This document shows, one piece after another, positions 1-64,000 of a stretch of 64,000 nucleotides of DNA. Origin of the DNA: Haloarchaeobius amylolyticus. Its GTDB lineage: Archaea; Halobacteriota; Halobacteria; Halobacteriales; Natrialbaceae. Positions within the stretch are counted from its first letter, which is position 1. The number at the start of each line of letters is the position of its first letter. The notes under the pieces were generated by a model, which was not told the origin of the DNA, made no database searches, and saw only the letters and a list, made by a program, of their open reading frames with translations. Where the stretch lies: assembly GCF_026616195.1 (NCBI RefSeq), contig NZ_JANHDH010000001.1, positions 992,001 to 1,056,000 of the forward strand. The letters run 5' to 3'. The position numbers and the translations under genes were made by a program.

Positions 1-656
1 GTCGGTCGGTCTCGGTGAACCTGATGCTCGTCGTCGTCGCCATCTTCTCCTCCGGCTTCGTGGCCGCGTTCGGCGTCGGCATCCGCATCTTCAGCGTCAT
101 CTTCCTGCCGGCCATCGCGGTCGGCCAGGGCGTCGAGACGATGGTCGGCCAGAACATCGGCGCGGGCAAGTACGACCGCGCCCAGCGCACCGCCGACACC
201 GCCGCCGTCGGGATGTTCGGCGCGCTCTCGGTGCTCGCCGTCATCGTCTTCGCGTTCACCGAACCCATCGTCGCACCCCTCTCCCCGAACCAGGAGGTCA
301 CCGACATCGCCGTGACCTTCCTCCGGGTCGTCGCGCCCACCTTCGGCTTCATCGGTGTGATGCGCTCGTACAACGGCGCGTTCCGCGGGTCGGGCAAGAC
401 GATGGTCTCGGCGGCCATCGCCATCACGATGCTCGGCATCATCCGCCTGCCCATCGCGTACGTGCTGTCGCGGGGTATCGACCCGGTCGCCTCCCTGCTG
501 CCCTTCGCGACCGGGCAGGCCGGCATCTGGACCTCGTTCGTCGTCTCGAACACGCTCGGTGCCGTCATCGCCTTCGCGTGGTTCCGCCGGGGGACCTGGC
601 GCGGCGCGGACGTGCGCGGCCAGGGCGCGGTCGACGCCTCGCCGACGGACGACTGA
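1..656 (+). CDS. MATE family multidrug/Na+ antiporter, C-terminal part
   Basis: The reading frame is open to the window edge, so this is the C-terminal part of a longer protein. About 213 residues follow a GTG at 15, but the true start lies upstream. The visible part has five or six hydrophobic segments. Its 'VGQNIGAGKYDRAQRTA' stretch and the later 'YNGAFRGSGKTMVSA' stretch are typical of the second half of MATE exporters, which pump cationic drugs or metabolites in exchange for Na+ or H+. A short acidic tail ends the protein. The family call is firm; the substrate is unknown. Confidence 0.85.
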   Translation, partial: RSVSVNLMLVVVAIFSSGFVAAFGVGIRIFSVIFLPAIAVGQGVETMVGQNIGAGKYDRAQRTADTAAVGMFGALSVLAVIVFAFTEPIVAPLSPNQEVTDIAVTFLRVVAPTFGFIGVMRSYNGAFRGSGKTMVSAAIAITMLGIIRLPIAYVLSRGIDPVASLLPFATGQAGIWTSFVVSNTLGAVIAFAWFRRGTWRGADVRGQGAVDASPTDD

Positions 657-802
657 GAACCCCCTAGTTTTCATTTCGAAGGCAATTTGGCCGTCGTTTT
701 TGGCTCCTGTACTGTCAACACGCATCTGTATCGACTAATCATGAACTGTACGCGGCGAACAGGCAGTTTATCAGTCACAACCAGAGACTGGCATCCACGC
801 AC

Positions 803-2176
803 ATGAGCGAACGTGAAACATGGAGCACGCGAGCGGGGTTCATCCTCGCCGCGGTCGGCAGTGCAGTCGGCCTGGGGAACATCTGGCAGTTCCCGTTCCA
901 GGCCGCGAGTAACGGCGGGGCGGCGTTCGTCGTCGTCTACCTCGCCGCCGTCCTGTGCATCGGCTTCCCGGCGATGCTCGCGGAGTTCGTCGTCGGGCGC
1001 AGCACCGAACGCAACCCCATCGACGCGTTCCGCGAACTCGGCGGGAACTCGTGGTCCGTCGTCGGCGCACTCGGCGTCTTCGCCGCCTTCTGGATCCTCT
1101 CGTTCTACAGCGTCGTCGGCGGCTGGGTCATCCGGTACATCCTCGGGAGCGCTCAGGGCGCGTACTTCGCGGACCCCGGCGGCTACTTCGGCGCCATCTC
1201 CAGTGGCCCCGGCGCGCTGGCGCTCCACGCCGTCTTCATGGCGCTCGTCGTCGGCGTCGTCGCGCTCGGCGTCGAGGACGGCATCGAGATGGGGACGAAA
1301 CTGATGGTCCCGGCCATCGTCGTCCTGCTGCTCGGCCTCGGCGCCTGGGTCGCGACCCTCGACGGGGCCGCGGCCGGCTACGCCTACTACCTCTCGCCCG
1401 ACCTGAACACGCTCGCCGACAACATCGGGAGCGTCCTCCCGGCCGCCGTCGGCCAGGCCTTCTTCACGCTCTCGCTCGGGATGGGCGCGATGGTCACCTA
1501 CGCCTCCTACCTCGGTGACGACGACTCCCTGCCGGTCGACGGCGGGCTCATCGTCGGCCTGAACACGCTCGTCGGCCTGCTCGCGGGCCTCGTCGTCATC
1601 CCCATCCTGGCGACGCAGGTCTCCGTCGAGGCCATCCGCGAGACCAGCGGCGCCGGCGCCGTGTTCATCTCGCTGGCCGAGGCGTTCGGCCAGCTCCCCG
1701 CCGGGCGCGTCCTCGGCGTCGTCTTCTTCGGCGTCCTCCTGCTGGCCGCGCTCTCCTCGGCCATCTCGCTGCTGGAGGTCGTCGTCTCCTTCGTCACCCG
1801 GAACACCGGCTGGGACCGCAAGCCCGCCGCCGGCGTCTTCGGCCTCGCCGTCTTCCTGCTCGGCATCCCGACCGCCTTCAGCGCCTCCCTGACCTACGCC
1901 GGCACCGGCGCACTCACGTGGTACAACGACCTCGCGTACAACCTCCTGCTCCCCATCTCCGTCCTCGGCGTGCTCGTCTTCGTCGGCTGGCTCCGCGACG
2001 ACCACGCGACCGAGGAACTCACGAAGGGGACCGCACTCGGCCGCGACACGGCCGGGACCTGGATCTGGGCGATGCGGACCGTCGTCATCGTCGCGGTCGT
2101 CGTGACCCTGTTCCTCGGCGTGCAGGACCTGCTCGTCGCCGCGAAGGTGCTGGCCGACCCCGTCGTCGCGGTGTAG
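803..2176 (+). CDS. SNF (NSS) family Na+-dependent transporter, paralogue 1
   Basis: A 457-residue membrane protein of the neurotransmitter:sodium symporter family, which co-transports Na+ with amino acids or similar solutes. It has about 11-12 hydrophobic segments. The helix 1 signature 'GSAVGLGNIWQFP' is present, but the Arg usually found in 'IWRFP' is Gln here. The middle of the protein carries the expected Gly-rich 'FFTLSLGMGAMVTYASY' helix 6-7 region. The ATG is preceded at about 770 by a 'GTTTATC' TATA-like box roughly 25 nt before the probable start of transcription, which suggests a leaderless message. The next gene downstream is a paralogue in the same direction. Confidence 0.9.
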   Translation: MSERETWSTRAGFILAAVGSAVGLGNIWQFPFQAASNGGAAFVVVYLAAVLCIGFPAMLAEFVVGRSTERNPIDAFRELGGNSWSVVGALGVFAAFWILSFYSVVGGWVIRYILGSAQGAYFADPGGYFGAISSGPGALALHAVFMALVVGVVALGVEDGIEMGTKLMVPAIVVLLLGLGAWVATLDGAAAGYAYYLSPDLNTLADNIGSVLPAAVGQAFFTLSLGMGAMVTYASYLGDDDSLPVDGGLIVGLNTLVGLLAGLVVIPILATQVSVEAIRETSGAGAVFISLAEAFGQLPAGRVLGVVFFGVLLLAALSSAISLLEVVVSFVTRNTGWDRKPAAGVFGLAVFLLGIPTAFSASLTYAGTGALTWYNDLAYNLLLPISVLGVLVFVGWLRDDHATEELTKGTALGRDTAGTWIWAMRTVVIVAVVVTLFLGVQDLLVAAKVLADPVVAV

Positions 2177-2386
2177 GGCTGCTCACACCCAGACACCCTC
2201 TCACGGGCCGTGGTGACGACACCCACGGCACGAAGTAACCCGATTACGATTTCTCGGTCGTCCGCTATCTTTCGCTGAGAGACGACGCGGAAACCGCCCT
2301 TAGACCGACCATAAGACGTGCTACCGGCGAGTTGACGATTCGACGGTCCGCAACCACTATAACGGAGAGTCTGGCAGTGGGCAACA

Positions 2387-3805
2387 ATGGCACGTGAATC
2401 GTGGACATCGAGAATCGGGTTCATCCTCGCTGCCGTCGGGAGCGCCGTCGGCCTCGGGAACATCTGGCGGTTCCCGTGGATGACCGCAGAGAACGGGGGT
2501 AGCGCGTTCCTGGTACTGTACCTGGCCATCGTCCTGGCGGTCGGCGTCCCGGGCCTGCTGGCCGAGTTCGCCATCGGCCGGCGGGCGGGCAAGAGCCCGG
2601 TCGGCGCGCTCGAATCGCTCTCCGGCTCGAAGCACTGGGGCAAGGTCGGCCTCATCACGGTCCTCGCCGGCCTCGTCCTGCTGTCGTTCTACAGCGTCGT
2701 CGGGGGCTGGATCCTCCGGTACTTCTTCGCGAGTGCGACCGGGGCGTACTTCGCCGCACCCGGAGAGTACTTCGCGAGCATCGACTACGGCCTCGCCGCG
2801 GCGGGCTTTCACGTCCTGTTCCTCGGCATCACGGCCGGCATCGTCGCGAGTGGCATCCGCGGGGGCATCGAGCGCGCCACGACGGTCATGATGCCCATCG
2901 TCATCCTGATGCTCGGCGCGCTCGCCGTCTGGGCAGGCGGCCTCTCGGGGGCAGCCGACGCCTACGAGTTCTACCTGACGTTCGACGCGAGCTACGTGCA
3001 GGCGAACGCGCTCGACATCCTGCTGTCGGCGTCGGGGCAGGCGCTGTTCACGCTCTCGGTCGGCGCGGGGACGATGATCACCTACGCCTCCTACATCGGC
3101 GAGGACCGGTCGCTCCCGGCCGACGGGAGCATCATCGCCCTGCTCAACACCGGCGTCGGCGTCCTCGCGGGCTTCGTCGTGCTCCCGCTGCTGTTCTCGA
3201 CGCCGAACGTCGACCCCGCGACCAGCGGCCCCGGCGCGCTGTTCGTCGGCGTCGCGACCGCCTTCGGCGAACTCCCCGGCGGGCGGGTCCTCGCGCTCGC
3301 CTTCTTCGCCGTCGTCGCCCTCGCGGCCCTCTCCTCGTCCATCTCGATGCTGGAGATCCCCGTCGCGTACCTCGTCGACGAACACGGCATCGAGCGCAAG
3401 GTCGCGACCGCGGGCCTCGCCGGCTTCGTCCTCGTCACCGGGACCGCGAGCGCGTTCAACGCGGAAGTGTTCGGCATCCTCGCCGGCCCGGTCGTCGACG
3501 TGCTCCTGACGACCGGCCTGTTCGCCTTCGTCGTCTTCGCGGCGTGGGTGCTCGGCGGCGACGCCGTCGAGGAGTTCGCCCTCGGGACCCGGTTCTCGAC
3601 CGGGCTCGGCGACGCCTGGCGCCTCCTCATCGGTATCGCGCTCCCGCCGTTCCTGCTGTTCACGCTGTTCAACGGCATCCTCGGCTACCTCGGGATGCAG
3701 GTCGGCGCGGAGTACGTCGCCGTCGCCGCGGTGCTGGTCGCTGCACTGGTGGTGACCGGGGTCCGGCGCGTCGGCACGACCGCACAGGCCGAGGCACCGG
3801 CCTGA
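2387..3805 (+). CDS. SNF (NSS) family Na+-dependent transporter, paralogue 2
   Basis: A 472-residue membrane protein and close paralogue of the gene just upstream. It keeps the canonical 'GLGNIWRFPW' signature in helix 1 and 'LFTLSVGAGTMITYASY' in helix 6-7. About 12 hydrophobic segments are visible. 'CTATAAC' at about 2356 lies some 28 nt before the ATG, so the gene has its own promoter and a leaderless or near-leaderless transcript. It is therefore not obliged to be co-transcribed with paralogue 1. Solute unknown; amino acids are the usual cargo. Confidence 0.92.
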   Translation: MARESWTSRIGFILAAVGSAVGLGNIWRFPWMTAENGGSAFLVLYLAIVLAVGVPGLLAEFAIGRRAGKSPVGALESLSGSKHWGKVGLITVLAGLVLLSFYSVVGGWILRYFFASATGAYFAAPGEYFASIDYGLAAAGFHVLFLGITAGIVASGIRGGIERATTVMMPIVILMLGALAVWAGGLSGAADAYEFYLTFDASYVQANALDILLSASGQALFTLSVGAGTMITYASYIGEDRSLPADGSIIALLNTGVGVLAGFVVLPLLFSTPNVDPATSGPGALFVGVATAFGELPGGRVLALAFFAVVALAALSSSISMLEIPVAYLVDEHGIERKVATAGLAGFVLVTGTASAFNAEVFGILAGPVVDVLLTTGLFAFVVFAAWVLGGDAVEEFALGTRFSTGLGDAWRLLIGIALPPFLLFTLFNGILGYLGMQVGAEYVAVAAVLVAALVVTGVRRVGTTAQAEAPA

Positions 3806-3949
3806 CCACGGGACCGTTTCTCGCCGGGAGGGCCACCGTCCCGCCGGCACGTGGCCGTCGCCGGAACGCACGACCAGCCCCCACCTCGTTGGGGAAACCT
3901 TTTGACGCCGGTGCGAGTGGTTTCGAGCAATGATTGCAGGGTGGTCACC

Positions 3950-5500
3950 ATGACGATGGAGGACCGCATCGAGGAACTCGAAGAGCTGCGAGCGGAGGCC
4001 CTCAAGGGCGGCGGCGAGGACCGCATCGAGTCCCAGCACGAGAAGGGCAAGATGACGGCCCGCGAGCGCATCGACTACTTCCTCGACGACGGCACGTTCC
4101 ACGAGTTCGACCAGCTCCGGACCCACAACTCCCACAACTTCGGGATGGAGGAGAAGAAGATCCTCGGCGACGGGGTCGTCACCGGCTACGGCGAGGTCGA
4201 CGGCCGGAAGGTGTTCGTCTTCGCACACGACTTCACCGTCTTCGGTGGCTCGCTCGGCGAGGTGTTCGCCGAGAAGATCACCAAGGTCATGGACATGGCC
4301 ATGGAGGTCGGCGCCCCCATCATCGGGCTCAACGACTCCGCCGGCGCCCGCATCCAGGAGGGCGTGAAGTCCCTGGCCGGGTTCACCGAGATCTTCCACC
4401 GGAACCAGATGGCCTCCGGCGTCGTCCCCCAGATATCGTGCATCATGGGCCCGTGTGCCGGCGGCGCGGTGTACTCCCCGTCCATCACCGACTTCATCTT
4501 CATGGTGAAGGACACCAGCTACATGTACATCACCGGGCCCGGCGTCACGAAGACCGTCACCGGCGAGGACGTGACCCACGAGGAACTCGGCGGCGCGGTC
4601 ACCCACGCGAACAAGACCGGCGTGGCCGAGTTCGCCTGCGAGTCCGACGAGGACGCCCTCGACCAGATCAAGACGCTGCTGTCGTACCTCCCGAGCAACA
4701 ACATGGAGGACCCGCCGCGGGTCGAGCCGTGGGACGACCCGGACCGCGAGGACGATGCGCTGGAGGACATCGTCCCCGACAGCCCGCAGAAGCCCTACGA
4801 CATGACGAACGTCGTCGACTCCGTGGTCGACGAGGGCTCGTTCTTCGAGGTGCAGGAGGACTTCGCGAAGAACATCGTCGTCGGCTTCGGCCGCCTCGAC
4901 GGGCACACCGTCGGCATCGTCGGCAACCAGCCCAGGAACAACGCCGGGACGCTGACCGTCGACGCCTCGATGAAGGGCTCGCGGTTCGTCCGCTTCTGTG
5001 ACTCGTTCAACATCCCCATCGTCACGTTCGTCGACGTGCCCGGCTACATGCCCGGCACCGACCAGGAACACCGCGGTATCATCCGCCACGGCGCGAAACT
5101 GCTGTACGCCTACTCCGAGGCGACGGTGCCGCTTCTCACCGTCATCACCCGGAAGGCGTACGGTGGCGCCTACTGCGTCATGGCGTCGAAGAACCTCGGC
5201 TCGGACGTGAACTACGCGTGGCCGACCGCCGAGATCGCCGTCATGGGCCCGCAGGGCGCGGTCAACCTGCTCTACCGCGAGGAACTCGCGGAGGCCGACG
5301 ACCCCGACGCCCTGCGCGACGAACTCATCGAGGAGTACCGCGAGGAGTTCGCGAACCCCTACACCGCGACGGACAAGGGCTTCCTCGACGACGTCATCGA
5401 GCCGACGGAGACGCGCTCGCGGCTCATCGACGACCTGCACATGCTGAAGTCCAAGCGCGAGGACCAGCCCGACAAGAAACACGGCAACATCCCGCTCTGA
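3950..5500 (+). CDS. pccB: Propionyl/acetyl-CoA carboxylase, carboxyltransferase (beta) subunit
   Basis: A 516-residue carboxyltransferase that moves CO2 from carboxybiotin to an acyl-CoA. Two crotonase-like halves are seen: the N-terminal half has '[18 protein letters not shown]' and '[16 protein letters not shown]'; the C-terminal half has '[20 protein letters not shown]' and '[14 protein letters not shown]'. The frame is open further upstream, but ATG 3950 is chosen because a 'GGGTGG' ribosome-binding-like stretch sits just before it and the upstream residues look non-coding. A TATA-like 'CCTTTTG' at about 3898 precedes it. pccX follows after 1 nt, and the biotin subunit pccA is at 12171. 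Haloarchaea use this set for propionyl-CoA carboxylation and 3-hydroxypropionate-type metabolism. Substrate (acetyl or propionyl) cannot be settled by eye. Confidence 0.9.
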
Positions 5501-5501
5501 G

Positions 5502-5762
5502 ATGAGTCAGGAACTGCTCGAGCGACTCGACATCCCGGACGACGCCGACTCGGAGGAGGCCGCGGCCATCGCGGCCGTCATCGGCGCCCACCTGCGCGAC
5601 CGGGAGCGCCAGGCCCAGCAGGAGGAGGAAGAAGAGACCTGGCAGGGCAAGAAGTGGGCGTTCGCCGGCCGGCTCCGCAACACGCAGGGCCACAGCGGTC
5701 GCGTCCCCGACGGCGCACCCACGAACGCGTGGGCGGCCAGCGGGCGCGCGGACCGGTTCTGA
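5502..5762 (+). CDS. pccX: Small PccX-like subunit of propionyl-CoA carboxylase
   Basis: An 86-residue hydrophilic protein one nucleotide after the pccB stop. An N-terminal acyl-carboxylase-type helix ('[35 protein letters not shown]') is followed by a basic/aromatic tail. Haloarchaeal propionyl-CoA carboxylases are known to need a small third subunit of this kind (PccX, described in Haloferax mediterranei), and bacterial actinomycete enzymes have a comparable epsilon subunit. The size, position and N-terminal helix support the call. It is presumably translated together with pccB. Confidence 0.8.
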
Positions 5763-5787
5763 CCGGGCGCGACACCGTTTCCGTTGC

Positions 5788-6906
5788 TTACAGCCAGTCG
5801 ACGAGTACGCCGTGTCGCTCGTAGAACCGTCTGGCCCGGTCGTCCGCGAGGATGGGGCGGTGTATCTGCATCGCCTTCATGCCGGGGTAGCTGTTGCCCT
5901 CCACGACGACGAAGCGCCCCTCGTCGTCGGTCGGGAGGACATCCCAGCCGACGTAGGGGACGTGCTGGCAGTGGGCGGCGATCTCGAGCATCCGGTCGCG
6001 GATGTGGTCCCAGTTCGGGATCCGCTCGCCGGCGATGCGGGTACCCGTGTCAGGGTGGTCCTCGTACCAGACCGGAGACCCCGATTCCGGGAGCTGGGTC
6101 GCCCGGGAGAGTTCGCCCGTCTCGGGGTCTATCTCGGCGTTCAGGCCGCCCTGCGAGAAGTTGTCCATCGGGTACGACCGGTCCGAGCCCATGCGCTGGA
6201 CGACCAGCGGGACGAACGGCCCGTCCTCGTCGACCATCGTTATCATCCGGATGGTGTTCGGCGTGTCGGGGTAGAGCCGCTCCTGGAACGGGGCCTGCTC
6301 GACGAACTCGCTGACGAGGTAGTCGTCCAGCTCGCGCACCCGGCGGGCGAAGCGGTCGCGGGACTCGGTCTCACCGTCGACCTCGACCGCGCCGTCCCGG
6401 GTCGCCCGGCAGATGAGGACGTTGTTCCCGCCCCCGCCACGGATCCACTTCAGCACCAGTCGCTGCTCGCGGTCGAGCAGGTCGAGGACGCGGTCGGCCG
6501 CGTCCGCAGCGGAGCCCTCGGATGCCAGGGTCACCTCGCCGTCGCGTTCGTGGAGTGCGGCGGCCGGGAGGAAGCGCCCGTCACGGAGTAACCCGTGGAG
6601 GGTGGGCCGGTGCTCGACGAAGCCCGAGAGCATCCAGTGGAACGCGAGCTTGTGGTCGAGCAACCGTCCCCAGTCGTCGTTGATATCCTTGCTCCGGACG
6701 AACCGCTCGTAATCAGAGAGGTAGTCCTCGACCGAGTGTCGGTCGAGGTCGTAGATGACGTCGGACCGGCTGAGGAAGCCGTGCCGCCAGAGCCACAGTC
6801 TCCTCGGGAGCGACCGCTCGTACTGGTCGGCTGTCTCCCGCTCGGTCTCGAGGAGCGACCAGTGGTTCCGAACCTCGTTGTAGATGGTCCGGGGGTTCGG
6901 TAGCAT
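5788..6906 (-). CDS. ATP-grasp protein, sugar-transfer-associated type
   Basis: A 372-residue protein with a C-terminal ATP-grasp fold: 'LVLKWIRGGGGNNVLICRA' gives the ATP-binding Lys and Gly-rich loop, and 'FVVVEGNSYPGMKAMQIHRP' gives the metal-binding Glu/Asn. It resembles the family often found among polysaccharide or sugar-transfer genes, which join a carboxylate to an amine or thiol using ATP. The first 120 residues are Arg/Trp-rich and not recognised. On the minus strand 'CTTTTTG' near 6930-6936 sits about 25 nt upstream of the ATG, so the transcript is probably leaderless. No sugar-transfer genes are nearby, so its substrate is open. Confidence 0.75.
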   Translation of the reverse strand: MLPNPRTIYNEVRNHWSLLETERETADQYERSLPRRLWLWRHGFLSRSDVIYDLDRHSVEDYLSDYERFVRSKDINDDWGRLLDHKLAFHWMLSGFVEHRPTLHGLLRDGRFLPAAALHERDGEVTLASEGSAADAADRVLDLLDREQRLVLKWIRGGGGNNVLICRATRDGAVEVDGETESRDRFARRVRELDDYLVSEFVEQAPFQERLYPDTPNTIRMITMVDEDGPFVPLVVQRMGSDRSYPMDNFSQGGLNAEIDPETGELSRATQLPESGSPVWYEDHPDTGTRIAGERIPNWDHIRDRMLEIAAHCQHVPYVGWDVLPTDDEGRFVVVEGNSYPGMKAMQIHRPILADDRARRFYERHGVLVDWL

Positions 6907-6995
6907 ACAGCTAGTGCCAGAACCAGGCGCAAAAAGCGGGTGCCAAAGATGCGGTGGTGTCGTGCCGGTCGGTCACCCGCGTCCCGGTCGGGTCC

Positions 6996-7598
6996 TCACC
7001 GGGCATCGTGGTCCGCCTCGACCAGGGCCCGGACCGTCCCCGTGCCGACGAACCGCGGGACTCGCGCCGCATAGCGCTCGTACGCCTCGCCGTACTGCTC
7101 GCGGAGCCACGGCTCCTCCACGAACGGGAGGAGCAGCCACCACGAGGCGAATATCGTGGCGAGGACCGTCACGAGCGCCGAGTTCACGAGCAGCACGAAC
7201 CCGACCGTCGCGACCAGGTAGCAGACGTACTGCGGGTTGCGCGAGAGGCGGTACCAGCCGCCGGTCCGGAGGTCGCCGGAGAGCCCCATCGTCTCCTCGG
7301 AGCCGAGGTCGAACCCCGCCGCGAGGGCGGCGAGGTAGAACGGCACGAACAGCGCGAGGCCGGCGTAGAGGCTGACCGGCCGGGGCAGGCCGAGGGTGTT
7401 CCAGTCGAGGTAGGCGAGGCCGACGAAGGCGACGTTCAGCAGGTTCGAGAGCGTCCAGTGGAGGTAGTACCGCCAGTCGCGCTCGCCGGGCGGCCAGTAC
7501 CGGCGGCCCGTGGTGAGCGTGACGAGGAAGCCGGTGAGGTTCCCGATGCTGCCGACCAGCCCGAGGGCGAACAGCCCCCACAGCAGTGGGTCGTCCAT
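6996..7598 (-). CDS. Membrane methyltransferase, ICMT/PEMT (isoprenylcysteine/phospholipid) type
   Basis: A 200-residue protein with about five hydrophobic helices. The C-terminal part contains 'YRLSRNPQYVCYL' followed by 'EEPWLREQYGEAYERYAARVPRF', the S-adenosylmethionine-binding signature of the isoprenylcysteine carboxyl methyltransferase / phosphatidylethanolamine methyltransferase superfamily. In prokaryotes these enzymes methylate lipids or small hydrophobic acceptors. It lies between the ATP-grasp gene and the first P450, in the same direction as both. The acceptor is unknown. Confidence 0.8.
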   Translation of the reverse strand: MDDPLLWGLFALGLVGSIGNLTGFLVTLTTGRRYWPPGERDWRYYLHWTLSNLLNVAFVGLAYLDWNTLGLPRPVSLYAGLALFVPFYLAALAAGFDLGSEETMGLSGDLRTGGWYRLSRNPQYVCYLVATVGFVLLVNSALVTVLATIFASWWLLLPFVEEPWLREQYGEAYERYAARVPRFVGTGTVRALVEADHDAR

Positions 7599-7670
7599 GG
7601 GCGAAGGAGGGAGCCGCGGGGCGGTGGGCCTGCCGGCGCACTGGCTAGGCAGTTCAAGTCGGTGCCCGGT

Positions 7671-9101
7671 TCACCGCCGGTCCCGCACCCGCAGCCGGAC
7701 CGTCCCGGGGTCGAGCGTCACCTTCGCCGACGGCTCGACGGTCTCGGTGACGCGCTCGAAGTCGAGCCGGCGCGCCAGCGTCACCAGCGCGAGCTGGAGT
7801 TCCATCCGGGCGAAGCGCATGCCGATGCAGTGGCGCGGCCCGCCCCCGAACGGGAAGTAGGCGTACTCGGGGCGGTCCTCCGCGTCCGCCGCCTCGCCAT
7901 TCTCGTCCTCGCCGTCCTCGTCCTCGCCCCCTCCCGCGTCGAGCCAGCGCTCGGGGCGGAAGCGCTCTGGGTCGTCCCACCACCGGTCGTCCCGGTGGAT
8001 CTGGTAGGTGCCGAGGATGAGCGTCTGGTCCTCCTGCAACTCGTACCCGCCGAGGACCGTATCCGCGACCGGCTGGCGGTAGATGGCGTACACCGGCGGG
8101 TAGAGCCGGAGCGCCTCGTTCACGACGGCCTCGGCGACCTCGAGGGCCGGGAGGTCGGCGAACGTCGGGTCCGAACCGCCACAGACCGTGGCGATCTCGG
8201 CGTCGAGGCGGTCGCGGACCGTCGAGTCGCCGGCCAGCAGCCAGAGGATGTAGGTGAGCGCGACCGCGGTCGTCTCGTGGCCGGCCATCAGGAAGGTGAC
8301 GAGCTGGTCGCGGACGTGCTCGGCGTCCATCGTGGACCCGTCGGGGTACTCGGCGGCGAGCAGCGTGTCGAGCAGGTCGTCGCGGGACCCCGGCCCGTCG
8401 CCAGCGCGTCGCTCTCGAACCAGTGCCTCGACCATCTCGTCGAGGGCGGCCATCCGGCGGTCGAACCGGCGCTTCGCGGGCGTCGGTAGCCACTCCGGCA
8501 CCATCGTCGAGGCGCCACTGATGCGGTCGGCGAGTGCGCTCATCGCCTCGCGGACCACCTGCCCGCGCTCGGCGTCGAGGTCGATGTCGAACAGCGTCCC
8601 GACGAGGATGTCCAGCGTGAGCGCCGAGGCCGATTCCCGGAGGTCGACGGTCCCCTCGGCGGCCCAGTCGTCGGCCGCGCTCGCGGTCCGGGCGACCATC
8701 GTGTCCGCGAACGACTGGACGTGCCGGGGCGTGAACGCGGGCTGGAGGAGCTGGCGGTCCCGGCGCCACTGCTCGCCCTCGGTGAACGCGAGTCCGCGAG
8801 GCGCGACCAGCTCGCCCAGCGAGGTCTCGTAGTCGCCCTTGCGGAACTCGTCGTTCCGGTCGACGAGGACCTGCTGGACCAGCTCGGGGTCGTACACCGC
8901 GACGAAGGGCATGCCCATCGCGTCGAACCGGACCACGTCGCCGTGGGCGGCCACCGAATCGCCGAACTCGACACCGCCGCGGAGGAGCGAGAGCGTGTGG
9001 TCCAGCACCGGGAGGCCGTCGAGGGTGGGCGGCGAGCGAGCGGTCCCCTGGGCCGGGGCGTCCCGACGTCCGGACTCCTGCAGCGAGTGTTGCTCTGCCA
9101 T
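7671..9101 (-). CDS. Cytochrome P450, copy 1
   Basis: A 476-residue heme monooxygenase. The I-helix oxygen-activation motif 'AGHETTAVALTY' is near residue 272, the ExxR motif ('NEALRLYPP') near 329, and the heme-ligand loop 'FPFGGGPRHCIG' with its Cys near 423. There is no N-terminal membrane anchor, so it is soluble, as in most prokaryotic P450s. ATG 9101 is chosen over the longer open frame because the upstream residues are non-coding in composition and a palindromic TATA box lies at 9154-9163. An acidic insert rich in Asp/Glu (near residues 392-403) precedes the heme loop. It is transcribed away from a bat-type regulator, and the same pair recurs at 9863-12024. Redox partner not in the immediate neighbourhood, although a 2Fe-2S ferredoxin lies at 16697. 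Confidence 0.93.
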   Translation of the reverse strand: MAEQHSLQESGRRDAPAQGTARSPPTLDGLPVLDHTLSLLRGGVEFGDSVAAHGDVVRFDAMGMPFVAVYDPELVQQVLVDRNDEFRKGDYETSLGELVAPRGLAFTEGEQWRRDRQLLQPAFTPRHVQSFADTMVARTASAADDWAAEGTVDLRESASALTLDILVGTLFDIDLDAERGQVVREAMSALADRISGASTMVPEWLPTPAKRRFDRRMAALDEMVEALVRERRAGDGPGSRDDLLDTLLAAEYPDGSTMDAEHVRDQLVTFLMAGHETTAVALTYILWLLAGDSTVRDRLDAEIATVCGGSDPTFADLPALEVAEAVVNEALRLYPPVYAIYRQPVADTVLGGYELQEDQTLILGTYQIHRDDRWWDDPERFRPERWLDAGGGEDEDGEDENGEAADAEDRPEYAYFPFGGGPRHCIGMRFARMELQLALVTLARRLDFERVTETVEPSAKVTLDPGTVRLRVRDRR

Positions 9102-9153
9102 GTCTGGAAGGAGGCGCGAGGGGACCCTCGTCCTTGCCGTGAACGGTGCAACC

Positions 9154-9163
9154 TTTTTATAAG
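9154..9163. promoter_or_regulatory. Bidirectional TATA box between P450 copy 1 and its regulator
   Basis: 'TTTTTATAAG' reads as a TATA box on both strands. Its centre is about 26 nt before GTG 9184 on the plus strand, which decides that start as leaderless. On the minus strand it sits about 57 nt before the P450 ATG at 9101. One box could thus serve both divergent genes. Confidence 0.65.
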
Positions 9164-9183
9164 AGCCGGCGGCTCGTCTACCC

Positions 9184-9858
9184 GTGCAATCCCTCGACGT
9201 GACCGTCCACCTGCCGCCGGAGTACCGGCTGCCGGTGCCCGACGACCTCGCCCTCGGCGAGGACTTCGTCCGCGAGGAGGTGCTGGCGTGGCACACCGAC
9301 GAGGAGCGCGGCGTCGACCACTTCCTCTCGCTCGTCGTCGGCGACCGCGACGCCTGCCGGGCGGCGCTCGAGTCGCTCCCGATGGTCAACGCGGTCGACG
9401 TGACACCCGTCGACGACGAGACGTTCTACGCCTACGTCGAGATGGCGCCCGACCCGAGTTCGCGGGTCTGGACCACGGCACTGGCGGGCCACGACATCGT
9501 CCTCGTCCCGCCCATCGTGTTCACGCCCTACGGCGACGTCCAGTTGACCGTCCTCGGCGACCCGGCCGAACTCCGCGAGGTCGTCGCCGGGTTCCCCGAC
9601 GACATCGAGTTCGAGATCGAACGCGTCGGCGAACACCGCCACCGCCCGGGGTCGCTGGCGGGGCGGCTCACGACCCGGCAGTTCCAGGCGATGGAGGCGG
9701 CCTACCGGCTGGGCTACTACGACGTACCACGGGAAGGGACGCTCGCGGCGGTCGCCGAGGCGCTCGACTGTTCGGAGAGTGCGGCCTCGACGCTGCTCCG
9801 GAAGGCGGAGCGGGCGATGGTCGAGGCGACGCTGGGGGACGTTCCACCGGGCGAGTAG
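9184..9858 (+). CDS. Bat-type HTH_10 transcriptional regulator, copy 1
   Basis: A 224-residue protein of the bacterio-opsin-activator (Bat) type. The N-terminal 150 residues form a small alpha/beta ligand-sensing region without a PAS or GAF domain that I can recognise. The C-terminal 60 residues carry HTH_10: 'LTTRQFQAMEAAYRLGYYDVPREGTLAAVAEALDCSESAASTLLRKAE'. GTG start, probably leaderless (TATA at 9154). The gene diverges from P450 copy 1 with 82 nt between, so it likely controls that P450. It converges with P450 copy 2, with only 4 nt between the stops. Confidence 0.88.
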   Translation: MQSLDVTVHLPPEYRLPVPDDLALGEDFVREEVLAWHTDEERGVDHFLSLVVGDRDACRAALESLPMVNAVDVTPVDDETFYAYVEMAPDPSSRVWTTALAGHDIVLVPPIVFTPYGDVQLTVLGDPAELREVVAGFPDDIEFEIERVGEHRHRPGSLAGRLTTRQFQAMEAAYRLGYYDVPREGTLAAVAEALDCSESAASTLLRKAERAMVEATLGDVPPGE

Positions 9859-9862
9859 GCTC

Positions 9863-11239
9863 TCAGCGTTTCTCGACCCGGAGCTCCATCGGGCGGTCGG
9901 GCTGGTAGGTCGCGCCCATCCGGGGCTGTGGCGGTTCCTCGCCGAGGTACTCGAACCGGCACCGCTGGACCAGCGTCGCGAGCACCAGTTTCAGCTCCAT
10001 CCGGGCGAAGCGCATCCCGATACAGTGGCGCGGCCCGCCCCCGAACGGGAAGTAGGCGTACTCCGGCAGGAAGTCCTCGAAGTCGTCGGTCCAGCGGTCC
10101 GGGCGGAAGCTATCGGGGTCGTCGTACCACCGGTCGTCACGGTGGATGCGGAACAGCGGGAGGGTGAGCTTCGTGCCCTCGGGGATGGTGTAGCCGCCGA
10201 GTGTCACGTCCTCGCGGGCCTTCCGGAAGAGGATGAACGCCGGCGGGTAGAGACGCATCGACTCCGTGACGACCCGGTCGAGGAAGGAGAGGGCGGGCAG
10301 GTCGAGCACGTCGACGGGGTCCTCGCCGACCACCTCGTCCACCTCGGCGCGAAGGCGGTCGGCAACGTCGGGGTGGGTCGCGAGCAGGTAGCAGGTGTAG
10401 GTGAGCGCGAGCGACGTGGTCTCGTGGCCGGCGAAGAGGAAGGTCATCATCGTGTCCCGGAGCTCCCGGTCGGAGATGTCCCCGTCCTCGCCCCGGGCCG
10501 AGAGGAGCATCGCGAGCAGGTCGTCGTGGTCGCCCTCGGCGGCCGCGCGCTCCGCGATGAGGTCGTCGACCAGGGCCTCGAAGTCGCCCATCGCCCGGTC
10601 GAGCCGGCGGCGCCGGGGCGTCGGGACCCAGTTCGGGAGGACGAACGTCGAGAGCGAGGGCTCGGCCCACCGGTTGAACTCGGTCGCGGCGCGGGTGACG
10701 ACCGCGCCCCGGTCGCTCTCGTCGAGGTCCAGGTCGAACAGCGACTTCGTGAGGATGCGAAGCGTCAGGTCGGAGAAGGTGTCGGTCGCCGCGACGACGT
10801 CGCCGTCGTCCCAGCCGTCGGCCAGGGCCGCGGCGAAGGCCTGCATGCTGTCGCCGTACCCGCGGATGCGGTCGAGCTGGAACGCCGGCTGGGCCATGGT
10901 CCGCTGGCGCTTCCACGTCTCGCCCTCGGTGAACAGGATGCCCTCGGCCGCGAAGTCCACGCCGAAGTCGGTCAGCCCCCACTTGCCGAACCGGTCGGCG
11001 TCGGTCACGAGCACCTGCTCGACGTAGTCCGGGTGGAGGAGCGTACAGAACTGCATGCCGCCGGCGCGGTAGGCGACCAGGTCGCCGTAGGACGCCAGCT
11101 CGTCGTAGAACGAGGCGGGGTCGGACGCCAGCTGGAGGGTGTTCCCGAGGACCGGGAGGCCGTCGGGGCCGGGCGGGAGGCCGTCGCTGTCGGCGCTGTC
11201 GGCGGGTGCGTCCCGTTCTCGTGAACTCGTGTGCGCCAT
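9863..11239 (-). CDS. Cytochrome P450, copy 2
   Basis: A 458-residue soluble P450 related to copy 1. It shows 'AGHETTSLALTYT' near residue 271, 'TESMRLYPPA' near 328 and the heme loop 'FPFGGGPRHCIG' with its Cys near 406. The stretch around the heme is almost identical to copy 1, while the substrate-recognition regions differ more, so the two probably act on different or related substrates. ATG 11239 is chosen because of the TATA box at 11298-11304; the ten residues upstream in frame are not expected to be translated. Divergent from a second bat-type regulator at 11353. Confidence 0.93.
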   Translation of the reverse strand: MAHTSSRERDAPADSADSDGLPPGPDGLPVLGNTLQLASDPASFYDELASYGDLVAYRAGGMQFCTLLHPDYVEQVLVTDADRFGKWGLTDFGVDFAAEGILFTEGETWKRQRTMAQPAFQLDRIRGYGDSMQAFAAALADGWDDGDVVAATDTFSDLTLRILTKSLFDLDLDESDRGAVVTRAATEFNRWAEPSLSTFVLPNWVPTPRRRRLDRAMGDFEALVDDLIAERAAAEGDHDDLLAMLLSARGEDGDISDRELRDTMMTFLFAGHETTSLALTYTCYLLATHPDVADRLRAEVDEVVGEDPVDVLDLPALSFLDRVVTESMRLYPPAFILFRKAREDVTLGGYTIPEGTKLTLPLFRIHRDDRWYDDPDSFRPDRWTDDFEDFLPEYAYFPFGGGPRHCIGMRFARMELKLVLATLVQRCRFEYLGEEPPQPRMGATYQPDRPMELRVEKR

Positions 11240-11297
11240 CACGGGTGGAGATACACCGCAGGCTGGCAAGCCGATTCTGTCGAAAGGGCTAGCCTCC

Positions 11298-11304
11298 TTT
11301 TATA
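11298..11304. promoter_or_regulatory. Shared TATA box between P450 copy 2 and its regulator
   Basis: 'TTTTATA' in the 113-nt gap between the two divergent starts at 11239 and 11353. It reads as 'TATAAAAGG' on the minus strand. A CTAG site lies next to it at 11289. The layout repeats that seen at 9154-9163. Confidence 0.5.
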
Positions 11305-11352
11305 CGCCCCCGGCACTGTTTTGGGCTCGCGTCCGACAGTACGAGACGACCC

Positions 11353-12024
11353 ATGCGGTACCTCGACGTCCGCATCCGGCAGCCCGACTGGATGCTCCAC
11401 CCGATGCAGTCGTTCATCCGGCACGAGGACGTCGTCCGGTACGAGGAGCTCCTGACGTGGAACGTCCAGCCCGAGCACGGCATCGAGTACGAACTGTTCT
11501 ACGTCGAAGCCGACCGCGAACGCTACGAACCGGTCATCGACGGCGTCGACTCCATCCGGTGGTACGACCTCACGCCCATCGACGACGAGTCGTTCTACGT
11601 CTACGCCTGCCAGGAGATCCGCGACGTCGACATGGAGTGGCGCGAAGCCTTCGTCGCACTGAACCTCCTCGTGTTCCCGCCCATCATCTACGACACCGAC
11701 GCCGCCATGCGGATGACGGTCATCGGGTCCTCCGAGGACCTCCAGACCATGCTCGACGAACTCCCCGAGGCCATCGACGTGACGGTCAACGAGATCGGCG
11801 AGTTCGACTCCCGGCACCAGCGCCTCGCCGGCGCGATGACCGCCAGACAGCGCGAGGCCGTCGCCGTCGCCGTCGAGGTCGGCTACTACGACGTCCCCCG
11901 GTCCGGGTCGCTCGCGGCGGTCGCCGAGACGCTCGAGTGTGCCCCCTCGACCGCCTCGAACCACCTCAGGAAGGCGGAGGCGGCGGTCATGCGCCGACTC
12001 GTCGAGAGCGACGGACCCGACTGA
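11353..12024 (+). CDS. Bat-type HTH_10 transcriptional regulator, copy 2
   Basis: A 223-residue paralogue of the regulator at 9184. The N-terminal sensing region shares the 'PIDDESFYVYA ... VFPPIIY' pattern with 'PVDDETFYAYV ... LVPPIVF' of copy 1. The C-terminal HTH_10 reads 'MTARQREAVAVAVEVGYYDVPRSGSLAAVAETLECAPSTASNHLRKAE'. It starts at an ATG 48 nt after the TATA box and diverges from P450 copy 2, so it is likely that gene's regulator. Ligand unknown. Confidence 0.88.
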   Translation: MRYLDVRIRQPDWMLHPMQSFIRHEDVVRYEELLTWNVQPEHGIEYELFYVEADRERYEPVIDGVDSIRWYDLTPIDDESFYVYACQEIRDVDMEWREAFVALNLLVFPPIIYDTDAAMRMTVIGSSEDLQTMLDELPEAIDVTVNEIGEFDSRHQRLAGAMTARQREAVAVAVEVGYYDVPRSGSLAAVAETLECAPSTASNHLRKAEAAVMRRLVESDGPD

Positions 12025-12170
12025 GTCGCAGGGAGAGCCGACCCCAAACACCCGTCAGAACCCGTCAACACCCGCTCCGTGGCGTTTCTCCCCATCCGTC
12101 GTTGTTGCTTTCCGGCAGGTCTTGCGAACCGACAAAGTAAGGTGGCCTTCGTGAGTGGGTTCGCTCAAGA

Positions 12171-14027
<1,857 letters not shown>

Positions 14028-14054
14028 GGCCGGAGAACCGGAGAACCACTTCTC

Positions 14055-14930
14055 TCAGGGCAGTGCGGGCGTGGGCTTCCAGTCGCCAGCGTCGAGTGCC
14101 TCCCGCAGCGAGCGCGGCTGGATGTCCAGTTCTGCGAGGTGGGTGGCGTCGAACTTCAGCCCGCCCATGCCGTCGATCCAGTGCAGGTACGCGACGGTCT
14201 GCTCGCCGAAGCGCTCGCCGGCCTCCTCGCGCGAGAGGTGGACCGGGTCGACCTCGCGCTGGATGGTGGCGCTGAACGCCTCGGCCATCTCGGGCAGGGT
14301 GAGCAGGTCGCCCGCGAGGTCGACGTCCTCGCCGACGAACCGCTCCGGGTGCGCGAAGGCCATCGCGGCCACCGCGCCCACGTCGTGGGCGTCGACCAGC
14401 GGGAGGAGGGTGGTCGGCGAGACGGGCCAGGCGAGTTCACCGTCCCTGACGGCCGCGCGCTCGGCCTCGAAGTGCTGGACGAACACGCCGGGGCGGACGA
14501 CGGTCGCGGGGACGCCGCGGTCGCGGATGCGGCGCTCGATGGCGAGTTTGGCGTCGAGCATGTCGACGTCGGCGTAGAAGTCCGCGCCCATGGCGGACGC
14601 GAACACGAGGTGGTCGAGGCCGGCCCTGGCCGCGGCGTCGACGAAGTCGTAGCCCCGGCGCACCTCGCGGTCGTAGTCGGCGTCGGTGCTGTCGGTGACG
14701 AGGAACGCCCCGTCTACCTGCTCGAAGTAGGGACGGTACGAGCCGGGTCGGTCGAGGTCGCCCGGGACGATGCGGGCACCGAGTCGACGGAGGTCGACGG
14801 CGTCGTCGCTCTTGACGTCGCTAGTCATCGCGTAGACGCCGAAGTCGCCGTACACCCCGGAGAGGAGCGCGTCGACGACCGCGCCACTCTGCAACCCGGT
14901 CGCGCCGACCACGAGGATTCGTTTCGTCAT
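14055..14930 (-). CDS. NmrA-like NAD(P)-binding protein
   Basis: A 291-residue protein starting 'MTKRILVVGATGLQSGAVVDAL', the Rossmann Gly motif of NmrA-like, atypical short-chain dehydrogenases. These often sense or use NAD(P) rather than act as classical dehydrogenases, and the active-site YxxxK is not evident. ATG 14930 is used because it directly precedes the Rossmann strand; nine extra in-frame residues upstream are not supported. A CTAG site (14821) lies inside the coding sequence. It converges with pccA, with 27 nt between stops. Confidence 0.8.
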   Translation of the reverse strand: MTKRILVVGATGLQSGAVVDALLSGVYGDFGVYAMTSDVKSDDAVDLRRLGARIVPGDLDRPGSYRPYFEQVDGAFLVTDSTDADYDREVRRGYDFVDAAARAGLDHLVFASAMGADFYADVDMLDAKLAIERRIRDRGVPATVVRPGVFVQHFEAERAAVRDGELAWPVSPTTLLPLVDAHDVGAVAAMAFAHPERFVGEDVDLAGDLLTLPEMAEAFSATIQREVDPVHLSREEAGERFGEQTVAYLHWIDGMGGLKFDATHLAELDIQPRSLREALDAGDWKPTPALP

Positions 14931-15008
14931 AACGTGCCGTACGATAGCGCAGGCCATGGCTAATCGCCCGTGTGTCCCGAGTAACGGGTCGTTACGCCCC
15001 CCGGACCG

Positions 15009-15710
15009 CTACCAGTCCACGACCTCGCGGTCGCGCCAGAACCGCCCGCCGGGCGCGTCGGGCGCGAACCGGGACAGCCAGACCGGGGTGTCGGCACCCG
15101 CCGCCACGCTCCGGGGCGCACTCTCGCCGCCCATGTCGGTGCGGACCCACCCGGGACAGACCGAGTTGGCGAGGAGCCCGTCGTCGCGGTACTCCCCGTG
15201 GAGGTACGCCGTCAATCCGTTGAGCCCGGTCTTCGAGACGCGGTAGGCGGGCGCGCCGCCGGTCATCTCCTCGCCGAGGGCGCCCATCCCGCTGGAGAGG
15301 TTGACCACGCGACCGCCGGGTCGGCGCAGGAGGAGCGGGAGCGCGAACTTCGCCAGCAGCATCGGCCCCCGGAGGTTGGTCTGGAGGACGGCGTCGACGT
15401 CGTCGACCGAGTCGTCGACGAGGGTGTTGCCGGACGGGTCCGTGATACCCGCGTTGTTCACCAGTACGTCGAGGCGGTCGGCCTCGACCTCGATGCAGGA
15501 GACGGCGGCGCGGATGCTCTCCTCGTCGGTCACGTCGAGTTCGACCACCCGCTGGTCGCCGGGCGCCTCGTAGTCGGCGTCGCGGACCCCGGCGTAGACG
15601 ACCGCGCCGAGGTCGGCGAGGTCGGCCGCGATGCGGGCGCCGAGACCGCGGTTCGCGCCGGTGACCAGCGCGACCTGTCCGTCCAGGTCATCGTGGAGTG
15701 GAACGTCCAT
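15009..15710 (-). CDS. Short-chain dehydrogenase/reductase (classical SDR)
   Basis: A 233-residue NAD(P)-dependent oxidoreductase. It has the cofactor loop 'VALVTGANRGLG', 'VNNAG', the catalytic Ser in 'VNLSSGMGAL' and the catalytic 'AYRVSKTG' (YxxxK). All key residues are in place, so it should be active. ATG 15710 is used; 13 in-frame residues upstream look non-coding. The substrate, probably an alcohol or ketone, is unknown. Confidence 0.88.
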   Translation of the reverse strand: MDVPLHDDLDGQVALVTGANRGLGARIAADLADLGAVVYAGVRDADYEAPGDQRVVELDVTDEESIRAAVSCIEVEADRLDVLVNNAGITDPSGNTLVDDSVDDVDAVLQTNLRGPMLLAKFALPLLLRRPGGRVVNLSSGMGALGEEMTGGAPAYRVSKTGLNGLTAYLHGEYRDDGLLANSVCPGWVRTDMGGESAPRSVAAGADTPVWLSRFAPDAPGGRFWRDREVVDW

Positions 15711-15782
15711 ACCGGAGAGAGGGGCCGCCCACGTATCAACCGGGGGCACGGCAGGCGCCGACGCGGGTGCGAAACGAGGCCG

Positions 15783-16454
15783 TCACGCCACGCGCTCGCG
15801 GAGCGTCGCCAGCAGCTCGTCGGGCAGGCCGTACGCCGCACCTTCGTCGGCCAGCAGGGCCGCCGAGCCGTACCCGGCGACGAACCCGTTGAGCCGGGCC
15901 GCGACTGTCGACTCCCGGACGGCCGCGTCGTCGTAGCGGGCCGCGAGCGCGTCGAACAGGTCCGGCGCGCTGCGCAGCCGGTACTTCTGGTGGTAGTCCT
16001 CGGCGACGGTGAAGGCGTCGAGCGGTTCGGCGCGGGTGTTGACGTGGCCGTGGCGGGTCTCCTGTTCCGCGATGACGTCCTCGACCGCTTCGCGCTGGCC
16101 CACGTCGTGCCAGAGGACGACGTTGTCGTACTGGCGGATGGGCGAGTTGGCCCGGGGGTTGTGCGCGCGGACGAACCAGTCCAGCAGGTCGCGGTAGCTG
16201 GTCTCGGTGGGGTCGAAGTCGACCTGGACGACCTCGGTGTGGTCGCCGAGGTCGCGGTAGGTCGGGGACGGGGTGGACCCGCCGGCGTAGCCGACGCGGG
16301 TCCGGACGACACCGGGACGGACGCCCAGGCGGGCGTCCGGTCCCCAGAAACAGCCGAGGCCGAACGTCGCGGTGTCGACCTCGCGACTGGCCGCGGCGTC
16401 GAGTGGGAGGGCGGTGGATGGGAGGGCGGCAGCGCCGCGGGCATCGCGTGTCAC
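15783..16454 (-). CDS. msrA: Peptide methionine-S-sulfoxide reductase
   Basis: A 223-residue enzyme that repairs the S form of methionine sulfoxide in proteins. The active-site 'GLGCFWG' places the catalytic Cys near residue 35, and 'RVGYAGG' and 'AEDYHQKY' are family signatures. The start is a GTG and adds an N-terminal extension of about 30 residues that is not part of the core fold. The C-terminal end is longer than in bacterial enzymes and lacks an obvious resolving Cys pair, so it may use thioredoxin differently. The call itself is firm. Confidence 0.9.
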   Translation of the reverse strand: MTRDARGAAALPSTALPLDAAASREVDTATFGLGCFWGPDARLGVRPGVVRTRVGYAGGSTPSPTYRDLGDHTEVVQVDFDPTETSYRDLLDWFVRAHNPRANSPIRQYDNVVLWHDVGQREAVEDVIAEQETRHGHVNTRAEPLDAFTVAEDYHQKYRLRSAPDLFDALAARYDDAAVRESTVAARLNGFVAGYGSAALLADEGAAYGLPDELLATLRERVA

Positions 16455-16696
16455 GTGGGGAGGGTCGAACGTCAGCGGGGATGTGCCTTTCGCCGGTGTC
16501 GTGGATGGCGACGACCGACAGGGCCGCGGGCAACGGCCGACGCGTCGGTGTCGGCGACCGAGGGGCGCGACTCGCCGGCTGGTGCCGGGTCGTCACGGGG
16601 CACACTACCGGATAGGGACCCGGGTTGCAATTAACTGCCGCAAGCTAAAATGCCGGTTTGAGTCTACTTTTGTTCGCCCGACACGTAGTGATAGTC

Positions 16697-17062
16697 GTGT
16701 CCGAAACCCGGAGACGGAACGGTGGCGACCGCCAGCAGATCGCCTACGTGACCGTGCACGACGGCGCAGAGACGCGGCTGCTGGTCGCAGCGGCCGGCGA
16801 GGCGCTCCGGGACGTGCTGTTGCGCAACGACCTGTCACCGCACTCGCGGCTGACCCGGCGGGCGAACTGCGGCGGCCGCGGCCTCTGTGCGACCTGCGGC
16901 GTCCGGCTGCTGGACGAGCAGGCGCCCGAACACTGGCACGACGACCTCGCGGCCCGCTTTGGCTACCCGCGGCTCTCCTGCCAGCTCACCGTGACCGACG
17001 ATATCGAGATCCGACTCGACCGCGAGAAGGTCGTCTGGGGGCGGCGCGAGCCGTCGTCGTAG
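16697..17062 (+). CDS. 2Fe-2S ferredoxin, plant type
   Basis: A 121-residue electron carrier. The cluster ligands are seen in 'ANCGGRGLCATCG' (C-x5-C-x2-C) with the fourth Cys in 'RLSCQLTV'. GTG 16697 is preferred over a TTG 39 nt upstream because a TATA-like 'CTACTTTTG' at about 16664 is the right distance for a leaderless transcript and 'SETRRRNGG' looks like a haloarchaeal start. It could serve a monooxygenase such as the P450s nearby. It is shorter than the usual haloarchaeal ferredoxin and has no long acidic insert. Confidence 0.85.
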   Translation: MSETRRRNGGDRQQIAYVTVHDGAETRLLVAAAGEALRDVLLRNDLSPHSRLTRRANCGGRGLCATCGVRLLDEQAPEHWHDDLAARFGYPRLSCQLTVTDDIEIRLDREKVVWGRREPSS

Positions 17063-17064
17063 TC

Positions 17065-17991
17065 TCAGCTATCGCGGAGCGCGAGCAGGTCGCCGGCCAG
17101 GTCCCGGCACTCCTCTGTGACGTCGACCGCGTCGAGCCAGTCCTCCGGGAGCGCGCTCGCCCCGAACCGCGCCCCGGCGACGGCCCCCGCGACCGCGCCG
17201 ATGGTGTCGGCGTCGCCACCCATCGCGACCGCCTCGACGATGGCGTCCGCCGCCGTGTCGGCCCGGAGTCCGTGGAAGAAGCCGGCCTGCACCGTCGTCA
17301 CGACGTACCCCGAGTTCTGCAGGTCGTCCGGCGCCATCGTCGGGACCGCCTCGGCCGCCGTCACGAGTTCGGCCGGGGCCTCGTCGCGCACACGGTCGAG
17401 TCCGGCGTCGAGCGCATCCATCGGCTCCGCGCCGTCGAGGAGGCTCGCCACGACGAGGTTGACCAGCGCACAGCCCCAGGTACACCGCGGGTCCGCGTGC
17501 GTGATGGCCGAGGATTCGCGGCTCACCGCGACGAGTTCGTCGGGGTCGTCCCCGAAGGCCAGCGCGTGCGGCACACAGCGCATCACGCTCCCGTTCCCGG
17601 CGTTCGACCCCTCGGCGCTGGCCTCCCAGACCTGCCGGCCCGCCTCGTCCCACGCCACGCCGTCCCGGAACGCCCGGATGGACTGGCCGGTCATGATGCC
17701 GATGTCGAACGGACCCGACTCGTACCAGCCCACGAAGCGCTCGGCGACGTCTTCGCCGTCGAACTCGCCACGCTCTGCGAGGCTCCGGGCGATACACAGC
17801 ATCATGTCGGTGTCGTCGGTGACGGTCCCGGCCGGCTGGTCGTGCGTCCCGTGGCCGACCATCTCGTCGAGGCGGCCGTGCGTCGACTCGATGCTGGCCG
17901 GCGACCGGAACTCCACCGGGCGGCCGAGGGCGTCGCCGCAGGCGAGGCCGAGGAGCGTGCCGGCTGCGCGGTCGTCTCTCGCTGTCGTCAT
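17065..17991 (-). CDS. ADP-ribosylglycohydrolase (DraG family)
   Basis: A 308-residue enzyme likely to remove ADP-ribose from proteins or small molecules. The family's metal-binding residues appear as 'TLLGLACGDALGRPVEF', 'TDDTDMML', 'GNGSVMRC' and 'GGDADTIGAVAGAVAGA', all intact. ATG 17991 is used; the longer open frame adds 19 unlikely residues. It converges with the ferredoxin (2 nt between stops). The physiological target is unknown. Confidence 0.9.
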   Translation of the reverse strand: MTTARDDRAAGTLLGLACGDALGRPVEFRSPASIESTHGRLDEMVGHGTHDQPAGTVTDDTDMMLCIARSLAERGEFDGEDVAERFVGWYESGPFDIGIMTGQSIRAFRDGVAWDEAGRQVWEASAEGSNAGNGSVMRCVPHALAFGDDPDELVAVSRESSAITHADPRCTWGCALVNLVVASLLDGAEPMDALDAGLDRVRDEAPAELVTAAEAVPTMAPDDLQNSGYVVTTVQAGFFHGLRADTAADAIVEAVAMGGDADTIGAVAGAVAGARFGASALPEDWLDAVDVTEECRDLAGDLLALRDS

Positions 17992-18099
17992 ACGTAGCCA
18001 CACGGGAGAGGACGGCAAAAACGTCCCTGCCGGGCACCGAGGCCCCACCGACCTGCCCCGGCGGTACCGGGCACGGCGGGACGAGTTGACGCGGCTCGC

Positions 18100-18672
18100 T
18101 CAGTCGGTGTTCGATTCGAGCAGACGCCGGAGGAGGAACCAGCGACGCTGCCAGAGCTGGTGGGCCGTCGACACCGCCACGATGGCCAGGAACACGCTCG
18201 CGTACAGCACCGTGTTCCCCGGGAGCGACGACAGGGTCCCGATCTCCGCGAGGACGACCGTGAGGAGACTCACCGTCGCCAGCACCCGGTAGTACGTCGC
18301 CTGCGTGACCCCCCAGCGGTTGACGACCTCCATGTACACGTCCACCTGGCGTGCGGTCTCCTGCAGCGTCACCTCCTTCCGGTCCTTGTCGTAGTCGACG
18401 ATGCCGGCCTCGTCGAGTTTCGGGAGGTGTCCCTGGTGGAGCGAGACGTAGACGCTGTCCCGGAGGTTGCTCGGTGCCGGCGATTCGTCGGCCTCGAGTT
18501 CGGCGATGTGGTCCGCGAGCTGGCGCAACGTCATCCAGGGACGCTCCTCCTTCAGCTGTTCGATGACACGACGGCGACGGTCGTTGCTCAGCAGGTCGTG
18601 TATCTGTGTCTCACAGATCGCCTCTCCCCGGTCGCCGAACGTCGACCCACCCAGCCTGCTAGAGTCTAACAT
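18100..18672 (-). CDS. HTH membrane protein (DUF7344 type)
   Basis: A 190-residue protein with an N-terminal winged-helix domain of the haloarchaeal DUF7344 type (residues 20-115: 'ICETQIHDLLSNDRRRRVIEQL ... HLPKLDEAGIVDYDKDRKEVTL') and two transmembrane helices near the C-terminus ('VLATVSLLTVVLAEIG' and 'VLYASVFLAIVAV'). It is presumably a membrane-tethered transcription regulator. ATG 18672 is used rather than a GTG three codons earlier. It diverges from the SipW-type surface locus, so it may regulate it. A CTAG site (18658) is in its 5' coding end. Confidence 0.75.
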   Translation of the reverse strand: MLDSSRLGGSTFGDRGEAICETQIHDLLSNDRRRRVIEQLKEERPWMTLRQLADHIAELEADESPAPSNLRDSVYVSLHQGHLPKLDEAGIVDYDKDRKEVTLQETARQVDVYMEVVNRWGVTQATYYRVLATVSLLTVVLAEIGTLSSLPGNTVLYASVFLAIVAVSTAHQLWQRRWFLLRRLLESNTD

Positions 18673-19038
18673 GGGACACACGTGTGCTGGTATGTAATTA
18701 GCTATACTGTACTTACCTCGATTTCCAGAGAATTAATCCACGCTTGGATAGCTAAGGACGCATTTGCCGTCACGTCCCGAGGATAGGCGGCGGATATCGA
18801 TGTGGGCGTGAGAAGTAGGTTGCGCATAGAGGCGTTTGGCGGCCTGTGTGACGACGATAGCTGTGACAACCGCACTCCCGTGAGCGTCCCGCCGTGGTCG
18901 CTCTCCCATCCCCCGATTCTCTCGGTGGTGCGCGTTCGAACCGACGCAGTAGCCCGTCCGTATAGTCGATTAAACAGCCGTTTTGACACAATTCTGGCAA
19001 TTAAGTAAGTGGGTGGGTGACAGTCGTTGGCACGAGGT
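18673..19038. other. Gene-free region before the surface-protein locus
   Basis: No believable gene is seen in this stretch, which is AT-richer than its surroundings. A 'CAATTAAG' TATA-like box at about 18999-19006 is a good candidate promoter for the plus-strand locus, giving a transcript start near 19030 and a leader of about 105 nt that contains the structured element at 19039-19126. On the minus strand 'TATAGCTAATTAC' near 18700 may be the promoter of the HTH membrane protein. Confidence 0.5.
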
Positions 19039-19126
19039 GCTCACGGGGGATCAGGGCGCGGCCACGGGGTGACGGCCGTACTCTCGGCGGCTCGACTCCG
19101 CCGGTGAGCCTCCCCGATACGGGGGA
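19039..19126 (+). promoter_or_regulatory. tRNA-like structured leader element 1
   Basis: A closing stem pairs CTCAC (19040-44) with GTGAG (19104-08). Inside it is a 5-bp hairpin (CGGCC 19059-63 with GGCCG 19074-78) and a T-arm-like hairpin GGCGG-CTCGACT-CCGCC (19086-19102). A second hairpin, TCCCC-GATAC-GGGGGA (19111-19126), ends nine nucleotides before the start codon at 19136. The closing stem differs from the copies at 21354 and 23114 by a compensating base-pair change. It lies in the transcribed leader, so a role in translation or RNA stability is inferred. Confidence 0.55.
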
Positions 19127-19135
19127 TGAACGACT

Positions 19136-21331
19136 ATGTCAGGTGAGAACTTCGAGATCTCACGGCGGAAAGCACTGGCCGCACTGGGAACAATCGGCGC
19201 GGCGTCGGCGGGGGCGGGCCTCGGAACGTCGGCGTTCTTCAGCGACTCCGAGCGGTTCGAGGGCAACACCCTCACCGCGGGCGAGCTGGACCTCAAGGTC
19301 GACTGGGAGGAGCACTACTCCGACTGGTCCGATGACGAGAGCAAGAATCTGGATAACGAGGTCCTGATGTCCGAACCGGACGACACCTCGAACTACGTCG
19401 GCCTGCCGGACCCGATGAACCCACTCATCTGGGTCCACACCGACGACCTCGGGCAGTTCATGGACAACACGGCCGTCGAGGCCTACCCGGACACGAACGA
19501 CGACGGGGTCCAGGACTCCTTCGGCGAGGGTAATGTCGGCGACATCTGCGTCGACGGCGCGGACACGCCCGAGGATCTCAATCCGGCGAACGGGCTCCGG
19601 ACCAGCAACGACGACACGTTGGACGAGGATGACGAGCCCAAGCCGCTCGTCAGCCTCGAGGACGTCAAGCCCGGCGACTTCGGCGAGCTCACCCTGAGCT
19701 TCCACCTCTGTGACAACGACGGGTACGTGTGGCTCCAGGGTTCGAACGTCGCCGCCAGCGAGAACGGGCTCTCAGAGCCGGAGTCGAAAGACCCCGACGA
19801 GGGGCCGGGCGTGGAACTGCTCGACGCCATCCAGACCGTCTGGTGGTACGACGAGGACGGCGACAACGTCATCGACGAGGGGACCGTCGAACAGGAGGGC
19901 GAGACGGCGGACGTGATGATTGTCCTTGACCGGTCCGGGTCGATGGACCCGCAGGGCGAGCCCAACAAGTTCCAGAACGCCAAGGACGGGGCGAAGTCGC
20001 TGGTCGATGCACTTGGTCCAGGCGCTCAGGTCGGCCTCGTGTCCTTCAGCGATCAGGGAACCGTGGACGAGCCTCTCGGTTCCGCCCGGCAGGACGTCAA
20101 AGACAGTATCGATGGACTGAGTGCCGGCGGGACGACGAATATCGCGGACGCCATCAGCGACGCTCAGAGCGAACTCGCCGGGGGGTCCGGTGACAACCAG
20201 TACATGGTCGTGCTGAGCAACGGCGTGCAGAATACGGGTGGTGACGCCCGGGGTAATGCGACCGCCGCCAAGGACGCTGGCATCCACATCATCTCCATCG
20301 CCTACGGCAGCGGGGCCGACCAGAATCTCATGGAGGACATCTCAAGTCCCGATAAGGTCGACGACGGGACGATCGACGACGCCGACGAGAACGCCTTTGT
20401 CGGCGAGATCACCGACATCGACGACGTCTTCGACGACATCGGGGACATCATCGTCCAGCAGACGGGCGAGCAGGTGTTCCGCCGTGGGACCCTCGGCTCT
20501 GACCTCGAGGCACTCTCGACGGACGACGGTATCCCGCTCGACGGTGACCTCTCGACCGACTACGACGAGATCGGCGGCATCGGCAACGAGACCGACCCCG
20601 AGCTGGGCGAACGCGAGTGCTTCGCCGCCAGCGAGACCCACTACATCGGCTTCGCGTGGTACCTGCCGGTCGACCACGCCAACGAGATCCAGACCGACTC
20701 CGTCGTGTTCAACCTCGGCTTCTACACCGAGCAGTGCCGGCACAACGACGGCTCCGGGCAGTCCGGCACCAACCTCCAGATCTCCGGCAAGCGGGGCAAC
20801 GGTTTCGCCAAGGTTCAGGAGAACTACAACGGCGACCAGACCATCTCCGGCGGCGCCCGGGCGCGCTTCGGTGGACAGAACACGTGGGAGCTCGCGGTCG
20901 GCGACGCACCCGGCAGTTCGAACTTCAGCCAGGGCGAGTACAGCTGGACCAGTGGCAAGACCGTCGACTGGATGGTCTCCTACGACGACAGCAGCGACGA
21001 GCTGAGCTTCACGTTCGACGGCAACACCATCTCGCAGACGCTGTCGAGCGAACCGAGCGGCCGCATCGCGGTCCAGGGCAAGGCCGACGAGGCGACAGTC
21101 GAGATCGACGACCTGTCGCTGAGCGTCGACGGCGGGGCCCCGGATTCGCCGGTGCCAGACGGTGTCACCGCCACGAACGACGGCACGGGGCGGGAGATCC
21201 GCTACCTCTCCATCGACCCCGGCTTCGACGGGAGTCAGTCCTTCGAGTACAGCGGGACCACGACGGTCTCGCTACAGGGTGACTTCCCGGGCGGCGACGA
21301 GGACGTCGCCTTCGACGTGGTCGTCGAGTGA
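19136..21331 (+). CDS. SipW-type secreted surface protein with inserted VWA domain
   Basis: A 731-residue exported protein. The N-terminal SipW-type signal ('SRRKALAALGTIGAASAGAGLGTSAFFSDSE') is followed by a TasA/camelysin-like scaffold ('LDLKVDWEEHYSDWS', 'DVKPGDFGELTLSFHLC', 'YVWLQG'). A von Willebrand A domain is inserted at residues 258-440, with MIDAS 'DRSGS' at 265-269 and 'GGTTN' near 333; the fifth site reads 'VLSNG', with Asn instead of the usual Asp. The scaffold resumes to 'FNLGFYTEQCRHNDGSG' near residue 543. The last 190 residues are beta-rich and lectin-like, perhaps a choice-of-anchor domain. It probably forms or decorates surface fibres and is processed by the peptidase at 24189. 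Confidence 0.8.
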   Translation: MSGENFEISRRKALAALGTIGAASAGAGLGTSAFFSDSERFEGNTLTAGELDLKVDWEEHYSDWSDDESKNLDNEVLMSEPDDTSNYVGLPDPMNPLIWVHTDDLGQFMDNTAVEAYPDTNDDGVQDSFGEGNVGDICVDGADTPEDLNPANGLRTSNDDTLDEDDEPKPLVSLEDVKPGDFGELTLSFHLCDNDGYVWLQGSNVAASENGLSEPESKDPDEGPGVELLDAIQTVWWYDEDGDNVIDEGTVEQEGETADVMIVLDRSGSMDPQGEPNKFQNAKDGAKSLVDALGPGAQVGLVSFSDQGTVDEPLGSARQDVKDSIDGLSAGGTTNIADAISDAQSELAGGSGDNQYMVVLSNGVQNTGGDARGNATAAKDAGIHIISIAYGSGADQNLMEDISSPDKVDDGTIDDADENAFVGEITDIDDVFDDIGDIIVQQTGEQVFRRGTLGSDLEALSTDDGIPLDGDLSTDYDEIGGIGNETDPELGERECFAASETHYIGFAWYLPVDHANEIQTDSVVFNLGFYTEQCRHNDGSGQSGTNLQISGKRGNGFAKVQENYNGDQTISGGARARFGGQNTWELAVGDAPGSSNFSQGEYSWTSGKTVDWMVSYDDSSDELSFTFDGNTISQTLSSEPSGRIAVQGKADEATVEIDDLSLSVDGGAPDSPVPDGVTATNDGTGREIRYLSIDPGFDGSQSFEYSGTTTVSLQGDFPGGDEDVAFDVVVE

Positions 21332-21352
21332 GGAACAGGTCGGCAGCTAGCG

Positions 21353-21455
21353 GCCCACGACGGCACGCGAACGCCCGGCCCGTCCGGGACTCGCGGCGCG
21401 GCAGACGCGTCTCGGCGGTTCGATTCCGCCGGTGGGTCATCCCCGGGGAGGGGGA
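21353..21455 (+). promoter_or_regulatory. tRNA-like structured leader element 2
   Basis: The closing stem is CCCAC (21354-58) with GTGGG (21432-36). Inside are a hairpin CCCGG-CCCGT-CCGGG (about 21373-87), a weak CGCG/CGCG pairing, and a perfect T-arm-like hairpin GGCGG-TTCGATT-CCGCC (21414-21430). TCCCC-GGGGA-GGGGGA (21440-55) then leads into the start at 21461. 24 nt (21413-21436) are identical to 23182-23205. Confidence 0.55.
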
Positions 21456-21460
21456 GAACG

Positions 21461-23056
21461 ATGTCAGGGGAGGACCTCGAACTTTCACGACGGAAAGCGC
21501 TCGCGGCACTCGGGACGGCCGGTGTCGCGTCGGTAGGCGTCGGCTTCGGGACGAGCGCCTACTTCAGCGACAGGGAATCGTACGAGGCGAACCGGCTGGT
21601 CGCCGGCGAGCTGGACCTCAAGGTCGACTGGACGGAGCACTACTCGGACTGGTCGGCGGACGAGGGCGAGGGTATCGACACCGTCGCGTCGGAACCCGGG
21701 GACGGGCTGGTCGGATTCCCGTCGGCGGCGCCGCCGGCCGAGCAGTCGGTGTTCGTCAGCGACCCGGACCAGCTCCTCGCGAACACGGCCATCGAGGCGT
21801 TCCCGGACGTGCTCTCGACGGCCGAGGCGTACGACGCCCGGCAGGCCGAGCTGGCGGACGACAGCACGCTGTGTGACCTGCCGGCCGACCTGGACGGCGG
21901 CGAGGGCGTTCTCGCCCACCCGTTCCGGACGCGGGGAACCTTCGGGGAGGAACCGAACCCACAGACCACGGCCGCCGGCGACCCACTGGTGAACGTCTCG
22001 GACGTCAAGCCCGGCGACTTCGGTGAGGTGACCTTCAGTCTGCACCTCTGTGGCAATCCGGGGTACGTCTGGCTGACCGGCACACTCCGGGACGCAGCAG
22101 AGAACGGAGTGACAGAGCCCGAGGCGGCGGCCGACGGCGAGGAGGAGACCGAGGCACGGCCCGCCTCAGAGGACAGCGCCTCGGATACGGTCGAACTCCT
22201 GGACGAACTCCGGGCAGCGATGTGGTACGACACGGGCCCAGACGGGGTCTACGGCGCCGACTTCGAAGACAAGGATGCTGGCGAGGGCGACAACCGGCTC
22301 CAGGATGGCGAGCAGGTGCTCCCGTTGACCGGGTCGCTCCGCAACGTTCTCACCCTCCTTGAAGCGGGGATGTACCCACTCGACGCCGAACCCGTCACGG
22401 ACAGCACCGGGACGGAGCCGACGGCCCCCGCGGGTGCGACGGTCGTCTCGACCGACGACGGTGCGACGACGTACCTGACCACCGAGGAACCGTTCGCGAC
22501 CAAGGGTGCCCGGAACCTGACCTGTGCGGACTACGCGGAGACCCTGGACATCGACGACCTGGTCGGGACGTCTATCGAGGCCGACACCCTCGCGAGCAAG
22601 ACCGAGTATCCGGCCTGTGGTGGGTCGTTGACCGTCGACAGCGTGGACATCGGCGCGGGCTCGATCACCCTCTCGTCGGACTTCCCGGTCCGCATCGTGA
22701 GCCTCAAGGGTGGGAACCAGGGCGAGAAACTGTACGTCTGGCCGGCCCCGGGCGTCGTCCTCGACGAGGTCGTCTTCTCGACACCCGATACCGCATCCGG
22801 CCAGCCGGCCGGTATCAGCAACCTCGGGGTCTGCTGTACCACGGATACCGTCCCGACCCCGGAAGGTGACCCCGGACGGGAGTGCTTCCAGAACTCGACG
22901 ACGGCCTACATCGGCTTCGAGTGGTGGTTGCCGGCCGATACGGGAGACGAGGTCCAGACAGACGGCGTGTCGTTCGACCTCGGGTTCTACACGGAGCAGT
23001 GCCGCCACAACGACGGGAGTGGTATGGCCACGACGACCAGCGGGACCAACGGGTGA
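21461..23056 (+). CDS. SipW-type secreted surface protein with KGG-type beta insert
   Basis: A 531-residue paralogue of the gene upstream, sharing the signal ('SRRKALAALGTAGVASVGVGFGTSAYFSDRE') and scaffold ('LDLKVDWTEHYSDWS', 'DVKPGDFGEVTFSLHLC', 'FDLGFYTEQCRHNDGSG'). In place of the VWA domain it has, at a different loop (about residues 355-455), a module with 'FPVRIVSLKGGNQGEKLYVW' and 'QPAGISNLGVCC'. This resembles a small beta domain widespread in secreted bacterial proteins ('KGG...YVY...ISHISFC'). It ends soon after the scaffold with a Ser/Thr/Gly tail. An exported, fibre-like or matrix role is inferred. Confidence 0.78.
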   Translation: MSGEDLELSRRKALAALGTAGVASVGVGFGTSAYFSDRESYEANRLVAGELDLKVDWTEHYSDWSADEGEGIDTVASEPGDGLVGFPSAAPPAEQSVFVSDPDQLLANTAIEAFPDVLSTAEAYDARQAELADDSTLCDLPADLDGGEGVLAHPFRTRGTFGEEPNPQTTAAGDPLVNVSDVKPGDFGEVTFSLHLCGNPGYVWLTGTLRDAAENGVTEPEAAADGEEETEARPASEDSASDTVELLDELRAAMWYDTGPDGVYGADFEDKDAGEGDNRLQDGEQVLPLTGSLRNVLTLLEAGMYPLDAEPVTDSTGTEPTAPAGATVVSTDDGATTYLTTEEPFATKGARNLTCADYAETLDIDDLVGTSIEADTLASKTEYPACGGSLTVDSVDIGAGSITLSSDFPVRIVSLKGGNQGEKLYVWPAPGVVLDEVVFSTPDTASGQPAGISNLGVCCTTDTVPTPEGDPGRECFQNSTTAYIGFEWWLPADTGDEVQTDGVSFDLGFYTEQCRHNDGSGMATTTSGTNG

Positions 23057-23578
23057 GACTCCCGGGCGAGCCCGACGGTCCGCAGCCGCTCGACCGGCCG
23101 CGACGACCAGCAGCCCACGACAGCGAAGTGGGGAACGATACCCACGGTGGCCAGCGGCCCCACCCCGACCGGCAGGGGTAGCGGCGGTTCGATTCCGCCG
23201 GTGGGAGTAGCGACGTATGCGATCCAGTTCGACACACCGGCGGGGCACGGACCCGCCACCGACCACCGGGAGGAACCGCTCTCGCCCGTCCGTGACCTCA
23301 CACCGACCGCACCGGCTGCACCCGCACCCACAGCGAACCCACCGACCCGGCGCCGACCAGGCTCGACAACTGGAAACGTGGGTGAAAACAGTTTATAGCC
23401 ACCGGTTATCGACCGTCGTCTCGCAGGGAACGGCCGCATGCCACCGTCTCTGGCCCGTGTGGGCCCCGATGTGTGGTATGCGAGGGCTAGTTATGGGGCT
23501 GCCGTTCGAACGACCTGACGATGCTCAGGGGACCGTCCGACCGACGCGACGACACGGATCGACGGGGGTGGGTTCGTG
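23057..23578 (+). other. Gene-free region with a third tRNA-like element and a promoter
   Basis: No credible gene is present. The first 150 nt hold the third structured element. 'CAGTTTATAGCC' at about 23388-23398 is a strong TATA box that gives the next gene its own promoter; its transcript would begin near 23420, leaving a leader of about 160 nt. The ATG-started frame at 23217, just after the element, encodes a Pro/Arg/His-rich sequence that does not look like a protein. Confidence 0.55.
23113..23206 (+). promoter_or_regulatory. tRNA-like structured element 3, without an intact gene after it
   Basis: The closing stem is CCCAC (23114-18) with GTGGG (23201-05). Internal hairpins are GTGGG-GAACGATA-CCCAC (about 23128-45), CCCC-GACCGGCA-GGGG (about 23163-78) and the T-arm-like GGCGG-TTCGATT-CCGCC (23183-99). 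With its three internal arms it is the most cloverleaf-like of the three copies. Unlike the others it is not followed within 35 nt by a coding gene. Confidence 0.5.
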
Positions 23579-24160
23579 ATGACCGGTGAGGAGCTCTCAC
23601 GCCGCCAGTTGCTCGGCGCAGCGGGCGTGCTCTGCACCGTCGGTCTGGTCGGCGGTGCCGGGACGCACGCCCTGCTGACCGACGACGAGAGCTTCGAGGG
23701 GAACCTCATCCAGGCCAGCGAACTCGACCTGCAGGTCGCCTGTCGGACCGACGCCGGCGAGGTCGACCCACCGCAGACCGACGGCCCGTTCCCCTCGACC
23801 TACGCCGACGCCGGGACGGTCGACCCGTCGCTGACGGTCACCGCCGGGACCGAGCGCACCCTCACGGTCGCGCTCCAGACGAACATGGCGGCCGAGACCG
23901 GCCTCGAGGTTCGTGGCGACGCGATGGCCGAGACCGGGGCGACCATCGAGGTCCGACACCGGGGACCGAAGGCAGACGGACTGGAGACCATCGCGAAGCA
24001 GTTGGAGGCGACGGCCCTGCCGACGACGCTCGACCTCGGGCGATGCGGTCCGACCGACCGGCCTCGGATGACCGAACTCACCCTGTCGGTTCCACCGGAC
24101 GCGCCGACCGACTCACAGACGATGACCCTCGAATTCACCGCACGACAATGTACCGACTGA
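23579..24160 (+). CDS. Small SipW-type secreted protein
   Basis: A 193-residue protein beginning 'MTGEELSRRQLLGAAGVLCTVGLVGGAGTHALLTDDESFEGN', a SipW-type signal with the usual 'FEGN' just after it, then a single beta-sandwich-like domain of alternating Thr/Val/Glu. A GTG lies immediately upstream, but the ATG is preferred since a G-rich ribosome-binding-like stretch ('GGGGGTGGG') lies 8-16 nt before it. Only two Cys remain in the C-terminal half, which could form a disulfide. It is likely a minor fibre subunit or anchor in the same system as the two large proteins upstream. Confidence 0.7.
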   Translation: MTGEELSRRQLLGAAGVLCTVGLVGGAGTHALLTDDESFEGNLIQASELDLQVACRTDAGEVDPPQTDGPFPSTYADAGTVDPSLTVTAGTERTLTVALQTNMAAETGLEVRGDAMAETGATIEVRHRGPKADGLETIAKQLEATALPTTLDLGRCGPTDRPRMTELTLSVPPDAPTDSQTMTLEFTARQCTD

Positions 24161-24188
24161 CACAGCGATCCGACCGGAGGGGACAGCC

Positions 24189-25277
24189 ATGAGCCGTCCA
24201 CGGTGGCTCCGGGCGCTGCGAATCCTCGCCTTCCTCGTCGTCCTGGCCGTACTGGTGCCGTTCGTCGTCTACAGCGTCCCGCAGGTCGTGGGCGCGGACC
24301 ACAGTTTCGTCGTCCTCTCGGGGAGCATGGAGCCGACGATGAGTCCGGGCGATGCCGTGGTCGTGACCGAGGTCGACCCCGAGCGCCTCGAGTCCGGCGA
24401 CGTGATCACCTTCGGCCAGAACGGGACGCCGACAACGCACCGCATCGTCGAGGTCCAGCCCCGCGAGGATGGTCTGCAGTTCCTGACGAAGGGCGATGCG
24501 AACGAGGACCCTGACAGGGCACCGGTACAGGCCGAGCAGATCGTCGGGGAGGTCGAGTACGTCCTCCCGTACGTGGGGCACGTGGTCGGCTTCGCGAACA
24601 CGACGACCGGCTTCGGCCTCCTGGTGGCCGGGCCGCTCGCACTGCTGGTCGTCACCGAGCTCTGGACCGCGGCGGCCGCGATACGTGACGGACCCGACGA
24701 CGAGGGCGGGACGGAGGAGCCCGACGCTGTAGCGTCCGACGCCGAGTCGGTGGGGCAGGAGAACGAACCCGGAGCGATGGGCGGGCCACGGGAGGAGCCA
24801 GACGACGACGCTGATGACGGGCCAGCGACGATCACGCTGAGCCAGCGGGACTTCCGCCTGAGCCTGCTCCTGTTCGCACTCTATGCACCCTACAGCGGCT
24901 GGATGGCCTACCAGCGACTGGACCCGGTCTCGGTCGCCCTCGCGGTCGCGTCGGCCGCCGGCCTCCTGTTCGCGGGCTTCGTCGTGGTGACGGGTGGGTC
25001 CGACGACGACGGGACCGCGACGGCGGGGGACGGGGACGACGAGGACCCGACCCTGCCGCCCGCCCGGGTCGACCTTGGCGAGCGCGCCACGGAGTTCGAG
25101 TTCGACACCGGACTCGAACCGGTCGCCTGGGAGCCCGGGCAGGCACCCGACATCGACTGGCCAGAGCCGCAGTGGTCCAGTCCGAACGGCAATGGCCCCA
25201 CCGACGACCCGGGGGACCTCTGGGAACCGCGTGGTTCAGACGGGTCGCCCGACCCCAGCGAGGTGGATGGTCGATGA
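24189..25277 (+). CDS. Signal peptidase I, archaeal/SipW (S26B) type
   Basis: A 362-residue membrane peptidase. After one N-terminal helix (residues 10-30) comes the catalytic Ser46 in 'VVLSGSMEPTM' and His84 in 'TPTTHRIVEV'; the Lys of bacterial enzymes is replaced by His, as in ER and SipW types. 'FLTKGDANEDPD' completes the fold. A second helix near 145-165 and two more near 225-265 surround an acidic cytoplasmic or external stretch, and the C-terminal 90 residues are disordered and acidic, longer than usual. It sits right after the SipW-type substrates and most likely cleaves their signals. The stop overlaps the next start (ATGA). Confidence 0.9.
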   Translation: MSRPRWLRALRILAFLVVLAVLVPFVVYSVPQVVGADHSFVVLSGSMEPTMSPGDAVVVTEVDPERLESGDVITFGQNGTPTTHRIVEVQPREDGLQFLTKGDANEDPDRAPVQAEQIVGEVEYVLPYVGHVVGFANTTTGFGLLVAGPLALLVVTELWTAAAAIRDGPDDEGGTEEPDAVASDAESVGQENEPGAMGGPREEPDDDADDGPATITLSQRDFRLSLLLFALYAPYSGWMAYQRLDPVSVALAVASAAGLLFAGFVVVTGGSDDDGTATAGDGDDEDPTLPPARVDLGERATEFEFDTGLEPVAWEPGQAPDIDWPEPQWSSPNGNGPTDDPGDLWEPRGSDGSPDPSEVDGR

Positions 25278-25807
25278 CGGACCGAACACCACCCCGACAG
25301 GTCCGGATAGCCCTGCTCCTGGTGGCGCTCCTCGGCCTCGCACTCGTCGGCGGCTACCAGACCTACGGGGCGCTGAGCGACTCCGAACCGGTCTCGGTGA
25401 ACGTCTCCATCGAGGGGGCATCCGCAGAGGACGAGACCACCTCGACGACCGGGAACGCGACAGACACGACGACGAACGTGACCACCTCCCAGACGACCAC
25501 CACGCAGAACACCACCACGCAGACGACCACCACACAGAACACCACCACGCAGACGACCACCACACAGAACACCACCACGCAGACGACCACTACACAGACG
25601 ACCACCACGCAGAACACCACCACACAGAACACCACCACGCAGTCGACCACTACACAGACGACCACCACGCAGAACACCACCACACAGAACACCACCACGC
25701 AGTCGACAACTGCCCAGACTACCACGACAACTACGACAACTGCGACGACCACGACCGCACAGACGAACACCACGACGACGAACGCGTCGGTACTGTACGT
25801 TCGGTAG
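25274..25807 (+). CDS. Thr/Asn/Gln-repeat surface protein
   Basis: A 177-residue exported protein. An N-terminal helix ('IALLLVALLGLALVGGYQTYGALSDSE') with the SipW-like 'GALSDSE' is followed by a short spacer and a repeat tract built from 'QTTTTQNTTT' units. The many N-T-T sites would be N-glycosylation sequons on the cell surface, and the Thr runs could be O-glycosylated. It ends 'NASVLYVR'. The start overlaps the signal peptidase stop by 4 nt (ATGA), so the two are translationally coupled. The frame is open further upstream, but that part overlaps the peptidase. Mucin-like stalk or coat is a reasonable inference. Confidence 0.75.
   Translation: MTDRTPPRQVRIALLLVALLGLALVGGYQTYGALSDSEPVSVNVSIEGASAEDETTSTTGNATDTTTNVTTSQTTTTQNTTTQTTTTQNTTTQTTTTQNTTTQTTTTQTTTTQNTTTQNTTTQSTTTQTTTTQNTTTQNTTTQSTTAQTTTTTTTTATTTTAQTNTTTTNASVLYVR
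25490..25745 (+). repeat. Tandem codon repeat (ACC/ACG/CAG/AAC)
   Basis: Three near-identical 30-nt units encoding 'QTTTTQNTTT' are followed by two 60-nt units ending 'QNTTTQSTTT', then Thr/Ala-rich remnants. The units differ mostly at third positions (ACC, ACA, ACT), as expected for repeat growth with point change. Confidence 0.8.
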
Positions 25808-25857
25808 CGCCGTGCCGGGTGGAGACAGAGAGAGCGACAGCGGCAGCAGGACGGCGG

Positions 25858-26319
25858 TCAGGGAACGACGTTCGACACCAGCCCGACGAGCGTCCCCCAG
25901 ACCGCGTAGGTCACCAGCGAGAGCTCGCTGTACACCGGGAAGATGGCCATCGACGTCACACCGTGACTGACGAGCCAGAGGGGTTCGATGAGGGCGTACG
26001 CCGCGCCCCAGGAGAGGACGCCGAAGACCAGGCCGACCACGGGGCCGAGGAAGCCGCGACCGTAGTGCCACAGCGGGCGCGAGTGGACGAGGACGCCGAA
26101 GACGCCGCCGAACAGGGCGGAGAACACCAGGTGCCAGACCCACGGGTTCGAGACGGCGGTGGTGAGTTCGAGGCTCGTGCCGATGGCGAGTGGCGACAGC
26201 GAGAGCACGAACGGTGCGAGCACGAGGAGCAGGCCGGCGATGAGTCCCGAGAACATGGTCTTGAGGACCACGTCCTGACGTGGGGTGACCTCGACGGTGA
26301 CGGTCGGCTGTGCGCTCAT
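25858..26319 (-). CDS. Unknown four-helix membrane protein
   Basis: A 153-residue protein with about four hydrophobic helices and a short N-terminal hydrophilic head. It is not recognised. The TATA box ('ATATTTATGG' on the minus strand, about 26343-26352) lies 25-30 nt before the ATG, so the transcript is leaderless. The TATA box is flanked by an inverted repeat that could be an operator (26333-26363). It converges with the repeat protein gene. Confidence 0.65.
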   Translation of the reverse strand: MSAQPTVTVEVTPRQDVVLKTMFSGLIAGLLLVLAPFVLSLSPLAIGTSLELTTAVSNPWVWHLVFSALFGGVFGVLVHSRPLWHYGRGFLGPVVGLVFGVLSWGAAYALIEPLWLVSHGVTSMAIFPVYSELSLVTYAVWGTLVGLVSNVVP

Positions 26320-26332
26320 TACTTCCTATCGA

Positions 26333-26363
26333 GTTAGCGAACCATAAATATAGTTTGCCTAAC
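26333..26363. promoter_or_regulatory. Inverted repeat around a TATA box
   Basis: GTTAGCGAAC (26333-42) and GTTTGCCTAAC (26353-63) are near-inverted arms on either side of the TATA-containing spacer 'CATAAATATA'. A repressor bound here would mask the promoter of the membrane protein at 26319. The GTTAG...CTAAC core recalls DtxR-type metal-regulator sites, but this is only an impression. Confidence 0.45.
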
Positions 26364-26402
26364 TGTTACCCGAATCCGACCCACTTTCGGTCGGCCGGCG
26401 GC

Positions 26403-26978
26403 TCAGAAACTCCAGTCGTCGTCGCCGAAGCCCTCGCGTTCCTCGGCGGGTCGCGGCTGCAACTCGGCGTCCTCCAGTTCCTGCCGGACCGCCCGGTAGA
26501 CCTCCTCGACCGGGGGAGTGTCCATCGTCGGGTCCAGCGGGTGCTCGCCGACCCACTTGTAGCGGACGGTACGGTCGCGGTCGATGAGGAAGCACGACCG
26601 TTTCGACCGGGGGAACAGTTTGAACGTGCGGTACTTCACGTCGAACGCCTCGGCGAGGTCGAGTTCGGGGTCGGAGATGAGGGGGAAGTCCAGCCCGAAC
26701 GTCGACATGAAGGTCTTGTGCGTCAGCGGGCGGGACTTGCTCGCGCCGACGATCTGGACGTTGCCCTCGGCGTCGTCGAACCAGTCGTAGTCGCGGAACT
26801 CGCACCACTCGCCGGTGCAGTCCGGCGTGAAGTCGTTCGTGTAGAAACACAGCAGTACGGGTGCCTCGTCCAGGAGGGTCGAGAGGCGGGTCTGTTCGGT
26901 CCCGCCGCCGGGTCGGACGAGGGGGGCGACGAACTCGGGGGCCGTGTCGCCGACTGCGAGCCCCGACGCATCACTCAT
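26403..26978 (-). CDS. Peroxiredoxin (AhpC/TSA, Bcp-like)
   Basis: A 191-residue thiol peroxidase that reduces peroxides. 'VLLCFYTNDFTPDCTGEWCEFRDYDWF' holds the probable peroxidatic Cys (TPDCT) and a second Cys four residues on, a Bcp/PrxQ-like spacing. 'GDTAPEFVAPLVR' is the usual N-terminus of the fold. ATG 26978 is used; the open frame runs 37 residues further without coding character. Reductant unknown, thioredoxin likely. Confidence 0.88.
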   Translation of the reverse strand: MSDASGLAVGDTAPEFVAPLVRPGGGTEQTRLSTLLDEAPVLLCFYTNDFTPDCTGEWCEFRDYDWFDDAEGNVQIVGASKSRPLTHKTFMSTFGLDFPLISDPELDLAEAFDVKYRTFKLFPRSKRSCFLIDRDRTVRYKWVGEHPLDPTMDTPPVEEVYRAVRQELEDAELQPRPAEEREGFGDDDWSF

Positions 26979-27037
26979 GGGTGGAAGTGTGGGCTTGCAC
27001 GAATATACGTTTCGGCAACGTGTCGAGGGTGAGTCAC

Positions 27038-28291
27038 TCAGAGCGGGTTGGCCAGCGCCCACACGTCCGCGGTCGGGTCGAGGTTGCACGGTTCGGTCCC
27101 ACGCTCGGTGACGATACCGGCGTGATAGAGCATCGCCTTCAGCTGGAAGGTCGTGCCGGACTGGTAGACCGAGCCGTCGGCGAGGGCGTCCTCGACCAGC
27201 GTCCCGTCGTCGCGGAGGACGCGGCGGCGCGCCTCGTCCCGGCTGCTCACGAACAGTTCGACTGCGAAGGAGGGGTGTCGCTCGTACACGTCGCGCACGA
27301 GCTGGCGGAGCGTCGGCTTCCGGACACCGTCGTCGTGCAGCCGCTGGAGTTCGGTGACGAGCAGGCTCGTCGCCGGGTACTCGAAGACGACCTGGCGGGC
27401 GAGCTGGGCCCAGCGCGGAGCGACCGCGGTGAACCGCTTGCGCGAGCGCTTCCAGTCGGCGAAGGCCCGGAGTGCGTCACCCACGTCGCCGTACTCCCGC
27501 ATGGCGAACCGGACGACCTCCGCGCCGAGCGGTGTCAGCTCCGGCTCTGGCGCGCCAGCAGGTTGCTCGACCAGTCCGAGGAACGCGGCGCCCCGGCGTG
27601 CCCCGTCGGTGGCGCCGACGACGTGTTCGGCCACCAGGTCGTCTGTCGGGCCGTCGAGGTGGACCGCCAGCGGGTACGCGAGGTAGTTCTTCGGGTGGTT
27701 GAGGTCGAAGGACTGGTCGGCGACGCCCTGGGCGGTCGCCTGGAACCGCAGGGCGGTCGTGGCACTGGTCGACTGCGCGCCGACGACGTGGGGCACCTCC
27801 AGCGGGGTGACGTTCCCGTCGGCGTCGACCCCGAGCACGCCGACGTTGAGGTCGCGGGCGAGCATCTGGGTCCCCGTGGTGATGGCCGCGGTCGGGGCCG
27901 CGAGGTAGGCCACGTTCGCGTCGGTCAGGCGGTCGTGCGCCTGGACGACGCCGCGCTCGGTGTCGACCCGGCCGTCGCCGCGGTAGCCCTTCGCCTCGAC
28001 CGCGACCAGGGGCGTCCGCGTCTCGTCGTCGAGGCCGGAGACGAGCGCCTCGTCCAGTGGGCCGACGCCGACGAGGTCGGGATAGCCCGAGCCGACGCGC
28101 ACGTGGTTGAACGGCGAGAGGGCGTCGCGGGTGGCTGGGTCGACCGGTTCGTCCTCGCGCCACGCGTCCATCGTGAACTGGGTGTCGACGACGGCGTAGG
28201 CCTCGGCCTCCTCGCGCTCGGGGAACAGCGACCGCTTCGCGTGCGAGAGCACGACCGGTTCGCTCAACTGTGTGGGGGACCCGACGGACAT
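27038..28291 (-). CDS. PD-(D/E)XK nuclease-like protein of unknown role
   Basis: A 417-residue protein not recognised as a named family. Residues 65-105 contain 'GYPDLVGVG' and, about 20 residues later, 'PLVAVEAKGY', the spaced Asp and Glu-x-Lys of PD-(D/E)XK nucleases or related fold proteins. A helical region with many Arg residues (residues 270-370) may bind nucleic acid, and a small winged-helix-like segment ('SGTTFQLKAMLYHAGIVTERG') is at the C-terminus. It diverges from the TraB-like gene at 28415. DNA repair or restriction is possible; no methylase or other restriction gene is beside it. Confidence 0.6.
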   Translation of the reverse strand: MSVGSPTQLSEPVVLSHAKRSLFPEREEAEAYAVVDTQFTMDAWREDEPVDPATRDALSPFNHVRVGSGYPDLVGVGPLDEALVSGLDDETRTPLVAVEAKGYRGDGRVDTERGVVQAHDRLTDANVAYLAAPTAAITTGTQMLARDLNVGVLGVDADGNVTPLEVPHVVGAQSTSATTALRFQATAQGVADQSFDLNHPKNYLAYPLAVHLDGPTDDLVAEHVVGATDGARRGAAFLGLVEQPAGAPEPELTPLGAEVVRFAMREYGDVGDALRAFADWKRSRKRFTAVAPRWAQLARQVVFEYPATSLLVTELQRLHDDGVRKPTLRQLVRDVYERHPSFAVELFVSSRDEARRRVLRDDGTLVEDALADGSVYQSGTTFQLKAMLYHAGIVTERGTEPCNLDPTADVWALANPL

Positions 28292-28414
28292 CTTCCAGCT
28301 CGGCTACGACCGGTGGGGTCAAGAAACGCCCGGCGACGCGGTGGCGAGTGTACCCCGGCACCCACCGTGCCAGACACCCACACGGTTAAGAGCACCTGCC
28401 CGCTAGAGACGCTG

Positions 28415-29371
28415 ATGGCCCAGGGGAGCGACGACGGCACCGAGCCGCGCCTCGGCCCACGCGACCGGGAGCGACTGGCGGCGATCCGCGGCTGTGACAG
28501 CCTCGCCGACCTCCGACGGCTCACCGGCGCAGCCGACGAACACGAGGCGTACTTCGCGGCGAAGGACGAGTGGACGACCCTCCGGGCACGCGAACTGGCG
28601 ACCCGCGAGGGGTCGTCGGGGCTGCCCGGGACCCGCGTCACGGTCGCCGGCCACGACTTCCACGTCCACGGCATCACCCACGCCGGGACGGAGGCGGAAC
28701 GGGCCTACCTGCGCGAGCACATCGCCCCGGCGGTCGAGGACGGCGCGGTCGTCTACTGCGAGCAGGGCGTCCGCCAGCTCTACTTCGCCGACCTCGGCGT
28801 CTGCGAGATGGACGACTACCGGTGGGCGATGGCCGAGTGCGCCGCCCGCGGCCTCGACTCCCACGCGGACGACCTCCTGCCCCTCACGTTCGACCGGGTG
28901 CGGGCCGAACTCCAGTCGCTGGCGGACCGGTTCCGGGCGGCGACGTTCGAACTCATCCACGACCACGGGGGGCGGGACGGGGCTGACTTCCGGCGGGCGC
29001 TCGGCGACGTGGCCTCCGAGTTCCTCTTGAGCCACGAGGACCTCGGGACGGGAGCGGGGTTCGAGGCGTTCCGGAAGAACCGGCAGGCCGCGACGGACCC
29101 GACCCGGCTCGCCGACCTCCAGCGCTACTACGAGACGGCGTTCCTCCCACAGCCTCTCGAACGCGAGTGGTTGCGCCGGCACGACCCGGAGCTGGAGCTG
29201 GTGACCCACGCCCGCAACGAGCGCATGGCCGACTACGCGGTCTACCACAACGAGGAGGCGACGGAGGTCCGGCTGGTGGTCGGTGCAGCCCACCAGCCGG
29301 GGGTCCGGTACTACCTGGAGCAGTTCCGCGACGGGGACCGGACGGTCGAGGGGTTCGAACTGGTCGAGTAG
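28415..29371 (+). CDS. TraB/EreA-like protein of unknown role
   Basis: A 318-residue soluble protein. Two separated motifs recall the TraB/TIKI/EreA fold: 'GHDFHVHGITHAGTEAERAYLREH' with 'VVYCEQG' in the N-terminal half, and 'VRLVVGAAHQPGVRYYLEQF' near the C-terminus. TraB-like proteins include metal-dependent hydrolases and pheromone-shutdown proteins. The remaining middle is helical. ATG 28415 is preferred because the frame upstream overlaps the divergent gene and lacks coding character. A CTAG (about 28403) lies just before it. Confidence 0.5.
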   Translation: MAQGSDDGTEPRLGPRDRERLAAIRGCDSLADLRRLTGAADEHEAYFAAKDEWTTLRARELATREGSSGLPGTRVTVAGHDFHVHGITHAGTEAERAYLREHIAPAVEDGAVVYCEQGVRQLYFADLGVCEMDDYRWAMAECAARGLDSHADDLLPLTFDRVRAELQSLADRFRAATFELIHDHGGRDGADFRRALGDVASEFLLSHEDLGTGAGFEAFRKNRQAATDPTRLADLQRYYETAFLPQPLEREWLRRHDPELELVTHARNERMADYAVYHNEEATEVRLVVGAAHQPGVRYYLEQFRDGDRTVEGFELVE

Positions 29372-29372
29372 G

Positions 29373-30431
29373 TTACTGGACGCTGGCCGGGTCCACACCG
29401 TGGCCCGGGCCGGTCACCGGAATCTCGGGGCCGCGGTCGCGCTCGACCACGTCCGTCTCCAGCAACTGGTTCCCGTCGAGGTCGACGTGCGAGAAGCCGC
29501 CGAACCCCGAGACGACGTGGGCGCTCGTCCGGATGCCGACCGCGCTCTCGAGCATACAGCCGACCATCAGGTCCACGTTCGCGGCCCTGGCGATGCCGGC
29601 GATGTCGGCGGCCCCGAGGACGCCCGACTTGCCCAGTTTCACGGTGAACACGTCGGCCGCCTCCTCGCGGACGAGCCGGACCGCGTCGGCGGGCGAGAAG
29701 AGGCTCTCGTCGGCGGCGACCGGGACCGGGAGCCGGTCGCGGGTGCGCGCCAGTCCGGCCACGTCGTCGGCCGGGACGGGCTGTTCGACCAGGTCGATGG
29801 TGACGCCGCGCTCTCCGAGGCGGTCGACGAAGCGGGCCGACTCCTTCGGCGTCCAGCCCTGGTTGGCGTCGACCGTGAGCGTCGCCCCTGGGGCCTCGTC
29901 GGCGACAGCGACGACGCGCTCGACGTCCCGGTGGACGTCGGTCCCGACCTTCACCTTCAGCGCCGAGAACCCCTCCGTGACCGCTCTCGCGGCCCGGCGC
30001 CCGGCCTCGTCGGGCTCGCAGATGCCGATGGTCAGGTCGGTCTGGACCGCCCCGGGCGCGCCGCCGAGCAGTTCAGACAGGGGTAGCTCGCGTTCGCGGC
30101 AGTAGGCGTCGAGGATGGCGGTCTCCAGCGCGAACGTGGCCGAGACCATGCCGGGGAACGTCCGGCGAATCCGAGAGACGAGGGTCCGGTAGTCGGCGAC
30201 GGACTCGCCCTCGACGAGGTCGCCCGCGGCCCGGGCCGTCGCGAGGGCGGCCTCGCGGGTCTCCCCGGTGACGTGTGGGTCCGGGTTGCAGTCGCCGACG
30301 CCGACGACGCAGTTCTCCGTCTCCACGAAGACCGCGACGTTCTCCGCCGCGTGCTGGGTTCCCAGGGCGATCTCGAAGGGCTCGCGGAGGGGCAGGTCCA
30401 GCGGTTCGACGGAGACGCGTTCGATTCGCAT
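29373..30431 (-). CDS. dgcA: Enolase-superfamily racemase, DgcA / dipeptide epimerase type
   Basis: A 352-residue enzyme of the enolase superfamily. The barrel residues are present: general bases in 'ALKVKVG' (KxK) and 'TVKLGKSGV', metal ligands Asp in 'TVDANQGW', Glu in 'LVEQPV' and Asp/Glu in 'VAADESL'. The family includes L-Ala-D/L-Glu epimerases and N-acyl-glutamate racemases (DgcA). The start codon shares one base with the dgcN stop (TGATG), so the two are translated together. With DUF1611 as partner, racemising N-acetyl-D-glutamate to the L form is the best guess; dipeptide epimerisation is the alternative. Confidence 0.78.
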   Translation of the reverse strand: MRIERVSVEPLDLPLREPFEIALGTQHAAENVAVFVETENCVVGVGDCNPDPHVTGETREAALATARAAGDLVEGESVADYRTLVSRIRRTFPGMVSATFALETAILDAYCRERELPLSELLGGAPGAVQTDLTIGICEPDEAGRRAARAVTEGFSALKVKVGTDVHRDVERVVAVADEAPGATLTVDANQGWTPKESARFVDRLGERGVTIDLVEQPVPADDVAGLARTRDRLPVPVAADESLFSPADAVRLVREEAADVFTVKLGKSGVLGAADIAGIARAANVDLMVGCMLESAVGIRTSAHVVSGFGGFSHVDLDGNQLLETDVVERDRGPEIPVTGPGHGVDPASVQ

Positions 30432-31468
30432 CACAGGACCTCTCGCACGGCGTCGAGAAGGGCCTTCGGGCCGCCCTCGTGGTAGACGTTCGCAGCCGGG
30501 ACCGCGTAGTCGAGCTCGGCCGGGTCGCCCCACGTCGAGACGGCGGCGACGGTCGCGTCCGACAGCGACTCGATGCGCTCGGCCTCGTCAGCGACCGACG
30601 GGACCGGGAACTGCTCGAAGTCCTCGCGGCGCTCGCGGGCCGGCTCGTCCACGAGGACGACGGCGTCGGGCCACGCGCCCTGCAGTAGCCCCATCGTGAC
30701 GCCGGCGTAGGCGCGATGGGAGAGCGCGGCCTGGCCCTCGACGAAGACGAGGTCGTGGTCCGCGGCGACCGCACAGACCATGTCCTCGACGACGCCGGAG
30801 GTGAAGTCCGCGGGCACGCGGTCGACGACGACGCCGCGGTGGGCGCCGACCATGACGCCGGTCTGGCCCGTCGCGACCCAGCCCGCGTCCAGGCCCGCCT
30901 CGCGGGCCGCCCGGTACAGTTCGAAGGTCGTCGTGCGCTTGCCGACGGCGCAGTCGGTCCCCATCGTGAGCACCACGTCGGCGTCCACGTCGTCGACCCT
31001 GCCGTCACCGACGCGCAGGTCCGAGGCGGGCGGGGACTTGCGCACGTCGTAGAGCGAGACGCCGTGGTCCTCGGCGAGGGCCTGCCAGTCGGGGTCGTCC
31101 GAGAGGAACGTGTGCAGGCCGGAGACCACGTCACAGCCCGCGCGGATGGCGTCCTCGATGTCGTCGACCCACGCCTCCGGCAGTTGCCCGCCGGCCGGCG
31201 CGACGCCGATGACGAGTGCGCCAGCCTCCGGGGCGTGCTCCAGGGCGTCTTCGACCGAGGCGACGATGGGGACCTCTGGCACGTCGTCACGCCCGAGGAC
31301 CTCGCCGGTCTGCTGGCCGGCGCGCGTCGAGTCCACGACGACCCGGGCATCGAACAGTTCGCTGTGCATGACGACCCCGTTGGCCGTCTTGCCGTGCGGC
31401 GTGCCGAACTCGCCCTCGGCGAGCACGATGGCCGGGGCCGGCACGTCGAAGTCGCTCCGTAAGTCCAT
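30431..31468 (-). CDS. dgcN: DUF1611 protein, probable D-glutamate N-acetyltransferase
   Basis: A 345-residue DUF1611 protein with a P-loop-like 'GTDCAVGKRTTTFELY' in the middle. In Pseudoalteromonas a DUF1611 protein (DgcN) was reported to acetylate D-glutamate in a pathway with DgcA. Start ATG 31468 follows the open frame's M12 and precedes 'DLRSDFDVPAPAIVLAEG'. The close translational coupling to dgcA supports a shared pathway. Bordering it are a bat-type regulator (opposite strand) and a permease and deacylase further on. Confidence 0.72.
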   Translation of the reverse strand: MDLRSDFDVPAPAIVLAEGEFGTPHGKTANGVVMHSELFDARVVVDSTRAGQQTGEVLGRDDVPEVPIVASVEDALEHAPEAGALVIGVAPAGGQLPEAWVDDIEDAIRAGCDVVSGLHTFLSDDPDWQALAEDHGVSLYDVRKSPPASDLRVGDGRVDDVDADVVLTMGTDCAVGKRTTTFELYRAAREAGLDAGWVATGQTGVMVGAHRGVVVDRVPADFTSGVVEDMVCAVAADHDLVFVEGQAALSHRAYAGVTMGLLQGAWPDAVVLVDEPARERREDFEQFPVPSVADEAERIESLSDATVAAVSTWGDPAELDYAVPAANVYHEGGPKALLDAVREVL

Positions 31469-31555
31469 GCGACTGGGTGACAGTTTCGCCCCGCTTAGCA
31501 CCCCTCCCTCTCATGGAAGGTAGCCTTTTCCCGTTGCACAGAGAGCACTGGACAC

Positions 31556-32266
31556 ATGGGCAGTCGAGGGTCGGAGGCAGCGGCAGGGAACGACACCGGT
31601 GTCCGGGTGACACTGGACATCTGGCATCCGCGGTGCTGGACGCTCCAGGTGACCGACGCGACAGACGGTGGGCTCCTCGGCCACGGGGTCCACACCATCG
31701 AGGGGCAGGCGACCGGCCGGTTCACGGCCTACGGCGACACGACCGCGGCGGTCGACGAGTTGCTCGCCGCGATCGACGCCAACGACCTCACGGACTCGGT
31801 CTGGGAGACCGACGCCCACGGGTCGTACCCCGACCTCGTGGACGGGAACGCCAGCCGGGGCATCGTCGTCGAGTACGACATCGAGAACAGCATCAACGAC
31901 GCGCTCGTGGCCCGCGGGTTCATCCCGGACGAGCCGGTCCGGATGTTCGACGGGCGCGAGTACTGGACCGTCCTGGTGAACGAGTCCCGCGCGACCGTCC
32001 ACGAGCGCATCGAGGAGGTCCGCGAGGCGATGGACGCCGACGTGCGCGTCGAACTCATCACCGCCCCCTCGTCGGGGACGGGCATGTTCCAGACGGACGA
32101 CCTCTCCGAGCGCCAGCGCGAGGTGTACGAACTCGCCCGTACCGAGGGGTACTACAGCTGGCCGCGCGAGGTCAGCGCCGGCGACCTCGCCGACGAACTC
32201 GACGTGTCGAAGGCGACACTGCTCGAACACCTGCGCAAGGCCGAGGCGAAGCTCCTGGGCGGCTGA
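31556..32266 (+). CDS. Bat-type HTH_10 transcriptional regulator, third copy
   Basis: A 236-residue regulator. The C-terminal HTH_10 reads 'LSERQREVYELARTEGYYSWPREVSAGDLADELDVSKATLLEHLRKAEAKLL'. The N-terminal 170 residues form a sensing region of the same style as the two regulators near the P450 genes ('GEFDSR'-like loops are absent, and it is more diverged). It diverges from dgcN and lies upstream of the APC permease and M20 gene, so it may control the D-glutamate-type genes. Start ATG 31556. Confidence 0.85.
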   Translation: MGSRGSEAAAGNDTGVRVTLDIWHPRCWTLQVTDATDGGLLGHGVHTIEGQATGRFTAYGDTTAAVDELLAAIDANDLTDSVWETDAHGSYPDLVDGNASRGIVVEYDIENSINDALVARGFIPDEPVRMFDGREYWTVLVNESRATVHERIEEVREAMDADVRVELITAPSSGTGMFQTDDLSERQREVYELARTEGYYSWPREVSAGDLADELDVSKATLLEHLRKAEAKLLGG

Positions 32267-32371
32267 ACCGGCGCAGCTGCCGGCCGGGCAGCCGGGTCGT
32301 GGGTCGCCGTCCGGGGCGCCCCTCTCATCCTAGGTACCGGGCATATGCCGAATATTACCACATGACAGTGT

Positions 32372-33772
32372 ATGTCATCCGCACAGCAGCGAGACGACAA
32401 CAGTCTCTCGCGCGACATCGGATTGTTCGGGGCGATAAGCACCGTCGTGGCCGGCACACTCGGCGCCGGCCTGTTCGTCACGCTCGGCACCGCGTCGAAG
32501 ACGACCGGGCCGAGCGTCGTCCTCGTCGTCATCGTCTCCGGCATCCTCGCGATGAGCATCGCGACGAACTACTCCTGGATGGCGACCATCTTCCCGGGCG
32601 CCGCCGGGTCCTACGCCTACATCTCGCGGACGTTCGACAGTCGGCTGCCGGGCTTCCTGGTGACGTGGTCGAAGTGGCTCGGGTACATGGCAGCCGACGC
32701 CGTCCTCGCCATCGGGTTCGGGTCGTACCTGCAGGTGTTCTACCCGGCGGTCGACCCCGCACTCGCCGGGTTCGGCCTGCTCACCGTCCTGTTCCTCGTC
32801 AACCTCGTCGGCTCGAAGGGGTACAGCGTCTCCCAGAACGTCATCTTCGGCGTCCTGATGCTGTCCATCCTCGTGCTCGTCGTCCCCGGGTCGGCGAGCG
32901 TCGACGCGACGAACTACCAGCCGTTCTTCACCGGCGGCTTCGACGGGTTCGTCGCCGCCGCGGTCCCGCTGTTCTACGCGTACATCGGCATCGCGGTCGC
33001 GGGCCAGATGGGCGCCGAGGTGAAGAACCCGTCCCGGAACCTCCCGCTCGCGATGGCCGGCGGGACGGCCATCCTCATCGTGCTGTACGTCTGGACCGCC
33101 GCCGTCATCTACGGCGTCGTCGGCGACTACACCGTCCTCGCGGGCTCCGAGCGCCCCCTGGCGACCGCCGCCGAGGCGTTCCTCGGTGACATCGGGACCG
33201 CGGTCGTCGCCTTCGGTGGGCTGCTCGCGACCGCCTCCAGCGTCCACGCCGTCATGGCCGCCGGCATCAAGATGCCGTACTCCTGGGCGTGGGACGAGGT
33301 GTTCCCGAAGCAGTTCGTCGCCACCAGCGACCGGTTCGGGACGCCGCACTACTCGCTGTTCACGCTGTACGTCGTCGCCTCGGCCCTGACGTTCTGGAGC
33401 ACGGGGCTGAGCCAGGCGCTCGCCATCGCGACGTTCAGCTACCTCATCGCGTACTGTACCGTCTCCATCACGATGCTGTACGTGCTGGCGAAGCGGCCCG
33501 ACCTCGCCGAGGAGGCCGGCTTCGACCTCGGTCTCGGGCTGTACGCCAGCGGGCTGCTGGCCTCCCTCGGGGCTGGCGCGCTCATCACCCAGGCGTACAA
33601 GGGCTCGATGACCGTCTACGTCCCGTGGATGCTCGTCGGTGGTGCCATCTTCTACTACTACTACTCCCGCGGACAGGCGGACGACACCGACGTCGAGGCC
33701 ATCCTCGACACGCTGCCGGGCGTCCCGTCGAAGGAGCACGACCCGAACGTCAGCGGGGTGACCGATGACTGA
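32372..33772 (+). CDS. APC family amino acid permease
   Basis: A 466-residue transporter with about 12 hydrophobic segments. The N-terminal 'GAISTVVAGTLGAGLFVTLG' matches the helix 1 substrate-binding region of amino acid/polyamine/organocation permeases. It is followed directly by the M20 gene with an 8-nt overlap (33765-33772), so they are one operon. Likely imports an amino acid or N-acyl amino acid. Its neighbours suggest glutamate-type substrates, but nothing in the sequence fixes this. Confidence 0.88.
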   Translation: MSSAQQRDDNSLSRDIGLFGAISTVVAGTLGAGLFVTLGTASKTTGPSVVLVVIVSGILAMSIATNYSWMATIFPGAAGSYAYISRTFDSRLPGFLVTWSKWLGYMAADAVLAIGFGSYLQVFYPAVDPALAGFGLLTVLFLVNLVGSKGYSVSQNVIFGVLMLSILVLVVPGSASVDATNYQPFFTGGFDGFVAAAVPLFYAYIGIAVAGQMGAEVKNPSRNLPLAMAGGTAILIVLYVWTAAVIYGVVGDYTVLAGSERPLATAAEAFLGDIGTAVVAFGGLLATASSVHAVMAAGIKMPYSWAWDEVFPKQFVATSDRFGTPHYSLFTLYVVASALTFWSTGLSQALAIATFSYLIAYCTVSITMLYVLAKRPDLAEEAGFDLGLGLYASGLLASLGAGALITQAYKGSMTVYVPWMLVGGAIFYYYYSRGQADDTDVEAILDTLPGVPSKEHDPNVSGVTDD

Positions 33773-34961
33773 GGCGTCCGTCGACCCCGGGGAGACCATC
33801 GACCTGCTGCAGGACCTCGTGCAGATCCCCAGTCCGTACTTCGAGGAGCACGAGTGCGCCGAGTTCGTCCACGGGTGGCTCGACGAGCGCGGGCTGGAGC
33901 CCGAGTACCACCACGTCTCGGAGCCGGACATCACCGAGTACGAGGGCGACAACGTCGTCGCCCGGTTAGAGGGCAGTGACCCCGAGGCCCCGACGCTCCT
34001 GCTCAACGCCCACATGGACACGGTGAAACTCGTCGAGGCGTGGGAGGAGGACCCCTGCTCGGGCCGCATCGAGGACGGGAGACTGTACGGCCAGGGCTCG
34101 TGCGACATGAAGGGCGGCCTCGCGGCCGTCATGGTCGCCTTCGCCGAACTCGCCGAGCGCGACCTGAAAGGCGACGTGTTGCTCACGGCGGTCGTGGACG
34201 AGGAGGGCCCCTACGGCCTCGGGACCGACCGGCTCATCCGCGACGGCTACACCGACGACGTGGACATGGCGGTCGTCACCGAACCCGGCCCCATCCTCGC
34301 CCAGGAGGACCTCTCGAACCCGGCACTCCTGCTCGGGGCCCGCGGCCGGTTCCTCTACGACGTGACGGTCACGGGCACGGCCGCCCACGGCTCGCAGCCC
34401 TACAAGGGCACGAACGCGGTCGTCGACGCCGGGAAGGTCGCCGACGCGCTGAACGACCTGGCGGTCGGCTCGCACCCGAAACTCGGCGAGGGCTCGACCT
34501 GCCCGCTGCTGCTCGACGGCGGCAGCCAGACCCTCTCGGTGCCCGAGCAGGCCCGGCTGATGGTCGACAGGCACGTGGTCGTCGGCGAGACCGAGGAGGA
34601 CGTGCGGGCCGACGCCGAGGACGCCATCGCGGCCCTCGACATCGAGAGCGAGGTCGAGGTGAACTTCCGCGAGGCACCCGACCCCGGCATCACGTACGGC
34701 CCCTACGTGACCGACGAGGACCACCCCCTCGTGGGGGCGCTCCAGCAGGCGTCCCGGGACGTGACCGGCGAGGACCCCGAGATCGGCTACTTCGCCAGCG
34801 TCGGGGACTTCAACTACCTCGGCGACCGGGCCGACCTCCCGACCGTCATCGTCGGCCCCGACGGCGAGAACATCCACGGCGCCGGCGAGTTCGTCTACAC
34901 CGACGAGGTCGTCGAGGTCGCGGACATGCTCGTGGCGGCGGGCGAGGAGCTGCTCGCCTGA
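33765..34961 (+). CDS. M20 family metallo-deacylase (ArgE/DapE type)
   Basis: A 398-residue zinc hydrolase of the acetylornithine deacetylase / succinyl-diaminopimelate desuccinylase type. Metal ligands and catalytic residues are intact: 'LLNAHMDTVKLV', 'GQGSCDMKGG', 'VDEEGPYGLGTDRLI' (catalytic Glu and metal Glu), 'VTEPGP' and the C-terminal 'IHGAGEFV'. It would remove an acyl group from an N-acyl amino acid. It is coupled to the APC permease by an 8-nt overlap. Next to a DgcN/DgcA pair, deacetylation of N-acetyl-L-glutamate to L-glutamate fits well. Confidence 0.85.
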   Translation: MTEASVDPGETIDLLQDLVQIPSPYFEEHECAEFVHGWLDERGLEPEYHHVSEPDITEYEGDNVVARLEGSDPEAPTLLLNAHMDTVKLVEAWEEDPCSGRIEDGRLYGQGSCDMKGGLAAVMVAFAELAERDLKGDVLLTAVVDEEGPYGLGTDRLIRDGYTDDVDMAVVTEPGPILAQEDLSNPALLLGARGRFLYDVTVTGTAAHGSQPYKGTNAVVDAGKVADALNDLAVGSHPKLGEGSTCPLLLDGGSQTLSVPEQARLMVDRHVVVGETEEDVRADAEDAIAALDIESEVEVNFREAPDPGITYGPYVTDEDHPLVGALQQASRDVTGEDPEIGYFASVGDFNYLGDRADLPTVIVGPDGENIHGAGEFVYTDEVVEVADMLVAAGEELLA

Positions 34962-35034
34962 CCCACGTCCCCACAGCCCCGTGAGTAGTTAGCACGTACC
35001 ACTTGGCTGCCTGTACATACAAAGCACCGTGTGA

Positions 35035-35433
35035 ATGCAGATTCGCCCGGAACGAAGAGGCATGCCGACGCTGGACAGGTCGACGGAGGGGGGACTCGAA
35101 GCCGAATGGGAAGCGGTCGAGCACGCGCTCGACTCGCCGGCGCGACGACGCGTGCTGTCCTATCTCGAACAGGCCCGGGAGCCGGTCGACCTCGACGAAC
35201 TGGCCGAGTACGTCGCCAAGCACACGACAGGGCCGGAGTCGAACCTGTGGGGGGTCCACGACACCTACACCGAGCTTCGCTGGGTCCACCTCCCCGAACT
35301 CGCGAAGGCAGACCTCATCGCGTGGGAACCCGACGACGACACCGTCGAACTCGACGCGTACGCGATGGACCTGCCACTCTTCTCACCACTGAGCGACCGG
35401 GTCGTCCGGACCGACGGCGAGCAGTGGCACTGA
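35035..35433 (+). CDS. HTH protein, DUF7344 type
   Basis: A 132-residue winged-helix protein ('VEHALDSPARRRVLSYLEQAREPVDLDELAEYVAKH ... WVHLPELAKADLIAWEPDDDTVEL'), related in kind to the N-terminal half of the gene at 18100 but without membrane helices. Probably a transcriptional regulator. Start may be ATG 35035 or ATG 35062, the latter having an 'AAGAGG' ribosome-binding-like stretch. No clear target nearby. Confidence 0.7.
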   Translation: MQIRPERRGMPTLDRSTEGGLEAEWEAVEHALDSPARRRVLSYLEQAREPVDLDELAEYVAKHTTGPESNLWGVHDTYTELRWVHLPELAKADLIAWEPDDDTVELDAYAMDLPLFSPLSDRVVRTDGEQWH

Positions 35434-35666
35434 CACGGTGAGCCTACCGCCGGGGCCCGACGCGGGCCACCGCAGCGCGGTTCCCGGTGTCCGGTCGGCG
35501 GTCCGCGAGGTCTGGAGCACCTGCTCGAAGTCCTCGACCACGAGGCTCGACGGTCGCTCCTGTCGCTTTCTAGTATGTGACATCCGTCCGTGTACCGACG
35601 AGTTGGTATACAGTCGTGCGGTGATACCCGGTCCCGGATACCGTCCGAAAAAGCGCTCGTCTCGAA
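35434..35666. other. Intergenic region without visible gene
   Basis: 233 nt between convergent genes (the HTH gene and tatA). A CTAG lies near 35570. No gene, strong repeat or clear hairpin terminator is seen. Confidence 0.4.
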
Positions 35667-35942
35667 TCAGGCCGGGGACGCGTCCGAGTCGGTCTCGGTC
35701 TCTTTCTCGACGTCCTCGGTCTCGACCTCGGCGGTCTCCGTCTCCGTCCCCATGGCCTTCGATTTGCTCTCTTCGAGCTCTCGCTCGATCTCCTCGCGAC
35801 CCTTCTGGAACTCGCCCATTGCCTCACCGCTCGCGCGCGCCAGCTTCGGAAGCTTGTCCGCCCCGAAGAGGAGTATCACGAGCAGGAAGACGACGATGAG
35901 CTCAGGGCCGCCGATCCCCCCGATAAACAGCGGTATTGTCAT
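35667..35942 (-). CDS. tatA: Twin-arginine translocase subunit TatA/E
   Basis: A 91-residue membrane protein. 'MTIPLFIGGIGGPELIVVFLLVILLFGADKLPKLARASGEAMGEFQKG' shows the single N-terminal helix, the 'FG' hinge and the amphipathic helix of TatA. A highly acidic tail of Thr/Glu/Asp follows. ATG 35942 gives the standard start; the open frame extends 14 residues upstream. Haloarchaea export most folded proteins through Tat, and several exported proteins are encoded in this window. TatC is not next to it. Confidence 0.9.
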   Translation of the reverse strand: MTIPLFIGGIGGPELIVVFLLVILLFGADKLPKLARASGEAMGEFQKGREEIERELEESKSKAMGTETETAEVETEDVEKETETDSDASPA

Positions 35943-36149
35943 AATCCTATCACCCTCAGATACGCCGGCAGAGGAGATAAGCATATTGGGTATATGATAG
36001 CTTTCCTGCCTGTTCGCTAACGTGACGGATGCTCCCGGTAGGTGACCCGAACCGGGAGCACGGCGACGGCCGATACCGGTTCCACCCCGACGCGTCCCCG
36101 CGCCGTGTCGGGATGCACACCTTTACGTCGCGGACCGTGTAACCGCGAG

Positions 36150-37202
36150 ATGACCCACGCGATGGAGAGCCAACACGTCTGTACGGTCGGCGACGCCCGC
36201 GAGATGGCCGCGGTCGACGACGAAGCGGTCGACCTCGTGGTCACGTCGCCGCCCTACCCGATGATAGAGCTGTGGGACGACGCCTTCGCCGACCTGAACC
36301 CAGCCATCGGCGAGGCGCTCGCGGCGGGCGACGGCGACCGGGCGTTCGACCTGATGCACGCGGAACTGGCAGCCGTCTGGGACGAACTGGCGCGGGTCGT
36401 CCGGCCGGGCGGCATCGTCTGCATCAACGTCGGCGACGCCACCCGGAGCGTCGACGGCCACTTCTCGCAGTACCCGAACCACGCCCGCATCGTCGAACAC
36501 CTCACGGACCGCGGCTTTCGCCCCCTGCCGGACGTCCTCTGGCGCAAGCCGACGAACAAGGCGAGCAAGTTCATGGGCTCGGGGATGCTCCCGACCAACG
36601 CCTACGTCACCCTCGAACACGAGTACGTCCTCGTCTTCCGCAAGGGCGAGGACACCCGGCGGTTCGAACCCGGCAGCGAGCGCCGCTACGAGAGCGCGTA
36701 CTTCTGGGAGGAGCGCAACGAGTGGTTCTCCGACGTCTGGACCGACATCGCCGGGACCGTCCAGACCCGCCACGTCGACGACGCGGTCCGGGACCGCTCT
36801 GCGGCCTATCCCCTGGCCATCCCGTACCGGCTCGTCAACATGTACTCCATCTACGGCGACACCGTGCTGGACCCGTTCTGGGGGACCGGCACGACGACGC
36901 TCGCCGCGATGCTCGCCGGCCGGGACTCCATCGGGTACGAACTCGACCCCGGGATGGCGGCCGCGTTCGACGACCGCCTGACGGGCCTGCCGGAACGGTC
37001 GGCCGCGGTCGTCGACCGCCGGCTGACGGCCCACCGCGAGTTCGTCGACGAACGCCGCGACGCCGGCGACGAGCCCGGCTACGAGGCCGAACACTACGAC
37101 TTCCCGGTCGTGACGAAACAGGAGAAGGAGATACGCTTCTACGAGGTCGAGGACGTCGAGGAGACGGCATCGGGCTACCGCGTCACCCACGAACCGCGAT
37201 AG
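36150..37202 (+). CDS. Orphan type II DNA methyltransferase (N4-cytosine/N6-adenine)
   Basis: A 350-residue beta-class DNA methyltransferase. Motif IV 'TSPPY' is at residues 32-36 and the S-adenosylmethionine-binding 'DPFWGTGTTT' near 241. ATG 36150 is chosen because 'CCTTTACG' at about 36120 is correctly spaced for a leaderless transcript. No restriction endonuclease is beside it. Haloarchaea carry a conserved orphan m4C methyltransferase for CTAG with this general layout, and CTAG is scarce in this window, so CTAG is a reasonable guess for its target. That is inference. Confidence 0.85.
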   Translation: MTHAMESQHVCTVGDAREMAAVDDEAVDLVVTSPPYPMIELWDDAFADLNPAIGEALAAGDGDRAFDLMHAELAAVWDELARVVRPGGIVCINVGDATRSVDGHFSQYPNHARIVEHLTDRGFRPLPDVLWRKPTNKASKFMGSGMLPTNAYVTLEHEYVLVFRKGEDTRRFEPGSERRYESAYFWEERNEWFSDVWTDIAGTVQTRHVDDAVRDRSAAYPLAIPYRLVNMYSIYGDTVLDPFWGTGTTTLAAMLAGRDSIGYELDPGMAAAFDDRLTGLPERSAAVVDRRLTAHREFVDERRDAGDEPGYEAEHYDFPVVTKQEKEIRFYEVEDVEETASGYRVTHEPR

Positions 37203-37223
37203 CCGGCGGTTCGGGTCGCGGCC

Positions 37224-37826
37224 TCAGATGATGTACCACTGCCGCAACAGCACGCCGATGGCGTCGAAGGCCCGGAAGCCGAGCCCGAACGCCAGACTGG
37301 CCGGAATCGCACCGGCGAGCGCGGCGCGCTTCCAGTGCAGGTCGTGTCGCACCATCAGACCGAGCACCAGCAGCGTCCCCGCCCAGATGCCGAGTAGGGC
37401 CCGCAGGCGCGGGTCCGGAACCCCGGCGAACAGGCAGGGCGCGCTGGCGTAGCCGACGACCTGGACCGTCTCGCTGACGCCCGCACGCCTGCTCGCGAGT
37501 GGCATCAGGATGAGCGTCTGCAGCGCCGCGATAAGGTGCAGCGCCGCGGGCGTCACCAGCAACACGGCGAGCGCCAGCCAGAGCGTGGCCGACAGCGCCT
37601 CGCTCCCGGCGACGACGGGGTAGGCGTCGGGGACCAGCGCGAACCGGATGGCCTCCTCGAAGAGGACGACGACCATGGCGAACACCAGCCCCGGGGCCTG
37701 GTCGCCGGGGGCGACGCCCGTCTCGAAGAAGCGCGTCGGCCGGACCACGACCTCGACCCAGGCCCGCGCCAGGGCGACCGGTCCGCGGTCACGCCCGCCT
37801 TCCGGGTTCTCGGTCCACTGCGTCAT
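37224..37826 (-). CDS. Yip1-type membrane protein
   Basis: A 200-residue membrane protein with five hydrophobic segments, starting 'MTQWTENPEGGRDRGPVALARAWVEVVVRPTRFFE', which fits the Yip1 family ('P..FF' motif before the first helix). Role unknown in archaea; membrane organisation is possible. It starts exactly where thymidine kinase stops, so the two form one operon. Confidence 0.75.
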   Translation of the reverse strand: MTQWTENPEGGRDRGPVALARAWVEVVVRPTRFFETGVAPGDQAPGLVFAMVVVLFEEAIRFALVPDAYPVVAGSEALSATLWLALAVLLVTPAALHLIAALQTLILMPLASRRAGVSETVQVVGYASAPCLFAGVPDPRLRALLGIWAGTLLVLGLMVRHDLHWKRAALAGAIPASLAFGLGFRAFDAIGVLLRQWYII

Positions 37827-38414
37827 CTAGTCGCTCCGGAGGACGTGGCAGTTCCGACAGCGCGCCTCGTAGGACTCGTCGGCACCGACGAGGATGGTGG
37901 GGTCGTCCTCGTGGGCCGGGTCCCCGTCGACGAGTCGCTGGTTCCGGGTGGCCGGCTCGCCACACTTCGCACAGATGGCCTGGAACTTCTCGACGTACTC
38001 GGCCATCGCCATCAGCTGGGGCACGGGGTCGAAGGGCTCGCCGCGGTAGGTCTGGTCGAGCCCCGAGACGAGGACTCGCCGGCCGTCGTCGGCGAGGTAC
38101 TCGCAGACGTCGACGAGGGTGGAATCGAAGAAGTTCGCCTCGTCGATGGCGACGACCTGCTCGCCGTTGAGGTGGTCGAGGAGGTCCCAGACGGCCTCGC
38201 CCTCGGAGTCGATGGCGATAGCCTCCCAGGACCGGCCCTCGTGCGAGCCGACGGTGTCCTCGCCGTAGCGGTCGTCGAGCGCCGGTGTGAAGACGGCGAC
38301 CTCCTGTCCAGCGATCTCGGCGCGTCGGAGGCGACGGAGCATCTCCTCCGTCTTCCCGGAGAACATGCTCCCCGTGATGACCTCCACCCACCCACTGTTC
38401 GTGATGGCGTGCAT
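37827..38414 (-). CDS. tdk: Thymidine kinase
   Basis: A 195-residue type II thymidine kinase that phosphorylates thymidine with ATP. P-loop 'ITGSMFSGKTEEML', catalytic Glu/Asp in 'VVAIDEANFFD', lasso 'RNQRLVDG' and a zinc-binding 'CAKCG ... CRNC' are all present. Its TAG stop lies directly against the Yip1-type start. It complements ThyX, encoded at 62088, in dTMP supply. Confidence 0.93.
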   Translation of the reverse strand: MHAITNSGWVEVITGSMFSGKTEEMLRRLRRAEIAGQEVAVFTPALDDRYGEDTVGSHEGRSWEAIAIDSEGEAVWDLLDHLNGEQVVAIDEANFFDSTLVDVCEYLADDGRRVLVSGLDQTYRGEPFDPVPQLMAMAEYVEKFQAICAKCGEPATRNQRLVDGDPAHEDDPTILVGADESYEARCRNCHVLRSD

Positions 38415-38575
38415 AGGTGATGTGCCCGGGTCGGGGGCGGAAAAGGGTTGCTGATTCCCGGAACGACGGCGGGGCCCCGGACTCCCGGAGCCGGGCGAAT
38501 TCCAGGGTTTCGGGGCCGTTACGTCCTAACGTAGAGTCAATAGTTACCATCGCTCGCGGCGTACTCATCAGTGAA

Positions 38576-39286
38576 ATGGGGGTATTCCGTGCACTCAGGC
38601 TACTGGGGGGACTGTTCACGTTCACGGTCGTCGAGGTCGTCGCGCTCGGCCTCTGGCTCGCGCTCGTGCTCGAAGAACCGCTGCTCGTCGACCGGCTGCC
38701 GGCGACCGCGCCCGACCCGGCCATCCTCGCCGGGGCCGCCCTCGTCGTCGGGCTGTTCCTCGAAGGGTTCGTCAACGACCTCACGGTCAACGGTATCCGA
38801 CTCCGCATCCCGGTCCACCGGCTCGCGCTGTTCTCGATAACGGAGGCGGTCATCTGGGTCGTCTGGCTCCGCATCGCCCAGACAGTCGGCGGGGTGCAGG
38901 GTATCGCGCTCGCGGGTGTCTTCCTCGCCGTCGTCTTCGTGCCACAGCACACCGTCGAGGACAACGTGCTCCGGGGGAAGGGCGTCCTCTCGCGCCTCTT
39001 CGCGGTCGGGACAGTGAGCTTCAGCCTCGTCGAGGCGGTCGGTGCGACCATCTGGCTCGTCTTCGTCCTCGAACCCGAGGCCGCGCTGGCGAAGGTCCCG
39101 GTGGCCGTCCAGACCGCCATGCCCGCGCTCCTGCTCGACTACCTCGCGGTGGTCGGGCTGGCGGTCCTCGCGCTCTTCCTGCTGCTCGAGCATACCATCG
39201 CACTGCGGTTCGGGCTCCGACAGGCACCCGGGGAGAAGTCGGTCCGGCAGGCCGTCCTGGAGTCGCTGGAGTCGGGGTCGGACTGA
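38576..39286 (+). CDS. Unknown polytopic membrane protein
   Basis: A 236-residue protein with about six transmembrane helices. ATG 38576 ('MGVFRALRLLGG') is used, as the upstream frame is Arg-rich and non-coding and a TATA-like 'CAATAGTT' lies at about 38538. Not recognised as a named family. Divergent from tdk; convergent with the FMN reductase. Confidence 0.6.
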   Translation: MGVFRALRLLGGLFTFTVVEVVALGLWLALVLEEPLLVDRLPATAPDPAILAGAALVVGLFLEGFVNDLTVNGIRLRIPVHRLALFSITEAVIWVVWLRIAQTVGGVQGIALAGVFLAVVFVPQHTVEDNVLRGKGVLSRLFAVGTVSFSLVEAVGATIWLVFVLEPEAALAKVPVAVQTAMPALLLDYLAVVGLAVLALFLLLEHTIALRFGLRQAPGEKSVRQAVLESLESGSD

Positions 39287-39290
39287 CTGC

Positions 39291-39869
39291 TCACTCCGCG
39301 CCGACGTTCTCCTGGCTCTCGAAAGAGGCCGGGTCCGGCTCGATGTTCGCGTACTGCACCGCCCGCTCCCCGAGCGTGCGGACCCGCCGCTCCAGACCCT
39401 CGTCGAGCAGTTCGTCCTCCGCGAAGGCGCTGTGGGCGCTCGGGATGACGGCCTGGTGGGGGATGACCCACGCGTTCAGCGCCCGGCAGACCGACCGGAG
39501 GTGCTCCAGGGCCGTCACCGGGAAGCTCCCGCCCGCGACCGCGAGCAGGCCCACCGTCTTGTCCTCGAACTCGTCGAAGCCACAGTAGTCCAGGGCCGTC
39601 TTCAGCGGCGAGGAGTACGAGCCGTGGTACATCGGCGTCCCGAGGACGACCGCGTCGGCGTCCCGCACCGTCGCCGCGAGCCTCTCGGCGTCGCCCACGT
39701 CGTCCGCGTCGGCGTCGTACACCGGCAGGTCGTACTCCCGGAGGTCGACCAGTTCGGTCGAGGCGCCGCGGTCCTCGGCCGAATCGAGGACGTACCGGAG
39801 TGCCTTGCGCGTGTAACTCCCGTCTCTGAGGCTGCCACAGATGGCGATGACGTGCGTGTCGGTGGACAT
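39291..39869 (-). CDS. NAD(P)H-dependent FMN reductase
   Basis: A 192-residue flavodoxin-fold reductase. 'HVIAICGSLRDGSYTRKAL' is the flavin-phosphate loop and 'TPMYHGSYSSPLKTALDY' the second conserved segment. It would reduce FMN or quinones using NAD(P)H. ATG 39869 ('MSTDTHVIA') is used, four residues inside the longest frame. Physiological acceptor unknown. Confidence 0.88.
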   Translation of the reverse strand: MSTDTHVIAICGSLRDGSYTRKALRYVLDSAEDRGASTELVDLREYDLPVYDADADDVGDAERLAATVRDADAVVLGTPMYHGSYSSPLKTALDYCGFDEFEDKTVGLLAVAGGSFPVTALEHLRSVCRALNAWVIPHQAVIPSAHSAFAEDELLDEGLERRVRTLGERAVQYANIEPDPASFESQENVGAE

Positions 39870-39906
39870 GCGCCGACCCACGGACTGGGCGGATAAATAG
39901 CTACAG

Positions 39907-40683
39907 CTAGAGCTGGAACGCGGTCGCCTGCTCGCGGAAGTGCTCGAACCGGGACTCCGCCCACCGGACCGCCTCCTCGCTGGTGTTGCGGACCATCGCC
40001 TGCAGGCCGCTGTCGGTGTAGGCCCCGAAGCTCGCCTCCTCGGTGCCGTCCTCGTGTTCGACGACGAGGATACCGTGTGGCGGCAGTTCGTCGATCTGGT
40101 AGAAGGTGACGTACTCGGGGACCTCGCGGTCCATGTACTCCGCGTAGGTCGTCGCGAGTTCCATGTACACGTCCGGCGTGAAGATCAGCTCGACGGCCAT
40201 GCCGGAGTCGTGGATGCGCTCGTCGAAGACCTCGACGTAGGCGCCGTGGGCCGCCGGCGAGACGCCCCGGACCCGGACCGCGTCGGAGACCATGTCGACG
40301 GTCTCCTGCATCGGCCGGTCCGGGGCGTGGATGTCCGCGGTGGTGAGGTCGCCGCCGACCAGCATCGCCGGGTCGACGAGGTCGCCGTCGGGCAGCATCG
40401 CCAGGATCTCCTCGGCCGAACAGATGGCGTCTGCCTTGCGTTCGAACTCGCGGAACTGCTCGTACAGCAACTCGCCGACGGTCGTCAGTTCGTAGCCGTC
40501 ACAGCCACGCTCGACGAGGCCGGCGACCTCGAGTTCGCGGACCGCCCGGTCGACGGTCGACCGGGCCACGTCGCAGTCCTCTGCCAGCGCCGGCTTCTCC
40601 CTGGGCGCGTCGTGCAGCGAGGCGACGAAGCGCCGCCGCTTCGAGAGCATCGTCATCACGTCCGACACCGATGACCCACCCAT
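39907..40683 (-). CDS. Transcriptional regulator with FilR1-type domain
   Basis: A 258-residue regulator. N-terminal winged helix ('MLSKRRRFVASLHDAPREKPALAEDCDVARSTVDRAVRELEVAGLVER') and a C-terminal domain of the FilR1/methanogenesis-regulatory type ('VRVRGVSPAAHGAYVEVFDE ... LPPHGILVVEHEDG'). ATG 40683 is preferred: the TATA box ('CCATAATAGG' at about 40714-40723 on the minus strand) is about 30 nt away, which rules out the ATG at 40710. Ligand and targets unknown; the stop is a CTAG. Confidence 0.8.
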   Translation of the reverse strand: MGGSSVSDVMTMLSKRRRFVASLHDAPREKPALAEDCDVARSTVDRAVRELEVAGLVERGCDGYELTTVGELLYEQFREFERKADAICSAEEILAMLPDGDLVDPAMLVGGDLTTADIHAPDRPMQETVDMVSDAVRVRGVSPAAHGAYVEVFDERIHDSGMAVELIFTPDVYMELATTYAEYMDREVPEYVTFYQIDELPPHGILVVEHEDGTEEASFGAYTDSGLQAMVRNTSEEAVRWAESRFEHFREQATAFQL

Positions 40684-40761
40684 ATCCCCCCAGAGTAGGG
40701 CGATTGACATACCTATTATGGTACATGGTGGCCAATAGCGGCCACGATTGCCGGCCGACGG

Positions 40762-41682
40762 TCAGCGCTGGAGGTCGACGCGTTCCGCCTCGTCGTCGAC
40801 CGAGACGAGGCCGTCGTCGGCGAGGTCCGAGAGCAGACCGCGCAGCCACTCCCGGCCGTACTCCCCGTTGGCCGAGTAGTCCACCCGAACCCGGTGGCCG
40901 AGCGTGTCGAACTCGAGTTCGCCGTGTTCGCGCAGGGCGGAGACGATGCGCCCGCGGAACTGCCGGCGGGAACCCTCGAAGCTCGGCTGTGTCGGCACGT
41001 CGGGGGCGGTGAAGTCGTTCGTCTCGTAGGCGTGACACACCGCCCGCCAGGGACAGCCCGCCTCGTCGCATTTGGGCGTCTTCTCGCAGGCGACGCCGCC
41101 GAGTTCCATGATGGCGTTGTTCCACACCCGCGACTCGCCAGCGGGCATGAGTGCCGAGGCAGCCCACTCGAAGACCGAATCGTCGTCCGGCGCGTCGAAG
41201 GCGCGGTACAGCACGCGTTTGACGTTCGTGTCGACGACCGCGTCGCCGTTGTTGAACGCGAAGGAGGCGACCGCGTTGGCGGTGTAGGGGCCGACGCCCA
41301 TCAGCTCCTGCAGTTCGCCGGGGGACTCCGGGAAGGCGCCGTCGTACTCCGTGACCACCTGCTGGGCGGCCTCGTGGAGGTACTTCGCGCGGTTGTTGTA
41401 GCCGAGGGAGTGGTCGGTCCAGAAGCCGACCACGTCGGCGCGGTCGGCCGTGGCCAGCGCCTCGACGGTCGGCCACTCGTCGAGGAAGTCGTGCCAGGCG
41501 GCCTCGACGCGCTCCAGTTGCGTCTGCTGGCTCATCACCTCGGAGACGAGGATCGCGTAGGCGTCGTCGGTCTCGCGCCAGGGGAACTGGCGGTGGTCCG
41601 CCTCGTACCACTCGATGAGGTCGCGCTGGACGGCTTCGAGGCTCACGTCGGCCGGGAACGACCAGTCGTCGGACTCGGTCAT
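40762..41682 (-). CDS. mutY: A/G-specific adenine glycosylase
   Basis: A 306-residue DNA repair glycosylase that removes adenine opposite 8-oxoguanine. Catalytic Glu in 'VSEVMSQQTQLERV', helix-hairpin-helix 'LMGVGPYTANAVASF' and catalytic Asp in 'AVVDTNVKRV' are clear. The 4Fe-4S cysteines are spaced C-x5-C-x4-C-x5-C ('CEKTPKCDEAGCPWRAVC'), not the textbook C-x6-C-x2-C-x5-C. The bacterial NUDIX-like 8-oxoG domain is replaced by a short C-terminal segment. The active-site Glu argues for MutY over a thymine-DNA glycosylase. Confidence 0.88.
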   Translation of the reverse strand: MTESDDWSFPADVSLEAVQRDLIEWYEADHRQFPWRETDDAYAILVSEVMSQQTQLERVEAAWHDFLDEWPTVEALATADRADVVGFWTDHSLGYNNRAKYLHEAAQQVVTEYDGAFPESPGELQELMGVGPYTANAVASFAFNNGDAVVDTNVKRVLYRAFDAPDDDSVFEWAASALMPAGESRVWNNAIMELGGVACEKTPKCDEAGCPWRAVCHAYETNDFTAPDVPTQPSFEGSRRQFRGRIVSALREHGELEFDTLGHRVRVDYSANGEYGREWLRGLLSDLADDGLVSVDDEAERVDLQR

Positions 41683-41850
41683 CTGTCGTGGGTCGCTTGG
41701 GAACTGGCGGGTTTATCGGTGCTGGTTCCGGTCGTGGTGGGCGGTGCTGACGCCGACGCCGGTCGCGGTGCCGGGCCCGGTCGGCGTCGCATGGAGGTGC
41801 TCCGACAGAACACGAAACGGGCTTCCGTCCCCGGCCCCAGAAACCACCCG

Positions 41851-42177
41851 ATGAGCGACCTCGAGAAACTGCAGATGGACGTCTCGGCGGCCTACGACGA
41901 CCTCGACGACCTCGAGCTGGACTTCGACCGCGAGACGCGGACGGAGCTGGCGATGCTCCAGACCGCCCTCGGCACCGGCCAGCCCGAGGACCTGCTCCAG
42001 CGCGCGGTCCACATGCTGTTCCAGTCGACCGTCGACACCGGCAAGCTCGACTTCCACCTGCGCTCGGAGTACGACGTGACCTACGACGAGTACCTGAGCG
42101 GGATGACCTTCGACGAGATGACGGGCCAGAACGCCTTCCCGCAACAGCCCGACGACGACCGTCGCTACCAGTTCTGA
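41851..42177 (+). CDS. Small acidic protein, unknown
   Basis: A 108-residue, mostly helical acidic protein with a Leu/Asp-rich N-terminal coiled-like stretch. The in-frame open region starts much further upstream (40894) but overlaps mutY; ATG 41851 follows 'CCCAGAAACCACCCG' and gives a compact haloarchaeal protein. Not recognised. Same strand as the hydrolase at 42253. Confidence 0.6.
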   Translation: MSDLEKLQMDVSAAYDDLDDLELDFDRETRTELAMLQTALGTGQPEDLLQRAVHMLFQSTVDTGKLDFHLRSEYDVTYDEYLSGMTFDEMTGQNAFPQQPDDDRRYQF

Positions 42178-42252
42178 GGCGGACCCACCCCCTCAAGACG
42201 AGGTGGACACCCCAAGGTCCGATTTCATCCGCGTATCCGTCGAACTAGCCGT

Positions 42253-42891
42253 ATGGCCATCGAACCACGCCGGCTGGTGGAGATACCCGTCGGCGACGTG
42301 AAACTGCCGGGAGAGCTTCGGATTCCGGACGACGCGACCGGGCTGGTCGTGTTCGCCCACGGGAGCGGCAGCAGCCGCCGGAGTCCCCGCAACAACGCGG
42401 TCGCGGACAAGCTCCGCGAGCACGGGCTGGGCACGCTCCTGTTCGACCTGCTCACGCCCGAGGAGGACATCGACAACGAGGCCCGCTTCGACATCGCGTT
42501 GCTGACGGACCGGCTGGTCGCGACGACCGACTGGCTGGCCGACCACGACGACGCGGGCGGCCTCCCCGTCGGCTACTTCGGGTCGAGCACCGGCGCGGCG
42601 GCGGCGCTCCGGGCGGCCGCCCGGCGTCCCGAGGTCGCCGCAATCGTCTCCCGCGGCGGCCGGGTCGACATGGCGGCGGAGGCCGTCCCGGACGTGACCG
42701 CGCCGACCCTGCTCATCGTGGGGGGCGAGGACGAGCAGGTCCACCGGCTCAACCAGGAGATATTCGAGCAACTGGACTGCGACAAGGAACTGGCCGTGGT
42801 GCCGAAGGCGGGTCACCTCTTCCAGGGCCCCGGGCAACTGGAGGAGGTCACCGCACTGGCGATGTCGTGGTTCGACCGGCACTTCGCGTGA
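42253..42891 (+). CDS. Alpha/beta hydrolase, dienelactone-hydrolase-like
   Basis: A 212-residue hydrolase. The nucleophile elbow is 'GYFGSSTGAAAAL' (catalytic Ser), with Asp in 'IVGGEDEQVHRL' and His in 'VPKAGHLFQGP'. The oxyanion 'VVFAHGSGSSRRSPRN' is also intact. The substrate is unknown; related proteins are often called dienelactone hydrolase or phosphoribosyltransferase-linked hydrolase. Confidence 0.85.
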   Translation: MAIEPRRLVEIPVGDVKLPGELRIPDDATGLVVFAHGSGSSRRSPRNNAVADKLREHGLGTLLFDLLTPEEDIDNEARFDIALLTDRLVATTDWLADHDDAGGLPVGYFGSSTGAAAALRAAARRPEVAAIVSRGGRVDMAAEAVPDVTAPTLLIVGGEDEQVHRLNQEIFEQLDCDKELAVVPKAGHLFQGPGQLEEVTALAMSWFDRHFA

Positions 42892-42918
42892 CCGGGCCGA
42901 GCCCGCCGCGGTGACGGC

Positions 42919-43323
42919 TCACTCCACGCAGCCGTCGCCGGTGTTCTCGACGACCGGGACGCCGCCCTCGCCGGTCGCCAGGAGCGTCCGGAACCGTTTC
43001 TCGTTGCAGCCCGAGAGTTCCCAGCGGTAGCTCGTCTCCCAGCCCTCACCGACGACCCGGACCTCGTAGGGGCCGCCGGTGTTGTCGAACCGGGTGGTGT
43101 CGCTGGTGCTCGCGGGGACCGTCTCCGCGACCTCGTCGAGGAGTTGCCCGCCCTCGCGGAGTTCCACGGTCACGGACACCGTGTCGTCGGTCTGGTTGGT
43201 CACCTCGACGAAGAGGGTCCCGGCGGGCGTCCCGTTCAGGGTGCCGGAGAAGGTACAGCCCGCGAGCCCGGCCGCGAGTGGAACGGCTGCGGCCCGCAGG
43301 AGATGGCGGCGCGAGAGCGTCAT
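42919..43323 (-). CDS. Tat-exported lipoprotein, unknown
   Basis: A 134-residue protein with a twin-arginine signal and lipobox: 'MTLSRRHLLRAAAVPLAAGLAGC'. The mature part is a small beta domain ('LFVEVTNQTDDTVSVTVELREGG') of the immunoglobulin-like type seen in many haloarchaeal lipoproteins, with two Cys that may form a disulfide. Exported by Tat (TatA gene at 35667) and anchored in the membrane. No function known. Confidence 0.8.
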   Translation of the reverse strand: MTLSRRHLLRAAAVPLAAGLAGCTFSGTLNGTPAGTLFVEVTNQTDDTVSVTVELREGGQLLDEVAETVPASTSDTTRFDNTGGPYEVRVVGEGWETSYRWELSGCNEKRFRTLLATGEGGVPVVENTGDGCVE

Positions 43324-43406
43324 GCAGCTAGTATCGCTTCGTGAACACATCAATGTGCCGTGGCTCGTGCTCGCAGCCGGATGCAGTCCGGCGATTCGGG
43401 GGAGCC

Positions 43407-44558
43407 CTAGCGTTCGAGCAGCATCGCGATACCGCCGCCCCCACCGATGCTCATGCCGACCACGCCGTAGCGCTCCCCGGCGTCGTAGAGGGCGTGGGCG
43501 AGGCTGGTCGCCAGCATCCCGCCGGAGGCGCCGATGGGGTGGCCCAGCGCGATGGCCCCGCCGCGGGGGTTGAGCTGTTCGGGCGAGAGGTCGAGGCGGT
43601 CGCGGACGTACAGCATCTGGGCGGCGAACGCCTCGTTGAGTTCGAGGTGGGCCACGTCCGCTGGTGTGAGGCCGTTGCCCGTCAGGAGGGTCTCGACGGC
43701 GTCCGCCACCGCCATGCCGAACCACTCGGGTTCGCGGTAGGCGACCGCGTAGTCGACGACCCGGGCGAGGGGTTCGCCGAGGCCCGCGGCGGCCGCCTCG
43801 CTGGCGAGCAGGACGACGCCCGCGCCGTCACTCAGGTCCGAGGCGGTCCCCGCGGTGATGGTGCCGCCGAAGGCCGGCGGGAGGTCCGCGAGTGCGTCCA
43901 GCGAGGTGTCGGCCCGGGGACCGTGGTCCCGTGCGACCGGCCCGTCTGGCGTCTCGACCGGGACGAGTTCCGCGTCGAACAGTCCGGACTCGACCGCCGC
44001 GGCGGCCCGGCGATGGCTCTCCAGGGCGTACTCCTCCTGGGCCGACCGCGGGACGTCGAAGCGGTCGACCAGTCGCTCGGTCAGGACCCCCATGTGGGCG
44101 TCCTCGGTCTCGTCCCAGAGGGCGTCGCGGATCATCGAGTCGACCAGCGTCGCGTCGCCCAGCCGGGTGCCGGTCCGCAGGCCCGACAGGGTGTGTGGCG
44201 CGTTCGACATCGACTCGAACCCGCCGGCGACGACGAGGTCGCCCCGGCCGGCCGTGATGTGGTCGAAGCCGTGCGCGATGGCCCGCAGGCCGGAGCCCGA
44301 AGCCTCGTTCACGGTGGTCACGGGGACCGCTGCCGGGAGGCCCGCGGCGAGGGCGACCTGCCGGCCGGGGACCTGCCCGAGCCCGGCCTGTATCGCGTTC
44401 CCGAGGACGACCCAGTCGAGCGTTCCGGGGTCGACACCTGTGCGGTCGACGAGGCCCGAGACGGCGGTCGCGCCGAGGTCGATGGCGGAGACGGCAGCCA
44501 GCGCGCCGAGGTAGTCACCGTGGGGCGTTCGCGCACCGTCGACGAGGACGACACTCAT
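43407..44558 (-). CDS. Thiolase family protein with Ser in place of the catalytic Cys residues
   Basis: A 383-residue acetyl-CoA C-acyltransferase-like protein. The His-containing 'IALGHPIGASGG' and 'LNEAFAAQ' motifs are intact. In the nucleophile loop the usual 'NxxCGSG' reads 'NEASGSGLRA', so Ser replaces Cys near residue 85; the C-terminal 'CxGGGxG' reads 'GMSIGGGGG', so Ser again. Haloarchaeal beta-ketothiolases with a Ser nucleophile are known, so it may be active. It could cleave or form acyl-CoA thioesters for fatty acid or polyhydroxyalkanoate metabolism. The stop codon is a CTAG. Confidence 0.85.
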   Translation of the reverse strand: MSVVLVDGARTPHGDYLGALAAVSAIDLGATAVSGLVDRTGVDPGTLDWVVLGNAIQAGLGQVPGRQVALAAGLPAAVPVTTVNEASGSGLRAIAHGFDHITAGRGDLVVAGGFESMSNAPHTLSGLRTGTRLGDATLVDSMIRDALWDETEDAHMGVLTERLVDRFDVPRSAQEEYALESHRRAAAAVESGLFDAELVPVETPDGPVARDHGPRADTSLDALADLPPAFGGTITAGTASDLSDGAGVVLLASEAAAAGLGEPLARVVDYAVAYREPEWFGMAVADAVETLLTGNGLTPADVAHLELNEAFAAQMLYVRDRLDLSPEQLNPRGGAIALGHPIGASGGMLATSLAHALYDAGERYGVVGMSIGGGGGIAMLLER

Positions 44559-44615
44559 GCCGCATGCAGAGGCGTCCAGCGGAGAAAACCAGCTAGCCGG
44601 GATGAGACAGGGTCT

Positions 44616-45989
44616 TTACGAGGCGTCGCCGGAGCCGGCCGTCGTGGTCGGGGCCGAGTGTTCGGCGGCCTCGACGGCCTCCAGGAAGACGTTCGCGCCG
44701 AGGTCGATCTCGCGCTCGGTCACGTCGAGCGGCGGGAGCAGGCGCAGGCTCTTGTAGCCACAGCCGAGGGTGAGCAGCCCGCGGCCGAGTGCCTGCTTGA
44801 TGACCTCCTCGCGGCGGTCCTTGGTGTCGAACTCGACCGCGAACATCAGGCCGCGCCCGCGGATGTCGACGATGGACTCCATGTCGGCGTCCGCGATGGT
44901 CTCCCAGAGCTGGCGACCGCGCTCGGTCGCGTTGTCGAGCAGGTCGTACTCGTGGATGGCGTCGATGGTGGCCACGCCCTGTGCGGCCGAGAGCACGTCG
45001 CCGGCGCCCCACGTCGAGGAGAGGCGACCCTTGTTCTCGGGGAACACGTCGGAGCGGGAGATGGTCGCGCCGACGCGCAGGCCCTTCGCGCTCGTGATGA
45101 CGTCCGGTGTGAGGTCGATGTGGTCGACACCCCACATCTTGCCGGTCCGACCCAGCCCGGCCTGTATCTCGTCGACGATGACGTAGATGCCGTGGTCGTG
45201 GCGGATCTGTTCGAGGTCGCGGATGAACTCGTCGTGGGGGACGCGGTAGCCACCCTCGCCCTGGACGGGCTCGAGGATGAGATAGGCGACCTCGTCGGGG
45301 TCGATGACGCCCGCGTCGGGGTCGAGCTTGTCGGCGAGGACGTTCCCGCCGGGGCCGTCGGTCTGCCACTTCTCGCGGTAGGCTTTCTCCGTCGAGATGT
45401 ACGGGACCGAGACGATGCCCGGCACCTCGGGGTAGCCCTTGCGGTGGACGGTCTTCGAGCGGTTCAGCGAGAGCGCGCCGAGGGTGCGGCCGTGGAACGC
45501 GCCGTCGAAGCAGACGCCGCGGTGGCCGCGGCGGTTGTAGCAGATCTTGATGGCGTTCTCGACGGCCTCCGCGCCGGAGTTCGAGAGGAAGACGCGGTCC
45601 ATGTCGTAGTGGTCCGTCGCGTCGATGAGCCGGTCCATGAGCTGGGTCGGCGACGGAATCTCGGGGTCCTGGGGCGGCCAGCCACCGCTGGCGTAGAAGT
45701 CCTGGCCCGCGATCTTCACGGGGTCGATGAGTTCGAACTCGGCCAGGCGGTCCATGACCTTCGGGTTGTTGTACCCGAGCGGGGCCGCGGCCACGTGGCT
45801 GGTGAAGTCCATGAGCACGTTGCCGTCGATGTCGGTACAGAAGGGACCCTCGGCGTCCTCGGTGATGTCCCAGACGAAGTCGTAGACGTAGGTACTCGGC
45901 GCTGAGAACTGATGGTGGTACTCCACCCACTCCTGTGCCTTCGAACCGGGCATGTGGTCCACCCGGGGCTCGGCCGTGTCTCGGTCCAT
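44616..45989 (-). CDS. Class III aminotransferase
   Basis: A 457-residue PLP-dependent aminotransferase of the acetylornithine/4-aminobutyrate type. Signatures: 'FLSNSGAEAVENAIKI', 'FHGRTLGALSLN', 'YLILEPVQGEGGYRVP', 'VIVDEIQAGLGRTGKMWG' and the PLP Lys in 'ITSAKGLRVGA'. The TATA box 'TATTTAATAG' (46009-46018, minus strand) lies about 25 nt before ATG 45989, so the transcript is leaderless. Which omega-amino acid it uses is unclear. Confidence 0.9.
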   Translation of the reverse strand: MDRDTAEPRVDHMPGSKAQEWVEYHHQFSAPSTYVYDFVWDITEDAEGPFCTDIDGNVLMDFTSHVAAAPLGYNNPKVMDRLAEFELIDPVKIAGQDFYASGGWPPQDPEIPSPTQLMDRLIDATDHYDMDRVFLSNSGAEAVENAIKICYNRRGHRGVCFDGAFHGRTLGALSLNRSKTVHRKGYPEVPGIVSVPYISTEKAYREKWQTDGPGGNVLADKLDPDAGVIDPDEVAYLILEPVQGEGGYRVPHDEFIRDLEQIRHDHGIYVIVDEIQAGLGRTGKMWGVDHIDLTPDVITSAKGLRVGATISRSDVFPENKGRLSSTWGAGDVLSAAQGVATIDAIHEYDLLDNATERGRQLWETIADADMESIVDIRGRGLMFAVEFDTKDRREEVIKQALGRGLLTLGCGYKSLRLLPPLDVTEREIDLGANVFLEAVEAAEHSAPTTTAGSGDAS

Positions 45990-46067
45990 GCTCCCCTGTA
46001 AGGAAAGGTTCTATTAAATAGGTTCGTTGTTTGGCGCAATTATCGTCGGCCCCGAACTGGGAGAGGG

Positions 46068-47369
46068 CTAGGCGGTGAGCACGAGGACGGTCGCGACCGC
46101 ACCCACGATAACAAGTACCCCGCTGTAGCCGGCGACGAGCCGGGAGAACGACCGGTTGGGGCTGACCGCCGTCAGGCCGGCCTTCACGACGATAGAGGAG
46201 GCGGTCGCCAGCAGGACCGACAGGACCGTCGTCTCCGCGCTCAGGGTGCCACCGCGGAAGAGCAGGACCGCGGAGGTCGTCGCGCCGGCACTGGAGACCA
46301 GCCCGGAGGCGACCGCGGTCGCGAGGAACCCGGCCGCGCCGAACTGCTCGTTGGCGACCGACCCGACCACGAGCACCGCCATGAACATCCCGCCGAACCC
46401 GAGCGCGTACCGGAGCGAGAAGGGACTGCCGAGCGAGATGTCGACGTTCTCGGTCCAGTCGGCGGTGAGCGCCGCGACCGCGACGGCGGCGAGGATGACG
46501 GCCACGAGGGGGAGGGTCGCGGAGACGAGGAGCCCCCGCGAGAGTGTGAACGCGAGGACGATGAGCAGGTTCCGCAGCGCCATCGCCGCGTCCGCGAGGA
46601 GGATGGCCGCCGCCGCGTAGGAGGCCGCCTCGGTGTTCTGGCGCACGTGGTCGAGCATGGTGCCCACGACCGCGGTCGAGGAGACCAGCCCGCCGAAGAA
46701 GCCCGTGATGGCGATGCCCCGACCGCCGTAGAGCTGGACGATGACGTAGTTGAGGATGCCGATACCCGCGACCGTGACGACCATCAGCCAGACGACCTGG
46801 GGCTCGATGGTGAGGTCCTCGATACCGAGGAGTGGGACGCTGTACTGCTGTTCCCCGGCCGGGAGCAGCGGGTAGACGACGAAGGCGATGATGGCGAACT
46901 CCGCACCGGAGCGGACCTCCTCGCGCGAGAGGTTCTCCGCGAACGAGTGCAACTCGCGCTTGAGCACGAGCACCAGCGACGAGAGGACCGCGACGGCGAC
47001 GCCCTCGAGGACGAACCCGGTCGCGACGAGCGCACCGACCCCGTAGGCGACGAGCATCGACATCGAGGTGGTCAACGCGAGGCCGTTCTCACCGCCGGAG
47101 AGCAGGCCGCGAACCGCGAGGACCGCGCCCTGGATGATGACGAGCAGGCCGCCGACGAACAGGAGCGCCGTCCCGTAGGGCGTCTCCGCCGCCAGCAGCG
47201 TGAAGACCGCGCCCGCGAGGCTGATGAGCGAGAAGGTCCGGATACCCGCAGATTTCTGTGACCACTCTCGTTCCAGCCCGAGGAACAGCCCCAGCGCCCC
47301 GGCCAGGACGAGCCGGACGACGTGACTCTCGAGCGTCGCGGTCGGTGACTGTTGCAGGAGGAAGTCCAC
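46068..47369 (-). CDS. MgtC/SapB family membrane protein with DUF4010
   Basis: A 433-residue membrane protein. The N-terminal MgtC-like part ('LGLFLGLEREWSQKSAGIRTFSLISLAGAVFTLLA') is followed by a second membrane region of the DUF4010 type; about 12 helices altogether. GTG 47369 is preferred over GTG 47387: a 'GGGGAGGA' stretch lies directly before it and 'AAATAAG' at about 47393-47399 fits as TATA box. Divergent from the AI-2E-type gene, with about 90 nt between. Role in ion or stress physiology is unclear. Confidence 0.82.
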   Translation of the reverse strand: MDFLLQQSPTATLESHVVRLVLAGALGLFLGLEREWSQKSAGIRTFSLISLAGAVFTLLAAETPYGTALLFVGGLLVIIQGAVLAVRGLLSGGENGLALTTSMSMLVAYGVGALVATGFVLEGVAVAVLSSLVLVLKRELHSFAENLSREEVRSGAEFAIIAFVVYPLLPAGEQQYSVPLLGIEDLTIEPQVVWLMVVTVAGIGILNYVIVQLYGGRGIAITGFFGGLVSSTAVVGTMLDHVRQNTEAASYAAAAILLADAAMALRNLLIVLAFTLSRGLLVSATLPLVAVILAAVAVAALTADWTENVDISLGSPFSLRYALGFGGMFMAVLVVGSVANEQFGAAGFLATAVASGLVSSAGATTSAVLLFRGGTLSAETTVLSVLLATASSIVVKAGLTAVSPNRSFSRLVAGYSGVLVIVGAVATVLVLTA

Positions 47370-47461
47370 TTCCTCCCCTTCACACACCGGGGACTTATTT
47401 CCTCACCCTGGGGTTCCAGAACCACGACAGGTTTTTACCGGCTCGCAACGCCGTGGACAAC

Positions 47462-48733
47462 ATGTTCGGCGGTTTCGACATCGGTCGGTCCCGCGCTCCA
47501 TGGTGGGGTATCGCCCTCTTCCTCGGGGTGGCCCTGCTGTTCGTCGTCTACTCGTTCGTCGGGACCTTCGTCTTCGGTGTCTTCATCTACTACGCCACGC
47601 GCCCGGTCTACCGGCGGCTCAAGCGCCGCGTCCGTCCGCCGAGCCTCGCGGCGACGGTCGCCATCTTCACGCTCGCCCTTCCGTTCATGCTCCTGCTGGC
47701 GTACACCATGGCCATCGCCCTGCAGGAGGTCGACGCGTTCACGAAGTCACTGCAGGAACAGCAGACGAACGGCGGCGAGGTGAGCGAACTCCAGAAGATC
47801 CTCGACCCCTACATCACCCTCGCGAACGACGTCCAGAACCCGCAGGACCTGCTGACCAACCAGGAGGGACTGAGCGTCCTCACGGACGTCCTCAACAGCA
47901 GCCAGCAGTTCGTGGGCATCGTCGGCACGGGTGCGCTGCACCTGTTCATCATGATCGCACTGGCGTTCTACCTCCTGCGCGACGGCCACAAGCTCTCACG
48001 GTGGTTCCTCTCGACGTTCGGGGACGACCGGGGCGTCCTCCGGTCGTACCTCTCGGCGGTCGACCGCGACTTCCGGAACATCTTCTTCGGGAACATCCTG
48101 AACGCCTTCCTGACCGGCGTCATCGGTGCGCTCTCCTACAGCGTGTTGAACGTGTACGCGCCCACGACCGAGTTGACCATCCCCTACGCCGCCCTCATCG
48201 GGCTGCTCGCGGGCGCGGCCAGCCTCATCCCCGTCGTCGGGATGAAACTCGTCTACTTCCCGGTCTCCGGGTGGCTGTTCTACCAGGCGTTCTCGACCGA
48301 CCAGTCGGGGCTGCTCTGGTTCCCCATCCTGTTCGTCGCGGTCTCGTTCGTCATCGTCGACGTCATCCCGGACCTCGTCCTCCGGCCGTACGTCTCCGGG
48401 CGCAACCTGCACGTGGGGTCGGTGATGTTCGCGTACATCTTCGGCCCGCTCCTGTTCGGCTGGTACGGCATCTTCCTCGGGCCGATGCTGCTGGTGCTGT
48501 CGGTGCACTTCGCGAAACTGGTGCTCCCGGAACTCCTGCACTCGGAGAAACTCCAGCCCTACGCGGTCGACCCGACGTACTTCACGCCCGCCGACGAGGC
48601 CGCCGTCGAGGACGTGGAGGCCACGACGCGGCACTCGTCGGACACCGACGCCACGCCGACCGACGGCGGCCACCCCGAACCCGAGGACCCGGCGGAGCCC
48701 GTCGACGACGGGGACGACGCGAGCGAGGAGTAG
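47462..48733 (+). CDS. AI-2E family (PerM-like) membrane transporter
   Basis: A 423-residue protein with about eight hydrophobic segments in the layout typical of the AI-2E/PerM family: 'ATRPVYRRLKRRVRPPSLAATVAIF', a long amphipathic middle, and 'GLLAGAASLIPVVGMKLVYFPVSGWLF'. The C-terminal 50 residues are acidic and Thr-rich. ATG 47462 lies about 25 nt after 'GGTTTTTACC', so the transcript is leaderless. Members export small signals or act as Na+/H+ antiporters; which applies is unknown. Confidence 0.85.
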   Translation: MFGGFDIGRSRAPWWGIALFLGVALLFVVYSFVGTFVFGVFIYYATRPVYRRLKRRVRPPSLAATVAIFTLALPFMLLLAYTMAIALQEVDAFTKSLQEQQTNGGEVSELQKILDPYITLANDVQNPQDLLTNQEGLSVLTDVLNSSQQFVGIVGTGALHLFIMIALAFYLLRDGHKLSRWFLSTFGDDRGVLRSYLSAVDRDFRNIFFGNILNAFLTGVIGALSYSVLNVYAPTTELTIPYAALIGLLAGAASLIPVVGMKLVYFPVSGWLFYQAFSTDQSGLLWFPILFVAVSFVIVDVIPDLVLRPYVSGRNLHVGSVMFAYIFGPLLFGWYGIFLGPMLLVLSVHFAKLVLPELLHSEKLQPYAVDPTYFTPADEAAVEDVEATTRHSSDTDATPTDGGHPEPEDPAEPVDDGDDASEE

Positions 48734-48973
48734 TCACTCCAGGCGTTCGCCGTCGCGCGGACAGTACTCGTTCCGTGGGTCGCTCGTCTCGAAGCCACAG
48801 CGCGGGCAGGTCCGCCGGTCCGGGTCGGTGGTGTCGCCACCGCGCCGGAACAGGAACGGGACGAACGGCAGGAACAGGAAGACCGCGAGGGTCTCGAAGC
48901 GCCACCAGAGGAACACGGAGAGCGCGAGGCTCGCGAGCAGCCCGCCGGCCGCGACGAGGAATCGTCGGTCCAT
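48734..48973 (-). CDS. Small membrane protein with zinc ribbon
   Basis: A 79-residue protein with two transmembrane helices and a C-terminal zinc ribbon 'TCPRCGFETSDPRNEYCPRDG'. The stop falls immediately beside the stop of the AI-2E-type gene (convergent). Function unknown. Confidence 0.75.
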   Translation of the reverse strand: MDRRFLVAAGGLLASLALSVFLWWRFETLAVFLFLPFVPFLFRRGGDTTDPDRRTCPRCGFETSDPRNEYCPRDGERLE

Positions 48974-49069
48974 ACGGCTGGTCGTACGTACTGGTGCGCA
49001 GAAAATCGTTCCGAGACACGCAGGGGTGCCCCTGTCGACTGTTCATACTGCCGGCTGTACCACCCCGAA

Positions 49070-49098
49070 GGGGTTCGACCCACCATGGGCCGAACCCC
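49070..49098 (-). terminator. Stem-loop downstream of PadR
   Basis: GGGGTTCG (49070-77) pairs with CGAACCCC (49091-98) around a 13-nt loop, 22 nt beyond the end of the PadR gene. It may end or protect that transcript. No T-run is obvious. Confidence 0.4.
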
Positions 49099-49120
49099 TC
49101 AGCGGCTCCAGCCGGTAGTT

Positions 49121-49402
49121 TCAGGCTTCAGCTTCGACGTACTGGCCTTCCCAGTCGCTCCGTGCCTCGATCTCACGGCGCCCGCGCCGGGTCAGGACGT
49201 AGTAGTTCGTCCGCCGGTCACGCTGGCCCTTCTCGATGAGGCCCTTGTCGACGAGCGTGTCGAGATTGGGGTAGAGTCGACCGTGATGGATCTCCTTCTC
49301 GTAGTACTGCTCGAGTTCTTCTTTGATCGCCAGTCCGTGTGGTTCTTCTTTCCCAGCGATTACATACAACAGGTCTCGCTGGAATCCTGTCAGGTCGTGC
49401 AT
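49121..49402 (-). CDS. PadR family transcriptional regulator
   Basis: A 93-residue winged-helix repressor with the PadR core ('LTGFQRDLLYVIAGKEEPHGLAIKEELEQYYEKEIHHGRLYPNLDTLVDKGLIEK'). It has only the N-terminal DNA-binding domain; the C-terminal coiled-coil dimerisation domain is missing. The promoter 'ATTTATACT' (about 49436-49445, minus strand) lies in an AT-rich region, and a 20-bp palindrome is 127 nt upstream of the start. It may repress itself and the divergent amphi-Trp gene. Confidence 0.9.
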   Translation of the reverse strand: MHDLTGFQRDLLYVIAGKEEPHGLAIKEELEQYYEKEIHHGRLYPNLDTLVDKGLIEKGQRDRRTNYYVLTRRGRREIEARSDWEGQYVEAEA

Positions 49403-49528
49403 TGGAAAGGTACAGGAGACTCTTGCACAGCAGATAGTATAAATATGTCGGCCAGACGCCCCCAGATTGCATAAAGACTTGGCCTGATAATACGGCCATA
49501 CTGGAAGTTAGATAAGAAGTCGTACATA

Positions 49529-49548
49529 TTGTGTATCGTGATACACAA
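49529..49548. promoter_or_regulatory. Perfect 20-bp palindrome, candidate operator
   Basis: TTGTGTATC-GT-GATACACAA between the divergent PadR and amphi-Trp genes, in AT-rich DNA. Its arms of 9 bp with a 2-bp centre are typical of a dimeric winged-helix repressor site. The binding protein is not known; PadR is the nearest candidate. Confidence 0.6.
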
Positions 49549-49625
49549 AAATGATTGACATTATGTCCGTGGGATGTGTTGTCTATCCAGAGATATTTAA
49601 GACGACGGCTCGCGTAGTGTCGGGC

Positions 49626-49904
49626 ATGCCAGAAGAAGTCCTGTTCAAGTCAGAGTCACAGCAGACCCGGAGCGACATCGCGGCCATGCTGCGCGACGTG
49701 GCGGACAAGCTCGACGCCGGCGACCCCATCACCCTCACCGCGGGCCAGCAGTCGGTGACGCTCGACCCGCCGACCCGGCCGACCTTCGAGGTCAAGGCCG
49801 AGCGCGAGACCTCGACGGGCGCGACCGAGGGCGAACTCAGCATCGAGTTCGAGCTCGAGTGGGACGAGCGCGCCACCGACGACGGCGAGCTCAGCATCGA
49901 GTAG
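49626..49904 (+). CDS. Amphi-Trp domain protein
   Basis: A 92-residue protein with the amphi-Trp layout ('MPEEVLFKSESQQTRSDIAAMLRDVADKLDAGDPITLTAGQQSVTLDPP'), found widely in haloarchaea and of unknown role. TATA 'ATATTTAAG' at about 49592-49600 lies 26-30 nt before ATG 49626, which decides this start as leaderless; the earlier ATG at 49551 has no coding support. Confidence 0.82.
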   Translation: MPEEVLFKSESQQTRSDIAAMLRDVADKLDAGDPITLTAGQQSVTLDPPTRPTFEVKAERETSTGATEGELSIEFELEWDERATDDGELSIE

Positions 49905-50142
49905 GCACGGACGCTCGCTCACGGCTCTTTCTCTCGACGCACGTGGACCAGCAGTAGCCCTCGGTGGGCAAGTAGCGCCACAGTCCGGATAGTACACCGC
50001 ACGCGCGCAACCCGGGAACGCAGAACGGACCTGACTCGGGCGCGCGACAGACAGCGACCCGGCAGTCGGGGGTACGAGGCGATCGCCCGAGAACGCGTGC
50101 GACAGCTGTTGCTCGTCGAATGTAGTACGAAACAGGAAAGCA

Positions 50143-50171
50143 GGCCACGCGAGATAAAAGCTCGCGTGGCC
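50143..50171. other. Stem-loop, 11-bp stem
   Basis: GGCCACGCGAG (50143-53) pairs perfectly with CTCGCGTGGCC (50161-71) across the 7-nt loop 'ATAAAAG', which itself reads as a TATA-like box. It may be a terminator, an RNA arm or an operator around a promoter. Confidence 0.6.
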
Positions 50172-50197
50172 GCTTGCCGCCCTGAATTGGTCCCCGC

Positions 50198-50227
50198 TGA
50201 CGCTTCGGCCCTCCAAGCGAAGCGTCA
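50198..50227. other. Stem-loop, 10-bp stem
   Basis: TGACGCTTCG (50198-207) pairs perfectly with CGAAGCGTCA (50218-27) around a 10-nt loop. It is 26 nt from the preceding stem-loop. Confidence 0.6.
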
Positions 50228-50282
50228 CTTGACTCATGCCACCGGAGTATCTTAAAGGTACCGACCGCGGCGAATCATCGGT

Positions 50283-50377
50283 CTTGTGCGCGAGGTCAGA
50301 ATAGCAGACGGCGCCGACCTCAGACCCTGTATCTCGGGTGGTTCACCCACCCAGCAGACCGGTGTCACCACTGGTGA
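50283..50377 (+). ncRNA. Candidate structured small RNA
   Basis: After the TATA-like 'TATCTTAAAGG' (50248-58), a transcript start near 50283 would give an RNA with three successive hairpins: GAGGTC/GACCTC (50292-97, 50316-21), GGGTGG/CCACCC (50336-41, 50347-52) and ACCGGTG/CACTGGT with a TCAC loop (50358-64, 50369-75). The pattern resembles guide or regulatory RNAs, but no known family was recognised and the strand is inferred. Confidence 0.4.
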
Positions 50378-50409
50378 ATGTGGCGGCGCGAAAACGGGAG
50401 TCGAACGTC

Positions 50410-51228
50410 TCAGTTGAGGATGGACTGGGCGACGGTCGCCAGCTGGCCGTTGTCGGCGTCACGCAGGCGGTCGTCGCCGATCTTCAGGCGCAGGCGCGGG
50501 CGACCGACGTCGATGGGCACCTTCTCGGTGTCGATGAGACCCATGTCCTCGAGCTTGGTCTTCGTGCGGGAGAACGTCGCCTTCGAGGCGATGCCGACGT
50601 CCTCGCCCCACTTGCTGATGTCGTACAGCAGGGCCTCGTTCTTCGCCGCGACGAGCAGCGAGATGGTGACCTCGTCGAGGCCCTCGCCGTCGCCACGCGC
50701 GGTCTCCAGCGAGTCGAGGATGCTCGTGAAGTCGTCCTCGGCCTCGGGGCTGATGTCGGTCTCGAGCGTCTCGCGCACGCGGCTGATCGGCGGGGTGCGG
50801 AGCTTGAACTCGGACGCCTCGTCCCAGGCGGCCATGTAGGCGTCGTAGGCCGTCGCGACGAACTCGTCGTCGTCGGTCGTCAGGCCACCGACGCGGTTGC
50901 CGGCGGTGACGAGCGCGACCACGCTGTCCTCGGTGACGAGCAGGGAGTTCTCCGGGGTCTCCTCGACCGTGCGGAGTTCGAGTGCGTCCTGCTCGATGAG
51001 GTCGGCGGCGTTCGAGGCGACGATGAAGTCGTCCATGACGTCCTTGAGGGTGCGTTCGTCGGCCAGCATGTGGACCGACGGCAGGTCGCCCTCGAAGCGG
51101 GTCGCCACGCGGACGAACTCCTCGATGGCATCGGCCGACGGATTGACCACGAGAACGTCCCCCGTGGCATCTTCCAGCACGCTCCCGAGTATATCGTCAA
51201 TTTGTCTATCGAGTAAATTCGAAGTCAT
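50410..51228 (-). CDS. tbsP: TbsP-type transcriptional regulator
   Basis: A 272-residue haloarchaeal regulator (DUF5821). N-terminal 170 residues form an alpha/beta domain ('MTSNLLDRQIDDILGSVLEDATGDVLVVNPSADAIEEFVRVATRFEGDLPSVHMLADE') and the C-terminal 70 residues a winged helix ('YDISKWGEDVGIASKATFSRTKTKLEDMGLIDTEKVPIDVGRPRLRL'). In Haloferax, TbsP acts with TrmB on the glycolysis gene gapII. ATG 51228 is used, five residues inside the longest frame. TATA-like 'AAAATTAAGTAT' lies at about 51262-51273 (minus strand). Confidence 0.85.
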   Translation of the reverse strand: MTSNLLDRQIDDILGSVLEDATGDVLVVNPSADAIEEFVRVATRFEGDLPSVHMLADERTLKDVMDDFIVASNAADLIEQDALELRTVEETPENSLLVTEDSVVALVTAGNRVGGLTTDDDEFVATAYDAYMAAWDEASEFKLRTPPISRVRETLETDISPEAEDDFTSILDSLETARGDGEGLDEVTISLLVAAKNEALLYDISKWGEDVGIASKATFSRTKTKLEDMGLIDTEKVPIDVGRPRLRLKIGDDRLRDADNGQLATVAQSILN

Positions 51229-51504
51229 GCCTATACACAACAAAACGTCGTATGGATACTTAATTTTATTGGCCTCAGTGGACTCAAATCTTGCCTATTC
51301 ATGGTTGAATCCGGCGTGGGTGGGCTGACCACAACGCCGTCACCCCCGTCGCCCAAAATTATAAGCCACCAACTGTTGCACTATGGGACTGTTCACGCAT
51401 GGGACAGCAACCCACCCCCCCAGACGTGCAGCGGACCAGTGGCCGACCCCGCCGGCTCGACGGTGGGAGCAGCCCCTACACCGGACCGTAGCCCCACTCG
51501 TCGG

Positions 51505-53580
51505 TCACGTCCCTTCTCGCAACCGACTCGCCAGCTCGTCCGACCAGTAGAACTCGCCATCGTAGATGACAGAGGTGTCGGCACGGTCGAGGAACTCGAG
51601 GGCGGCCGCCCGCGAGAGCGCGAACTCCGACTCGTTGCCACAGAGGTAGGAGTACTCGTTGCCCTCGACGTAGGGATGGTAGTAGCTCCCGGCGTGCTGG
51701 AGCGAGAACTGGTCGAACGTGAGGAAGAACTGGTCCTCGCCGAGCCGTTCGAGTTCCGCGGTCGTGGGGAGCCGGTTGGTCGTCTGCGTGAGCGTGTGGG
51801 TCCCGTCGCCGACGACGGCGTAGTCCTTGCCCATCATGATGCGTCGCCGGGCGATGCGCAGGGCGCGCTCGAAGGAGAACCCGTGGATGAGCAGGCGGGC
51901 GAACGCGGAACCCACCTTGACCGCGTGGTCGTTGAGCACCTGGGTGAACGTGACCGCGCCGGCGACCGCGCCCTGCTCGACCAGGGCCATCCCCTCGTGG
52001 AACGAGCCACAGGCGTTCAGGAAGAACGTCTGGGTGTTACAGGTCGCCAGGCTGTCGGCGGGCAGGTAGCCGTCCGGACAGCGCAGGCCGCCCTCCTCGC
52101 AGTGGCCGATGTAGTGGACGAAGTCGTTCTCGGACTCGAACACGCGCGCGAGTTCCCCGGTCGTGAGGTGTTCCTGCACGTCGACCGACAGCGGCAGGTC
52201 CTCGGCCCGCTCCCGGTAGATGGCCGCCACGTCGGCGTGTTCGGCGTCCATCTTCTCGTCGTTCAGGACGACGGTCACCCGGGCCGCCTCGGCGTCGCGT
52301 TCGAGGTACTTCTGGCGGTTGCGGTACGCCGCCGGGGTCGACTTGAACACGTCGATTGGGACGCCCTCGGCCAGCCAGCCGTGGACCCGGCCGCCCCTGA
52401 GTTCGGGCTTGACGATGTCGACCGAGGCCACCTCGCCCGGGCCCGTGCGAGGGTCACCCCCGCGGTAGAAGTCGTCGAGCGAGCGCTCGACCAGCTCCGC
52501 CCCCTCCAGTTCCGAGGTCCGGGGCAGGTAGAGCATGCTCAGGGTGTGCAACAGGAACGGGACCGTCTCCAGCATCGCGGCCCCCGGGTCGACGTACATC
52601 GCGAGGTGCCAGTCGGGGAGCCGGTGTTCGATGGCCGCGTAGGGCACGTCGAGGTACGTCTCCAGCCGGTCGACCGGCGTCCCGTGGTAGAGGTCCTGAC
52701 GCGGGAGCCCGAGCGCGTCGAGCAGGCTCTCCTCGGCGAGGTTGGTCCCGTAGGGGCCGGCGTTCCGGACCAGGCAGTCCAGGAAGAACACCTTGCGGAG
52801 CACCTCGGTGGTGTTCCGTTCCAGCGTCGCCCCGGTCCCGAGGCCGTGGCGGATGCCCGCGCTGGGGGCACACAGCATCGGGGCGTCGAGGGAATCGACG
52901 ACCTCCACGTCGGCCTGCAGGTAGTACGCGAGCGGGGCGGTCACGAACAGGTCGCCGAACGAGGGCGGGACGAGCAACTCGATGCCCACGTCGGGCGTCG
53001 CGTCGGCGATGGCGGCCGGGACCTCCACGGACTCGCCGGTCTCGACCAGTGGAGGGTGCCCTCGCAGGGTCGGGTAGGTCCGGTCCGGTGCCGTGGTCTT
53101 GTGCGACGCCGAGAGGTGGGTGAGCGCGGTCGCCATCCCCGTCGGCGTCGGGGGCACGACGAGGGTCCCCGGCGGACACTCGCTTCGGCTCCGGAACCCG
53201 AGCGTGCACCGGGTCGGGCCGGGGAACGACACGACGACCTCCTCGAAGTCCGGCGTCTTCGAGATGTTGAGGGGGCCGTCCGCGCGCAGGTACGTCTTGA
53301 TGTGGGTGTCGAGGTCGACGATGTACTCTCCGGGTGGGAGTTCGAGGGGGCCGGTGTCGTTCTCCAGTTCGTAGGTCGCGTCGCTCGACTGGGAGGCGAC
53401 GTAGACGACCGAGATGGGGAACCGGAGTTCGGCGGCGGCGCAGTCGACCGTGGTGTCGACCGGGCGTGGGAGCGGGGAGCCCGGGTCCGCGGTCCGGAGG
53501 CCCGAGCCGTGGACGGTGAGTTCGGCGTTCCCCGGGTCGACCACCCGGAGGCCGTCCGTCGTCACCTCCCACTCTATCAT
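51505..53580 (-). CDS. CHAT-domain (caspase-like) protease
   Basis: A 691-residue protein. Its C-terminal part carries the CHAT dyad: His in 'FVHYIGHCEEGG' (about residue 492) and Cys in 'FFLNACGSFHEG' (about residue 523), followed by 'GAVAGAVTFTQVLNDHAVKVGSAFARLLIHGFSFERALRIARR', the typical helix after the active site. The first 450 residues are unrecognised, begin with a beta-rich region and lack clear repeats. CHAT proteases act in cell death and defence, cleaving partner proteins. No obvious partner or nucleic-acid sensor is encoded next to it. A CTAG (53599) lies in its promoter. Confidence 0.75.
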   Translation of the reverse strand: MIEWEVTTDGLRVVDPGNAELTVHGSGLRTADPGSPLPRPVDTTVDCAAAELRFPISVVYVASQSSDATYELENDTGPLELPPGEYIVDLDTHIKTYLRADGPLNISKTPDFEEVVVSFPGPTRCTLGFRSRSECPPGTLVVPPTPTGMATALTHLSASHKTTAPDRTYPTLRGHPPLVETGESVEVPAAIADATPDVGIELLVPPSFGDLFVTAPLAYYLQADVEVVDSLDAPMLCAPSAGIRHGLGTGATLERNTTEVLRKVFFLDCLVRNAGPYGTNLAEESLLDALGLPRQDLYHGTPVDRLETYLDVPYAAIEHRLPDWHLAMYVDPGAAMLETVPFLLHTLSMLYLPRTSELEGAELVERSLDDFYRGGDPRTGPGEVASVDIVKPELRGGRVHGWLAEGVPIDVFKSTPAAYRNRQKYLERDAEAARVTVVLNDEKMDAEHADVAAIYRERAEDLPLSVDVQEHLTTGELARVFESENDFVHYIGHCEEGGLRCPDGYLPADSLATCNTQTFFLNACGSFHEGMALVEQGAVAGAVTFTQVLNDHAVKVGSAFARLLIHGFSFERALRIARRRIMMGKDYAVVGDGTHTLTQTTNRLPTTAELERLGEDQFFLTFDQFSLQHAGSYYHPYVEGNEYSYLCGNESEFALSRAAALEFLDRADTSVIYDGEFYWSDELASRLREGT

Positions 53581-53715
53581 GCGGATTGGAGAATATCACT
53601 AGTGACAGTTAGATGTATCGGGTGTGCAACGCGACCACTGCGACCCTCGCGCGCGGCCCCGTCAAGATGCCCCGAAGAAGGTACACTTATGGAACGACCG
53701 ACCGCCGATTCGTAC

Positions 53716-54963
53716 ATGGACTACGAGCACGTTCGCGAGGTCGACCCCGCTATCGCAGACGCCCTCGAGGGCGAGGAGGAGCGCCAGAACGACACACTGG
53801 CGATGATCGCCAGCGAGAACCACGTCTCGGAGGCGGTGCTGGAGGCACAGAGTTCCGTCCTGACGAACAAGTACGCCGAGGGCTACCCCGGCAAGCGCTA
53901 CTACGGTGGCTGTGAGTACGCCGACGTGGTCGAGGAGAAGGCCATCGAGTACGCGAAGGAGCTGTGGGGCGCAGAGCACGTCAACGTCCAGCCGCACTCC
54001 GGCTCGTCGGCCAACATGGGCGTCTATCTCGCCATGCTCTCGCCCGGCGACAAGATCCTCTCGCTGGACCTGACCCACGGCGGCCACCTGAGCCACGGCC
54101 ACCCGGCGAACTTCACGGGCCAGACCTACGAGGTCGAGCAGTACGAGGTCGACCCGGAGACGGGCTACATCGACTACGACGCGGTCCGCGAGCACGCCGA
54201 GGCGTTCGAGCCGGACATCATCGTCTCCGGTTACTCCGCGTACCCGCGCGAGGTCGAGTGGGAGCAGATCCAGGCGGCCGCCGACGCGGTCGACGCCTAC
54301 CACCTCGCCGACATCGCCCACATCACCGGCCTCGTCGCCGCCGGCGTCCACGAGTCCCCGGTCGGCGTCGCCGACTTCGTCACGGGCAGCACGCACAAGA
54401 CCATCCGCGCCGGCCGCGGTGGCATCATCATGTGCGACGAGGAGTACGCCGACGACATCGACAAGGCGGTCTTCCCGGGCGCACAGGGCGGCCCCCTCAT
54501 GCACAACATCGCCGGCAAGGCCGTCGGGTTCAGGGAGGCGCTCCAGCCCGCGTTCACCGAGTACTCCGAGCAGACCGTCGCGAACGCGAAGGTGCTCGCC
54601 GAGGAACTGCAGGACCACGGCTTCGAGCTCGTCTCCGGCGGCACGGACAACCACCTCGTCCTCGTCGACCTGCGCCCCTCGCACCCGGACACGACCGGTG
54701 GTGAGGCCGAGGAGGCCCTCGAGGAGACCGGTATCGTCCTGAACGCGAACACGGTCCCCGGCGAGACCCGCTCGGCGTTCAACCCATCGGGCATCCGCGC
54801 CGGCACCCCCGCGCTGACAACCCGCGGCTTCGACGAGGACGACATGCGCGTGGTCGCCGAGTGCATCGCGAAGGTCATCGACCACCCGGACGACGAGGAC
54901 GTCAAGGCCGACGTGGCCGAGACCGTCCAGGACCTCTGTGCGGCGAACCCGCTGTACGAGTAA
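53716..54963 (+). CDS. glyA: Serine hydroxymethyltransferase
   Basis: A 415-residue PLP enzyme that interconverts serine and glycine with one-carbon transfer to a pterin. Signatures: 'LAMIASENHVSEAVLEAQSSVLTNKYAEGYPGKRYYGGCE', 'NVQPHSGSSANMGVYLA' and the PLP Lys in 'VTGSTHKTIRAGRGG'. ATG 53716 ('MDYEHVREVDPAI') is preferred: 'GTACACTTATGG' at about 53681 is the TATA box and lies about 30 nt upstream, so the ATG at 53689 is inside the promoter. folD follows one gene later. Confidence 0.95.
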   Translation: MDYEHVREVDPAIADALEGEEERQNDTLAMIASENHVSEAVLEAQSSVLTNKYAEGYPGKRYYGGCEYADVVEEKAIEYAKELWGAEHVNVQPHSGSSANMGVYLAMLSPGDKILSLDLTHGGHLSHGHPANFTGQTYEVEQYEVDPETGYIDYDAVREHAEAFEPDIIVSGYSAYPREVEWEQIQAAADAVDAYHLADIAHITGLVAAGVHESPVGVADFVTGSTHKTIRAGRGGIIMCDEEYADDIDKAVFPGAQGGPLMHNIAGKAVGFREALQPAFTEYSEQTVANAKVLAEELQDHGFELVSGGTDNHLVLVDLRPSHPDTTGGEAEEALEETGIVLNANTVPGETRSAFNPSGIRAGTPALTTRGFDEDDMRVVAECIAKVIDHPDDEDVKADVAETVQDLCAANPLYE

Positions 54964-55149
54964 GCAGCAGTAATCACCACGCCGGGTCACCGGCTACCCC
55001 CGAACGAGCCGGTCGATATCTCCTTTTTACTAACACTCCCGTCATTTCCAGCCATCGGCTGAACGACCCTGTAGCAGACCCCTGACGGCCTGCAACCGGA
55101 AACAGTGGCCATTGCTGTTAATGCACATACACTTATGCACGTGGGGTTC

Positions 55150-56733
55150 ATGTATTCCGTCGGGGAGATGTTAGGGGGTCTGCAACAGCGGCTACCAGCG
55201 GTATCGCTCACCGACCATTTCAGGAACAGCCTCGAGCTACAGCTGACGGTCGGCGTCGGGCTCATCGGACTGATCGGGGGGTCGGTCTCGGTGTACCTGT
55301 TCTTCGAGACGGCGAACTACCCGCTGTTCGTGCTCGGGCTGGCGACGACCGTCGCCATCATGAGCGCGCTCGGGTTCGGGTCGCTCTCGCAGTTCGTGGA
55401 GGTCCGGGCGCTCACGGAGAAGGCGAAGGCCGTCGAGGACGGCGACTTCGACGTCGAACTCGCGACCGACCGGTCGGACGAGATCGGCGAACTCTCACAG
55501 GCCATCGCGGGCATGCGCGACCGGATGCAGCACTCGCTCCAGGAGGCCGAGCAGGCGCGCCAGGAGGCCGAGGCGGCCCAGCAGGACCTGCGGGTCATGA
55601 ACGACCACCTCGAGCGCACCGCCGAACGCTACGGGCGCGAGATGGCGGCTTGCGCCGACGGCGACCTCTCGCGGCGACTACCGACCGAGGAGACCGACAA
55701 CGAGGCGATGCGGTCGGTCGCCCGGTCGTTCAACGACATGCTCGACGAGCTCGAACCCGCCCACGCCGAGGCGCAGTCGTTCGCCCAGACGGTCGCGCAG
55801 GCGAGCGTGAACGCCTCCGAGCAGATGACCGAGGTCGGTGAGCGCAGCGAGGACGTCCACCAGACCATCGACCGCATCGAGCGCGGCGCACAGGCACAGA
55901 CCGAGAAGATAACCGCGGTGAGCGAGTCGATGGCCGAACTGGCGGACACCATCGACGAGATGTCGGCCACGGCGGAGACGGTCGCGAACCGGTCCGAACG
56001 GGCAGTCGCGGCGAACGCGGAGGGCCGCGAGGCCGTCGCCGACACGGCACGGGCCATGCGCGACATCAGAGAGAGCACCCAGCAGGTCGTCACGGACGTC
56101 AAGTCCCTGCACGACCGCATCGACCGCGTCGACGAGATGTCGAGCGCCATCACGGACATCGCCTCGGAGACGAACATGCTCGCGCTGAACGCCAACATCG
56201 AGGCGTCGAAGGCGACGAGCAACCCGGGCTCGAACGACGGCTTCGGCGTCATCGCCCAGCAGGTCAAGGAGCTCTCGGCCGACGCGAAGCAGCGCTCGAC
56301 CGAGATCAGCCAGCTCGTCGACGGCATCAAGTCGGACACGCAGGCCGTCGTGGCGGACATGCAACAGATGACCTCGGACGTGGGCGCGGGGCTCCAGGCG
56401 GTCGACGAGACGCTCGACGCGCTCGCGGCCGTCGACGACCACGTCGAGCGCGTCGACGAGGGCGTCCAGAACATCGCGGGCGCGATGACCCAGCAGGCCG
56501 CCCGGACCCAGTCGGTCAGGACGAAGACGACCGACGTGGCCGCCATCAGCCGCGGGACGACCCGGGCGACCGAGGACGTGGCCGACGCGGCCGACGCCCA
56601 GCTCGCCGCGGTCACCACGGTCCAGCGCACGAACGACCTGCTCGAACGGCGCTCGAAGGACCTCTGTGGCCTGCTCGAACAGTTCGACGCGTCCGGGTCC
56701 CCCGGCGGGACCGCTGTCCCGGGCGACGACTGA
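55150..56733 (+). CDS. Methyl-accepting chemotaxis-like transducer without sensor domain
   Basis: A 527-residue transducer. Two closely spaced helices (about residues 33-80) are followed by HAMP-like linkers (two, around 85-140 and 165-220) and the cytoplasmic signalling domain with the hairpin tip 'ASETNMLALNANIEASKATSNPGSNDGFGVIAQQVKELSADAK', which binds CheA/CheW. No extracellular or PAS sensor domain is seen, so it may act via a membrane partner or sense through the helices. ATG 55150 is preferred as 'ACACTTATGC' at about 55126 is a TATA box; ATG 55105 lies upstream of that. It separates glyA and folD. Confidence 0.88.
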   Translation: MYSVGEMLGGLQQRLPAVSLTDHFRNSLELQLTVGVGLIGLIGGSVSVYLFFETANYPLFVLGLATTVAIMSALGFGSLSQFVEVRALTEKAKAVEDGDFDVELATDRSDEIGELSQAIAGMRDRMQHSLQEAEQARQEAEAAQQDLRVMNDHLERTAERYGREMAACADGDLSRRLPTEETDNEAMRSVARSFNDMLDELEPAHAEAQSFAQTVAQASVNASEQMTEVGERSEDVHQTIDRIERGAQAQTEKITAVSESMAELADTIDEMSATAETVANRSERAVAANAEGREAVADTARAMRDIRESTQQVVTDVKSLHDRIDRVDEMSSAITDIASETNMLALNANIEASKATSNPGSNDGFGVIAQQVKELSADAKQRSTEISQLVDGIKSDTQAVVADMQQMTSDVGAGLQAVDETLDALAAVDDHVERVDEGVQNIAGAMTQQAARTQSVRTKTTDVAAISRGTTRATEDVADAADAQLAAVTTVQRTNDLLERRSKDLCGLLEQFDASGSPGGTAVPGDD

Positions 56734-56891
56734 GCAGGGCGGGCTCGATGGCGAGGACTGGTCGGAAGGTGGGCAGCCGATGCCCCCGACCCACCGAAAA
56801 TGTGCAAGAACGTGTATTTTCTCGGCGTCTTCGGCGGAGAGATGAGCACGAATCCGAGAGTTGAAGGGGCACGTCCGCCAAGCCGGACGTA

Positions 56892-57782
56892 ATGACACAC
56901 GTCATCGACGGCAACGCGGTCGCCGAGGATGTTCGCGCGGACGTCGCCGACGCCATCGACACGCTGGAGGCCGAGGGCGTGACGCCCGGCCTCGCCACGG
57001 TCCTGATGAGCGACGACGGCGGCTCCCAGACCTACGTCTCGATGAAACAGCGCGCCTGCGAGGAGGTCGGCATCGACGGCACGACCGTCGAGATCGACCC
57101 CGACGCGCCCGCACAGGAGCTGTACGACACCATCGACGAGCTGAACGAGGACCCCGCCATCCACGGCATCCTCGTCCAGATGCCGGTCCCGGACCACGTC
57201 GACAAGCGCGAGGTCCTCCGCCGCGTGGACCCGATGAAGGACGTCGACGGCTTCCACCCCGAGAACGTCGGTCGCCTGGTCGCGGGCAACCCGCGGTTCA
57301 AGCCCTGTACCCCCCACGGCATCCAGAAGTTGCTGGACTCGGCCGACGTCGAGATGGAGGGCAAGGACGTGGTCGTCATGGGTCGCTCGGACATCGTCGG
57401 CAAGCCGATGGCGAACCTGCTCCTGCAGAAGGCCGACGGCGGGAACGCGACCGTCACCGTCTGCCACTCGCGCACGAAGGACCTCGCGGAGAAGACCCGG
57501 AACGCCGACGTCGTCATCGCCGCGGTCGGCGTCCCCGAGATGCTCACCGGCGACATGCTCTCCGAGGGCGTCGTGGTCATCGACGTGGGCACGAACCGCG
57601 TCGACGCGGACAACGAGAAGGGCTACGAACTCACCGGCGACGTCGAGTTCGAGAGCGCGAAGGAGAAGGCGTCGGTCATCTCGCCCTCGCCCGGCGGCGT
57701 CGGCCCGATGACCATCGCGATGCTACTGTACAACACGGTCCGGGCCGCCAGTCTGGAGTCGGGCGTCGACGTGGACCTGTAA
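56892..57782 (+). CDS. folD: Methylenetetrahydrofolate dehydrogenase/cyclohydrolase
   Basis: A 296-residue bifunctional one-carbon enzyme. Catalytic Lys in 'YVSMKQRAC' (YxxxK), 'GILVQMPVPDHVDK', 'PCTPHGIQKLL', 'VVVMGRSDIVGKPMANLL' and 'VISPSPGGVGPMT' are all present. It works with glyA and ThyX in folate or pterin one-carbon metabolism. It is downstream of glyA and the transducer gene, on the same strand. Confidence 0.95.
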   Translation: MTHVIDGNAVAEDVRADVADAIDTLEAEGVTPGLATVLMSDDGGSQTYVSMKQRACEEVGIDGTTVEIDPDAPAQELYDTIDELNEDPAIHGILVQMPVPDHVDKREVLRRVDPMKDVDGFHPENVGRLVAGNPRFKPCTPHGIQKLLDSADVEMEGKDVVVMGRSDIVGKPMANLLLQKADGGNATVTVCHSRTKDLAEKTRNADVVIAAVGVPEMLTGDMLSEGVVVIDVGTNRVDADNEKGYELTGDVEFESAKEKASVISPSPGGVGPMTIAMLLYNTVRAASLESGVDVDL

Positions 57783-57861
57783 GGCACCGACACCGCTTTT
57801 CCTCCTGTCGTGGCGCTTCGTATCACGCAACGTTCATCTCCTCGGCGTGAGATGTAGTTGC

Positions 57862-58311
57862 ATGAACCCACTCGTCACGACAATCGACATCGACGCCCCG
57901 ACAGCGGCGGTCTGGGCCGTCCTCACCGACTTCGACAGCTACCCCGAGTGGAACCGTCACTCGCTCGTCGCTGGCACCCTCGCCGAGGGTGAGACGCTGC
58001 GCGTCGAACCGGGGCCGGACGCCGGGCGGATGCCGACGTTCACCCCGACGGTCGTGACCGTCGAGGAGGGCCGCGAGTTCGCGTGGCTCGGCCACCTGTT
58101 CGTCCGCGGCCTGTTCGACGGCGAACACCGCTTCCAGGTCGAGGACATCGGTGACGGGCGCACCAGACTCACCCAGTCGGAGTCGTTCTCCGGCGTCCTC
58201 GCGGGGCTTCTCCTGCGGTTCTTCGGCGAGCAGACCCGCGAGAACTTCGAGGGCGTCAACGCGGCCGTGAAGGCCCGGGCCGAGGCGAGCGCGTCGTCGC
58301 TGACGGCCTGA
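57862..58311 (+). CDS. SRPBCC family (START-like) protein
   Basis: A 149-residue helix-grip-fold protein ('MNPLVTTIDIDAPTAAVWAVLTDFDSYPEWNRHS ... HLFVRGLFDGEHRFQVEDIGDGRTRLTQSESFSGVLAGLLLRFF'). Such proteins bind a hydrophobic ligand. ATG 57862 precedes the first strand. The stop overlaps the next start by one base (TGATG), so the two genes are translationally coupled. Confidence 0.85.
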   Translation: MNPLVTTIDIDAPTAAVWAVLTDFDSYPEWNRHSLVAGTLAEGETLRVEPGPDAGRMPTFTPTVVTVEEGREFAWLGHLFVRGLFDGEHRFQVEDIGDGRTRLTQSESFSGVLAGLLLRFFGEQTRENFEGVNAAVKARAEASASSLTA

Positions 58312-58688
58312 TGACCGAACCCGCGACCCACGCCGACCGACTCGGTGGCCTCGGCCTCCTCGTCGTCGGGACGCGCTTCCTCCTCGAACTGGCCGCACTG
58401 GCCGCGCTCGGCTACTGGGGGTTCAGGACCGGAGACTCGACGCTCGCGAGCTACGGCCTCGGGCTCGGCGCCCCGGCAGTGGCCGCGCTCGTCTGGGGGA
58501 CGTTCGTCGCACCGAAGGCCCGGCTGCGGCTGCGCGGGACGGCGCGTCTCGCCGTCGAGGCCGCGGTGTTCGCCAGCGCCGCCGTCGCGCTGGTGCTCGC
58601 CGGCGAACCGACGCTCGCGGCCATCTTCGCGGTCGTCGCCACGGTCGACCGGGCGGCCGTCGCTGCCCTGGGACTGGAATCGTACTGA
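58311..58688 (+). CDS. YrdB-like membrane protein (DUF2568)
   Basis: A 125-residue protein with four hydrophobic helices. 'TRFLLELAALAALGYWGFRTGDS', 'ALVWGTFVAPKARLRL' and 'LAVEAAVFASAAVALVLAG' match the YrdB/DUF2568 pattern. Function unknown; coupled to the SRPBCC gene upstream. Confidence 0.75.
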   Translation: MTEPATHADRLGGLGLLVVGTRFLLELAALAALGYWGFRTGDSTLASYGLGLGAPAVAALVWGTFVAPKARLRLRGTARLAVEAAVFASAAVALVLAGEPTLAAIFAVVATVDRAAVAALGLESY

Positions 58689-58691
58689 GTC

Positions 58692-59417
58692 TCAGGACTC
58701 GTCCAGCGCCGCCACCCGGTTCTCCGCCTGTGCCAGCGCCGCCTCGTCGTCGTCCCTGACGTAGCGGACGACCTCGCGCATCGCGGTCACGAGTCGCTCG
58801 GCGTCGCGGGCCGGCACGTCGCCCTCCAGCGCCCGGACCCGCTTCGCGTGCTCCTCGATGGCCGCCAGGACCTCGGTCGCGGGGCGGTCGATGGTCACGT
58901 CGCTGGCGTCGGCCCACTCTCGGAACTCGCGGCGGTACTCGCGCACCGCCTCCGCGTAGGCGAGGCCGCGCCCCTCGCGGAGCGACCGGGGGACCTCGTC
59001 CGGCGCGGGCCTGTCCGCCTCGTCGCCCCGCAGGAGCGAGAGCAGGTAGTACTCCTCCTCGTCGTCCCGGCCGAGCGACCGCCCCACCACGTCCGCGACC
59101 TGCAGCAGTTCGCCGGCGACGAGGTAGGTGTCGTCGAGGTCCCGCAACTCCCCGCCGTGGACGAACCCGTACTTGCGCTGGAACTCCCGGCAGGCGGACT
59201 TGACGCTCTCCAGGGCCTCGTCCTCGGGCGCCTCGTCGAGCCGGGAGACGGCCTCGCTGAGGTCGAGCTCGACGGTGGTCGCCGTGTGGAGCTTCCGGTC
59301 CTCGTCGACGCCGACGCTGTGGAGGCTCTCGCACTCGGGACAGGCGACGCTGCCCGTGTCGTAGTACGACCACCGCGTCCCGCACTCCTTGCACTCGCGC
59401 TCGCCGCGTATCTCCAT
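58692..59417 (-). CDS. Zinc-ribbon protein, haloarchaeal, unknown role
   Basis: A 241-residue protein starting 'MEIRGERECKECGTRWSYYDTGSVACPECESLHSVG', a TFIIB-like zinc ribbon (CKEC...CPEC), then an acidic, helical region with long Glu/Arg-rich stretches (residues 60-241) that resemble coiled coils. It may be a DNA- or RNA-associated factor. ATG 59417 is used; 168 in-frame codons upstream look non-coding. Convergent with the YrdB-like gene. Confidence 0.7.
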   Translation of the reverse strand: MEIRGERECKECGTRWSYYDTGSVACPECESLHSVGVDEDRKLHTATTVELDLSEAVSRLDEAPEDEALESVKSACREFQRKYGFVHGGELRDLDDTYLVAGELLQVADVVGRSLGRDDEEEYYLLSLLRGDEADRPAPDEVPRSLREGRGLAYAEAVREYRREFREWADASDVTIDRPATEVLAAIEEHAKRVRALEGDVPARDAERLVTAMREVVRYVRDDDEAALAQAENRVAALDES

Positions 59418-59549
59418 ATCCCGGGGTACGGCGGGCGGCGTGAAAGGACCGACGGTCGCCGGTGAAGGATTCTTCGGTCGGCGGGCAGACAGAAGTATCA
59501 TTCTGCAATCATATATCGTCCACTGGCGCCTACAGAGGGGTGAGAACCG

Positions 59550-60314
59550 ATGACCGCGAAACACACCACCGAATCCGCTGCTCGCCCGTCCAGACGCCAC
59601 TTCCTCGCACTCGGCGCGACCGCAGTCGCCGCCGGCCTCGCCGGCTGTATCACCGGCAGGACGCCGTTCAGCATCAGGGCCGCCGACGAACACACCGTGA
59701 CCGTCACGGAGGACGTGCGCGTCCCCGCGGACACCCGCCTCGTCGTGACCAACGAACTCGGGTCGCTGGCCGGTCTCGGCCCGCGCGAACAGGCCGACGA
59801 CGACTCGTTCCGGGGCATCCGCATCACCGACAGCGAGGACGACGCGGTCCACGTCACCGCGACCGTCCGGACCCGGAAGGCCCGGCGCGAACTGGAGAAG
59901 ATCACCCTCCACGTCGACCACGCCGACGGGGTCCTGACGGTCGAACCCCGCGTCCGGACCGACGGGCTACTGACCACCGTGAAGGCCTAGTGCGACCTCG
60001 ACATCCGCATCCCCGAGGCCGTGACGGTCCAGCGCGTCGAGACCCTCTCCGGGTCCATCGACGTGGGACTGCGCCGCCTCGACGACCGGACCGTCATCGA
60101 GACGAAGACGGGCGACGTCACCGTCCGCGTCCCCGAGGACCTGCGCGGCCCCGCCTTCGTCGAGGCGACCGTCGGCCGGGTCCGGTTCCACGACGGCGTC
60201 CACGTCGAGGGTGCCGGCAGCCTCGACGACGTGCTCGGCTGGGGCGACGCCGGACCCCGGCTCCTCGTCTCGACCGCGGTCGGGAACGTGGACGTGGTCC
60301 CGCTCGCGGCGTGA
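59550..60314 (+). pseudogene. DUF4097-like Tat lipoprotein gene broken by an in-frame TAG
   Basis: The open frame 59550-59990 encodes a Tat lipoprotein start ('SRRHFLALGATAVAAGLAGC') and a first beta region, then stops at TAG 59988-90. The same frame continues for 107 more sense codons to a TGA at 60312, with coding-like sequence ('CDLDIRIPEAVTVQRVETLSGSIDVGL', 'TVIETKTGDVTVRVPEDLRGP'), which matches the C-terminal repeats of DUF4097-type adhesin-like proteins. The intact protein would have about 254 residues. One change (GAG to TAG) explains it. The TAG is part of a CTAG site. It could also be a sequencing error. Confidence 0.75.
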
Positions 60315-60394
60315 CCGGCGCCGTCGCCGGTCCGACACCCCGACCTGTACGACCACCACGCTTATGGATTGCTCTCGCATAGTGACCGACACCG

Positions 60395-60950
60395 ATGTCT
60401 ACACAGACGCCGGAGGATAGAGGAAGTCGCCTCGACGCGGCTGATCGAGAAATTCTCCGCAGACGAGCCTGAACTCACGGTTACAGCCGACAGCCACGGC
60501 CTGTTACTCGCTGTCGGCGACGAGACGTACGAGCTTTCCCGCGACGACGCCCTGGAGCTACGCGACCAGCTGGCCGACGCGGTGACACAGACACACGAGT
60601 TCGTCCACACCACCTGCACCCACCGCGAGGACGGCAGCTACGTGGTCGAGCGCCGCGGCGCGAACTCCGCCGGCCACCGGAAGGTGTTCGACTCCTTCGA
60701 GGCCTGCGTGCGCCTGTTCGGGCGCCTGCCCGACGAGTTCACCGCGGAGGACGTGGGCCGCACCGGGCTCACCGGCGGCCGCCGGCACATGCTGGTGTGG
60801 CACTACGCCGAGCATCCCGAGTTCGACTGCGAGCTCGTCTCGCGCCAGCCACTGACCGTGGCGAAGCGCGACGGCGAGACCGCGGACGCGGAACACGACT
60901 CGACCGGGCCACGGCCGGTCGGGCTGGTGGAGGTGTCGCCCGCGGACTGA
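60395..60950 (+). pseudogene. DUF7528-like small protein gene with a probable +1 frameshift
   Basis: 'ACGCTTATGG' at about 60359 is a TATA box and ATG 60395 is in leaderless position, giving 'MSTQTPED' before the frame fails. The next frame carries the believable protein: 'EEVASTRLIEKFSADEPELTVTADSHGLLLAVGDETYELSRDDALELRDQL' and onward for about 177 residues. An extra A at about 60419 would explain the break. No good start codon lies inside the second frame. It may be a sequencing error or a decayed gene; function unknown. Confidence 0.65.
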
Positions 60951-61079
60951 GCGAGTCCCGGATCGCCGACCGCGCTCGCCCGGGTAGCCTGCCGGGTGGC
61001 GTACCCTTTTGCCGACCCCTGCCGAGACGACACACATGCAGCAGTACCAGTCGCATGCGGCGGGGCAGGGTGGTCGGGC

Positions 61080-61991
61080 ATGACGTTCTCCATCGTCGCC
61101 CGCGACCCCGACTCCGACGCGGTCGGCATCGCGGTCCAGTCGAAGTTCATCAGCGTCGGCTCCGTGGTGCCCTTCGCCAGCGCCGACGCGGGCGCCATCG
61201 CCACGCAGAGCTTCGCGAACGTCGCCTACGGCCCCGACGGCCTCGACCTGCTCCGTGAGGGCAGGTCGGCCGAGGAAGTCATCGACGAACTCACCGCGGC
61301 CGACCCCGAGGCCCCGCGCCGCCAGATCGGCGTGGTCGGGCAGGACGGCTCCGTCGACGCCTTCACCGGCGAGGAGTGCTTCGACGTCTGCGGCGACGTC
61401 CAGGGCGAGCACTACACCGTCCAGGGGAACATCCTCGAGAACGAGGAGACGCTCACCGCGATGGCCGACACCTTCGAGTCGGCCGAGGGCGGCCTCCCCG
61501 AGAAGCTCATCGCGGCCCTGCACGCCGGGAACGACGCCGGCGGCGACTCCCGCGGCGAGCAGTCCGCCGCGCTCTACATCGCCAAGCCCGAGGGCGGCTA
61601 CGACGGCGGGAACGACCGCTGGGTCGACGTGCGCGTCGACGACCACGACCACCCCATCGACGAGCTGGAGCGCGTCTTCCGGCTCTACGACATCACCCTC
61701 CTCGCACGCGAGGAGCCCGAGGAGACGCGGGACCTGGACGGCGACGTGGCCCGCGAGGTCTGTGCGACCCTCTCGGAGATGGGGTTCTACGACGAGGACC
61801 CGGGCGAGGCGTTCGGCGAGGCCGAACGCGAGGCCCTGGAGGACTTCCGCGGCATGAACAACTTCGAGAACCACGACCTCGCGGTGCTCGAAGACGCCCT
61901 GGCGCGGGGCTGGGACGAGGCCGACGGCGAGGGCGAACAGAAGATGGTCGACGCCATCTGGCACGGCCTGCAGCGACTGGACCGGAAGTAG
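61080..61991 (+). CDS. DUF1028 family protein (Ntn-hydrolase-like)
   Basis: A 303-residue protein. The N-terminal 220 residues match DUF1028: 'MTFSIVARDPDSDAVGIAVQSKFISVGSVVPFASADAGAIATQSFANVAYGPDGLDLL' with later 'GEHYTVQGNILENEETLTAM' and 'GEQSAALYIAKPEGGYDGGNDRWVDVRVDDHDHPI'. The C-terminal part ('VAREVCATLSEMGFYDEDPGEAFGEAEREALEDFRG') resembles a small peptidoglycan-binding-like domain often fused to DUF1028. ATG 61080 is used. Biochemical role not established. Confidence 0.85.
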   Translation: MTFSIVARDPDSDAVGIAVQSKFISVGSVVPFASADAGAIATQSFANVAYGPDGLDLLREGRSAEEVIDELTAADPEAPRRQIGVVGQDGSVDAFTGEECFDVCGDVQGEHYTVQGNILENEETLTAMADTFESAEGGLPEKLIAALHAGNDAGGDSRGEQSAALYIAKPEGGYDGGNDRWVDVRVDDHDHPIDELERVFRLYDITLLAREEPEETRDLDGDVAREVCATLSEMGFYDEDPGEAFGEAEREALEDFRGMNNFENHDLAVLEDALARGWDEADGEGEQKMVDAIWHGLQRLDRK

Positions 61992-62087
61992 GCCCGCCCG
62001 GCTAGCCGTTCGCACCTTCTTCACTGGCCGACCCCGACCAGATAGATTATAGACCAGCAACGAGACGACGCATCCAACGAGGCACAC

Positions 62088-62831
62088 ATGAAGGTCGAAC
62101 TACTCGAGGCGACGGAGGACCCGGAGGAACTCATCTGCAAGGCCGCGCGCAACGACTACTACAGCGACTTCGTGGGCGAGGACGACTTCGAGACGGTGAT
62201 GGGGAGCATCGACGGCGACACCATCGAGGACAAGCAGGAGACCCTCATCGGCCACCTGCTCGCCCACGGCCACTACGGGCCGTTCGAGCACCCGCAGGCG
62301 ACGTTCGCCGTCAAGGGCATCAGCCGCTCCTGCATGGCCCAGATCACCCGCCACCGCCACGTGAGCTTCGACGTGCAGTCGATGCGCTACGTCTCCTTCG
62401 ACGACGTGGACCCCGACGACGTGCGCGAGGGCGAATTGGTCGTGACGCCGCCCTCGGCGTCGGACCCGGACTGGGTCGGGCGGAACCAGAAGACCGGTGC
62501 GGTCGACGAGGACGTCGTCGCGGAGCGCGAGGAGGTCTTCCGGGAGTCCGTCAGCCGGAGCGTCGAGGAGTACCAGCGCCTGCTCGACCTCGGCATGCCG
62601 CCGGAGGACGCCCGCTTCGTCCTGCCCATCGGGACGAAGGTGAACATGGTCATGTCGATGAACGCCCGGATGCTGATGCACGTCGCCGACATGCGCGCGG
62701 CGGCGGACGCCCAGTGGGAGATCCGCCAGCTCACCGAGGAGGTCCTCGACCTCGCGGCGGAGTGGTGTCCCATCACCTTCGAGTACTACGAGGAGAACAT
62801 GCGCAACCGGAAGAACCGGCTCGCCCCCTGA
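62088..62831 (+). CDS. thyX: Flavin-dependent thymidylate synthase
   Basis: A 247-residue enzyme that methylates dUMP using FAD, NADPH and methylenetetrahydrofolate. The ThyX signature RHRxxSxxxxSxRY is complete in 'TRHRHVSFDVQSMRYVS'. C-terminal 'WEIRQLTEEVLDLAAEWCPITFEYYEENM' is typical. It draws on one-carbon units from glyA and folD products encoded just upstream. Confidence 0.95.
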   Translation: MKVELLEATEDPEELICKAARNDYYSDFVGEDDFETVMGSIDGDTIEDKQETLIGHLLAHGHYGPFEHPQATFAVKGISRSCMAQITRHRHVSFDVQSMRYVSFDDVDPDDVREGELVVTPPSASDPDWVGRNQKTGAVDEDVVAEREEVFRESVSRSVEEYQRLLDLGMPPEDARFVLPIGTKVNMVMSMNARMLMHVADMRAAADAQWEIRQLTEEVLDLAAEWCPITFEYYEENMRNRKNRLAP

Positions 62832-63055
62832 GCCGCGACGCTTGCGTGTGCAAGGTCGGCTTGAAGGCTTCAGGCACGACCATCCGCGCGTACCACTGCC
62901 GATTCGAGAGACGTGACGGCCGTGAACAGTTCGGAACTGAGAGACATAACCGCGTGTTAGCGCGGTTCGAACCGCCGGTTCCGTGAACGTTCTGAACGGT
63001 ACCACGTGACAATGGGCACTTACTAATGAGTCAGTAGGGTGAATACTCTCTCGAG
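62832..63055. other. Intergenic region with two palindromes
   Basis: No gene is seen in these 224 nt. CAGTTC-G-GAACTG (62927-39) and GCGGTTCGAACCGC (62962-75) are perfect palindromes about 22 nt apart and could be operators for the zinc-finger gene at 63056. A tRNA was considered because of 'GGTTCGAACC' and rejected. Confidence 0.5.
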
Positions 63056-63346
63056 ATGGGGGAGATCTGGGGAGACGTCGTGGAGGCGGTCGCGGGGCTA
63101 CACCCGCGGGTCCGCCGCCGCCGACGCGAATACCGGGAGATAGCACAGGCAATCGACCAGCAGGACGTTCCGGCACGGTCCTTCCGCTGTGACGGCTGCG
63201 GCCGCGTCCAGTCTCGACACGCGGCGTCGGCGCTCGTCACCGACGGCGGGGGCGAGGGTGCCCCTGGCGTCTGGTGTGTGACCTGCGTCGAAGAAACAGC
63301 GCGAAACCAGAGCCAGACCCGAACGCTGGCCGGTATCGAACGCTAA
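63056..63346 (+). CDS. Small zinc-finger protein, unknown
   Basis: A 96-residue basic protein with one zinc-binding site ('FRCDGCGRVQ ... GVWCVTCVEE'). Arg-rich N-terminal helix. Not recognised. It converges on the PhiH1-type repressor gene. Confidence 0.65.
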   Translation: MGEIWGDVVEAVAGLHPRVRRRRREYREIAQAIDQQDVPARSFRCDGCGRVQSRHAASALVTDGGGEGAPGVWCVTCVEETARNQSQTRTLAGIER

Positions 63347-63400
63347 TCAGTCGTCGTCTTCGTTCTCGTCGTCGTCGTCACCGCCACGGACCATCTGGCC

Positions 63401-63718
63401 CTAGGCCTGCGACCCGGCCTGCGGGTCGCTGGCGTGCGGCCCTTCGATGAGGGAGCCGAAGTCGTCGACCTCGTCGTACTGGTCCTGGTACATCAGGGCG
63501 ATCTTGCCCTTCTTCGTGATCTCGTAGAGACCGGACCGCTCTGCCGGCCCGATCTTCTCGACGAGACCGTAGTCCGCGAGGACCGGTAGCCGGCTGTTGA
63601 TGTTCTTGCGACTCTTGCCCGTGTGGTGGGCGAGGTTGGTCGCGACGTTTCTCCCCTGTGCCTGTAGTGCTTCCAGTATCAGGAAGTCGGTTGGTTGGCG
63701 TAGTCTCACTGTATACAC
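63401..63718 (-). CDS. PhiH1-type winged-helix repressor, probably cut short
   Basis: A 105-residue protein with a winged-helix of the halovirus PhiH1 repressor type ('PTDFLILEALQAQGRNVATNLAHHTGKSRKNINSRLPVLADYGLVEKIGPAERSGLYEITKKG'). It ends at TAG 63401-03. The same frame continues for 17 more codons, 'GQMVRGGDDDDENEDDD', to a TGA at 63347 directly against the stop of the convergent gene. That acidic tail is typical of haloarchaeal proteins, so the gene was probably once longer; a single CAG-to-TAG change would explain it. The DNA-binding domain is complete and may still work. Confidence 0.7.
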   Translation of the reverse strand: MYTVRLRQPTDFLILEALQAQGRNVATNLAHHTGKSRKNINSRLPVLADYGLVEKIGPAERSGLYEITKKGKIALMYQDQYDEVDDFGSLIEGPHASDPQAGSQA

Positions 63719-64000
63719 ACTCCCGGCTGAGCCGTTGTATATACTACTTGGGCGCTCCTTTTATTTCTATCTAATGGCAATTTCACGGTTCGATGGCCAT
63801 TAGTAATCGGCACCGGTGATTTTATGGTGGTCGCGCAACAAGTGTGCGACAGGGTGTGACGGCAGCACCACCCACGTTGCCGACACCCTGACTGGACGAC
63901 CCCCACCCACCCCCCCATCACTGCCCCGTCAGAGGCACACACCCACCCACCCGAACCACCCAGACTACCCGAACCAGACCACCACAGCACACCAACCCAC
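63719..64000. other. AT-rich promoter zone and low-complexity end
   Basis: From 63719 to 63810 the DNA is AT-rich with TATA-like 'TGTATATAC' and 'TTTTATTTC' and an inverted repeat CTAATGGC (63771-78) / GCCATTAG (63796-803). After 63860 it is a C/A-rich low-complexity tract ('CCCACCCACCC'). No gene was found. Confidence 0.5.

Follow-up and report, generated by a model that had tools for sequence, protein, structure and literature searches.

What are copies of a tRNA-like structure doing among genes for surface proteins? The question is raised by a 64,000-nucleotide stretch of the Haloarchaeobius amylolyticus genome (contig NZ_JANHDH010000001.1; hereafter, the window), where a first-pass annotation made from the letters had reported three tRNA-like elements flanking SipW-type genes. 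Direct reading of coordinates and stems showed that these elements are real, and they lie among their neighboring genes as follows.

19039..19110, + strand: putative t-element copy 1, in the leader of a SipW-type vWA gene; acceptor GCTCAC (19039-19044) paired with GTGAGC (19104-19109); linker (with GG) and insert, 19045-19084; T-arm C+GGCGG-CTCGACT-CCGCC+G, 19085-19103
19110^19111: predicted cut of copy 1, placed by the 13-nt ruler common to 5S leaders
19111-19126, + strand: predicted 5'-terminal hairpin TCCCC/GGGGA of copy 1, ending 9 nt before ATG 19136
19136..21331, + strand: SipW-type signal peptide protein; domains: vWA and choice-of-anchor W
21352..21439, + strand: putative t-element copy 2, flanked on both sides by SipW-type genes; acceptor GGCCCAC (21352-21358) paired with GTGGGTC (21432-21438); T-arm, 21413-21431
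21438^21439, or one nucleotide later: predicted cut of copy 2
21440..21455, + strand: predicted 5'-terminal hairpin TCCCC...GGGGA of copy 2, 5 nt before ATG 21461
21461..23056, + strand: second SipW-type signal peptide protein
23114..23207, + strand: putative t-element copy 3, 3' of the second SipW-type gene; T-arm, 23182-23200; 3' acceptor strand GTGGG, 23201-23205; possible 5' partners CCCAC 23114-23118 (the MFE partner), CCCAC 23141-23145 (then GG), and CCCAC near 23159
23576..24160, + strand: third SipW-type signal peptide protein, small, starting at GTG 23576 or ATG 23579
24189..25277, + strand: signal peptidase I of the SipW/archaeal type, exceeding the TIGR02228 cut-off at 112.9 bits

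The proteins encoded from 19136, 21461, and 23576 score above the cut-off of TIGR04088 (SipW-dependent signal), and the SipW-type genes of the window are paralogues. With NF046067, the signal peptidase I at 24189..25277 reached 103.4 bits, below that model's cut-off of 190. Adjoining the SipW cluster, a divergent gene (18100-18681, − strand) encodes a DUF7344 protein (PF24035, E 2.3e-29), which could be a candidate regulator of the cluster. Directly after the signal peptidase gene, 25172-25807 (+ strand) encodes a low-complexity Thr/Gln/Asn protein with NTTTQTTTT repeats and an N-terminal hydrophobic segment, for which a family match was sought and none was found.

As had been noted from the letters, copies 2 and 3 share 24 identical nucleotides, CGGCGGTTCGATTCCGCCGGTGGG, and the acceptor carries a genuine compensating change, CTCAC/GTGAG in copy 1 against CCCAC/GTGGG in copies 2 and 3. 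RNAfold regained the intended fold for copies 2 and 3; in its MFE structure of copy 1 the closing stem forms, as does the CCCC/GGGG hairpin, but the T-arm does not. The folding-energy z-scores of the three window copies were weak (0.19, −0.45, and −1.81). The folding energy of a single copy is uninformative here, and the proof of the elements is comparative, lying in their spread and covariation.

A search of 80 fetched loci together with stretches of the host's own genome gave 175 core-like matches, with 152 of them distinct, intergenic, and carrying at most 4 mismatches. The common core consists of a 5- to 6-bp acceptor stem, a GG, a variable insert, and a 6-bp T-arm with a TTCGAYT loop; the T-arm consensus in the window copies is C-GGCGG-YTCGAYT-CCGCC-G, with the 3' acceptor strand immediately after it. 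When pairs were counted from the T-loop in the 123 elements with an exact acceptor partner, positions 1-11 were paired, position 12 was paired in 57%, and position 13 was at background, where pairs 7-11 are paired by construction, the 5' acceptor strand having been found by complementarity, and are not independent evidence. Of 27 elements with an unusual acceptor, 14 had the complement of that acceptor upstream, compared to 6.7 for swapped cores. Read from these alignments, the helix is an acceptor-like closing stem stacked on the T-arm for 11-12 bp in total, as in tRNA (5+7). The resemblance to a T-arm that was remarked at the outset covers a canonical TTCRANY loop (CTCGACT in window copy 1) and a T-arm/acceptor stack. 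A GG followed the 5' acceptor strand within 7 nt in 117/123 elements, against a background of 35%, and is the analogue of the D-loop G18-G19. The fold originally drawn comprised a closing stem, inner hairpins, and a T-arm; the core of acceptor, GG, and T-arm stands, while the inner hairpins drop out of it, belonging to an insert that is variable, dispensable, and 8-106 nt long. In minimal natural copies the linker is 8-9 nt, without CCA. Owing to the insert, the 5' partner is ambiguous in some copies, window copy 3 among these.

On a tRNA, tRNase Z leaves 13 nt after the T-loop, made up of 5 T-stem nucleotides, 7 acceptor nucleotides, and 1 discriminator. The distance from the T-loop to the predicted cut in the mRNA elements is likewise 13 nt: the helix ends, two nucleotides follow, and then comes a T in 97%.

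We then asked whether the stems covary. The covariance alignment was made from 54 short-insert copies, because MAFFT misaligned the 5' strand of the six host copies with inserts. Double changes occurred in 7 of its 12 pairs, and no shuffle or slide came near this. Among 147 distinct model matches, in an alignment fitted to the structure, there were 81 double-change cells compared to 23.7 when shuffled (0/500 shuffles). Moreover, G-U pairs are kept in the sense-strand stems, and selection on RNA is therefore favored. Altogether, the alignments indicate that the stems covary and that RNA structure is under selection.

The host genome contains six copies, three of them beyond the window, found by pattern as well as by the covariance model. 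One of the three (C1:201053) precedes a SipW-type gene, another (C1:204231) precedes a signal peptidase I gene, and the third (C1:1459165, minus strand) lies between two secreted-protein genes of the SipW/DUF1102-like surface kind. This third copy is minimal, GACCCAC-TCTGGCATT-CGGCGG-TTCGATT-CCGCCG-GTGGGTC, and folds as drawn (z −3.33). All six adjoin genes for surface proteins (SipW-type or DUF1102-like) or for a signal peptidase of SipW type. The 24-nt core, allowing up to 2 mismatches, was present in 114 of 292 Halobacteria genomes and 41 of 77 genera, with copies often clustered 0.6-4 kb apart; a reversed control pattern gave 0 matches among the same 292 genomes. The early proposal of selection on RNA structure is borne out by these further covarying copies. 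Across 84,980 prokaryote genomes the exact 23-nt core was found in 73 stretches, 72 of them haloarchaeal, and the remaining one belongs to a Spirochaetes bin, where it forms the 3' half of a true tRNA-Thr; by its letters, the core motif literally has the look of a tRNA T-arm and acceptor. A phylum-wide model search of limited sensitivity matched 15 genomes, none outside Halobacteria among the matches listed.

These data bear on passive duplication, in which leader copies would be carried along with their genes without a selected function. The paralogy of the window genes and the 24 nt common to copies 2 and 3 are what it would produce. It does not account for acceptor stems that covary beside inserts that are wholly different, for a core spread over so many genera, or for the use of the same plan before 5S rRNA described below; we give it next to no probability, as it is already contradicted by the covariation and the 5S leader data.

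Placement in the genome was examined next. Of 81 perfect-core matches, 76 are intergenic between co-directional genes, in sense orientation, with a start codon mostly 21-28 nt downstream. Using a SipW profile built from genes picked without regard to elements, and scoring gaps of 40-400 nt, we found an element in 71 of 113 SipW-SipW gaps versus 39 of 396 other-other gaps; since possession of elements was the basis for choosing the loci, the classes can be compared with each other but absolute rates cannot be used. The association with SipW-type genes, first suggested by the window, extends across these loci. An element was also present in 11 of 61 gaps before SipW genes with the upstream gene on the opposite strand, and at these 11 copies there are no cistrons to separate. 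When 30 genes were picked only by their TIGR04088 score, 5 had an element directly upstream (random windows, 10/600); not all SipW genes have one. The proteins encoded downstream are of SipW-type and Taf fimbrial kinds, with TIGR04088 matching 78 of 138 (E ≤ 0.01), camelysin-like 63, TafA 35, TafE 25, and TafC 19. On annotated plasmids of Natronorubrum bangense and Halomontanus rarus, an element lies between two genes for SipW-dependent-type signal peptide-containing proteins, with signal peptidase I downstream. Elements were also seen in gaps between genes without a SipW-profile match, and 14 of the 138 downstream proteins are DUF1102.

Near-identical cores repeated beside tandem paralogous genes could instead be DNA recombination sites, serving as cassette borders or as integration sites derived from tRNA genes for the gain, loss, or duplication of surface genes; tRNA genes are common integration sites. 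The first-pass annotation had likened the copies to cassette borders, a comparison that the data do not support. The copies are co-directional, placed only in the sense orientation, and at a fixed distance from the ATG; their stems covary and, on the sense strand, retain G-U pairs; and the same element occurs before 5S rRNA. Strand specificity, start-codon spacing, G-U pairs, and the 5S occurrence fit an RNA processing signal and not a DNA recombination site. Furthermore, viral contigs gave no exact core match, and none of 7 flanking proteins scanned (0/7) matched a recombinase family. Judged by placement and neighboring genes, recombination sites, integron attC included, are highly improbable.

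In Haloferax volcanii and other haloarchaea a t-element precedes the 5S rRNA (Holzle 2008, 2012, as described in PMC4326828; PMC3296008). In Haloferax this element is cut by tRNase Z, and t-elements serve there as substrates of RNase P and tRNase Z (PMC4326828; PMC4946936); they are already a tool in archaeal genetics, releasing crRNAs. Two of our core matches (loci L087 and L092) proved to be 5S rRNA leaders. The host 5S leader reads CCGAT-ATTGG...-TCGCGG-TTCGATT-CCGCGA-ATCGG-CG and then, across the boundary, TTAAGGCGGCC. We therefore compared the 5S loci of 30 genomes, 28 of which were readable. The T-loop lies at exactly −20..−14 in 27 of the 28, an acceptor partner is present in all 28, and GG follows the acceptor in 27. 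A single readable leader (L211, genome G026) has the loop ATCGTTC in place of TTCRANY, with stem and acceptor kept. Covariance model R1, built from mRNA elements only, matched 18 of the 30 5S loci at full length (E < 0.05), and all 18 matches end at the same nucleotide, the start of the Rfam 5S match. Thirteen nucleotides separate the T-loop from the 5S start, as read from sequence and the Rfam match; the mRNA elements agree in this spacing, and so in their register to the predicted processed 5' end.

Both groups have an acceptor stem, a GG linker, a variable insert, and a T-arm with a TTCGAYT loop. Unlike the 5S t-element, the mRNA elements stand between protein-coding genes, in arrays, and are followed by a dedicated 5'-hairpin and then a start codon. 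The acceptors differ as well (CCCAC/GTGGG in mRNA elements, CCGAC/GTCGG in the 5S t-element), as does the T-stem sequence, so that a common plan, rather than common descent, is what the sequences show. The data establish how the elements are built and where they stand in the genome, their covariation, their register, and a plan identical to that of the element before 5S rRNA.

From these we infer cutting of the mRNAs, the identity of the enzymes, and an effect on expression. We are fairly confident that the elements are intercistronic t-elements, a tRNA punctuation that would open fimbrial operon mRNAs to cutting by tRNase Z and probably also by RNase P. Embedded in a polycistronic mRNA, each element would imitate the half of a tRNA that holds acceptor stem and T-arm. 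On its 3' side, 13 nt past the T-loop, tRNase Z would cut; on its 5' side RNase P probably would; and the operon transcript would be split between neighboring SipW-type (fimbria-like) genes. The 5' end of the downstream mRNA would then be a hairpin, TCCCC...GGGGA, some 20 nt ahead of its start codon; this hairpin may provide a defined, protected 5' end and a stability of its own, and separate stabilities could yield different amounts of subunits from one transcript.

The hairpin was noticed in the window as a second structure before the start codon, and it recurs: 68 of 79 elements have a stem of at least 4 bp in the stretch that runs from the predicted cut to the start codon, versus 35% in shuffles. 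In 57 of the 68 the stem starts at the first or second nucleotide past the predicted cut, TCCCC/GGGGA being the commonest, and the T that follows the cut is usually 17-26 nt from the start codon. With a stem at the predicted cut, the processed mRNA would therefore start with a nearly blunt hairpin. 5'-stem-loops protect mRNAs from 5'-end-dependent decay, and by analogy this hairpin may stabilize the processed mRNA.

The tight spacing to the start codon, the G-rich arm of the hairpin near that codon, and the copies in first-gene leaders would also suit a regulatory or translational mimic that stays uncut, in which a bound protein (e.g., a T-arm-binding modification enzyme or tRNase Z) or the ribosome controls the next gene and the CCCC/GGGG hairpin masks the ribosome-binding site. 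We consider this unlikely, since it predicts neither a register common with 5S rRNA, an untranslated RNA, nor a placement mainly between SipW-type genes, and the hairpin starts exactly at the cut site given by the tRNA ruler.

Window copy 3 has no 5'-hairpin and no close start codon of any called gene, and for this reason it may act as a 3' end. Such copies, found after the second gene here and in like positions elsewhere, are what would be expected if the element were mainly a 3'-end signal, the mimic capping or protecting the 3' end of the upstream mRNA (possibly CCA-tailed) after the tRNase Z cut, with downstream effects secondary. Against this as the general role, which we judge very doubtful, most copies are followed by a conserved 5'-hairpin and keep a conserved spacing to the start codon. 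All four alternatives explain less than intercistronic processing does; above all, they do not predict the register common with 5S rRNA.

We think it probable that half-tRNAs embedded in mRNAs, each followed by a nearly blunt 5'-hairpin, form a dedicated family, widely conserved in Halobacteria, at whose members tRNase Z (and RNase P) would cut fimbrial transcripts and set subunit amounts. The first-pass annotation knew of no described element of this kind. This holds for the array form in mRNA, and not for the anatomy, which is that of the Haloferax 5S t-element in the account of PMC4326828. Our literature search, outside which Holzle 2012 lay, found no paper on mRNA t-elements or joining SipW with haloarchaea; t-elements have been described before 5S rRNA and put to use as a tool, and, as far as searched, the mRNA array form is new. 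To our knowledge, bacterial mRNAs cut by RNase P have no similarly conserved family of tRNA mimics. In bacteria, RNase P likewise cuts polycistronic mRNAs between the genes of an operon (PMC11143913). In plant mitochondria, PRORP processes tRNA-like structures at the ends of mRNAs (PMC10941002); there, as in mitochondrial tRNA punctuation, tRNA-like folds define mRNA ends between genes. The mitochondrial systems belong to another domain and use other enzymes, and in place of a whole tRNA the haloarchaeal element has just the acceptor/T-arm half and its GG linker.

The processing of archaeal operon mRNAs is little understood. If the proposal is true, it provides a sequence-recognizable class of mRNA cut sites, predictable to about 1 nt in more than 100 genomes, and means that essential tRNA enzymes have been recruited to messenger RNA. 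Unequal amounts of surface-fiber subunits from one haloarchaeal transcript would become testable, acceptor, GG, and T-arm would represent a minimal natural mimic of the tRNA elbow, and the elements would be ready cleavage modules for archaeal genetics.

Other identities were considered. A tRNA gene or pseudogene, with D-arm, anticodon arm, and tRNA length, does not describe the elements: ARAGORN made 0 calls in the window, and the inserts range as given above. Among the fetched loci, ARAGORN tRNA calls overlap a few elements (L058:5475-5556, L088:8655-8743, L101:6958-7031, and L108:7155-7242), two of the calls having incomplete anticodons, and automatic annotation may list a few elements as false tRNA genes. 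A sigma-70 promoter and terminator scan, with models not meant for archaea, returned nothing. Known Rfam cis-regulatory families (T-box, riboswitches) gave no match at the elements; the only one to exceed its gathering score in the whole window is the leuA-Halobacteria RNA (Rfam RF03001, 65.1 bits), a known cis-regulatory family, at 60406-60458 on the + strand.
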